From IMG/VR virus record IMGVR_UViG_3300046170_000036, positions 1 through 32,883 of that record: 32,883 nucleotides of DNA, one strand, 5' to 3'. Of this stretch, positions 1 through 32,883 are shown one piece after another; positions within the stretch are counted from its first letter, which is position 1, and each line of letters starts with the position of its first letter. The notes under the pieces were generated by a model that was not told where the DNA came from, searched no databases, and worked only from the letters and a program-made list of their open reading frames with translations. The position numbers were made by a program, and so were the translations under genes. Source of the stretch: a virus.

Positions 1-19
1 GTGCAGATTACACAATACT

Positions 20-42
20 AGTTAGTGAGTACTAACTTTTTA
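20..42 (+). terminator. Rho-independent terminator-like hairpin
   Basis: AGTTAGT (20-26), loop GAGT, ACTAACT (31-37) form a perfect 7-bp stem running directly into a T tract. The T tract lies only on the right, so it would stop plus-strand transcription entering from left of the window. The stem is AT-rich, so it may be weak. Confidence 0.5.
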
Positions 43-371
43 ATAAATAAGGACAATTTACTAGAATTACTATGACCTAATTTGACTCTTTTTTGTGTCT
101 GAGCAGGACCACACGCGCGTAGAGTTGCAAAATCCCTCCCCCGGTGCCTGATCTGTGTAGGTCTGAGCAAATCAGCGAAGATGTGGGGCAAGGAAGGTCC
201 ACATATAGCCCAACGCTAACGGCCAACAGAGAGCGATACAGGAACACTCAGAGCCTATAAAAGCTTAAATGCATTTAAGTTTTATTTGTCTTTATCTATT
301 GACATTTGAAAACCCCTCATTCACACTGTTGACATGGTGCTACATCGCACTGTTGTTATAGGTAAATTGAT
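43..371. other. Non-coding leader region of the early arm
   Basis: I find no convincing gene here. The stretch contains a 9-bp direct repeat GTCTGAGCA (97-105 and 161-169), a TATAAA box (256-261) that runs into the first copy of a 16-bp palindrome (264-279), two TTGACA boxes (299-304 and 329-334), and a repeated CACTGTTG (324-331 and 348-355). Neither TTGACA has a good -10 box at the usual distance. It is probably the regulatory region of the 372-932 gene, but which element is the promoter cannot be settled by eye. Confidence 0.45.
264..279. repeat. 16-bp perfect palindrome, copy 1
   Basis: CTTAAATGCATTTAAG equals its own reverse complement over all 16 bases. This copy lies 3 bases after a TATAAA box (256-261), about where transcription would start if that box were used. 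The same 16 bases occur at 1221, 2098 and 8223. The position suggests an operator; the binding protein is unknown. Confidence 0.85.
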
Positions 372-932
372 ATGAAATCTGAAAACATACAATCCAACAC
401 ATCCGCGCCTTTCCTTGCTGGCCGACAGTTTGGCACGTGGCAGACCGAGACATCGCTGACCATCGTTAACCGACTGTTAAAAGATGCACAAGCGATCCAT
501 ACCGCGCAGGATATGAAGGACTACTGCAACGGTTACAAAGAGACACTGAGCGGTAGCACCGGCTCTAAAGACTCACAAACCAGCATGGTGCGCTGTATCC
601 TGAAGGTTGCTACTGGTCTGGACAAAGCGATGTCCGACTATCACAAAGTTAAGACACCCGCCGCCGGTCAAAAGGTAGTACAAAAACAGATCGACAAGGG
701 CGCGAAGGGTATCGACTCGCTCGCAAAGGCACTCCGCATACCCGCCGCACCAAAGGTATCTGACAGCGCTGGCGAGGGCGAACCGACTGTTAAGGATGCC
801 TCCGACAATGCCCGTAACTGGTGGAAAGATTGCGTAAAGCTTGGGCACTCGGATCAATACGGGCTGACCAATTCCGACATACAGGTATTTATCGAGAACC
901 TCTACATGGAAATGACAGGCAAAGACAAGTGA
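372..932 (+). CDS. Unknown early protein, 186 aa
   Basis: I do not recognise this protein. It has no signal peptide or membrane segment, is rich in Lys, Asp, Ser and Thr, and looks soluble. The middle (about residues 70-125) is Lys/Ala-rich and probably helical; a Pro/Glu/Asp-rich linker (about 124-142) precedes a C-terminal part with a Trp-Trp pair. The ATG at 372 has no strong ribosome site. It is the first gene after the leader and the palindrome, and its transcript probably ends at the hairpin at 1014-1044, so it and the tiny gene behind it form a short early unit. Its codons (GCG, GCC, CGC, CCG) look more GC-rich than those of the following genes, which may mean a different origin. An early host-takeover role is possible from position only. 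Confidence 0.7.
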   Translation: MKSENIQSNTSAPFLAGRQFGTWQTETSLTIVNRLLKDAQAIHTAQDMKDYCNGYKETLSGSTGSKDSQTSMVRCILKVATGLDKAMSDYHKVKTPAAGQKVVQKQIDKGAKGIDSLAKALRIPAAPKVSDSAGEGEPTVKDASDNARNWWKDCVKLGHSDQYGLTNSDIQVFIENLYMEMTGKDK

Positions 933-1000
933 ACGACACCCTCGGCCTGATACTGATAGCTTGTTTCCTGCTGATTGCATACGCTGAACTGTCACAGTAA
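929..1000 (+). CDS. Tiny single-span membrane peptide, 23 aa
   Basis: A GTG start at 929 overlaps the TGA stop of the previous gene (GTGA coupling) and opens a 23-codon frame ending in TAA just before the terminator hairpin. After a short polar start it reads LGLILIACFLLIAYA, one hydrophobic stretch long enough to cross a membrane, then a short polar tail. The tight coupling and the fit between the upstream stop and the terminator support it. It may act on the host envelope early in infection, but function is inferred only. It could also be chance, since the frame is short. Confidence 0.4.
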   Translation: MNDTLGLILIACFLLIAYAELSQ

Positions 1001-1013
1001 CATCAGCACTCCG

Positions 1014-1044
1014 AAGCCCTGCCTATATGGTGGGGCTTTTTTTT
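1014..1044 (+). terminator. Rho-independent terminator
   Basis: AGCCCTGCC (1015-1023), loop TATAT, GGTGGGGCT (1029-1037) pair over 9 bp with two G-T pairs and run into eight T residues (1037-1044). It closes the first early unit (372-1000). Confidence 0.85.
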
Positions 1045-1152
1045 GCCTGTCAAAAGCTCTCTAACGCTCTCTCAGCGACGTTATACCAGTACCCTGTACC
1101 CTACCCTTCCTTTTGTTATCGTAGCTCACAGCGCCATTCAGAGCCTCTCAGC

Positions 1153-1181
1153 TTGACTAGCATGTTATGCCATGAGATAAT
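1153..1181 (+). promoter_or_regulatory. Sigma70-type promoter for the early gene cluster
   Basis: TTGACT (1153-1158), a 17-base spacer and GATAAT (1176-1181) match a host housekeeping promoter with optimal spacing. It sits between the terminator at 1014-1044 and the first gene of the next cluster (1258). A palindrome copy (1221-1236) lies about 33 bases after the likely start point. The -35 sequence and the ATAATAT at the -10 are shared with the minus-strand promoter at 30019-30047. Confidence 0.65.
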
Positions 1182-1220
1182 ATGTACTGGCTGGGGTGAT
1201 AACGTCCAGCTATATCAAAA

Positions 1221-1236
1221 CTTAAATGCATTTAAG
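1221..1236. repeat. 16-bp perfect palindrome, copy 2
   Basis: Exact copy of CTTAAATGCATTTAAG, in the untranslated leader between the promoter at 1153-1181 and the ribosome site (GAGGAGGA, 1243-1250) of the 1258 gene. A protein bound here could block elongation or initiation; as RNA it could fold over the translation start. Confidence 0.85.
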
Positions 1237-1257
1237 AAATGCGAGGAGGACTAAGTG

Positions 1258-1485
1258 ATGAGCAGACCTATTCATGAGATAGCACGTGACGTTAATGCAA
1301 CGTGGTCAAAGGTATCACCGTATGCACAGCCATACCTTGAGGCCATGCAGTACCTGACTACCATTAACGATGACTATTACCTTGACAGTGGTAGGAGTGT
1401 GGTGCTTTACTTCCTATCCAACGCTGCCTCGTGGCGTGGTGATGATGCGAGGCGTATTAAGAAGGAGTTAAAGGAGATGTTATGA
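1258..1485 (+). CDS. Unknown small early protein, 75 aa
   Basis: Not recognised. The start is taken at ATG 1258 because the strong ribosome site GAGGAGGA (1243-1250) is 7 bases away; a GTG at 1255 is too close. The protein is mixed in charge with a basic, Lys/Arg-rich helical C-terminus (KKELKEML) and several aromatic residues in the middle, and no membrane segment. It is the first gene after the 1153 promoter and its stop overlaps the start of the Gp88-like gene by 4 bases (ATGA), so the two are probably translated together. Confidence 0.75.
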   Translation: MSRPIHEIARDVNATWSKVSPYAQPYLEAMQYLTTINDDYYLDSGRSVVLYFLSNAASWRGDDARRIKKELKEML

Positions 1486-2096
1486 GTAAACTAACTGACG
1501 CAAGAGATGCAGTGGGTGGTTTTTCTAATCCAAGTAAGATGCCATGCAAAGCATACTCAATACCAGCGGAGGAGTGTCACACCGGATCTGTACTGAGGGA
1601 AGTGGTGGGCTCTACATGTGAGGACTGCTATGCCTGCAAGGGTATGTATGTTTTTCCTAATGTTCAGAAGGCTTTACGCCGTAGGTTTGATGCTCTTTCT
1701 CATCCTGATTGGGTGGATAACATGGTGATAGGCATCAACAAAGCAGAGTACTTTAGGTGGCACGACTCAGGTGACATCCAAGGTGTCGAGCACTTAGCTA
1801 ACATCGTGGAGGTAGCAAGGCGTACACCTGAGACTAAGCACTGGTTGCCTACTCGTGAGGCTAAGTACGTAGCACAGTACAGTGGTGACGTACCGGACAA
1901 CCTCATCGTGCGTGTGTCTGCTGCAATGATTGATGGTACACCACCGAAGAGGTTTGATTTGACATCGACAGTGCACAAAGATAGAATCCCTACTGACTCG
2001 TTCGTATGCCCAGCACCTAAGCAGGACAACAAGTGTGGTGAGTGTCGAGCGTGTTGGGATAAAGCAGTACCAAATGTAAGTTACACACATCATTAA
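1482..2096 (+). CDS. Gp88-like cysteine-rich phage protein
   Basis: The 204-aa product matches the pattern I know from the mycobacteriophage 'gene 88' family (PF17338-like): a PCKAYSIPAEECHTGS start with C22 and C32, a CEDCYACKG cluster (C46, C49, C52), the family signature FRWHDSGD (91-98), a TP..HWLPTRE segment near 115-125, and a C-terminal cluster C176, C185, C188, C191. The paired cysteine groups suggest a metal or iron-sulfur site. The molecular function of the family is not established to my knowledge. The gene is coupled to the 1258 gene by ATGA and stands early, ahead of replication genes. Family assignment is by motif only. Confidence 0.65.
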   Translation: MSKLTDARDAVGGFSNPSKMPCKAYSIPAEECHTGSVLREVVGSTCEDCYACKGMYVFPNVQKALRRRFDALSHPDWVDNMVIGINKAEYFRWHDSGDIQGVEHLANIVEVARRTPETKHWLPTREAKYVAQYSGDVPDNLIVRVSAAMIDGTPPKRFDLTSTVHKDRIPTDSFVCPAPKQDNKCGECRACWDKAVPNVSYTHH

Positions 2097-2097
2097 T

Positions 2098-2113
2098 CTT
2101 AAATGCATTTAAG
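2098..2113. repeat. 16-bp perfect palindrome, copy 3, overlapping a ribosome site
   Basis: Exact copy of CTTAAATGCATTTAAG immediately after the TAA of the Gp88-like gene. Its last three bases (AAG) form the start of the AAGGAG ribosome site (2111-2116) of the next gene, so binding to, or folding of, this element would affect translation of that gene. Confidence 0.85.
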
Positions 2114-2123
2114 GAGAAGTATC

Positions 2124-2525
2124 ATGGGTTGGAGAAATAGTTACATTGAGATAAGCACAGAGATTGATCTGAATGATTACGACAGTGACATCATGGATTA
2201 CATGGAGCCTGATAACATTAACGATGCTCTGGAACTGATGGAGCGGTGGGGTTACAGTGAAGGTGACATCGTAGAGCACCTGCTTGAAGAGCCTGATGCA
2301 TTCTATAATATGGTGTCGAGCGTACTGACAGTGGAGACTGCACTGGCGCTGGTCAAGGATGTGTACGAGTTGGGTAATGGTATACGTACACGTAACGAGA
2401 CTGCCAAGGATAATCAGATTGCTGAGTTGAAGCAGAGGGTTGACGACTTGTTAGCTCTCAACCATACTGTAATCAAGGATCAGGAGCAGATTAAGCAGGA
2501 GGATGCAGGTTATGGGGACAGCTAG
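2124..2525 (+). CDS. Unknown acidic protein with C-terminal coiled coil, 133 aa
   Basis: Not recognised. ATG 2124 is chosen because AAGGAG (2111-2116) is 7 bases upstream; the in-frame ATG at 2103 lies inside the palindrome and has no ribosome site. The N-terminal half is very acidic (Asp/Glu-rich, with DLNDYDSDIMDYMEPD), and the C-terminal third (about 95-130) has the Leu/Ile spacing of a coiled coil (NQIAELKQRVDDLLALN). There is no membrane segment. The strong acidity would fit a DNA mimic or an inhibitor of a host protein, but that is speculation. The 3' end overlaps the next gene. Confidence 0.75.
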   Translation: MGWRNSYIEISTEIDLNDYDSDIMDYMEPDNINDALELMERWGYSEGDIVEHLLEEPDAFYNMVSSVLTVETALALVKDVYELGNGIRTRNETAKDNQIAELKQRVDDLLALNHTVIKDQEQIKQEDAGYGDS

Positions 2526-2760
2526 TATGTATGGTAATCAGGTAATGGATGTGGAGTTAGACTGCGAGTGGATGTCTATCTACGCAACCATTGAGTATAT
2601 TATGTATGGTGATGAGGAGGAGTTAGTTGAACTGGTATCAGTTAAAACACGCGGAGTTGATATCACTAGTTGGGTCAACTCTAGTTATATATTCGATCTT
2701 ATTTCTGATGAGATAAGTAATGCAGACTACCACCACAGTGATCATGGAGATGACGTATGA
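2512..2760 (+). CDS. Unknown small acidic protein, 82 aa
   Basis: Not recognised. The start at ATG 2512 follows GCAGGAGG (2495-2502) at 9 bases; the ATG at 2503 is too close to that site and ATG 2527 is a weaker alternative. The product is acidic (Glu/Asp with EEELVEL) and has aromatic residues spread through it, ending in His/Asp-rich HHSDHGDDV. It overlaps the previous gene and its stop overlaps the start of the next by ATGA. Confidence 0.65.
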   Translation: MGTASMYGNQVMDVELDCEWMSIYATIEYIMYGDEEELVELVSVKTRGVDITSWVNSSYIFDLISDEISNADYHHSDHGDDV

Positions 2761-3122
2761 CTATTGTACAATTTGATACAGACTTACCTAAGTATGCAGC
2801 ACCTTGTGAACGTCCTGTCTTACAGTTGTTAATTGACATGTGCCTACGTGATGATGGTAGAGTGTCGGTGTGGGACGGCGAGGAGTTCTCTGTGCAGGGG
2901 TGTAACAGCAAGGACAACATCCTGAAGAACTTAGCGCAGACTGACATGGATCAGCTTGAAGCGTTTGATAAGGAAGGTAGTTACCTTGGTTTCTTCTTGT
3001 TGATATACAACAACGGATCAGAGGGTGAGCCTATGGTTGTGATCTCTGATTACAGCAGCAACGAGTGGTGCGACAGGGTGTACCACAGACTTAGTGAAGT
3101 GTTCGGAGGGTATGAGATATGA
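2757..3122 (+). CDS. Unknown early protein, 121 aa
   Basis: Not recognised. A soluble, slightly acidic protein with four Cys residues but no CxxC pair, and a central hydrophobic segment (YLGFFLLIYNN, about 76-86) more like a buried beta strand than a membrane span. It has a GGAG ribosome site and ATGA overlaps on both sides, so it belongs to a translationally coupled run of small early genes (2512-3331). Confidence 0.75.
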   Translation: MTIVQFDTDLPKYAAPCERPVLQLLIDMCLRDDGRVSVWDGEEFSVQGCNSKDNILKNLAQTDMDQLEAFDKEGSYLGFFLLIYNNGSEGEPMVVISDYSSNEWCDRVYHRLSEVFGGYEI

Positions 3123-3331
3123 GTTACTACATCAAACCAGTTGATAAGCTGGGATGGCCTGCTGTGTACCGTAAGGTGCAGAGGTTACGTGACTTCAAAG
3201 CAGAGAACGGTATTGAATACATGGTGTTCCCCAGTAAGAAGGCTATGAAGACAGCGTTCTTTATTGACCTGTACTGTGGTAAGAATGGTAAGCTAGTCAA
3301 GCTTAAAGACAGATCGATGATGAGGTTCTAA
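3119..3331 (+). CDS. Unknown small basic protein, 70 aa
   Basis: Not recognised. The ATG at 3119 overlaps the preceding TGA, with GGAGGG about 8 bases upstream. The protein is Lys/Arg-rich throughout (KKAMKTAF, KNGKLVKLKDRSMMRF) and could bind nucleic acid, which is inferred from charge only. The next gene (3333) starts one base after its stop. Confidence 0.75.
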   Translation: MSYYIKPVDKLGWPAVYRKVQRLRDFKAENGIEYMVFPSKKAMKTAFFIDLYCGKNGKLVKLKDRSMMRF

Positions 3332-3332
3332 C

Positions 3333-3515
3333 GTGAAAAATGGTATGACTTACAAGGAGATAGGCGAAGTTCTTGGTATATCAGTAGTAAAAGTTCGCAT
3401 AATAGAGGCACAGGCGTTGAGAAAACTACGTCGTTCAGGTAGGCTGAGGGATTTCCTTTGCCTACTTGAAGCACCTGTCGAATTAAATTACGGTGAAAAA
3501 GTACCGAGAAAATAA
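3333..3515 (+). CDS. Sigma-70 region-4-like helix-turn-helix protein, 60 aa
   Basis: The GTG start at 3333 has GAGG about 8 bases upstream. Residues 5-34 read like the -35-recognition helix-turn-helix of a sigma factor (region 4.2): MTYKEIGEVLGISVVKVRII followed by EAQALRKLRR, compared with the family pattern 'LTLEEVGE.LGVS.ERVRQIEAKALRKLR'. Only this domain is present; the core-binding regions 1-3 are missing and the remaining 25 residues are unlike sigma. It may redirect host RNA polymerase or block -35 recognition, or be a small DNA-binding repressor. It is the last gene of the early run, just before the AT-rich gap and the replication genes. Confidence 0.7.
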   Translation: MKNGMTYKEIGEVLGISVVKVRIIEAQALRKLRRSGRLRDFLCLLEAPVELNYGEKVPRK

Positions 3516-3614
3516 CGTGCACTGTGTAGTTTAGTGTGGTAAACTAAACTATATAGATAACTAAGTATTAATATTATTACTAATACTATTACTAATACAT
3601 AGGAACTATATAGT
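3516..3614. other. AT-rich intergenic region with inverted and tandem repeats; candidate origin or promoter
   Basis: The longest non-coding gap in the replication arm after the leaders. It contains an 8-bp inverted repeat TAGTTTAG (3527-3534) / CTAAACTA (3544-3551), then TATATAG, then two perfect back-to-back copies of TATTACTAATAC (3575-3586 and 3587-3598). The gap is almost entirely A/T and stands two genes' breadth upstream of the primase-helicase. T7-like phages commonly have origins in AT-rich gaps near promoters; that this is one is inference. Confidence 0.45.
3575..3598. repeat. Perfect 12-bp tandem direct repeat (two units)
   Basis: TATTACTAATAC occurs twice head-to-tail with no mismatch. 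It lies inside the AT-rich gap before the primase-helicase cluster and could be an iteron-like binding site or a melting element. Confidence 0.8.
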
Positions 3615-3794
3615 ATGACTAACGATCAGATGATTGAAGAGCTAGTTGAGTTTGAGTTTCAGAACATCACGGTGGTTGAGGTGGTACAGATATACATCAA
3701 GTTACAGCGTGAGTTTCTGAAGAGTCAGCTTACCGAGGAAGAAGTCAGGGCTAAATACCATGAACTGTTTGGCGATGAGGAGGTAGTACACTGA
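3615..3794 (+). CDS. Unknown acidic helical protein, 59 aa
   Basis: ATG 3615 to TGA 3792-3794, read directly from the sequence. The product starts MTNDQMIEELVEF and is very Glu-rich with regular Val/Leu spacing, so it is probably helical; it ends GDEEVVH. The stop overlaps the ATG of the primase-helicase by one base (TGATG), so it is the first gene of the replication unit. No clear ribosome site precedes it. Function unknown; a small partner of the helicase is possible from position. Confidence 0.65.
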   Translation: MTNDQMIEELVEFEFQNITVVEVVQIYIKLQREFLKSQLTEEEVRAKYHELFGDEEVVH

Positions 3795-5380
3795 TGTCGT
3801 TTGTTAAACTGCACCAGCAGTGTGATGACTGTGGTTCTAGTGACGCACTGTCTTACAATGAGGATGGATCTAGTTACTGCTTTGCATGTGCTAAGTTTAC
3901 CCCCTCACCAGAAGCTACAGGAGGCTCTGTGAGCAACATTAAGGAACGAGTAGTACCAGCGGCAGGGTTCGATAGATCGTCCTTTACAGAGCCATACAGA
4001 GGCTATCAGGATAGGGGTCTAACTGCTACCACCATGTCTGCATACTCAGCACAACAGAAGGCAGGTAACATTCTGTTTGGTTATCATGATCCTGTTGGTG
4101 AGCTAGTGGCAGTGAAGACTAGGTATCCAGACAAGCAGTTCAAGATCAGTGGGGATTGGAAGAAGGCTGGGTTGTACGGTCAGCATCTATTCCCCAGTGG
4201 TGGTCAATACATAACCGTAGTGGAGGGAGAGTTCGATGCACTGGCATCCTATCAAATGTTTGGTGGCAAGTATCCTGTTGTTTCTATTCGTAATGGTGCC
4301 CAAGGTGCTGCTGCTGATTGTCGCAGGGCATATGACTTTCTCGACCAGTACGATCATATTATCTTTTGCTTTGACAACGACGATCATGGCAGGTCTGCTG
4401 CTCTAGAATGTGCTGACATCTTTGGTGGTAAGTCTAGGATCTATCATCATGGTGAGCACAAGGATGCGTGTGACTACCTGTTGAACGGTGACAAGGATGA
4501 GTTCATCAAGCGATGGTGGGCTGCTAAGACGTACACACCTGATGGCATGGTGATGCTGGGTTCTCTACGTGAGGCACTGAAGAAGCCGTTGGAGGAGGCA
4601 GAGGTACGATACCCATACAAGGGATTGGATGACATGACGTTTGGTGTACGTCCTACTGAGCTAGTCACCATCTGTGCTGGCTCCGGTCTGGGTAAGTCTA
4701 CGTTCATGCGTGAGCTAGTGTTCTCCATACTAGGACAGACCAACGACAGGGTAGGACTAGCCTTCCTTGAGGAGACACCTGATCGTACTGCTCGTGGTCT
4801 GGTAGGACTGCAGATCAACAAGCCTATACACCTACCGGGATGTGACTACTCACCATCTGAAGTAGACCAAGTGTTTGACAGCATGGATCTTGATGATCGT
4901 GTTGTACTATGGGATACGTTTGGTTCCAATAAGATAGAGAACGTGTTGGCTAGGTTCCGTTACCAGATCAAGGTACTGGGTGTGAAGTACATTGTGCTTG
5001 ACCACATCAGTATCTTGGTATCAGATCAGGAGAACGGTGATGAACGTAAGGCTATCGATGAGATCATGACCAAGCTACGTATGTTCTGTCAGGAGATGCG
5101 TGTGTGTATGTTCATCGTGTCACACCTACGTAGACCTGAAGGCAAGGGACATGAAGACGGTGCATACACTAGCCTTGGTCAGCTACGTGGGTCAGCAGCC
5201 ATTGCACAACTCAGTGACATCGTGTTAGGATTAGAACGTAACGCACAAGCAGAAGATCCTATGGTACGTAACACCACCAACGTGCGTGTGCTGAAGAACA
5301 GATTCAGCGGTATGACAGGGCCAGCCACTGCGCTGATGTACAACAAGGATACGGGGAGGCTCACTGAGGTATTTGAATGA
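3794..5380 (+). CDS. DNA primase-helicase, T7 gp4-like
   Basis: The 528-aa product has the bifunctional layout of T7 gp4 (566 aa). An N-terminal zinc-binding domain has C10, C13, C29 and C32. A TOPRIM primase domain has EGEFDA (144-149) and the acidic FDNDD (193-197). A RecA-type ring helicase follows with Walker A GSGLGKST (296-303), a catalytic-type Glu pair FLEE (324-327) and Walker B VLDH (401-404, D403). It would make primers on the lagging strand and unwind DNA 5'-3' ahead of the polymerase encoded 230 bases downstream. Codons are intact with no sign of damage. Its stop overlaps the next gene by ATGA. Confidence 0.93.
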   Translation: MSFVKLHQQCDDCGSSDALSYNEDGSSYCFACAKFTPSPEATGGSVSNIKERVVPAAGFDRSSFTEPYRGYQDRGLTATTMSAYSAQQKAGNILFGYHDPVGELVAVKTRYPDKQFKISGDWKKAGLYGQHLFPSGGQYITVVEGEFDALASYQMFGGKYPVVSIRNGAQGAAADCRRAYDFLDQYDHIIFCFDNDDHGRSAALECADIFGGKSRIYHHGEHKDACDYLLNGDKDEFIKRWWAAKTYTPDGMVMLGSLREALKKPLEEAEVRYPYKGLDDMTFGVRPTELVTICAGSGLGKSTFMRELVFSILGQTNDRVGLAFLEETPDRTARGLVGLQINKPIHLPGCDYSPSEVDQVFDSMDLDDRVVLWDTFGSNKIENVLARFRYQIKVLGVKYIVLDHISILVSDQENGDERKAIDEIMTKLRMFCQEMRVCMFIVSHLRRPEGKGHEDGAYTSLGQLRGSAAIAQLSDIVLGLERNAQAEDPMVRNTTNVRVLKNRFSGMTGPATALMYNKDTGRLTEVFE

Positions 5381-5622
5381 GATGCGTTGCTTGCGATAAG
5401 ATAATGACAGACTACGAACTAACCAAAAAGTTTAGTAGTAGTGGTGAGTTCGTGGATATGTGTAATGAGTGTAGTCGTTACCTTGCTGATGATGACTTGA
5501 TAACAGTAGGTAACATGGACTATGCTACCCTTAGTGATCTAGAGGAGATACGAGATGTCGAACATGGGACGTTGGATTATGACACAGGAACAGAACAAGG
5601 AGATGAGGACGAATGGCTATGA
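5377..5622 (+). CDS. Small zinc-ribbon-like protein, 81 aa
   Basis: Two CxxC pairs (C3/C6 and C29/C32) with 22 residues between them fit a single zinc ribbon. The rest is acidic and ends in a run of Asp/Glu (GTEQGDEDEWL). It lies between helicase and polymerase and overlaps both (ATGA at the helicase stop; the polymerase start lies inside its end). It may bind replication proteins or DNA, but no family is recognised. Confidence 0.75.
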   Translation: MRCVACDKIMTDYELTKKFSSSGEFVDMCNECSRYLADDDLITVGNMDYATLSDLEEIRDVEHGTLDYDTGTEQGDEDEWL

Positions 5623-7302
5623 ACTTTCAGAAAGACAACAACTTGATCTCTCCTACTACGAATACTGTGTTCTTAGACATAGAGGCAGACGGCCTGAACC
5701 CTACGAAAGTACACTGCGTGGTTACAAAGAGATCGAACGAAGCTCACTTGACCCACTTATCTAGACGGAGTTTGATGGATGAACTGGCAAAAGGTGGACA
5801 GGTATGTGGTCATAATCTTATTGGCTACGATGTTTCCTGTGTTGTACAGGCTATGGGGTATACGCATACCTCAGCACAGAATTGTGGACACACTGGTACT
5901 TTCACGTCTCTTTCATCCTGACTTGGATGGTGGTCACAGCCTCGCTGCTTGGGGAACTAGGCTTGGATTCCCTAAAGGAGATCACACTGATTGGGAAGAA
6001 CTGTCTGAAGAAATGGTTGAGTACTGCAAGAGAGATGTGGATGTCACTCATAAACTACACGATGCACTGATGGCACAGATGCAGATGTTTGGATTCAGTA
6101 AGCACTGTGTTGATCTTGAGCACAGCGTTGCGTTCATCTGTAAGGATCAGGAAGACAACGGCTTTGAGTTTAACAAGAACGGTGCAGTAGAACTATACGA
6201 AGAACTTACTACCCGTATGCACAGGATAGAGAAAGATTTACAGCAAGTGTTCCCACCTATAGTAGAGGAGAGGATCAGTGATAAAACACAGAAGAGACTC
6301 AAGGACAAAGTTACGGTGTTCAATGTCGGTAGTAGACAACAGATTGCAGAGCGGCTTACTAGCAAGGGTGCTGTGTGGAAGGAACTCACTCCCGCAGGAA
6401 AACCAAAGGTTGATGAGGCTACACTTAAAAAGCAGACTCACATTCCAGAGGCAAAGATCATACTACGTTATCTTCTCTGCCAGAAACGAGCCTCTCAAGT
6501 TGACTCGTGGATTAAAGCAGTTGGCGAAGACAAGAGAATACATGGCAGAGTCAGGCACATCGGAGCTGTCACCGGACGGATGGCACACTCCGGTCCAAAC
6601 ATGGCTCAAGTTCCTGCTGTAAGGGCTGAGTACGGGAAGCAGTGTCGTGCGTTGTTTAACACACCTGATGGTCGTGTACTTGTTGGTGCTGATGCTAGTG
6701 GTCTTGAGCTACGTATGCTTGCACACTATATGAATGATGCTAACTACACCAACGAGATATTAACAGGTGATATACACACAGCTAACCAACATGCTGCTGG
6801 ACTAAAGACAAGAGATCAAGCCAAGACATTTATCTATGCGTTCTTGTACGGTGCAGGTGACGCTAAGATAGGCAGTGTTGTAGGTGGTAGTGCATCTCAT
6901 GGTAAGAAACTAAAAGCAGACTTTCTTGAGAACACACCCGCACTGGCAAAGCTACGTAAAGAAGTAACAAAGGATGCTGAGTCTGGTTTTCTTACTGGTC
7001 TTGACGGCAGACGTATACGTGTACGATCACAACACGCCGCACTGAACACGCTACTACAGGGTGCTGGTGCTGTGGTAATGAAGCAGGCTATCATTATCCT
7101 GTATGATTTGTTAGCCCGTGTTGACTTCAAGCTAGTCGCACAGGTACATGATGAGTGGCAGATAGAGTGCCGCCCAGAAGATGCAGACTTCATTGGGAAG
7201 TCATGTGTTAACGCAATGGTATTCGCAGGTGAACTCCTGCAACTGAACTGTCCGTTAGACGGAGAGTATAGAATTGGTAATAGTTGGGCAGATACCCACT
7301 AG
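5613..7302 (+). CDS. Family A DNA polymerase with 3'-5' exonuclease domain; interrupted by a one-base frameshift
   Basis: Replicative polymerase of the T7/Pol I type. The N-terminal exonuclease domain begins in the frame of 5613, with the FLDIEADGL motif (D22, E24) and GHNLIGYD. At 5833-5835 (TTT) one base too many is present: the domain continues in the +1 frame as PVLYRLWGIRIP, then the third exonuclease motif YCKRD and the whole polymerase domain. Polymerase motif A is DASGLELR (6691), motif B is RDQAKTFIYAFLYG with Tyr (codon 6835-6837) at the Pol I Phe762 position, and motif C is QVHDEW (about 7141-7158). Joined, it is about 562 aa, shorter than T7 gp5 (704). ATG 5613 has AAGGAG about 10 bases upstream; ATG 5619 (overlapping the previous stop) is the alternative. 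As written, no single frame gives a full polymerase. Confidence 0.88.
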
Positions 7303-7319
7303 CACAATTCTATTTTATG

Positions 7320-7328
7320 TGGTATAAT
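7320..7328 (+). promoter_or_regulatory. Extended -10 promoter before the ssDNA-binding protein gene
   Basis: TGGTATAAT is a perfect extended -10 element (TGn plus TATAAT) in the 60-base gap after the polymerase. There is no good -35, as is common for extended -10 promoters. The sequence TGGTATAATAT followed by (T)AGGTGTA is shared with the minus-strand promoter at 30019-30024. Confidence 0.6.
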
Positions 7329-7363
7329 ATTAGGTGTAAGTTTAATTATCGGAGATATGTAAT

Positions 7364-7810
7364 ATGTCTAATGAAGCACCCAACGTAATGGTAAAGTGTG
7401 ACTTGTTCTGGCCTAACCTGACTCACAAGAATGAGTTAGCTGGTAAGTACACAGTTGATCTTGCCAACCTTTCTGACGCTGCTATTACTGCGTTGGAAGA
7501 TATGGGTATTAATATCAACAACAAGGGAGATGAGCGTGGATCGTACATCACCTGTAAATCCAACAACAAGTACCGAGCGTTCAACACTGACGGAACAGAG
7601 TTGCTTATCAAGGGACGAACACCACGAGATGAAATGGACGACACAGAAGCAGGAGTCGTGGTGGGTAATGGTTCCACAGCTAAGTGTCTCATCGGATACT
7701 ACGATTGGGAGTACCTCAAGAAAAAAGGTCGTAGTGCCACACTCAAGCGTCTTGTAATTGACAATGTTGTTGAGTACGCACCAGAGTTAGAAGAGATGGA
7801 AGCTCTGTGA
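7364..7810 (+). CDS. Putative single-stranded DNA-binding protein
   Basis: The 148-aa product is beta-strand-rich with conserved-looking aromatic residues (DLFWPNL, SYITCKSNNKYRAF, GYYDWEYL) and a Lys/Arg-rich late segment, ending in an acidic tail (ELEEMEAL) of the kind ssDNA-binding proteins use to contact replication partners. Its size and its place between polymerase and exonuclease fit T7 gp2.5 or DUF2815-type SSBs. It has its own extended -10 promoter (7320-7328) and a CGGAG ribosome site, as expected for a protein needed in bulk. No sequence motif alone proves the role. The last codons overlap the exonuclease start (GTGA). Confidence 0.6.
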   Translation: MSNEAPNVMVKCDLFWPNLTHKNELAGKYTVDLANLSDAAITALEDMGININNKGDERGSYITCKSNNKYRAFNTDGTELLIKGRTPRDEMDDTEAGVVVGNGSTAKCLIGYYDWEYLKKKGRSATLKRLVIDNVVEYAPELEEMEAL

Positions 7811-8499
7811 TATTGATTGATGGTGACATGCTGGTGTACCGTGTTGGCTTTGCTTGTGATGATGAGCCAGCAAGGGTAGCGACAGAGACTCTTGATAACT
7901 ATCTATCTCAGATAGTGTTAGATCTGTCTGATCACTATACATCCAGCATTGTTTACTTAACGGGTAAGGGTAACTTCAGGGACGAGGTTGCTGTTACCCA
8001 ACCCTACAAAGCTGGTCGTTCTGAAAAGCGTAAGCCTGTACATAAGAAACTGCTCCGCGACTTCATGGTATCTGAGTGGAATGCAGAGGTTGTTAACGGT
8101 ATGGAAGCTGACGATGCTATAGCTATCAAGGCTACTGAGCTAGACCACAAAGCTATCATATGTTCACTAGACAAAGACTTCAGGCAGGTTCCTTGTCCTA
8201 TGTATGATTACACCAAGAAAAACTTAAATGCATTTAAGGTTGATGACGCTATGCGGTGGCTGTACAAGCAGGCGTTGATGGGTGATCGTGTTGATAACAT
8301 CCCCGGTATCTATGGGGTTGGTCCTAAGAAAGCAGACAAGATCATTGACCCGTGTACAACGGAGTGGGAATGTTACAGTACCTGTCTTGCTCACTACTGG
8401 GACAATGAGTTGGATGAGGACCGACTACTGGAAAGCCTTAACCTTCTGTACTTATTACGTTCACATGATGATAAGTACGAGAAACCATCGGAGATTTAA
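7807..8499 (+). CDS. 5'-3' exonuclease, T7 gp6 / FEN-like
   Basis: The 230-aa product has the metal-binding acidic residues of the 5' nuclease family in order: ILIDGD (D5, D7), GMEADDA (E100, D102, D103), SLDKDF (D122, D124) and MGDRVDNIPGIYGVGPKKA (D160, D163), the last being the helix-hairpin-helix DNA grip. It would remove RNA primers and degrade host or recombination DNA 5'-3', working with the polymerase and SSB just upstream. The GTG start at 7807 overlaps the SSB stop. A copy of the 16-bp palindrome lies inside the gene (8223-8238, encoding NLNAFK). Confidence 0.88.
   Translation: MILIDGDMLVYRVGFACDDEPARVATETLDNYLSQIVLDLSDHYTSSIVYLTGKGNFRDEVAVTQPYKAGRSEKRKPVHKKLLRDFMVSEWNAEVVNGMEADDAIAIKATELDHKAIICSLDKDFRQVPCPMYDYTKKNLNAFKVDDAMRWLYKQALMGDRVDNIPGIYGVGPKKADKIIDPCTTEWECYSTCLAHYWDNELDEDRLLESLNLLYLLRSHDDKYEKPSEI
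8223..8238. repeat. 16-bp perfect palindrome, copy 4, inside the exonuclease gene
   Basis: Exact copy of CTTAAATGCATTTAAG within codons for Asn-Leu-Asn-Ala-Phe-Lys, between the SLDKDF and MGDRVDN motifs of the exonuclease. It is the only copy inside a coding frame, so the sequence is kept despite coding constraint or the match is tolerated. Confidence 0.85.
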
Positions 8500-8679
8500 A
8501 TGAAAGAATACATCGTCACTATGTGGGAAAACTCAGACCTAAGATGTCTCAGAGAGATAAAGGATGGTTTTAAAACAGAGGAAGAGGCTTGGGCATGGGC
8601 GCTACAGGACATCGAATTTTACCAAGGAGGTTCATTTCAACTAGGTGAAATAGATACAGATGAAGATGAAGAAGTTTGA
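8500..8679 (+). CDS. Unknown small acidic protein, 59 aa
   Basis: The ATG at 8500 overlaps the last base of the exonuclease stop (TAAATG) and the frame runs 59 codons to TGA 8677-8679. The product begins MKEYIVTMWENSDL, has a Trp-rich middle (EEAWAWAL) and ends in an acidic tail (DTDEDEEV). Its 3' end overlaps the endonuclease start by 20 bases. The spacing and overlaps suggest a real gene; function unknown. Confidence 0.65.
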   Translation: MKEYIVTMWENSDLRCLREIKDGFKTEEEAWAWALQDIEFYQGGSFQLGEIDTDEDEEV

Positions 8680-9046
8680 TTCTAAGTTTGAGAAAGAAGC
8701 TTATGCATTGATGCGTGGCTGCGAGTATCATCCTCCACAAACACTAGAGTACGTACTACCTAAGACGTATGAGCCTGACTTTGTTTACAAGACAAAGAGT
8801 AAGACCATATGGATAGAAGCTAAGGGTAGGTTCCGTACATCAGACGAGGCACGTAAGTATGTCTACATTGCAAAGACGCTTGGCCCAGCAGAGGAGTTGG
8901 TATTTCTCTTCCAGAAACCAAAGACACCAATGCCGGGATCACGTAGAAGAAAGAATGGTACACGCTACACGATGGCAGAGTGGGCAGACAAGCAAGGGTT
9001 CAGATGGTACACTCTTGAAACAATACCGAGAGGGTGGACAAAATGA
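8660..9046 (+). CDS. Endonuclease I, T7 gp3-like Holliday-junction resolvase
   Basis: The 128-aa product keeps the layout of T7 endonuclease I (149 aa). An early acidic residue (SKFEKEA, Glu11/Glu13) precedes the catalytic core YEPDF (D40) and IEAKG (E53, K55), and the C-terminus has the family's YTMAEWADKQGFRW ... IPRGW segment. In T7 this enzyme cuts branched DNA and helps break down host DNA before packaging. The start may be 8660 or the in-frame ATG at 8666; neither has a strong ribosome site, so coupling to the upstream gene is likely. Its stop overlaps the phosphoesterase start by ATGA. Confidence 0.87.
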   Translation: MKMKKFDSKFEKEAYALMRGCEYHPPQTLEYVLPKTYEPDFVYKTKSKTIWIEAKGRFRTSDEARKYVYIAKTLGPAEELVFLFQKPKTPMPGSRRRKNGTRYTMAEWADKQGFRWYTLETIPRGWTK

Positions 9047-9810
9047 CTAGACACCTAGTAATACCTGACACACAGATAAAACCAGAACATCCTATTGATC
9101 ACATGATGTGGGCTGGTAGGTACGCTTGTGCAATCAAGCCTGATACCATCATACATCTAGGCGATCATTGGGACTTTCCCTCGTTGTCGTCTTATGACGT
9201 AGGTAAGAAGTCCTTTGAAGGCAGGCGGTACTCTGCTGATGTAGAGGCAGGTAACGAAGCCATGCAAATATTCATGGACTGTATCAGAGCAGAGCAGTCT
9301 CGTTTGCGTAAGATGAAGAAGAAGGTATGGAAACCACGCCTTATCTTTACTCTTGGTAATCATGAATACAGAGTGGAACGTGCAGTAGAAAACGATGCCA
9401 AGCTAGAAGGGTTAATGAGCTATGAAGATCTCAATCTCAGGGGGTGGGAAGTACATCCGTATCTTCAGCCGGTTATTGTGGACGGTATTGCTTATTGTCA
9501 CTTTTTCACTAGCGGTGTCATGGGCAGGCCAGTTACAAATGCAAAGCTACTGCTCCAGAAAAAACATATGTCATGTGTTATGGGACACGTACAAGACAGA
9601 GATATCGCGTTCGACAGAAACGCAGCAGGAAACAGAATGACCTCCTTGTTTGCTGGTATATACTATCAACATGATGAGGAGTATCTTAACCCACAGACTA
9701 ACGGATCATGGTCTGGTTTGTGGGTGTTCAATGAAGTAGACAACGGTACGTTTGATGAGATGCCTGTGTCTATGACATACCTACGGGGGAAGTACGGTGC
9801 TAACTCTTGA
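9043..9810 (+). CDS. Calcineurin-like metallophosphoesterase
   Basis: The product (255 aa from ATG 9043, chosen for the ATGA overlap; an ATG at 9034 would add three residues) carries the family metal-binding motifs in order: IPDTQ near the start (D9, where the usual DxH has Gln for His), LGDHWD, LGNHE and MGHVQD, with a late His pair. It would hydrolyse phosphomonoesters or diesters. The substrate is unknown; phage relatives are sometimes called DNA repair or polynucleotide phosphatases. Its position after exonuclease and endonuclease suggests nucleic-acid end processing. Its 3' end overlaps the next small gene. Confidence 0.8.
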   Translation: MTRHLVIPDTQIKPEHPIDHMMWAGRYACAIKPDTIIHLGDHWDFPSLSSYDVGKKSFEGRRYSADVEAGNEAMQIFMDCIRAEQSRLRKMKKKVWKPRLIFTLGNHEYRVERAVENDAKLEGLMSYEDLNLRGWEVHPYLQPVIVDGIAYCHFFTSGVMGRPVTNAKLLLQKKHMSCVMGHVQDRDIAFDRNAAGNRMTSLFAGIYYQHDEEYLNPQTNGSWSGLWVFNEVDNGTFDEMPVSMTYLRGKYGANS

Positions 9811-9961
9811 TGAAATACTAGAACGAGTTTCTTCTAGGTATGATGAAGTTACTATCATGGAAGCATTAGAAATTACATCTGAAGATTTAGTTGAAAGGTT
9901 TTCTGATAGAGTAAACATTAACAGTTGGAAGTTTGACTTAGAGGAACAACATGAGCATTAA
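9797..9961 (+). CDS. Small conserved-type phage protein, 54 aa
   Basis: A GTG start at 9797, 6 bases after GGGGGA (9785-9790), opens a 54-codon frame overlapping both neighbours. The product starts VLTLDEILERVSSRYDEVTI, then MEALEITSEDLVERF. I recognise this as a short protein type often found in phages, with no known function. It is probably helical, with a small folded unit of Leu, Ile and Asp/Glu. The frame ends at TAA 9959-9961, inside the DUF3310 gene. Confidence 0.75.
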   Translation: MLTLDEILERVSSRYDEVTIMEALEITSEDLVERFSDRVNINSWKFDLEEQHEH

Positions 9962-10244
9962 CGAAGCAACGCCAGAGCAATGGGACAAAGCAAGCAAGAC
10001 AGTGTATGGTAAACTATACCATCCTAATGACCAAGCTATAAAGAAACAAGTAGGAGGATCTCATTACAACCGCTACTCAATACAGCCGGTTGATTTTATA
10101 CTTGCTAATAAACTTGATTGGTGTGAAGCCAACGCCATCAAATATATTACAAGACACAAAGACAAGGGTGGAGTAGAAGATGTAAGGAAAGCAATACACT
10201 ATCTAGAAATACTTCTGGAGCGTATGGTCAATGAAAATAGTTGA
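9951..10244 (+). CDS. DUF3310 family protein
   Basis: The 97-aa product contains the DUF3310 signature: VGGSHY (34-39), IQPVDFI, the segment WCEANAIKYITRHKDKGG, and KAIHYLEILLER at the end. The family is common in phage nucleotide-metabolism regions and is sometimes called a nucleotide kinase-like or SaV-like protein, but its reaction is not established. It lies two genes upstream of the ribonucleotide reductase, which fits a link to nucleotide supply. The ribosome site GAGGA lies within the previous gene. Confidence 0.8.
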   Translation: MSINEATPEQWDKASKTVYGKLYHPNDQAIKKQVGGSHYNRYSIQPVDFILANKLDWCEANAIKYITRHKDKGGVEDVRKAIHYLEILLERMVNENS

Positions 10245-10482
10245 AGGTAACTTTGGAAGCAAAGAAAACAACGACATAAAAACCTCTGAGTTTCTTGCGT
10301 TGTTATCAGCACGTAGTTTATGCTACGAGGAAGAAGAAAGACCTATCAAGTGTGTTGTTATTATGTATGAAGACGGAGAGGTATTTGAAGTCACAGCTAC
10401 AGAACAATACCCTGATGGTGTATACTTACTTTTAGGTTTGGCACAGGCAGCAATCATAAACGAAACTTTAGGAATAACTTAA
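10231..10482 (+). CDS. Unknown protein between DUF3310 and reductase genes, 83 aa
   Basis: Not recognised. The start overlaps the end of the DUF3310 gene by 14 bases and the TAA stop overlaps the A of the reductase ATG. The sequence looks like a small alpha/beta fold: a helix (SEFLALLSARSLCYEEE), two strands (IKCVVIMYEDG, EVFEVTAT) and a C-terminal helix (LLGLAQAAIINETLGIT). Confidence 0.7.
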   Translation: MKIVEGNFGSKENNDIKTSEFLALLSARSLCYEEEERPIKCVVIMYEDGEVFEVTATEQYPDGVYLLLGLAQAAIINETLGIT

Positions 10483-12354
10483 TGGATGCATATCAACAGT
10501 ACATACACAAGTCACGCTACGCACGCTACAATGCAAAAGAACAACGTCGAGAGACATGGGAAGAAACAGTTAATCGTTATGTTAACTATTGGGTAGACAA
10601 AGCAGACCTTAATGACTTTGAAGTATCTGAGATCTTCAAGGCTATACATGACCTAGATGTAATGCCTAGCATGAGAGCATTGATGACAGCGGGTGAAGCA
10701 CTAGACCGTGACAACGTAGCAGGTTTTAACTGTAGCTACTTACCTATTGATCACCCTAAAGCATTCGATGAAATGATGTACATTCTCATGTGTGGCACAG
10801 GTGTAGGCTTTAGTGTTGAGAGACAATACATAGCCAAGCTGCCTGAAGTTGCGGAGAAGTTTCATGAAACAGACACAGTTATTAATGTTGCGGATTCAAA
10901 GATCGGATGGGCGAAATCGTTTAGGGAACTGGTATCATTGTTGTATTCAGGTCAAATTCCCCAATGGGACATTAGCAGAGTACGATCTGCAGGTGCCGCA
11001 CTTAAAACTTTCGGAGGTCGTGCAAGTGGTCCAGAACCTCTCGTCGAACTATTCAAATTCACGTCCGGGTTGTTTCAAGGAGCGGCTGGACGAAAGCTTA
11101 CATCCATTGAATGCCACGATCTTTGCTGTAAGATCGCACAAATCGTAGTAGTAGGAGGAGTAAGACGATCAGCACTTATCTCACTATCTAACCTATCTGA
11201 TGACAGGTTACGCAGAGCTAAGACAGGTGAGTGGTATCATGCTAACCCACAACGTGCGCTCTCTAATAACTCTGCCTGCTACACAGAGAAGCCTGACTTT
11301 ATTGCTTACCTAGAAGAATGGAAAAGTTTATATGAATCCTACTCAGGAGAACGAGGTTTCTTCAGCAGAGTTGCTAGTCAAAAGCAAGCTGAAAGGAAAT
11401 GGCAGACGAGATGCTACCTACGATTTTGGAACTAATCCATGTAGTGAAATCATCCTCAGACCCAACCAGTTCTGCAATCTATCAGAAGTTGTTGTCAGGC
11501 CAGACGATACGCTCGCTAGTCTCAAACGAAAGGTACGCATTGCGGCTATCCTTGGAACTCTACAAGCTACCCTTACAGACTTTAGATACTTAAGGAGTAT
11601 TTGGAAGACAAACACAGAGGAAGAAGCTTTACTAGGTGTATCACTAACAGGTATCATGGATCATCCTTTACTATCAGGACGAGGGGACAATGCAAAGCTT
11701 AAGAAGTGGCTCACAGACATGCGAGAGGAAGCAATTGAGACTAACAAGCGGTGGGCTGAGAGACTTAACATTAATCCCTCTACAGCTATTACTGCGATTA
11801 AGCCTAGCGGTACTGTTAGTCAGTTGGTCGATAGTGCTTCTGGTATCCATCCTCGCTATAGCGAACAATATATACGAACAGTTAGAGCAGATTCTCGTGA
11901 CCCTCTTTGTGCTGTCTTAGAGGCTGCTGGTGTCCCTGTAGAGACAGATGTAAACAGTGCTAGTACTAAGGTATTCAGCTTCCCTATCGCCTCACCAGAG
12001 GGCGCTGTGACAGCCTCAGCTATGGGTGCGATAGAACAGTTGGATCTGTGGGAGTTGTATCAGGACTACTGGTGTGAGCACAAGCCATCAATGACTTGCT
12101 ACTATAGGGATCATGAGTTTCTTGAGGTAGGACAGTGGTTGTGGAACAAGTTCGATAAGGTATCAGGCGTTAGCTTCTTGCCCTACTCAGACCATGTATT
12201 CCAACAGGCTCCCTATCAACCCATTGATAAGAAAACCTACAAGCAAGCAGTAAAAGACTTCCCCACTGAGATCAACTGGGACATCAACGAGGAGTCTGAT
12301 ATGACTGAAGGCAGTCAGGAACTAGCTTGCACAGGTAACAACTGTGAGATCTAA
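10482..12354 (+). CDS. nrdJ: Adenosylcobalamin-dependent (class II) ribonucleotide reductase; interrupted by a one-base frameshift
   Basis: Reduces ribonucleotides to deoxyribonucleotides for phage DNA synthesis, using a B12 cofactor to start the radical. The monomeric type is indicated by GFNCSY (C84), NPCSE with the radical Cys at 11440-11442 and its Glu, the second disulfide Cys 11 residues on (NQFCNLSE), the GTVSQLVDSASGIHPRY segment and a C-terminal Cys pair with four residues between (ACTGNNCEI). Joined length is about 624 aa. The first frame (from 10482) carries the N-terminal half to QKQAER; at 11397-11399 (AAA) there is one base too many, and NGRRDATYDFGTNPCSE continues in the other frame. 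The ATG is preceded by AGGA. It is the last plus-strand gene; its stop interlocks with the stop of a minus-strand gene. Confidence 0.88.
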
Positions 12355-12530
12355 GACATAAAGAATATAGAGTAACCGTTAGACTTACCTACGTCCTCTG
12401 GCTTATCTTTAGAGTCATGGGGCGTAGGTATTCCTTCAGCTTGCATCTTCTTGATACGCTCTTTAGAACGCTGACACATACTGTGATAGTCAATAGAAGT
12501 ATAAGATACTGTGTGTTTGTCGTCTTTCAT
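12351..12530 (-). CDS. Unknown small basic protein, 59 aa, last gene of the late block
   Basis: ATG at 12530-12528 overlaps the TGA of the 1243-aa gene (ATGA), and the frame runs 59 codons to TAG at 12353-12351, overlapping the stop of the ribonucleotide reductase on the other strand by two bases. The product begins MKDDKHTVSYTSIDYHSMCQ and is Lys/Arg-rich in the middle (RSKERIKKM), ending NGYSIFFMS. The start coupling supports a real gene. Function unknown. Confidence 0.7.
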   Translation of the reverse strand: MKDDKHTVSYTSIDYHSMCQRSKERIKKMQAEGIPTPHDSKDKPEDVGKSNGYSIFFMS

Positions 12531-15500
12531 TCGTCTGTAAACCCCTTTATAGTTTTACCAATAATAGGTAATGACTCAAGTGATTCAGATGGTATAAGAT
12601 CTGGAACCTCTCCAGCCATTAAAGCACGAGCTACATCGGCTGTGTCTTCAAGCACTGCAGCAGGAAGAGTAGCACCTACAGGAGGCAGCATGTTATTCAT
12701 AAACGCTGTAGCAGGATCACTCATAAATTTATCGTACCCGTAATCGTTAGCTCCCATAGCACCAAAGGTAAATACAGAACCTATCTGGTACAGAGCACCT
12801 ATAGCTGCCTGCTCTGGGTCAGGAGCTTCACCTTTAATAACCTGCCTACCTTCATTAACAAGACCATAACCACCACCAGATAATATAATGTATCTCATTG
12901 CATTTTCTAGCGCTTGTTTCTTGTTACCATCTCTCCACTCTTTAAAGATTCTACGTTCCATCAAATCAAACTGCTTAATAGCAAAACCTTTTAACATATA
13001 AAACAAACGAGCATTAGGATTAGCTAAACCAAAAGCAGTCTGTGCTGCTGCGTTAATAGGTTGTAATCTAAACAAGTCAAACATAACAAGATCACGCACT
13101 AGCTCACTATTTGTGTTGCCAGCAGCTATGTCTCTTTTTAATTGATCTATCTCAGGCTTACTAAAACTGTATTGCCATTTATTATCAAAAGAATTATCGG
13201 CTATATCTTGTCTTGCTTTACGAAAAGAAGCACCCATGATACGGCTCTTACCAAACTGATCTAGCTTAGAAAACCCTGACCACTTCATAGACCACTCTAA
13301 CAAGGACTCACTAGCTTGTGCTGCATTTTCTAAAAACTTGTTACCACTAATGCGATCACCTAACAATTTCTGGTCTGTCCCTTTTCTAGCTTTACGTACA
13401 AACTCACCAAAAACTTGTCTTGCTAGTCCCATATCTTCAGGACTAAAAGCAATATCTCCTTTGTTAAACACAGCGCCTAATACGTTACGCAGACCTAATT
13501 CAAACGAGGCATTAAACAAGTCATGCACGTTCATCAAAGCACCATAAGGATTAGCAATAGTACCTACGTAGCCAAGACTACGTATTAACTCTAACTCATG
13601 CGACATTCCCTTGTTAGCGTTTATACCAAGATCGTCAATAATTTGTTTAGCATTACTAATCTGTACATCAGACAAGCCTTCACGCTTAAGAGCTTCTTCA
13701 ATAATACGATCATCAAACAACTTAAAAGAACCGGATTCCTTTGCTGCTGTCTGCTCTAAAGTTTTCTTTCCTTCAGCTACAAGAGGCTTACCGACAGTAC
13801 GAAAACCAAGTTGCTTGCCTAATTCCATACGTGTTAATGTCTGGCGTTGCCATCTCCAATGAGAATCAAAAATATTTTCATATTCTTTTTGTTCTGCTAC
13901 ATCTTTACCGGCATTTATTTTACGCCACTCCTGCATAGAAGGACGTTGAATATCTTTAGAAGCTGCATCTTCTGATTTAGCTTGGGCTTTTTGTCTAAAA
14001 GAACGGAGACTAAAATCATCAGCAGTAGACGTTACGTTAGAGTGCATCCACAAACGAGATAAATCACCAGCAGTTACCTCTCTACGATAACGCTTAGAAA
14101 ACTCAAGGTTGTCTTCAAAGAACTGATTAAGTCTATCCTCTGATCCTTTACCAATTTTACCCCTTGCTATGTTTATTGCAGCTTTAAGACGTTTTTCTCT
14201 AAATTCTTGAGACAAACGTGAGTTCATTACATCTAACAAAGCATCATTAAACTTTACGTTGTCTTGTGCTAACTCACGAAAAGGCTCCATACCTTTCCAC
14301 ATTTTATCTAATACAGTTTGACCACGAACAACACGATTCATTCCTCGTATAATACGCTCAGAAAAAGACTTACCTACTGTTTCTTCAGCTAGTGTAGCAA
14401 GAGGAGAAGCCAACCTACGTAACTTTACAACAGTGCTTTGTGCTTGTGGTATTGTTGTATTAACATCTTTCATAAGACGACCAGTAGTCATGTCTACTAA
14501 GTCTTGTCTTAAGAAAGACAACTCATCTAAGTTTTCAAATTGTTCGTTAAGTTTTTCCCTTAAAATTTTTATGTCTTTATTAGAGTTATAGACCTTATTA
14601 AACTGTTTCATGTTTACGCCCATATCAATAGCGTAATCACGCATACGTGTTAACATGCTTCCCAAGTCAGAAGGTAGTGCACCTTGTCTACCTACTGTGT
14701 CCCCTAAGTATTCTACTTCACGCATAAGTAATTGCGTAGCTAACTCATCATTAGTTAACTCAGCAGTAGGTCTAGTTACCTTAGCTTCCTGTAAAAGTTG
14801 TTCTTGTAAATTAACTTTTTGTTTGTTAAGTTCATCAACAGAATCAACTTGACGACCTAGTTGGGGATCAAAAATACTGTCAAAAATACGACCAACAATA
14901 GCACCGCCTGCTCCGTAGTACATACCTTTTTCAAGTCTGTCTGCTGTGTCCTCACCAATACCAAGACCATAAGCACCGGCTTCTAATCCACCAGCTACAG
15001 CAGAAGATGTTACACCCAGCGCACGTAGAGAATTAATAATACCTAAACTTGTTGGAAGAGCACCAGCTACTTCGCCATACAAAGCAGTGCGAGGACTAAG
15101 CTGAGAAAACTCATCCATTTCTTTACGTATACGTTTAAGTGCTACATCATACTCTTCACCAGACGCAAGAGCTTCTATTTCTTCACCAAAACCTAAAGCA
15201 AAACCTTGTGCTGCTACTCTTAAACCACCTTTAATATCTCTAGCTTGCCTTGCTCTTTTGTTAGCAAAGTATGTTTCAACAGGATCTTCAGGAATTGCTA
15301 CACTTCCTAGTTCTATTTTTTCTACTCTGCCTCTATTTAAATACTTTTCTACGGGATCAATAACAGGAGCAACAGTAGGTACAGGTTGCATAGCTGCCAT
15401 TTGTGTAGATAACAATTTTGATTCTATGCTAGGCGTTGATCCAATAACACGCTCAAGATAATTAGCTACAGGATCAGGCTGCATAGCTGCCATTTGAGTG

Positions 15501-16258
15501 GCTGCTAATTTAGACTCAAGACGCGGAGTAGACATAGGAGGTACAACTACAGGTTCACGCTGAGGCACAGTTACTTCTGCCAGACGTTGATCCATTGAAG
15601 TTGTGTAGTCAGTGTACGGAGCAGGTACTTGTTTTTGTTCACGTTGAGGTACAGTAACTTCATCTACTTTACCGGCTCTCTTAGGCACAGTAACTTCAGA
15701 AAGTAGTTGTTCAGGTACACGCTGTGCATCAACAGTTACTTCAGGAAAACGTCCCGCTCTAGGGGGAACAATAACATTGTTAAGATATTTTTCTACAGGA
15801 TCAACTTCTACTTTCTTTTGAGGTATAGGAACTTGCCCACGTTTTGTAGGTATAATAGGCTCAAGAACTTTTTTAGCATCTACTCGTACTTCTTGTAAAG
15901 TATCTTCAAGTTTTTTACGATCTATTTCGTTAGGAAACGTAGCTTGATAATCAGTAAGTTCTTTAGGTACTTCTATTATTTCTGAAAGCTCGTCTTCTCG
16001 TAGAGCACCGTAACGCTTAACAACTTCATCAACGGGTTGTTTAATAACAGTCGCTATTTGTTCAGCAGAGGCACCTAGTTTAAGGGCTTGTTCTACATAA
16101 AAGTCAACCGTTTTAGGATTTCTAACTTCTACCCCTGCTCGCCATGAGGAACCTAACACAGCTTTATTATAAGAAAGTAGCTCGTCTACTGAAACCCCAA
16201 ATCGTTTAGCAACAGCTTGTTTAGACTCGCCCGGTTTAATTTCATGGTGTAACTGCAT
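12527..16258 (-). CDS. Very large internal virion / DNA-ejection type protein with LysM-like N-terminus
   Basis: A 1243-aa protein, the largest in the window. Residues 1-50 resemble a LysM fold (EIKPGESKQAVAKRFGVSVD ... ELLSYN). Residues about 150-340 are a repeat-rich linker with several EVTVPQRE/EVTVPKRAGK units, two copies of TQMAAMQP and four PVEKYLN-like units. The rest (about 340-1243) is long, helical and soluble, with Ala/Gly-rich hydrophobic segments near 350-445 that could insert in a membrane. Size and position at the end of the late operon match T7 gp16, which enters the cell with the DNA. I see no convincing transglycosylase motif, so peptidoglycan binding rather than cutting is what the sequence supports. 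Confidence 0.7.
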   Translation of the reverse strand: MQLHHEIKPGESKQAVAKRFGVSVDELLSYNKAVLGSSWRAGVEVRNPKTVDFYVEQALKLGASAEQIATVIKQPVDEVVKRYGALREDELSEIIEVPKELTDYQATFPNEIDRKKLEDTLQEVRVDAKKVLEPIIPTKRGQVPIPQKKVEVDPVEKYLNNVIVPPRAGRFPEVTVDAQRVPEQLLSEVTVPKRAGKVDEVTVPQREQKQVPAPYTDYTTSMDQRLAEVTVPQREPVVVPPMSTPRLESKLAATQMAAMQPDPVANYLERVIGSTPSIESKLLSTQMAAMQPVPTVAPVIDPVEKYLNRGRVEKIELGSVAIPEDPVETYFANKRARQARDIKGGLRVAAQGFALGFGEEIEALASGEEYDVALKRIRKEMDEFSQLSPRTALYGEVAGALPTSLGIINSLRALGVTSSAVAGGLEAGAYGLGIGEDTADRLEKGMYYGAGGAIVGRIFDSIFDPQLGRQVDSVDELNKQKVNLQEQLLQEAKVTRPTAELTNDELATQLLMREVEYLGDTVGRQGALPSDLGSMLTRMRDYAIDMGVNMKQFNKVYNSNKDIKILREKLNEQFENLDELSFLRQDLVDMTTGRLMKDVNTTIPQAQSTVVKLRRLASPLATLAEETVGKSFSERIIRGMNRVVRGQTVLDKMWKGMEPFRELAQDNVKFNDALLDVMNSRLSQEFREKRLKAAINIARGKIGKGSEDRLNQFFEDNLEFSKRYRREVTAGDLSRLWMHSNVTSTADDFSLRSFRQKAQAKSEDAASKDIQRPSMQEWRKINAGKDVAEQKEYENIFDSHWRWQRQTLTRMELGKQLGFRTVGKPLVAEGKKTLEQTAAKESGSFKLFDDRIIEEALKREGLSDVQISNAKQIIDDLGINANKGMSHELELIRSLGYVGTIANPYGALMNVHDLFNASFELGLRNVLGAVFNKGDIAFSPEDMGLARQVFGEFVRKARKGTDQKLLGDRISGNKFLENAAQASESLLEWSMKWSGFSKLDQFGKSRIMGASFRKARQDIADNSFDNKWQYSFSKPEIDQLKRDIAAGNTNSELVRDLVMFDLFRLQPINAAAQTAFGLANPNARLFYMLKGFAIKQFDLMERRIFKEWRDGNKKQALENAMRYIILSGGGYGLVNEGRQVIKGEAPDPEQAAIGALYQIGSVFTFGAMGANDYGYDKFMSDPATAFMNNMLPPVGATLPAAVLEDTADVARALMAGEVPDLIPSESLESLPIIGKTIKGFTDE

Positions 16259-16262
16259 TTAT

Positions 16263-17726
16263 TTATTGATTCCTTGAAGGAGGGCCACCGGGAAAAGAAG
16301 TAAGAACAGCTCTTCCAACATCGCCTAGTCCTTGTATAGCTTCAAGGGGTGCCACAGGGTCTTGGCCTCTAGTAACTTCTGGTAACTGAGCATAAGGAGA
16401 AGAACCAAACTGTTCTTGTCTTCCACGTTCACGTATAGCGCTTACACTTCCTTGTCCTCTTCTAGCTTCTGCTTCTAATTGATTCAACCTAAGTACTGCA
16501 TCTTCTCTAGATAGTTGTTCTCTTTCCATAAGAGCAACAATAGCTGCTTCTTTTTCTGCTGCCTCTTGCTCTCTCTCTGCTTTATTAAGTTCTCTTCCTT
16601 CTTCAAGACGAGGATCTATTTCTCTTTCTTCTCCTAGTAAATCAATAGCGGTTTTAACAGCTACTTGAGGATCTACGTCTGGATTCTTTTCTATTTCTTG
16701 AGCGACAAAAGAATAAAAGTCCTCTGACATATCGTCATCATTGCTAATACGCCTTGTTACTTCTAGTAAATCTTCACCGTATACCCACTCAGAAATACTA
16801 TCTTCCTCTAACAAACGATCTACCATTTTTTCTGCTTGAGCGTCAAGTCTATCTTTGCTACGATTTACTGTTGCTTGTCTTGTATATTCATTATTAATAA
16901 CAGAACGTAAAGTTGTGGCAGCACTCCTTAACTCACCAGCAGATACTGTTTGCTTAGGATCGTTTTTACGGTTCAACACATCAAGAGCAGCTTGAACCTG
17001 TGGATTCTTTTTTAACTCAGGGTTAGCATCTAGTATTTCTTTGTGTCCTTCAGGTAACACACCTTCGCTTACCAGAGTCTGATGATCATCACGAACCTGT
17101 CTTAAACCTGTGGCCTCACGCACCAATGCGTTTTTTTCTCTTTGAGTAAAACCTTGCGGATTATTTTCAATAGACGGTAGCTGATCTACGTAAGCAACAA
17201 TATCTGTTACATCTTCAGAAGCAGCAAGAGCATTAGCAACACTTTCTATTCTTCTTTCTGACACAGTTTCTAGTAATGTATCTACTTCTTGTATACGCTT
17301 ACCTCCTAAACCTACAAACTTAGTAGGATCAGATTGCATAGTACTAGTAGCTAACTCCATTATTTGTTGTTGCGTTTCTTTTATAAACATAGGGTCTACA
17401 GATGTTTGTATTTGTTGCATAAGATTTGCAATGTCATTAGCACCTTGTGTTTTTATGGTTGTTTGAAGTTGTTTGGCAGCAGTAGTGTATGCACTAGCCT
17501 TTCCTGTTTGTCCTCTATTAGCAGCTTCCATTGCTAATTGTTGAAGTTGATTAATTCTAGACATAGCAGAAGAACCTACAGGCGCACCAGAAGTAAGTTG
17601 TTTAAACTGTTCTGCTTCCCGTTGCCTTCTAGGAAAACTACCAGCACTTTGAGCAGCAGTAAACAAACCCTGCTGATACGTAGGATTCATTAACCCCTGT
17701 ATAAACGATTCTGCAAATCTAGACAT
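16263..17726 (-). CDS. Probable internal virion protein, 487 aa
   Basis: Mostly helical, Gln/Glu/Arg-rich and without membrane spans. The N-terminal part (MSRFAESFIQGLMNPTYQQG) is followed by long charged helices, with a coiled-coil-like Glu/Ala/Arg segment at about 375-435 (LNKAEREQEAAEKEAAIVAL). Its place between the Gln/Ala-rich 563-aa protein and the 1243-aa protein parallels the T7 gene 14-15-16 order of internal core proteins. No family motif is recognised; the assignment rests on context. Its start lies inside the end of the upstream gene (8-base overlap). Confidence 0.65.
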   Translation of the reverse strand: MSRFAESFIQGLMNPTYQQGLFTAAQSAGSFPRRQREAEQFKQLTSGAPVGSSAMSRINQLQQLAMEAANRGQTGKASAYTTAAKQLQTTIKTQGANDIANLMQQIQTSVDPMFIKETQQQIMELATSTMQSDPTKFVGLGGKRIQEVDTLLETVSERRIESVANALAASEDVTDIVAYVDQLPSIENNPQGFTQREKNALVREATGLRQVRDDHQTLVSEGVLPEGHKEILDANPELKKNPQVQAALDVLNRKNDPKQTVSAGELRSAATTLRSVINNEYTRQATVNRSKDRLDAQAEKMVDRLLEEDSISEWVYGEDLLEVTRRISNDDDMSEDFYSFVAQEIEKNPDVDPQVAVKTAIDLLGEEREIDPRLEEGRELNKAEREQEAAEKEAAIVALMEREQLSREDAVLRLNQLEAEARRGQGSVSAIRERGRQEQFGSSPYAQLPEVTRGQDPVAPLEAIQGLGDVGRAVLTSFPGGPPSRNQ

Positions 17727-19410
17727 CTATATCTACTCCTAATGCACCACCTAACAACCCAGAACCAACAGCACCAAACAAGTTAGCTTGTCCTAATGCT
17801 GCCGCTAAACGAGACTGAAGCCCTGTCATAGATCCTTCACCAAACAACCCAGCACCATACAATTGACCACGTTGAGCCATCTCAATCGGTGTCATACCTA
17901 GCTGTGCTACGTTCATAAGTTGTGCTTGTGGTATGTAAGAACCTGTTAATGCACCCAAGGCAAGCTGTTGTTGTGCTTGTTGTGCAGCCATATCTTGCAT
18001 AGACAACTGACTACCCAGTCCAGCAAACTGTGCACCAAGACCAGCCTGTTGAGCCTGTAGACCACCAGCAAGCTGTGCCAACTGACCAGCCTGTTGTGCA
18101 GATGTAGCTGCTCTACCTAAACCTTCAGACTGCAACTGAGATTCAATCTGCTGTGCGCTGAGTCCAAGCTGTGACAACTGTGCTGCACGTTGTTGTGCTG
18201 CTGACTGAAGCTGGCTAGACAATCCTGCCTGTTGACCAAACATACCACCAAGAGCCTGTGCTGTGCCTAGAGCTTGTTGACGCTCTGACTGTGCTTGCTG
18301 AATAGCCGCTAGTGACGCTCTGTTCTGTGCTTCTTCTTGTGCTTGAGCTAAAGCAAACTGTTCAGGAGCACCACCAAACATAGCTGTACGTACACCTAAT
18401 CGTCCCTGTTGAGCCATACGCTCTTCTAATGCTAAACGCTGTCGCTCTTCTTCAGGACGTTGTGTAGCCCTTATACGCTCAAATACGTCAGCTTCTCGTC
18501 CTGCTTGGGGTGCTAGTACACCTTGGGCGGCTTGCCCTGCAAGACCTGCGTACTGGCTTCTGAGAGCTTCAATATCAGACGGAGCCTGTGTACCTAAGCC
18601 AGCAGCACCCATGCCTAATGCTTGTTGTCCAAACTGACCTATAGCTGGACTAGGTTGTTGTCCTAACATGCCTCCTACTTGTCCTGCAAACTGCCCACGC
18701 AAAAGATTAAGGTCTGCCGGTTGTGTGCCAGCAGCGCCCATGAACTGACCACCTAAACCAAACGCTTGCTCTGCTGCCTGTTGTCTTTGTGCTTCACCGT
18801 ATGGACCAGTAAACAAGGCAGTTTCTGCTTGCCCTTGTAGCATGTCTTGGATAAACTGTTCTTGCATAGATAAATCTAGTTGCGCTGAAGAACCTCCAAA
18901 ACCCGGAACAGGGGTTTGTTGAGAACCGCGCACACCACCTGTACCTGCTAACGGTGTTCCAGCAAAAGGATCAACACTAGTTCTCTGAGAACGGTAAGGA
19001 TCAAAACCCGGAGTAGGTTGTCCCGGAAAAGTTCCCGGCTGCGGATCACCACCGTTGCCACCACCACCACCACCACCTGCTGGAGGTACAGTAGTAGTAG
19101 TAGGAGGAACATAAGGAGCACCATAAGAAGGAGTTTGAGCAGGAGTAAAACCAAACTGACTACCAGTAGTAGACCTTACAGTAAACGGCTGGAATTGTGA
19201 TTGTTGTAATCCTTGCTGTGCAATAACATTTGCACCGGCCTGAGACTCATCACCAATATCCCCAAGGCGACTATAAGCACTAGACAAAAGACCAAGACCA
19301 GCAGTACCTAACGCTATGTTACCTGCATTATCTGTTATGTCTCCAAGTAAACTATCTGAGCCAGTTCCCGTAATGTAATCAGTAAAAGGATGCCACCATG
19401 CATGTGCCAT
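17719..19410 (-). CDS. Gln/Ala/Gly-rich internal virion protein, 563 aa
   Basis: The N-terminus (MAHAWWHPFTDYITG ... NIALGTAGLGLLSSAYSRLG) has an amphipathic Gly/Ala segment. A low-complexity linker of Pro, Thr and a seven-glycine run (near residues 103-125) follows, then about 400 residues of Gln/Ala/Gly-rich helix with heptad-like QAQQAGLGAQ patterns. It ends in a hydrophobic Gly/Leu/Ala tail that could touch membrane. This composition and its position first of three large proteins at the operon end fit a gp14-like core protein that forms the ejection channel. No enzyme motif is present. Its ATG overlaps the previous stop (TAATG). Confidence 0.65.
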   Translation of the reverse strand: MAHAWWHPFTDYITGTGSDSLLGDITDNAGNIALGTAGLGLLSSAYSRLGDIGDESQAGANVIAQQGLQQSQFQPFTVRSTTGSQFGFTPAQTPSYGAPYVPPTTTTVPPAGGGGGGGNGGDPQPGTFPGQPTPGFDPYRSQRTSVDPFAGTPLAGTGGVRGSQQTPVPGFGGSSAQLDLSMQEQFIQDMLQGQAETALFTGPYGEAQRQQAAEQAFGLGGQFMGAAGTQPADLNLLRGQFAGQVGGMLGQQPSPAIGQFGQQALGMGAAGLGTQAPSDIEALRSQYAGLAGQAAQGVLAPQAGREADVFERIRATQRPEEERQRLALEERMAQQGRLGVRTAMFGGAPEQFALAQAQEEAQNRASLAAIQQAQSERQQALGTAQALGGMFGQQAGLSSQLQSAAQQRAAQLSQLGLSAQQIESQLQSEGLGRAATSAQQAGQLAQLAGGLQAQQAGLGAQFAGLGSQLSMQDMAAQQAQQQLALGALTGSYIPQAQLMNVAQLGMTPIEMAQRGQLYGAGLFGEGSMTGLQSRLAAALGQANLFGAVGSGLLGGALGVDIDV

Positions 19411-19643
19411 TAGTAAGTTCCTCCGTCAATCGTGCCTGTAGACAAAGTTCCCGTAAACGTCAACGCGGGTATTGTTACAGTGCCTGTGAATGTAGGAGAA
19501 GCTAAGTTAGCCTTAGTTGCAATCGCTGTAGATATAGCGGTGAACTCAGTGTCAAACTCGCTACCACGAATAACTTTACCACTATCCCCAGAAGGTAAAC
19601 TGTCCTTAGCAGTAAAGTTTGTTGTCTTTGTATAGTCGCTCAT
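19410..19643 (-). CDS. Small tail-fibre-like protein, 77 aa
   Basis: A Thr/Ser/Ala-rich 77-aa protein with a segment (STAIATKANLASPTFTGTVT) typical of tail fibre shafts and base proteins. It ends GTIDGGTY, the same last five residues as the 26427-27563 fibre protein; in both genes the GACGGAGGAACTTAYTAATG end supplies the GGAGG ribosome site of the next gene. It lies between the tail-tube protein and the internal virion proteins and may be a small tail or connector part. Confidence 0.65.
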   Translation of the reverse strand: MSDYTKTTNFTAKDSLPSGDSGKVIRGSEFDTEFTAISTAIATKANLASPTFTGTVTIPALTFTGTLSTGTIDGGTY

Positions 19644-21157
19644 ACTGTTTTACCCATTAGTGCTAATACGTTAATTTCTTGGAGAGATAAAGCAGACCCG
19701 TTAATGTCAGCTTCTAGTCCTATCGTAATAATACTTCCGTTACCTGTTGCTTGAACAGCGTTTCTAGTCGTAAGCTCACCACCAGTAAACTCACCGATAG
19801 CAAACTCATCAACACCAAAGTACGCAGGTACTTGGTTGCCTACAGTAAACTCGTAAGTTCTAAAGTCTGTGCCTAAATCATAAGCCCACTTCATAAACAC
19901 TGTTGCACCAGCAGCACCAACCAGAGTTGGCCTGAGTTTCTTTAGCAACTTTGTTTTAGCAGGATCACCAAACGTCAGACCCGGACTGTAGTACCTAAAA
20001 CGATATGCTGTTGTGTTGTCAGAGTAACTTGAGTACGTCCCTAGTCCATCAGACGTTCCTATGTACAACGTACCATCAGTTGTAACTTCAAATGATTTGT
20101 GTGGAATAGAAGTCCACCGTGTAACTCTGTACGCTCCGTTCTCAAGTCTACCTTTAAGATCAAAGCAGTACGCTGTAAGTTGATCTGGGAACGTAATGAT
20201 GTAAAAAGAATTTTCAGGACTGTAGACAGACGCCGTAGGTAACGTCCTGTTGTTAATCAAACTAATAATCTCAGTCTTTACATTCAGGCTTAGGTCAGAT
20301 ATAGGCAGTGACTTTTCTTGTATAGTACGGCCTAAGCTCCTAAGTCCTGTGTTAGACATAAACAAAACATCTGTGCCAATGTGCTGTACAGAGTTTCTAC
20401 AGATGCACCCAACACCCGCTACTGTGTCAACAAGAGCCATACTAGCTGGACTAGAGGCACCTCCATACACAAGTATGCTGTGCTTGCCAAAGATAATTAG
20501 AGTGTTGTTGTGTGCTGCTAACGCCCTAACTTCATCATACCCATCAGGCCAAGCCTTAGATACATCTATAGAACCACTAGAACCACCAGTAAAGTCTGCT
20601 CCAATTAAAAGATCAGACCAGTAAATTGTTTGTGTGTCTGTTGCGTTATCTACAACCCACAGTCTGCCGTAAGCTGCCAGAGCTTCGTTACACTTCAAGG
20701 TTGCTGCCGTAGCACCGCCGTTAGCCACAGTAAACGTACGTAATCCCGTAGCGTTGTCGTACACTAGAGGATCGTAACCACGTTGGAAAAAGTAAGCCTT
20801 GTCGTTAAAGTTTACAATCTTCCAGTTGTTAGCTGTGATAGTGTATGAGCCGGGAGTTACGTCAGTTAACGTAGTTGTCCCTGTCATAATCTTGTTGTTA
20901 CCAGCAGTAAATACTACTTCGTTACCCGCATCATCGTAGAAGTAATGAATCTTGTGTACGTAGTCAGTACCTAGTGCAGTCTTGTTAGTAGTAACAACAT
21001 CAATACCCTTACGTGCAGCAATACGTCCACGCTTGTCAATCACAGCGTTGTCAGCAACGTCAGCGTAAGAAGGATCCTGTGCAATCGGAGAATCTTCTGT
21101 GTTAACTCCTTTAAACGCAGGAGCAACTAAGTTAATACTTTGTAGCGGCTGTGCCAT
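19640..21157 (-). CDS. Tail tube / nozzle (T7 gp12 or P22 gp10-like) protein
   Basis: A 505-aa protein with the beta-rich, propeller-like pattern of short-tail nozzle or 'stabilisation' proteins. The N-terminus NLVAPAFKGVNTEDSPIAQD ... ADNAVIDKRGRIAARKG is the typical opening, followed by repeated 'lyvydna..glw' type strands (LVYDNATG, GRLWVVDN, LIIFGKHSILVY). It would form the distal tail tube and hold the DNA in the head. It is shorter than T7 gp12 (794 aa). The gene directly upstream is the tail-tube adapter, as in T7, and its stop overlaps the 77-aa gene by ATGA. Confidence 0.75.
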   Translation of the reverse strand: MAQPLQSINLVAPAFKGVNTEDSPIAQDPSYADVADNAVIDKRGRIAARKGIDVVTTNKTALGTDYVHKIHYFYDDAGNEVVFTAGNNKIMTGTTTLTDVTPGSYTITANNWKIVNFNDKAYFFQRGYDPLVYDNATGLRTFTVANGGATAATLKCNEALAAYGRLWVVDNATDTQTIYWSDLLIGADFTGGSSGSIDVSKAWPDGYDEVRALAAHNNTLIIFGKHSILVYGGASSPASMALVDTVAGVGCICRNSVQHIGTDVLFMSNTGLRSLGRTIQEKSLPISDLSLNVKTEIISLINNRTLPTASVYSPENSFYIITFPDQLTAYCFDLKGRLENGAYRVTRWTSIPHKSFEVTTDGTLYIGTSDGLGTYSSYSDNTTAYRFRYYSPGLTFGDPAKTKLLKKLRPTLVGAAGATVFMKWAYDLGTDFRTYEFTVGNQVPAYFGVDEFAIGEFTGGELTTRNAVQATGNGSIITIGLEADINGSALSLQEINVLALMGKTV

Positions 21158-21168
21158 ACGTCAGGCTC

Positions 21169-21816
21169 CTACGGAGTGTACCAGATGGTTTCTTCAGGAT
21201 GCTTTTGTGCGTCCAGAGCAATCGCGTCAGACAAAAACTTATCAGCAATACCAAAGTACTCAGGTGCTGATGTACCGCCTGTCTCGCCACGCTCACGAGC
21301 TAATAGAGCTACCGCCATGTGTATCACAGGTTGACTAGGTATAACTAGTTCATCTGTATCAGCACTCAACTCAGCGTTCCTAAGAGTACAGTTAAATCTC
21401 AAGCTGTACACACCATCAGGCTTAGGGTAAACGTCTACTTGAGTGTCACCACTAGCATCAACGCCGTTGTACGTGTAGTACTCAGGTGAGCCGCTAGGTG
21501 GTGATTGGTTCAAGTACTTATCGTTAAACCAGTGTTGAGTGTTGTACTGCATAAAAAGGTTTGAGGTGTCGTTAATTACGTCTAGTACCTTAATTTTATT
21601 TTGTGATCCAGTGAGTACGTAGTTAAAAATATCAGCAGACGTAGTTACCGTAAGGGTAGTCCTAAGTGCTGACCAATCCCAAGCATCCTCTACCATCTTT
21701 TTAGCGTCGTTAATAAAATCACCTACCATTTTACTGTAGGTATTATCATTAACACTAGACACCTCGTCTTCACGTAAGCGTCTTAGCACGTTATTTATTA
21801 AATTTAAATATGTCAT
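21169..21816 (-). CDS. Tail tubular protein A / head-tail adapter-like (T7 gp11)
   Basis: A 215-aa protein opening MTYLNLINNVLRRLREDEVS, a start I associate with head-tail adapters of T7-like marine phages (T7 gp11 is 196 aa). Helical N-terminal part (to about residue 55), then beta strands, then a helical end (VIHMAVALLARERGE, FLSDAIALD). It probably joins the portal to the tail nozzle. The close pairing with the downstream nozzle gene supports this. Confidence 0.72.
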   Translation of the reverse strand: MTYLNLINNVLRRLREDEVSSVNDNTYSKMVGDFINDAKKMVEDAWDWSALRTTLTVTTSADIFNYVLTGSQNKIKVLDVINDTSNLFMQYNTQHWFNDKYLNQSPPSGSPEYYTYNGVDASGDTQVDVYPKPDGVYSLRFNCTLRNAELSADTDELVIPSQPVIHMAVALLARERGETGGTSAPEYFGIADKFLSDAIALDAQKHPEETIWYTP

Positions 21817-21817
21817 A

Positions 21818-23281
21818 TTATACGTAACCTTTAAACATGCCCATGCCGCTGTTTCTTGTTATTAAATTATTTATTTCAACCATGTAATCTTGTTGTGGTA
21901 CAGAAAGAGGAGCATATGTAGGCGTTGAATAAGTGGGTATACTTTGAAAAGGTGTAAAAGAAGAACGTCCTGCTAACATACCGCTTGGATCGCCAATGCC
22001 ATCATCATCACCATCGCCGTCTCCGTCTCCATCACCATCTTTTGTAACATCATCTGTAGTTTCAGTGGTTTGTTTACTTTCAGTAGGAGTATTACCACCA
22101 CCATTACCACCACCATTTTTAGTAGAATAGTATGTATACATGTTTTCAAAAGTTATTTCTGTTTCACCATCTTTTGTAACATCATCTGTAGTTTCAGTAG
22201 TTTGTTTACTTTCTGTAGGAGTATCACCACCACCATTACCACCGTTAGTAACCGTACCACCATTACCACCACCATCAGTTTGTTTACTTTCAGTAGGAGG
22301 TGGAGTAGGAGTTGTAGTTGGAGTTGTAGTTGGAGGTGTAGGTGGAGTTACAACGTCCTTTTCTTTTTCTTCTGCTTCTGTTTTATCTTTTTCTTTTTCT
22401 TCTGGTTCTGATGTAGGTTTACTTTCTGTAGGAGGATTATCTTTAGTTGTATCAATAATAGAACCTTCACCAAAAATATCTACATTAATATCTATGTTTG
22501 GATCAAATGTGCTGTCTGGTCCAGCGTAATTACCTCCTACTGTATAAGTATCTTCAAGGCAATCTTCTTCGTCAAGTACTACTGAATCACCAATAGGATT
22601 ACCGTTTTCATCTACACGTACAAAAGTACAATCACCTACGTATATGTAATCGTGTTCTGGATCGTATTCCCAATCTTCTCCAAGGACATCAAGAGGTCCG
22701 TCAGTATCGTCACCGTCGTCACCACCACCATCTGTAGGTTTACTTTCTGAAGGGGGTAAAGTACCACCACCAGTAAAAATACCACCGCCGGTTGGGTCAA
22801 AAACATCACCACCACCAGAAGCACCACCGTCTGTTTGTTTACTTTCTGCAGGAGGAGGAAGAGTAAAAGTAGGAGGAGTAATATCAACTTCTACGCCAAA
22901 ACCTTCGTCATATGTACCGTCTTGATTTTGCGTTGTTGTATCAATAAGTTCACCAGTAGCGCCACCATAATCTACATATGCAGTTGAAGTAACATTACCA
23001 TCGCCATCGTAGCCGTAAACAGTATGTGGATTACCGTCAGCATCAACAGCATAGACTTCGTTTACGCCGTCACCGTTTAAATCGCCTGACGCCCAATCAA
23101 CAGCACCTTCTGGAAGATCACCAAAAATATTTCTAAGATAAGCATCTAGTGTTTTAAATTCTTGGTTGGCTGTCTCAGATGGGGACATAGTGCTAAATCT
23201 AGCCCTAAGATATTCTAGTAGTTCAGCAAGGGTGTAGCCTTCAACTACATCATCCATTGTAGGAAGAATGTCTTCTGCCAT
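21818..23281 (-). CDS. Low-complexity repeat protein with Ca-binding-like motifs, 487 aa
   Basis: Residues 1-60 are an acidic helical head (MAEDILPTMDDVVEGYTLAE). Residues about 65-100 carry two acidic loops, DLNGDGVNE and DADGN...YDGDGN, that look like EF-hand or dockerin-type calcium sites. The middle is Pro/Thr/Gly/Asp-rich with at least six (P/T)(A/S/T)ESK(Q/P)T units and Gly-Gly-Asn runs, including a 27-residue duplicated block (22032-22112 / 22164-22244 at DNA level). The C-terminus (about 445-487) is a short non-repetitive piece ending MFKGYV. I do not recognise a family. It lies between the holin and tail adapter genes, so it is late; a flexible virion or secreted protein is possible. 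Its extended acidic linkers and lack of a signal peptide leave the role open. Confidence 0.7.
   Translation of the reverse strand: MAEDILPTMDDVVEGYTLAELLEYLRARFSTMSPSETANQEFKTLDAYLRNIFGDLPEGAVDWASGDLNGDGVNEVYAVDADGNPHTVYGYDGDGNVTSTAYVDYGGATGELIDTTTQNQDGTYDEGFGVEVDITPPTFTLPPPAESKQTDGGASGGGDVFDPTGGGIFTGGGTLPPSESKPTDGGGDDGDDTDGPLDVLGEDWEYDPEHDYIYVGDCTFVRVDENGNPIGDSVVLDEEDCLEDTYTVGGNYAGPDSTFDPNIDINVDIFGEGSIIDTTKDNPPTESKPTSEPEEKEKDKTEAEEKEKDVVTPPTPPTTTPTTTPTPPPTESKQTDGGGNGGTVTNGGNGGGDTPTESKQTTETTDDVTKDGETEITFENMYTYYSTKNGGGNGGGNTPTESKQTTETTDDVTKDGDGDGDGDGDDDGIGDPSGMLAGRSSFTPFQSIPTYSTPTYAPLSVPQQDYMVEINNLITRNSGMGMFKGYV
22032..22244. repeat. 81-bp imperfect direct repeat inside the low-complexity gene
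   Basis: 22032-22112 and 22164-22244 are near-identical, 132 bases apart, with about three mismatches. They encode the T-E-S-K-Q-T-T-E-T-T-D-D-V-T-K-D-G block twice. This is a recent in-frame duplication and a likely site of length variation between relatives. Confidence 0.75.
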
Positions 23282-23283
23282 AA

Positions 23284-23661
23284 TTACTTACCACCCTTTA
23301 GCTGCATCAGCTTGTCAGCACCACGTATGCCAAAGCTGGCTGTGACTGCAACGTACAAAAGATATTGATACCACTCAGGTAGCTTTCCTAGCTCTGCAAA
23401 GGCAATACCTACGCGGCCAATGATATCAAGATCGTTCATACCTACGCCCCACATAATAGCTATCACAGGCGCACTCAGGACTACTGTGAACCACTCGTCT
23501 TTCCACGAGGATGCACTAGCTTGTGCCATGTGCTGTTCCCAAGATGCTGTGTTCTGTATTACTTGCATCTTAGCTACGTGTTTAGCTTGTGACTGCTCGT
23601 GACGATTGCTCATCCAAGTCTTAGCAAGTCCAGCAATAGGACTAATCAGGGCTTGCCACAC
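23284..23661 (-). CDS. GTA holin-like three-segment membrane protein, 125 aa
   Basis: The product opens MWQALISPIAGLAKTWMSNR, with a charged coiled segment at about 20-56 (HEQSQAKHVAKMQVIQN), then hydrophobic spans at about 58-76 (FTVVLSAPVIAIMWGVG) and 98-112 (LLYVAVTASFG). This is the pattern of PF11351-type 'GTA holin, 3TM' proteins. It would help form the membrane hole that ends infection. The GTG start at 23661 follows directly after the stop of the second holin-like gene, so they act as a pair. No endolysin is adjacent. Confidence 0.65.
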   Translation of the reverse strand: MWQALISPIAGLAKTWMSNRHEQSQAKHVAKMQVIQNTASWEQHMAQASASSWKDEWFTVVLSAPVIAIMWGVGMNDLDIIGRVGIAFAELGKLPEWYQYLLYVAVTASFGIRGADKLMQLKGGK

Positions 23662-23835
23662 TTACGACTTACCTCTGTTACGCCAGCCTTGCACCGTGTC
23701 TGTTTCCCAGATGCGTATACCTGTCCACACGAGTGTCAACAACGCAGCTAAGGAAGGCAGTACGCCAGCCAAGGCACCAACACCAGTTGCTACAGAAACT
23801 GTATCCATTACCTCTTTCATACCTTGATCTGCCAT
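23662..23835 (-). CDS. Small holin-like membrane protein, 57 aa
   Basis: ATG 23835-23833 to TAA 23664-23662, 57 codons. After a short charged start (MADQGMKEVMDTV) comes one long hydrophobic stretch (about 15-42, VATGVGALAGVLPSLAALLT then LVWTGI) and a basic end (WRNRGKS). The size, single or hairpin span, and location next to the 3TM holin-like gene fit a class II-like holin or antiholin. Function is inferred. Confidence 0.65.
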   Translation of the reverse strand: MADQGMKEVMDTVSVATGVGALAGVLPSLAALLTLVWTGIRIWETDTVQGWRNRGKS

Positions 23836-23837
23836 CC

Positions 23838-24305
23838 TTATGCACCTTTGATAATTACTGTCGTGCCGTAAATAATACTGGCTGTTACGACAGCGGCTAT
23901 AGCTACAAGAAAAGTGTCTAGTAGCATACGTTGTCTTTTGCGTTGCTTGTAGATAACTTCTTCTCTTTGTGCTTTAATCTTACGCCTCAGCATTATCATC
24001 TCTTGATAAGTCTCGACACCGTAAGACCACACAATAAGTTCTCGTATCTGTTTCTCTTGCTCCTCTAGTTTTTTCTTAGCTATGACGCTGTTGAGTGCTT
24101 GTTGCTCTACGGTGTTACCATCAAATAACTTTTTAAATACACCGGGATTCTCAGCTTCTTTTTCTGCTTGTTTTATGTCAGACGCAAAGCTGTACCACTG
24201 CCCTAACTTCTGAGCAACGTGCTCAATCTCAGCACCTCTGTTTACTAGCGTCTGTACACCTTTGAAGGTTGTAGACGCCATAGCAATTAAAGAAAGAGGA
24301 TCCAT
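23838..24305 (-). CDS. Coiled-coil protein with C-terminal membrane anchor, 155 aa
   Basis: A long charged helix (about 25-125, Lys/Glu/Gln-rich: KKKLEEQEKQIRELI, RRKIKAQREEVIYKQRKRQR) is followed by one clear membrane span at about 128-152 (FLVAIAAVVTASIIYGTTVI). The N-terminal DPLSLIAMASTTFKGVQTLV is amphipathic. It stands in the membrane-protein cluster just upstream of the two holin-like genes, so it may be a lysis accessory (spanin-like) or a membrane-bound virion protein. Spanins usually have an N-terminal anchor or lipobox, which this lacks. Confidence 0.65.
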   Translation of the reverse strand: MDPLSLIAMASTTFKGVQTLVNRGAEIEHVAQKLGQWYSFASDIKQAEKEAENPGVFKKLFDGNTVEQQALNSVIAKKKLEEQEKQIRELIVWSYGVETYQEMIMLRRKIKAQREEVIYKQRKRQRMLLDTFLVAIAAVVTASIIYGTTVIIKGA

Positions 24306-24313
24306 TCATTAGC

Positions 24314-24625
24314 TTACCAAGAAACACCAGTGCCGGTTGAAGGTGTAGCAAGTTCAGCAATCTGTGCGTCAATAGCGGCTTCAACAGCGGCTACTTCATC
24401 GTCACCCAAAGCCGCTTTAGCCCAACCAACAGCCGTAGCTTCAGTGATATCGTCCCATGCAACAAACGACTCACCCGGAGCCTCAAGCCCTACAGTGCCG
24501 TAGGATGAGCCAGAGTTTTCTCCGACAGTCTTTGAGCAACTCCAGTGTACGGTGTTGACTACGTTAGTGTGTCCGTCTTGTGATACGGCGTAGTCCATTG
24601 CTGATACAGTCCATATGTGTGCCAT
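24314..24625 (-). CDS. Small phage protein of DUF7936-like type, 103 aa
   Basis: A soluble 103-aa protein opening MAHIWTVSAMDYAVSQDGHT, with Trp pairs and an acidic Ala-rich C-terminal half (TEATAVGWAKAALGDDEVAA). Similar short proteins often follow tail-fibre genes in marine phages; the family name is from memory and unverified. It lies directly downstream of the S74 fibre gene and may be a tail-associated accessory. Confidence 0.6.
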   Translation of the reverse strand: MAHIWTVSAMDYAVSQDGHTNVVNTVHWSCSKTVGENSGSSYGTVGLEAPGESFVAWDDITEATAVGWAKAALGDDEVAAVEAAIDAQIAELATPSTGTGVSW

Positions 24626-24628
24626 TGT

Positions 24629-26427
24629 TTATTCTCCTTTTAGTGCCGCTACTTCGGCTTTGAGTTGTTCAATCATTATTTGTTGCTCTTGGATGGCTCC
24701 TGTCAAAACCGCTACAAACTTCATGTAGTCAACGCCGTACTTTGGATCGTCGCCTTCTTCCATAGGCATCGCACGATTAGCAAATTCCGGAGTCTCTAAC
24801 AGTTCTTGAGCAATAAATCCGTTGTCTTCTGTTCCATCAGCTTTCCATGAATACTTGCGAGGCTTTAGCTTCATTACATCAGCAAGCGCGTTATCGTAAT
24901 CTCTAATGTTTTCTTTAAAACGAACGTCTGATGATGGTGTAAAGGAAGTTGCGTTGTTCAGCGTAGTTATTGAACCTACCGTGCCATTGGGATTAACAAA
25001 AGCCATGTGAGTTTGGGTTGAAGTTTGGTTTCTTGCCGTGGTAATCATCCCGTTTGAACCAAGCTGTATGCCTTCATCGCCTGCTGAGATTGTAGAGGTT
25101 ACTCCAACCAGCACGTTACCAGAGCTATCAATACGCATACGCTCTGAGCCGTTGTAGTTACTGTTTGCTGATTGCGTCCTAAATATAATTTTGTTTTTAC
25201 TGGCAGTACTGGAGCCTACACAATCAAGATAAAGGCCGTCTACTGCACCAACTGCGGCTTGTTGAGACTCTGTACCATCAAGAATAAGAGCGTTAGTGTC
25301 TGTTCCTCCTATGTTTATAAACTTAGCCCAACCAGAAGAACTTGTAGGACTCGCAGTGCCAATACCTACGTTACCAGAGCTATTAATCCGCATACGCTCT
25401 GTTCTAGTACCGGAACTGGTTGGGGCAAAGACTAAAGCCCCACTTTGAGAGCCTGCCGTATTACTTTCAATCAGCCCACCAATGTATCCATACTCAGTCA
25501 TGTTACCGGACGAATTATTCATGTTCATCCCGTATCCAGACCCACTGCCTACAACATTCGACGGCCTAGCAGTCGCCACACAAGCATACCTAGGTGACGT
25601 TGACGTGCTACTAGATTTTGCCAAAATAGGAATAACAGCCCCTTCAACATTTAGCTTGTAAGAAGAATCAATGGATGAAGTGCCAATGCCTACGTCACCT
25701 GAGCCATCAATACGCATACGCTCTGTGTTGCTGGTAAAAAACGTAACAGGGTTTGCTGTGAGGTTAGCCACTCTAAACTGGCTAGAGCTTGCGTAGAGGT
25801 AGCCGTAAGTTGACCCTCCAGCTTTAAGCTCAATCGCGCTATCTGATGTGCCATCTACATCAATAAGCCCCCTACCTGAAGAAGCCAATGCGCCAGCACT
25901 TGTAGAGTTCACCAACAAGTTACCAGAGCTATCAATACGCATACGCTCTGAGCCTGCAGTATGAAAATTTAAATTATCAGTCCCATGCCCGTACTCTATA
26001 AGCCCCACACCATTACTATCTGGATCACCAAAACGTAGTTGGATGCCTTCATTTGCTGGAGTCAAAAACTGCAAAATAGCCGTGCTGTCATCTTCAATAG
26101 TAAGCACAGAATTTGCATGACTATCTACTGTACCAGCAGAACCTTTAGAAAGGTGTAAGCGCGGCCCTGAATCAGGACTCGTAGTGCCGATGCCAACATT
26201 CTCTGAGCTATCAATCGTAATCGCAATGCTTGTGGCGTTATCGTCGATGCCTGTGGAGGTGAATGTACCCGTAGTCAAACTAGTAGGGTTTGTTCCAACC
26301 TCAATAACAGTACCGCTTGCGTTTTCTGTGTAGAGGCGCTTATTAGTTAAGTCCAGCGCAGGTTCACCCTGAACAAGATCACTTGCGCTGGTGCGCCTGA
26401 ACCGTTCTTTAGCTTAATTGTAGTCAT
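24629..26427 (-). CDS. Tail fibre/spike with Peptidase S74 intramolecular chaperone; interrupted by a one-base frameshift
   Basis: The true start is ATG 26427-26425, coupled to the upstream fibre stop (TAATG). It opens MTTIKLKNGSGAP, the usual fibre head. At 26387-26388 one base is missing: the frame closes after MTTIKLKNGSGAPAQVILFR, while SDLVQGEPALDLTNKRLYTE continues in the next frame. The shaft holds repeated ERMRIDSSGNV...G units. The C-terminal 105 residues are a Peptidase S74 domain with the Ser-Lys pair in SDVRFKENI, then LKPRKYSW and GFIAQELLE. This domain helps fibre trimers fold and then cuts itself off. It is the likely receptor-binding protein; a separate 549-aa reading from TTG 26278 is a caller artefact. 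Confidence 0.82.
25115..25953. repeat. Repeated ~32-bp shaft element in the S74 fibre gene (four copies)
   Basis: Near-identical copies of a stretch containing (AGAGCTATCAATACGCATAC)GCTCTG occur at about 25115-25150, 25371-25402, 25692-25726 and 25917-25953, each encoding ERMRIDSSGNV. They mark repeating shaft units and are likely sites of recombination and length change. Confidence 0.8.
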
Positions 26428-27563
26428 TAATAAGTTCCTCCGTCAACAGTTGACAGTGTTGTAGAAATAGAAGTTGTACCAGAGCCAGTGACTGCACCGG
26501 ACAGTGTGATCGTTTGGTTGCCTGTGAGATACCCAGCACTAGCGTGATTACCCCAGCCGTGTGCTGTATCAGCTTTAGTGCCTTGTGCAGCCGTAGCGTA
26601 ATCAGCAGAACTAAACGCTTTTACTTGGGCAAGATTAGTAACCTCAGAATCCATCAACGCACCAGCAGCAGCAACATTAGTTGCATCCGTTACATCTGCA
26701 CTAGCTTCAACGCCGTCTAGTTTAGTACCGTCTGCTGCAACGTCACGACCATCTACAGTACCACTAAGGCTTATGTTGCCTGTGATATTTACGTTACCTG
26801 TGCCAGTAACATCCTTACTGTTAAGGTCTAAGTTACCGCCTAACTGTGGTGTTGTGTCGCCTACTAGGTTTGGATTAATAGTATCCCAAGCACTTCCTGT
26901 GTAAATCCTAGTGCTGTTATCTGACGTATTAAAGTACCAATCACCTGTTGTTACTGCGTTACCGTTACCGTCTACAGTTGGGTTACTTGATTGTGCGCCT
27001 AAGTAAAGCCCGTCAATAGCGTCCTTAGCGGCTTCTGCGGCTGTTGCAGACGTAGCTGCTGCTGTAGCACTAGAGGCTGCTGCCGTTGCGCTGGAGGCCG
27101 CTGCAGTGGCGCTAGAGGCTGCATTGGTAGCCTGTGTAGTCGCTGTTGTTGCTTGTGTTGTTGCTGTGGTTGCGCTAGTAGCTGCATTAGTAGCACTTGT
27201 GCTGGCTTCACTGGCTTTAGTAGTAGCTGTAGTAGCCTGTGTTGTTGCTGTAGTAGCAGATGTAGCAGCAGACGTAGCAGATGTTGACGCAGCAGATGCT
27301 TGTGTTGTTGCTGTAGTAGCACTACCAGAAGCACTGGTTGCACTGGATGCTGCTGCAGTTGCACTAGAAGCCGCTGCTGTTGCGTTAGAAGCTACACCAG
27401 ACTCACTAGCCGCAGCGTTGGTTGCACTGGTTGCTGCAGCAGTAGCCGATGCAGAAGCTTCGTTTGCTTTTGTAGTAGCAGTCTGGGCGTTCTGTGCTAC
27501 CTGTGACGCATACGCATCCGTAGAGGCATCACCTGAACCACCGTCACCCCGAAAGATAGGCAT
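26427..27563 (-). CDS. Tail fibre protein with Ala/Ser/Thr repeat shaft, 378 aa
   Basis: The N-terminus MPIFRGDGGSGDASTDAYAS is a known opening of phage fibre proteins. Residues about 32-185 are almost only Ala, Ser and Thr with repeating SATAAATS / TTATTQA units, an alpha-helical coiled-coil shaft. Then come GAQSSNPTVDGNG, a GDWYFNTSDN.TRIY.GSAW segment (typical fibre domain) and short beta repeats (LGGNLDLNSKDVTGTGNVN). It ends TVDGGTY; these last codons contain the GGAGG ribosome site of the S74 fibre gene. It may form the fibre base or shaft that holds the S74 protein. Confidence 0.78.
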   Translation of the reverse strand: MPIFRGDGGSGDASTDAYASQVAQNAQTATTKANEASASATAAATSATNAAASESGVASNATAAASSATAAASSATSASGSATTATTQASAASTSATSAATSATTATTQATTATTKASEASTSATNAATSATTATTQATTATTQATNAASSATAAASSATAAASSATAAATSATAAEAAKDAIDGLYLGAQSSNPTVDGNGNAVTTGDWYFNTSDNSTRIYTGSAWDTINPNLVGDTTPQLGGNLDLNSKDVTGTGNVNITGNISLSGTVDGRDVAADGTKLDGVEASADVTDATNVAAAGALMDSEVTNLAQVKAFSSADYATAAQGTKADTAHGWGNHASAGYLTGNQTITLSGAVTGSGTTSISTTLSTVDGGTY

Positions 27564-27589
27564 AGACTACTCCTAAGAAAACAAACAAG

Positions 27590-27617
27590 GAAAGAAAAAG
27601 GGGCCATTGCTGACCCC
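27590..27617 (-). terminator. Rho-independent terminator after the capsid gene
   Basis: Read on the minus strand, GGGGTC - AGCAAT - GGCCCC forms a 6-bp stem (one G-T pair) followed by TTTTTCTTTC. It lies 9 bases after the capsid stop and before the fibre genes. T7 has its main terminator (T-phi) at the same place, after gene 10. Confidence 0.75.
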
Positions 27618-27625
27618 CTAGAGTT

Positions 27626-28618
27626 TTACTCGTCAGCAACAGCGAGGATAAATCCTGCTTCGGGACGGTAAGTCTCAACACCGTACAGAGTGTCAGCCGT
27701 GTACAGAGTAGAGAGGTACTCTTGCTTGTACTGGGTCTGAGAACGTACAGCCATTTGCTCTGCCATTACGAGAGCGTCTTTGTGGAAGAACAAGCAACCA
27801 CGGGTATCAAGAGATGAAGCACCGTTCTCACCACCTGTCTCAATTACGGGACAGTTGCTAGAAACGTATACGTCAACGCCGTACAAGTTACCGATGAGTC
27901 CTGACTCAACACCACGACCACCTACAAAGTCAGAAGACACGTAGCGCTCAATGCCCATGATTGACTTACGTGACGCAGGAGGAATAACGAGAACTCGTCC
28001 ATCCATAGGTACGTCAGCGTCATCCATTAGCTTGATAGCTTCGCGGAATCCAAGATCCGTAAAGTTGTCGCCTGTAGCTACAGTATCCACTGCATAGGTA
28101 GAAATACCAGTAGCAGCGTTAAAGTAGTAGCTGTTAGTGTTAACCCAGTTAGCACCAGTAGCAGCAGGAGACTGAGTACGAGTACCGTTACCAAAGCCAG
28201 TAGCAGCATTAATGAGGTCAGTGTCTACCTTCAGAGCAAGCTGGTAGCCAGCGTCTTCGGTGTAGAACTGTCGCAGAGAAGACAGAGCCTGTACTTCTAC
28301 GATGTCTTCAATCAAACGTGAGTACTCAAAGTGACGGTCAACAGTTACTTGCAACTCAGTTTCTAGGTTAGCCTGAATCGTAACTGCTACAGCTTCTGCC
28401 TTAGCAGATGCAGCACCACGAATGGGCTTAGGGATGTGAATAACATCGCCTTTCTTGCCGGTCATTTGCAGACGCTTGACAAGAGGAGCCATCTTCAGGT
28501 TCTTTTGGTAAGCAGCGATTACTTCATCGCTCCAGATTTCTGGGATAAAAGTCCCAGCAGCAGTTTTGTCTACTACAGCATTAGCTGTAAAGTAAGTACC
28601 AGAGGTTTCACCAGCCAT
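27626..28618 (-). CDS. Major capsid protein
   Basis: A 330-aa protein, no membrane spans, preceded by the scaffold gene and followed by a terminator, as expected of a capsid gene. The opening MAGETSGTYFTANAVVDKTA, the internal GDVIHIPKPIRGAASA, and the VDRHFEYSRLIEDIVEVQAL segment match the HK97-fold major capsid proteins of T7-like marine podoviruses as I know them. AAAGGAG lies 8 bases before the ATG. It is expected to be the most abundant product. Family name is by recognition only. Confidence 0.85.
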   Translation of the reverse strand: MAGETSGTYFTANAVVDKTAAGTFIPEIWSDEVIAAYQKNLKMAPLVKRLQMTGKKGDVIHIPKPIRGAASAKAEAVAVTIQANLETELQVTVDRHFEYSRLIEDIVEVQALSSLRQFYTEDAGYQLALKVDTDLINAATGFGNGTRTQSPAATGANWVNTNSYYFNAATGISTYAVDTVATGDNFTDLGFREAIKLMDDADVPMDGRVLVIPPASRKSIMGIERYVSSDFVGGRGVESGLIGNLYGVDVYVSSNCPVIETGGENGASSLDTRGCLFFHKDALVMAEQMAVRSQTQYKQEYLSTLYTADTLYGVETYRPEAGFILAVADE

Positions 28619-28635
28619 TGTAATTCTCCTTTAGG

Positions 28636-29439
28636 CTATCGAACCCGACCCTCTGAATACGCTTTGAGTAGTTCGTCCGACATGGACTGATAGCGCTCTG
28701 GGTCGGTTCTCATAAGTTTAATAATGTCAGCACGACGATAAACTTTACGACGAGATCCTTCTGCTGTTCCGCGAGCGTTGCCTGTGTTAGCTGACTTTAC
28801 CTGACTCTTACGAGCTGCTTTTTCTGCTTCTGCAGTTTGTTGAACTACTTGATTCCTTTCTTTCCAAAGGCTAAACAGTTCATCAGCAGAATCGTAATCG
28901 TATGCTTGGTCAGCCTGAACAAACAACTGTGTTCGGACTTTTGACCCTTTGATCCACTCAGCAAACTTAGGGTCTTGCAGTATCTGTTCCATCTCAGGAT
29001 GAGAGGATTTGAGTTGTGCAAGAGTAGCCTGTTGTTTGTATTGTTGTGTGTAAGCCTGTGCTTCCTTGATCTTAGGGTGGTTGTCTATAGCTCTACTAAC
29101 AGCGGTTTTAGGATCGACAAAAAAATCTACATCGTCATCGTTATCATCTTGTTGTTGCTGTTGTTGAGGTGCTTGTTGTTCTGAGAGTTGTGTTTGGATG
29201 TAGCTATCAACAACTTTACGTAACTCGCCAACTTCCGTACTCTGCTTACCTGAAAACTTTTCAAGTTCTTGGTGCATCTGTACGAGGTCTTCAACAGATT
29301 TACCTTGGTACTTTTCTGGAATTTCGGGCTGTTGAGGTTGTTCCTCTTCAGGAGTCTCTACAGTATCTTGTATGTCGAGTTGGTCTGTTGCTTCTAGTTC
29401 TTCTTCCGTACGCTCATCAAGTAATGTTGCTCGTGACAT
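28636..29439 (-). CDS. Capsid scaffold protein
   Basis: A 267-aa, highly charged, Gln/Glu-rich protein directly upstream of the capsid gene. The N-terminal half is acidic with a run of six Gln and DDNDDDVD. The middle is helical (QAYTQQYKQQATLAQLKSSH). The C-terminal third is basic (SRRKVYRRADIIKLMRTDPE), the usual capsid-binding end of scaffolds. Its lack of fixed folds and its location are typical of a scaffold that guides procapsid assembly and then leaves. No ribosome site stronger than a GGGG stretch is seen. Confidence 0.78.
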   Translation of the reverse strand: MSRATLLDERTEEELEATDQLDIQDTVETPEEEQPQQPEIPEKYQGKSVEDLVQMHQELEKFSGKQSTEVGELRKVVDSYIQTQLSEQQAPQQQQQQDDNDDDVDFFVDPKTAVSRAIDNHPKIKEAQAYTQQYKQQATLAQLKSSHPEMEQILQDPKFAEWIKGSKVRTQLFVQADQAYDYDSADELFSLWKERNQVVQQTAEAEKAARKSQVKSANTGNARGTAEGSRRKVYRRADIIKLMRTDPERYQSMSDELLKAYSEGRVR

Positions 29440-29498
29440 TCTAAACTTACCCCGCCTATTATTATTATTAGGTTATGGAGGATTAAATGGGAGTTGTC

Positions 29499-29723
29499 CT
29501 ATGAGGTTTCCCGCGTGGTTTGCCCAGCCTTCTCGTGTTCACGTACCCACTTCATGTGCCTGCCAGGGAAATCCCCAGAGGAACCGTCGAGTATGTGCTG
29601 AGTTGCTGATACAATCTTTGTAGCGTTAGCACCACATCCGCACCTACTGGATGTAGTACCTGCTTCTACAAATTCTTCAAAGGTATGTCCGTTAGTACAA
29701 CGAAAGTCAAATACTTTAATCAT
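29499..29723 (-). CDS. Zinc-ribbon protein (FmdB-like), 74 aa
   Basis: Starts MIKVFDFRCTNGHTFEEF, the usual beginning of FmdB-type small regulatory zinc ribbons. Cys9/His13 and Cys28/Cys30 (RCGCG) form the metal site. A KIVSATQHILDGSSGDFPGR segment and HMKWVREHEKAGQ tail follow. Its role in phages is not known. It overlaps the start/stop of the 82-aa gene by 8 bases and lies between it and the scaffold gene. Confidence 0.75.
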   Translation of the reverse strand: MIKVFDFRCTNGHTFEEFVEAGTTSSRCGCGANATKIVSATQHILDGSSGDFPGRHMKWVREHEKAGQTTRETS

Positions 29724-29964
29724 CTTCTTCTGGAGGCTTAGATGCCTCTTCGTAGTTAGTTTTAACGATAGTCTCCATGTTAATTAAGTGGGCTAATATG
29801 TTTAGTTGTCCCTTACGGAAGAACATATCGTCAGCATCTTTAGCTGCTTCTATACTGTTAATCTGTAAAGCATTGTTGCCAAAGTCTTGCACAAGTTGCT
29901 TCCAGCCATCAGTAATAAAAAGACTAAAGTATGCGTCGTAGTACTGCTGTGTTTCTTGATCCAT
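29716..29964 (-). CDS. Conserved-type phage protein, 82 aa
   Basis: An acidic helical protein (DQETQQYYDAYFSLFITDGW, KQLVQDFGNNALQINSIEAA, DADDMFFRKGQLNIL) that resembles short proteins in many marine podoviruses upstream of the scaffold gene. I do not know its function; a head-assembly accessory is likely from context. It is the first gene after the 30019-30047 promoter. Confidence 0.72.
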   Translation of the reverse strand: MDQETQQYYDAYFSLFITDGWKQLVQDFGNNALQINSIEAAKDADDMFFRKGQLNILAHLINMETIVKTNYEEASKPPEEDD

Positions 29965-29998
29965 CTTGAGGCCTCTTGGGTTGTCTCTGTTGTATTAA

Positions 29999-30014
29999 GT
30001 GTACCTAAGTACAC
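29999..30014. promoter_or_regulatory. Inverted repeat at the transcription start of the late promoter
   Basis: GTGTAC-CTAA-GTACAC (plus strand) is a perfect 6-bp inverted repeat with a 4-base spacer, just downstream of the -10 box of the minus-strand promoter and covering the expected start point. This is a classic operator position; no binding protein is known. Confidence 0.55.
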
Positions 30015-30018
30015 CTAT

Positions 30019-30047
30019 ATTATACCATACTTTTGACTAAAAGTCAA
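30019..30047 (-). promoter_or_regulatory. Sigma70-type promoter before the head-assembly genes
   Basis: On the minus strand TTGACT (30047-30042), 17 bases, then TATAAT (30024-30019), with TGG just before the -10 (extended -10). The -35 lies in a small inverted repeat TTGAC-TTTTA-GTCAA. The -10 and the following bases match the promoter at 7320. It would drive the 82-aa, Zn-ribbon, scaffold and capsid genes up to the terminator at 27590. Confidence 0.75.
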
Positions 30048-30066
30048 GCATTATTTTATGTAAATT

Positions 30067-30213
30067 TTACCGTTTCTTGGCTGTTTTCTTAGCTTTCTTA
30101 AAAGCAGAGGCCTTAGGAGCGCCTTTTGATCCCGGTTTACGCATAGTTTCACCTGATCCAGCCTTGATACGCTTGCGTTTGGCGTGTATGTTGCTGTATA
30201 GTCCCCTAGGCAT
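30067..30213 (-). CDS. Small very basic phage protein, 48 aa
   Basis: ATG 30213-30211 to TAA 30069-30067, 48 codons. The product is Lys/Arg-rich, starting MPRGLYSNIHAKRKRIKAGS and ending KKAKKTAKKR. I recognise this as a common short protein in the head-gene region of phages; DNA binding is likely from charge. It overlaps the stop of the 25-aa gene (TAATG). Confidence 0.75.
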   Translation of the reverse strand: MPRGLYSNIHAKRKRIKAGSGETMRKPGSKGAPKASAFKKAKKTAKKR

Positions 30214-30290
30214 TATTTCTTAACCTTCTTCTTTTTCTTTTTAGGTGGTCTTCCTACTGTACTTCCGTATGTTCCTTTTCCTTGTGGCAT
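30213..30290 (-). CDS. Tiny basic peptide, 25 aa
   Basis: ATG 30290-30288 to TAA 30215-30213. It reads MPQGKGTYGSTVGRPP followed by a Lys-rich tail. A good ribosome site (AAGGAG) lies 6 bases upstream, and its stop overlaps the start of the 48-aa gene. It is a known type of phage micro-protein; probably binds nucleic acid. Short length limits confidence. Confidence 0.7.
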   Translation of the reverse strand: MPQGKGTYGSTVGRPPKKKKKKVKK

Positions 30291-30300
30291 AGCTATCTCC

Positions 30301-30588
30301 TTACCATTTTACCTTGTTTGCCCAATAAGCCGCAGAACACTTTCCTTTGGCTATGTTTTTAGCGTGACGAGCCTTAAAGGACTTACGCCTCGCTTTCTCC
30401 TTATCAGTCTTAGGACTCTTCCCAGCACCTGATACTCCTTGTTGTCCAAACCGGATAGTCTTAACTTTACCGTCGTCACATTTAGCCACAACTACGTGTG
30501 ACTTAGTGGGGTGGTTAGGCGTCCTCTTTGGCTTGTTGTAACCCGACACGCCCGCTCTTGCTAGTCTTGGGTCTTTTTCCTTTGGCAT
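30301..30588 (-). CDS. Basic phage protein of conserved type, 95 aa
   Basis: Opens MPKEKDPRLARAGVSGYNKP, has a GKVKTIRFGQQGVSGAG stretch and ends RRKSFKARHAKNIAKGK then SAAYWANKVKW. This pattern is frequent near portal genes in marine phages; the function is not known. It has the strong ribosome site AAGGAGG about 8 bases upstream, inside the portal 3' end, and overlaps the coiled-coil ORF by 74 bases. Confidence 0.78.
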   Translation of the reverse strand: MPKEKDPRLARAGVSGYNKPKRTPNHPTKSHVVVAKCDDGKVKTIRFGQQGVSGAGKSPKTDKEKARRKSFKARHAKNIAKGKCSAAYWANKVKW

Positions 30589-30739
30589 TATTAGAGTCCT
30601 CCTTCTGGCGCAGGACCGACATTTGGTCCTCTAGGGCCACCACCTTGGCTTCTAGCTTCTCCAATTTGTTGAACTGGTCTTGGAACGCTTCGTTGATTTG
30701 GCTGAGAAATTGGTTCATTTCTGTTTGTGTCATTATCAT
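30515..30739 (-). CDS. Coiled-coil protein overlapping the portal end, 74 aa
   Basis: A minus-strand frame that overlaps the portal 3' end by 149 bases and the 95-aa gene by 74 bases in other frames. Its product looks like a real protein: NQFLSQINEAFQDQFNKLEK and LEAKVVALEDQMSVLRQ show a clean coiled-coil heptad, then a Lys-rich tail. GAGGAG lies 12 bases before the first ATG (30739); ATG 30733 is an alternative start. In the shared region the portal reads only low-complexity Asn/Arg/Pro/Gly, so the coiled coil may be the constrained frame. It could also be accidental. Confidence 0.5.
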   Translation of the reverse strand: MIMTQTEMNQFLSQINEAFQDQFNKLEKLEAKVVALEDQMSVLRQKEDSNNAKGKRPKTSKSGRVGLQQAKEDA

Positions 30740-32661
30740 TTCGGGAAGCTGCTCCTCTGTTTTCTTGGTTGTTCATGGACTTTTCTTTTAGTGCTACTTC
30801 AGCAATCTTAAGACGTTTTTCAAACTCTTTGTCGTCTGCGTCTCCTTCCTTAATATTTCTGGTGATTGCTTCAATTTTCTCAATCTGTAGCTCTTCTGGA
30901 GCAAGCTGTGTTTCCATAGCGTACTTAGATGCTCTAGCTTGCGACTCAGCAGCCTGTGCTTGTAGTGCCTGAAGTTTGGCTCTGCTGAAACTCCATCTGA
31001 GTCTGTTGAGCCATCTGAGCCATTTGCTGTGCTTGAGGATCTGGCTGTTGAGCCTGTTGCATAGACGCAATCAACTCATCACGGTTACTCAGGTTCATGT
31101 TGTCGATGATGCTCTGGATCAACACAGGGTAAATTGGACTGTCTTGCTTCATAGTTTGCAGAAGTTGCACCAACTGTGTTACCTCGTATTCCCTAGCAAT
31201 AATGCCTAGAGTAGACGTAGCGTTGAACTTGTAGTCAGCTACCGGGTAGTTCTCAGGGTCAAACTGCATGTACCTGTGTGCAGCTTTGGTTACAAACGGC
31301 AACAGGAACGACTGCTGAAAGTTAATCAAGGTGCGCTTATGACGTTTAATAATAGCACCAAGAGACATACTAATGCCAGCGGCAGTAGCTTCGCCATTAA
31401 CAGCGCCAGAAACTCCGGCTGAATCAACCGCTCCTGTAGCCTGCTGAACCATTCCCTGCAACGCTTGTGCTTGTGCGAAAGTGATTTGACCAACTTGCCC
31501 AAAGTTAAACGGCTGTAGTACTTCACGAGGATCTCCGTTAGTTAGAATCATCTTGCCCGGACGCACTTCTGGTTTAGCGCCACGAGGAAGCCTAGTTGCG
31601 TCAATAGCGAGCATTGGGTGGATTGTGAGACTCAAGGCGTCAATACGTGCGCGTAGCTCTGTGTCTAGCGCCTTCTGACTGTTGTAGCCCTTTTCGCATA
31701 CGCCACGACCCCAGAATCTTCCGGGAACTACGTCCCAAGGAAAAGCAACTACAGGCCTATCACCCATCATGTACGGATTAGCTTCAGCCTTTAGTAGTGT
31801 GCCACCGTTAGCTATAACTACGATAGCCTCAACGTACATAGACTCATCTTCTACTTCTACGTCCTCAGCCTCAAGCAACTCACGAGGTACGAGTCCGTAG
31901 TACTTCGTCAGGCGTACCTTGTCGTCGTTGTAGATCGTGAGGTCTTGGTCAGGCTCTAGGTCTGTGTCAGGCGCTGCAGACTCAATGTAAGCGTCTTTGT
32001 ATACGCCCTGCTCCTGTAGCATTTCTATGCTGTGCTTAGACACAAACTCATCAATAGCCACACCCATAGCGTCTTCTACAGTTGTTGCTACAGGGTCTAT
32101 GAGGAAGTTCTGAGGTAACACGGGCTTCAGCTTAACTACCACTCTGTCAGTAATGTTAACGCCTACAGCCTGCAACTGTCCGTCCATGATAGGCTGAGTA
32201 GCGGGCGCCATCTCCTTGATCTCCTCAAGAACTACCTCTCCCATTCCTGTACCAAACACAGCGGAGTTAATCAAGCACTCTGCAACAGCCTTACGTACCT
32301 TACACTTTTCAAAGTCTTCTGTTAGCTTGTTACGTAGGTACTGTACGTCCTGTCGGTCTTTGTCGTTAGTGTCATCAGCAATGTCAAACCACTTACCTCT
32401 GCCAAACGTGGCTTCCTCTAGCTCTGCTACGTTAGACTCTACGGCCTGCTGCAACGCAGGAGATATAATCCTAGAACGCTCTGATCCTCTCTGAGAATCC
32501 GCAGGATCCCACTGTCCTCTCCAGAGCCTGTAGTACTCTTCAAACTTTGCTTCGTAGTTTGACTCGTAGTGGTCACGCCAGTTTTCACACTTGGTCATCA
32601 CCCACTCTTCCAGAGACTCTTCAATCATCAGAGGGTCTGGGCTATAGATATCTTCTGCCAT
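30591..32661 (-). CDS. Portal (head-tail connector) protein; interrupted near its C-terminus by a one-base frameshift
   Basis: The dodecameric gate for DNA entry and exit. The N-terminal 560 residues run in one frame: MAEDIYSPDPLMIEESLEEW, the VFGTGMGEVVLEEI segment, YNDDKVRLTKYYGLVP, PVVAFPWDVVPGRFWGRGVC, and PDPQAQQMAQMAQQTQMEFQ. At 30981 one extra base puts the frame into QTSGTTSTGC-stop (30946); the other frame continues as AKLQALQAQAAESQARASKY, then EELQIEKIEAITRNIKEGDA ... EKRLKIAEVALKEK and a Pro/Gly tail ending PAPEGGL. This continuation is the normal helical C-terminal extension. Joined length is about 690 aa. Start is ATG 32661 after AAGGAAA. Confidence 0.85.
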
Positions 32662-32671
32662 AGTACTTTCC

Positions 32672-32770
32672 TTAAAGTATTGCTACGCTGTAACCAAGTG
32701 TAAAAAACACTACGGCAGAAATAGCGTAGATGCCATAGGTGTTAAACGGTCTAAAAACTCTGTGATTCAC
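32672..32770 (-). CDS. Small membrane peptide, 32 aa
   Basis: A GTG start (32770-32768), one base after the terminase stop, with AGGA about 8 bases upstream, opens a 32-codon frame to TAA 32674-32672. A basic head (MNHRVFRPFNTYG) is followed by one hydrophobic stretch (IYAISAVVFFTLGYSVAIL). It lies between terminase and portal, which are normally adjacent. Real gene status is likely but not certain; function unknown. Confidence 0.5.
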   Translation of the reverse strand: MNHRVFRPFNTYGIYAISAVVFFTLGYSVAIL

Positions 32771-32771
32771 T

Positions 32772-32883
32772 TTAGTATCCTGCTACTACATCTAGTAGTT
32801 CGTGGTCGTCTATTTCAAAATCGTAGTGGTACGCTACTTGTGCTAACTGATCTACGTAAGCCAAAGCGTCAATTAAGTCATCG
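32772..32883 (-). CDS. Terminase large subunit, C-terminal fragment (runs off the window)
   Basis: The last 36 residues before the TAA at 32774-32772 read DDLIDALAYVDQLAQVAYHY ... DHELLDVVAGY. The DD.IDALAY.. segment is the usual end of large terminase nuclease domains. Terminase directly upstream of the portal is the standard order, which supports the call. The remaining gene lies outside the window. Confidence 0.75.
   Translation of the reverse strand, partial: DDLIDALAYVDQLAQVAYHYDFEIDDHELLDVVAGY

Follow-up and report, generated by a model that had tools for sequence, protein, structure and literature searches.

The window analysed here is a single virus record of 32,883 bases, whose major capsid protein (MCP) and portal are distant from those of cultured phages, with all matches below 60% identity. 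Its late genes form a tightly packed cluster on the minus strand, running from portal, scaffold, MCP, a coiled-coil fibre, an S74 fibre, a DUF7936 protein and a TM protein to a holin-like gene, the open reading frame studied in this work (hereafter X), an SU10-type tail adaptor (PF24175), a nozzle-like protein and three large proteins. X (positions 21818-23281, minus strand) encodes 487 aa; read on the plus strand, this stretch is rich in stops. A preliminary description had reported a low-complexity frame of this length between holin and tail genes; both the frame and its placing are borne out, with the strand now assigned as minus. X is separated by 2 nt from the holin-like gene (23284-23661, minus strand; phrog_2524), which forms the left border of the slot, and by 1 nt from the adaptor (21169-21816, minus strand; PF24175, E 3.7e-14), which forms the right one. 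The protein is strongly acidic, with 100 D/E against 23 K/R and a net charge of -77, is rich in Gly (70), Thr (67) and Pro (39), and contains few hydrophobic residues and no hydrophobic segment.

Direct searching with X recovered relatives in 11 IMG/VR loci, and further ones were reached through the conserved adaptor, using the best 80 loci of at least 595 matching contig stretches. The adaptor is 80-100% identical across these best 80 loci, and the holin-like protein shows 98-100% identity among the nearest relatives. Wherever a locus shows both flanks, the genes run holin-like gene, X, adaptor, with 1.4-3.8 kb between the holin-like gene and the adaptor. In the distant relatives L052, L053, L084, L085, L090 and L091, the slot holds two tandem genes, most ending in an anchor-like segment, and several of the first genes carry a long Gly-rich hydrophobic domain that is membrane-active in appearance.

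The preliminary description assigned X to no known family, and our searches agree: Pfam, NCBIfam and PHROGs gave nothing reliable. NCBIfam returned no match, and none of the three collections matched X to a tail fibre or receptor-binding family. Weak low-complexity matches to a PHROG "DnaD-like helicase loader" (E 5e-4) and to Pfam SNAPC2 were rejected, and PHROG matches of the relative L011 were likewise set aside. Using X, a Cys-rich sister allele and a short allele as queries, tblastn against 50,697 phage records found no match; in two scans that looked for the ESK-type protein and its N-terminal head, bacterial and archaeal genomes yielded none either. Structure searches did not find a known receptor-binding fold in X.

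Elsewhere in the window, the genes for ribonucleotide reductase (10482-12354) and DNA polymerase (5613-7302) are each broken into two overlapping frames. Because five relatives have the reductase as one ORF of 623-641 aa, the splits in the window appear to be frameshifts, from sequencing error or decay. Positions 12527-16258 encode a 1243-aa probable internal virion protein with a LysM-like start (HEIKPGESKQAVAKRFGVSVDELLSYNK, judged by eye); no match to it was detected in G005, G006, G008 or G009, some of which are partial contigs.

Modular architecture of X

AlphaFold2 predicts order at residues about 9-107 of X (pLDDT mostly about 70-94) and, near the C-terminus, a short helix at 466-478, with most of residues 110-440 disordered apart from a moderately confident hairpin. 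The N-terminal head (residues 1-107; 22961-23281, minus strand) is predicted to comprise three helices and four strands, and its delineation is consistent with homologous heads and with dN/dS. Within it lies a calcium-type loop of the form DxNxDGxxE, DLNGDGVNE (residues 67-75; 23057-23083, minus strand), a pattern that appears 1.4% of the time when residues 1-130 are shuffled. The loop is conserved in 19 homologous heads, among which D67, L68, G70, D71, G72 and N74 are invariant, and the DADGN/DGDGN turns of the head are also kept.

The preliminary description had proposed several calcium loops. One true loop is present at D67-E75, but the others belong to a GD-repeat acidic tract (residues 415-428; 21998-22039, minus strand). 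An EF-hand or dockerin is excluded, since loop position 12 is Ala78, invariant in 19/19 heads, rather than Glu or Asp. The loop resembles that of FG-GAP/integrin-alpha repeats (PF13517): the pattern of D67, N69, D71, G72 and E75 is conserved, with four predicted strands around it, and FG-GAP propellers occur among the weak Foldseek matches of X, as they do in profile searches. In contrast to FG-GAP propellers, however, the head contains a single blade-like unit, and every score lies below significance. The Pfam match of the head to FG-GAP_3 is sub-threshold (E 0.0047; 17.9 bits against a gathering cut-off of 26.9), ITFG2 appears in the profile search at E 0.36, and Foldseek with either the full model or the head alone gave no match at E <= 0.001. 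The top Foldseek matches (Ugi, ICL2 and LolA) are not credible. From the conserved loop, calcium binding by the head is plausible, though kinship with FG-GAP stays below threshold.

Downstream of the head lies an exchangeable module II (residues 107-145; 22847-22963, minus strand), followed by a low-complexity region punctuated by ESK boxes of the pattern [PTSA]ESK[QP]T. The preliminary description counted six or more such units; six are present, and 0/2000 residue shuffles of X held even one. On the minus strand, these are box 1 (PPAESKQT, residues 143-150; 22832-22855), box 2 (PPSESKPT, 176-183; 22733-22756), box 3 (PPTESKPT, 283-290; 22412-22435), box 4 (PPTESKQT, 328-335; 22277-22300), box 5 (TPTESKQT, 354-361; 22199-22222) and box 6 (TPTESKQT, 398-405; 22067-22090). 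In every box of the window, L001 and L002, ESK is followed by Q, P or T. In L004, L008, L010 and L011 it is followed by R nearly throughout, which gives the impression of concerted evolution among the copies of one protein.

Between boxes 2 and 3 lies a central module (residues 200-282, EDWEYDPEHDYIYVGDCTFVRVDENG...FGEGSIIDTTKD; 22436-22684, minus strand), which is supported by conservation, dN/dS and structure prediction. It contains two Cys, is 74-99% identical in ESK-type relatives, and includes the predicted hairpin at 210-243, with pLDDT about 80 over residues 212-223. Alignment of relatives also reveals a conserved ITFENMYTYY motif (residues 373-389; 22115-22165, minus strand).

The C-terminal anchor (residues 442-487, FTPFQ..P.Y......PQQDYM.EINNLI.RN...MFKGYV; 21821-21958, minus strand) contains the predicted helix. 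Among 4917 ORFs, an anchor HMM matches slot genes only, at their C-termini, including both genes of two-gene slots. The family-wide pattern, F-x-P-F..G..Y....P....DYM.E(I/L)(N/D)N.I.R...(M/L)F-x-G, is common to proteins with unrelated heads. A second C-terminal form, DPQLL.R.xFPITDFLAGLFTG, follows a poly-Gly linker in many alleles. Both ends of X are thus predicted to be ordered, as the preliminary description had it, although it overlooked the central module. Its "two-headed" protein is not supported: the N-terminal part is an exchangeable folded module, and the protein ends in a short anchor that also occurs under unrelated heads. The layout is better read as head-stalk-anchor.

Whole-ORF replacement and mosaicism at a fixed slot

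In the nearest relatives, portal, MCP, holin-like protein and adaptor are 93-100% identical, and X matches the S74 tail fibre in variability. G005, for instance, shares with the window an MCP and a holin-like protein at 100% identity, a portal at 99% and an adaptor at 98%, and no homologue of X was detected there; its slot holds an unrelated Cys-rich protein of 900 aa. Homology between the two stops at the X start codon and returns exactly at the adaptor ATG. Similarly, L008 and L040 match at 99% of DNA positions as far as base 683, with X beginning at 678, and return to that level from base 2310, with the adaptor beginning at 2311; the X proteins in between are almost unrelated (coverage 0.07). 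The S74-chaperone tail fibre (24629-26278 in the window) is itself 26-39% identical between genomes with near-identical capsid genes, with short inner patches at 94-98% DNA identity.

Among contig pairs whose adaptors are at least 97% identical, 30/43 share less than 30% of X. By ungapped extension, 170/177 contig pairs lose homology no more than 10 nt from the X start, and 113/177 regain it no more than 10 nt from the adaptor ATG; indels could stop such an extension early, and protein comparison of X agrees with it. Chimeric assembly was rejected as an explanation, since individual alleles turn up in more than one metagenome (e.g. L044/L045/L046 and L063/L065/L066). In L006 and L121, the holin-like protein is 98-100% identical to that of the window and the adaptor only 63-64%: exchange can reach past X into the adaptor.

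Alleles of X range from about 200 to 1340 aa and are mosaics of interchangeable heads, repetitive stalks and a C-terminal anchor. The window head also occurs on the otherwise dissimilar Cys-rich proteins of L005, L006 and L030. L001 is the nearest overall relative of the window protein, yet its module II is of another type, and it is L008 that matches there. Synonymous divergence between the window and L001 is 0-0.05 in residues 146-330 and 0.3-0.7 in the adjoining segments. Of the four breakpoints between these two sequences, two fall at ESK boxes: nucleotide identity resumes at box 1 after the replaced segment and falls from box 4. As the six boxes make up about 10-16% of the protein, a role for them as recombination sites is only suggestive.

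Stalks differ in kind. The window carries ESK boxes, Gly-rich sequence and the GD tract, and most sister alleles carry CPxG...C repeats; the stalk of L052 is a tandem CPEGKEYNTELGKC repeat and that of L053 consists of PDVD repeats, with head and anchor common to both. The number of cysteines is even in 38/42 full-length alleles with at least four Cys, though these alleles are related and do not represent 42 independent trials. The even counts suggest disulphides and an extracellular life.

Despite this turnover, the ordered modules are under purifying selection. dN/dS is 0.28-0.41 for the head (against the homologous heads of L001, L002, L005 and L006) and 0.22-0.40 for the central module where measurable, values of about 0.2-0.4 that indicate maintained protein domains. 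The constraint in relatives to which the preliminary description had tied its reading is therefore present.

X is thus a hypervariable modular protein at a fixed position, replaced as a whole ORF, mosaic within, and ending in a shared C-terminal segment. The simplest account of these sequence patterns is that its alleles are old, highly diverged, and moved by recombination in the conserved flanks. The swapping of X at a defined slot, together with the shared C-terminal segment, is a stronger result than any reading of X as an adhesin.

Candidate roles for the slot protein

The preliminary description proposed a new tail or surface adhesin. The adaptor-side slot, the allelic variability and the head-stalk-anchor layout fit such a role, but the known fibre and receptor-binding families are unmatched. 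From the late tail cluster, the docking-like constant C-terminus, the freely changing stalks, the replaceable folded head and the receptor-like polymorphism, we infer that X is a virion appendage of the short tail or neck, with its C-terminus docked near the adaptor and a variable stalk and head contacting the host, a reading that we hold with moderate confidence.

In such an appendage, the C-terminal peptide, an aromatic/proline stretch and an amphipathic helix ending in (M/L)F-x-G, would dock on a conserved part of the virion, and the likeliest candidate is the adaptor/nozzle, which is encoded immediately downstream. Acidic, disordered repeats (ESK boxes, Gly/Pro/Thr and the GD tract, or Cys-rich units in sister alleles) would serve as spacer or stalk, and contact with the host surface may fall to the small, exchangeable domain at the N-terminus, which carries the calcium-type loop. 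Diversity of host surfaces would then select for many ancient X alleles in circulation, with whole alleles passing from genome to genome through recombination in the conserved flanking genes, and heads and stalk segments reshuffled by recombination within linkers.

Two known systems offer partial parallels. In SU10, the adaptor bears long tail fibres docked by their N-termini (PMC9509320). Like the gene for an SU10/T7-type fibre, X lies beside the adaptor in the late cluster and combines a constant, docking-type end with a hypervariable remainder, although for X the docking itself is putative. In contrast to such fibres, any docking of X would be C-terminal, which is the opposite polarity and counts against the appendage, and X lacks a trimeric coiled-coil or beta-helix signature and a sequence or fold match. 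That the phage already has two fibres, the coiled-coil fibre and the S74 fibre, also counts against it. The hypervariable "metaviromic islands" of marine phages are rich in host-recognition genes (PMC3909814), and as at the X locus, a gene beside the tail module varies wildly while the rest of the genome is conserved. X differs from these in being a sharp-bordered whole-ORF swap without a Pfam family, with its constant part C-terminal rather than N-terminal.

By analogy of layout, the nearest anatomical precedent for X is T7 gp7.3, an ejected protein that has a disordered N-terminus and is held at the adaptor/nozzle junction by its C-terminus (PMC11784390). On it rests the main rival to the appendage, in which X belongs to the tail channel or is ejected, in the manner of gp7.3 or the core proteins. 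Its C-terminus would then sit at the adaptor-nozzle junction, and its flexible N-terminal part, varying to match host envelope factors, would pass into the periplasm at infection. X shares with gp7.3 a short ordered C-terminal segment and a long disordered N-terminal stretch, probably in the same adaptor/nozzle neighbourhood, and some alleles have Gly-rich hydrophobic middle domains. Furthermore, some internal virion genes of this lineage are highly variable too, and high variability is therefore no proof in itself of exposure at the surface. Several features nonetheless make this alternative unlikely. gp7.3 is small and internal, with a basic N-terminus along the DNA; the window protein is 487 aa and strongly acidic, alleles reach about 1340 aa, and the family is polymorphic, with folded heads and often dozens of Cys, mostly in even number.

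It is less probable again that X is a non-virion late protein, such as an auxiliary factor for lysis or envelope disruption that is produced together with the adjacent holin. X does directly follow the holin-like gene, almost without a gap, and no recognisable endolysin was found among the genes scanned, but the mostly disordered window protein has neither signal peptide nor enzyme domain, nor any hydrophobic stretch, and receptor-like polymorphism is not expected of lysis proteins. Least probable is a surface decoration or decoy against host defence, in which a very acidic, low-complexity tract, with stalk repeats that vary freely between close relatives, would shield the particle without specific receptor binding, since the head and central module are folded or conserved and constrained beyond the need of a passive shield.

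Extending the appendage reading from the window to the family, we tentatively propose, as a possibility rather than an expectation, that X represents an undescribed class of polymorphic, C-terminally tethered appendages, encoded by one or two genes per genome and 200-1340 aa long, in which shuffled folded heads and disulphide-rich or low-complexity stalks sit on a constant anchor, forming a second, serotype-like host-recognition locus beside the ordinary tail fibres. A search of open-licence papers did not find such a locus described. If the proposal is correct, a widespread uncultured lineage, represented by at least 595 contig stretches with the adaptor, would have a serotype-like locus, marked out by two conserved genes at its borders and readable in any metagenome. 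It would become possible to test directly and in bulk which phage gene follows the diversity of host strains, and the known parts of short-tailed phages would gain a modular, C-terminally anchored appendage, possibly stabilized by calcium and disulphides.

Follow-up and report, generated by a model that had tools for sequence, protein, structure and literature searches.

A near-consensus sigma70-type promoter ahead of the scaffold and capsid genes of an uncultured marine phage group, and the palindrome at its predicted start

A perfect palindrome over the expected start point of a strong promoter raises the question of whether it acts in DNA, as the binding site of a regulator, or in the transcript. 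We considered this question for a viral contig (IMG/VR record IMGVR_UViG_3300046170_000036), here called the window, meaning the whole stretch of 32,883 nucleotides that was analyzed. In it, such a palindrome and promoter precede the scaffold and capsid genes on the minus strand. A preliminary description had proposed a late promoter for the scaffold and capsid genes, held off by a repressor or controlled by an activator.

Promoter anatomy and the genes served

Direct reading of the minus strand gives a -35 hexamer, TTGACT (30047-30042), followed after a 17-base spacer by a -10 hexamer, TATAAT (30024-30019). TATGG stands immediately 5' of the -10, and the extended -10 element, TATGGTATAAT (30019-30029), has its TG at 30027-30026. 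Sigma70 promoters with an extended -10 and a UP element have a well-known anatomy, by which the A/T-rich stretch 5' of the -35 (30048-30070, minus) would be UP-element-like. Matching the consensus at 11 of 12 positions and having the TG, the promoter was the top-scoring site in two scans of the window, and it was the single site of at least 11/12 with TG, against none in 30 dinucleotide shuffles. These counts bear out the initial claim of a near-consensus sigma70 promoter with an extended -10. The sequence features of that class were found, namely near-consensus hexamers, a spacing in the 16-18 range and a TG one base 5' of the -10. Set beside bacterial promoters with an extended -10 and UP element, it has every contact element in place, and we found no difference. 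In our judgement, it is unusually near consensus for a phage virion-gene promoter.

From the spacing to the -10, transcription would be expected to start at about 30012 on the minus strand, giving a predicted 5' leader of ~48 nt (29965-30012) with a Shine-Dalgarno-like GAGG at 29975-29972. The promoter sits between a small basic open reading frame (ORF) ending at 30067 and a gene beginning at 29964, the first of those served, all on the minus strand. This gene (29716-29964) encodes an 82-amino-acid (aa) protein of unknown function, with no match in PHROGs or Pfam, nor in the phage collection that was searched for cultured relatives. It is followed by a gene for a 74-aa zinc-ribbon-like protein (29499-29723; Pfam Zn_ribbon_8, E = 8e-4, below that family's cut-off) and by a gene for a 267-aa probable scaffold protein (28636-29439), which matches PHROG 13678, of unknown function, and takes its name from its position directly 5' of the capsid gene. 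The 330-aa major capsid protein (27626-28618) matches PHROG 267 (E = 3e-53) and Pfam Phage_capsid_2; eight capsid relatives were found in bacterial genome bins, which fix no host.

Elsewhere in the window, the portal gene is seemingly frameshifted near its end, with two overlapping minus-strand ORFs (30591-31070 and 30946-32661), whereas the relative G001 has one ORF of 689 aa. The RNR-like (10482-12354, plus) and DNA-polymerase-like (5613-7302, plus) genes, both named from their translations, are likewise each divided over two overlapping frames, a pattern suggestive of small erroneous indels in the contig.

Conservation and duplication of the promoter

A search of viral contigs with the 82-aa protein as query yielded 134 relatives; 80 loci were kept. 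The pattern TTGACN-N17-TATAAT stands at the same place in 73 of these, the seven lacking it being L033, with only 36 bases of upstream sequence, and L087, L091, L092, L094, L095 and L098. The A-tract, TTGAC, the 17-base spacer, TRTG and TATAAT are all kept 5' of the scaffold and capsid genes in relatives. Searches with the capsid and a 95-aa protein reached more distant loci, many of which have the promoter ~1.4 kb 5' of the capsid gene. The proposal of a late promoter feeding scaffold and capsid genes thus stands as regards both genes and the keeping of position and sequence in relatives; its lateness is deduced solely from the genes served.

Conservation extends to positions that the search did not demand. 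A set of 94 unique promoters (L002-L258) was matched on TTGAC, the 17-base spacing and TATA[AC]T only, and every one of them has TG at -15/-14. T occurs at -17 in 94%, C at -36 in 97% and the A-run from -22 to -19 in 78-94%; in the A-tract, A occurs at -44 to -42 in 86-93%, or 86-94% when -40 is included. Save for the C at -36, these are the contacts expected of sigma70 polymerase. The core of these promoters otherwise shows no striking conserved block.

The -35 had also been described as lying in a small inverted repeat. The repeat, TTGACT-TTT-AGTCAA (30047-30033, minus), is indeed there on direct reading and recurs in the nearest relatives. As a conserved element it fails, the AGTCAA partner being present in 4 of 28 representative rows, and it is probably incidental. 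Its resemblance to a controller-protein box (GACT-N3-AGTC) was considered and rejected on the same ground of nonconservation. Five other loci (L198, L199, L205, L215 and L218) have TTGACW and TATAGT, with GTCAA downstream in their leaders, an arrangement that looks more operator-like than that at the window's promoter.

The promoter is also duplicated. When 15 records were scanned with a strict pattern, seven (G001-G005, G010 and G012) proved to have a pair of matches on the same strand, 4.9-6.1 kb apart; four others, including the window, have one match, and the remaining four have none. Next after the upstream copy comes a gene whose product (151 aa, or similar) has no Pfam match and is probably the small terminase, given its position 5' of the portal gene and of a large-terminase-like gene, the latter named from reading its translation. 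With a somewhat looser pattern, a promoter lies within 500 bases 5' of the probable small-terminase gene in 75 of 80 loci; L305, L307 and L308 have none, and L298 and L302 offer too little upstream sequence. The window's own sister copy would fall beyond the right end of the contig.

The two 29-base promoters of G001 do not differ at any position. Across the 33 loci with both promoters, identity within genomes is 0.627, compared to 0.612 between genomes, a difference reached by 10 of 2,000 permutations; for the spacer alone the values are 0.636 and 0.634 (886 of 2,000). The slight within-genome excess could be explained by shared ancestry of groups instead of concerted evolution. The sister promoter has no start-site palindrome; other sequence opens its leaders, in some cases with a stem, such as UAGAUAC-N6-GUAUCUA in L300, and in others without one. 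One sister-promoter leader, in L259 (1060-1203, plus), is ~144 bases long and has complementary CCCC and GGGG stretches.

The start-site palindrome in DNA and RNA

Direct reading confirms the perfect dyad GTGTAC-CTAA-GTACAC that had been noted over the expected start, exact at 29999-30014. Perfect 6-base dyads (loops of 3-8) are no denser in the window than expected by chance, with 54 counted and 57 (standard deviation, 10) in shuffles, so the palindrome alone is weak evidence, and the chance that such a dyad begins in a given 12-base span is ~2%. Its partial conservation in relatives, on the other hand, argues that it is more than chance. In the transcript, the same bases would form the hairpin GUGUAC-UUAG-GUACAC (29999-30014, minus), with a weaker extension to 30017-29996. 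We consider a 5'-terminal mRNA hairpin more likely than a repressor site, although the statistical support for a hairpin is modest.

The pattern of change within the arms favors RNA. A set of 55 unique leaders was defined by such a promoter followed by a GAGAYAAYC block; 38 are within four changes of GTGTAC/GTACAC, and 32 of these read as true hairpins. Four of the six pairs show no change among these 32; the outer pair is G-C in 9, G.U in 16, A-U in 5 and G-A in 2, and the third pair is G-C in 29, A-U in 2 and G.U in 1. Departures from symmetry thus comprise 17 G.U and 2 G-A, with no A.C at all. A symmetric DNA site should show A.C as often as G.U, and its absence therefore counts for RNA pairing, although few independent events lie behind the G.U cells. 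In a second set, which overlaps the first and has 63 unique sequences, the counts are G-C 23, G.U 23, A-U 8 and G-A 9 for the outer pair and G-C 58, A-U 3 and G.U 2 for the third, the remaining pairs being fixed by the search pattern. On an informal reading of the tree of the 82-aa gene, several changes of the outer pair seem to have occurred.

The leaders also share the block GAGAYAACC-N-GGCCTC (29968-29987 in the window, minus), conserved in many relatives. In some of them, judged by eye, GGCCTC belongs to ATGGCCTC reading on in frame, and for this reason the start codon has seemingly moved downstream in the window's clade. We do not claim the block as a separate element, as its conservation may be largely that of old coding sequence and of the Shine-Dalgarno sequence.

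The main alternative is that the dyad is a DNA operator, at which a dimeric phage or host regulator over the start point would hold this promoter off until late infection. Several points speak for it. Symmetry is perfect in the window, the TGTAC/GTACA arms are strongly conserved within the window's clade, and the invariance of four of the six pairs exceeds what structure alone requires. Its position over the start point is like that of the lac operator, and a host promoter this near consensus would, if unchecked, be active as soon as the phage enters. However, the distribution of the dyad does not fit an operator well. A search for the 16-base element elsewhere in the window, as the preliminary description had proposed, found no further copy within 3 mismatches, its own reverse strand aside. 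In the 15 records, TGTAC-N3-5-GTACA occurs in nine; it sits at the scaffold/capsid promoter in the window's clade, is the sole such site in G000, G002, G003, G004 and G007, and is joined by one further site in G001 and in G008; G009 and G012 have a single site in another place. From this distribution, a regulon operator was rejected. A regulator shared by co-regulated promoters would be expected to find the same dyad at the near-identical sister promoter, where it is missing, and to recognize half-sites at a fixed spacing, whereas these are separated by 3, 4 or 5 bases. One-sided changes to G.U-type pairs are frequent where A.C changes are nil, and many relatives keep the promoter yet lack the dyad. 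The repressor operator of the preliminary description is thus left without support from the sister promoter, the spacing or the tolerance of G.U, and we regard an operator, even one peculiar to this single promoter, as somewhat unlikely.

Another possibility is that the dyad has no function and that this one is simply inherited within its clade, short stems being common in A/T-rich start regions. The background density of such dyads in the window favors this reading, as does the modest size of the excess of stems over shuffles among leader clusters, where stems scoring at least 5 are found in 9 of 16 (5.0 expected) and those scoring at least 5.5 in 7 (2.9 expected). Folding counts against the hairpin, with the window's 75-nt leader doing no better than its shuffles (z = 0.05) and 15 leader clusters averaging a z of -0.5, six of them below -1. 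The GTGTAC-type dyad is missing in 17 of the 55 unique leaders, most of them without a strong hairpin. Against an idle dyad, the alignment shows arms that vary little and flanking bases that vary much, and the changes in the arms run along G-C, G.U and A-U lines. Moreover, unrelated hairpins occupy the same place in other relatives, UGUAUAGU-N3-ACUAUAUA in L041, L062 and L090, and a longer hairpin with a GAAA loop in L082. We therefore think a functionless dyad unlikely.

A stand-alone, 60-aa sigma70 region-4 protein encoded in the window (3333-3515, plus) might direct or time the promoter by acting at the TTGAC -35 and the inverted repeat there, but we think this highly improbable. The protein's Pfam Sigma70_r4 score exceeds the cut-off (39.8 bits compared to 24.1), and 5 of 15 records, including the window, have matches. 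Against such a role, the inverted repeat lacks conservation, and the search for relatives of the protein found none in G001-G004, possibly incomplete records with the same promoter or almost the same one.

Probable use of the host polymerase, and late transcription

None of the 15 records, which may be incomplete, matches the T7-type RNA polymerase family (PF00940) in a search whose positive control, the Syn5 enzyme, was found; the host sigma70 polymerase is thus the likely reader of the promoter. Genome plan points the same way. The window follows the plan of the Cobavirinae/Zobellviridae, with opposed arms and no RNA polymerase found. In cobaviruses and related podoviruses without RNA polymerase (SIO1, CRP-4, ICBM1 and ICBM2), two arms oppose replication genes with RNR to virion genes, as in the window. 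CRP-4 is classed in the Zobellviridae, Cobavirinae, and has its replication arm set against its virion arm in like fashion; no RNA polymerase was found in it. For SIO1, the cobavirus paper describes a phage without RNA polymerase and with opposed genome arms (PMC6775973). Use of the host enzyme is what we infer from the lack of a polymerase match, the CRP-4-like plan and the SIO1 account.

The likeness has limits. Unlike the window, CRP-4 shows no comparable promoter 5' of its capsid genes when scanned. Among the capsid matches listed (40 of 49 records), CRP-4 is absent, and the best are cyanophages at 27-32%. HMO-2011-type phages (HMO-2011 and HTVC115P) have a related primase-helicase, with 46.9% identity in HTVC115P, and in HMO-2011 (L363, 19397, minus) a 12/12 extended -10 promoter heads a minus-strand gene block. 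These phages differ in their larger genomes and in the gene order around capsid and portal. A limited literature search found nothing linking HMO-2011, phage, promoter and late genes together.

Somewhat better than even confidence attaches to our preferred reading, a host-sigma70 promoter for a scaffold-capsid transcript, with the dyad acting in RNA as a 5'-terminal, probably stabilizing hairpin. In the mechanism that we infer, from the enzyme used and the timing to the exact start and the stabilizing effect, host sigma70 polymerase would bind the UP-like tract, the -35 and the extended -10 and start near 30012. The transcript would begin at or within the hairpin, run ~48 nt to the 82-aa gene with its GAGG ribosome site, and continue into the scaffold and capsid genes. 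This would be the second transcript of the virion operon, the first starting at the paralogous promoter ~5-6 kb upstream, 5' of the probable small-terminase gene. A start exactly at 30012 would cost two of the six pairs, whereas all six would survive a start at 30014 or 30015; in relatives, the 5' arm begins 5-9 bases past the -10, and loops are of 3, 4 and 5 bases.

A short hairpin of at least 5 pairs with a loop of 3-5 should make the capsid mRNA harder to attack by routes that depend on its 5' end. RNase E and RppH require single-stranded 5' ends, for which reason 5' structure stabilizes mRNA, according to a review (PMC3997798). The stabilizing 5' stem-loops of ompA and papA, as treated in that review, are comparable in that a hairpin is here likewise predicted at or a few bases from the 5' end, with structure apparently kept despite some change of sequence. 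Unlike them, the present hairpin is small (6 pairs), lies in a phage leader and is known from sequence alone.

A bolder extension is that a widespread marine phage family lacking its own polymerase relies on two duplicated near-consensus host promoters, each late transcript having its own, independently evolving 5'-terminal hairpin, and that RNA lifetime, or an RNA element acting on the elongating polymerase, sets late output in place of a repressor. We offer this as speculation and think it distinctly unlikely.

The promoter is of a textbook kind and the palindrome a small feature, making the find tidy and largely ordinary; of greater use, it seems, are the duplication of the promoter and the strength with which it is conserved across an uncultured phage group. 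Together they provide a sketch of late transcription in uncultured marine phages, drawn from sequence, in which two duplicated host-type promoters would serve the virion genes, and the promoter could be used as a marker of the late operon in such contigs. The start-site hairpin offers one small point at which to test how podophages lacking a polymerase may time virion genes that stand under strong promoters.
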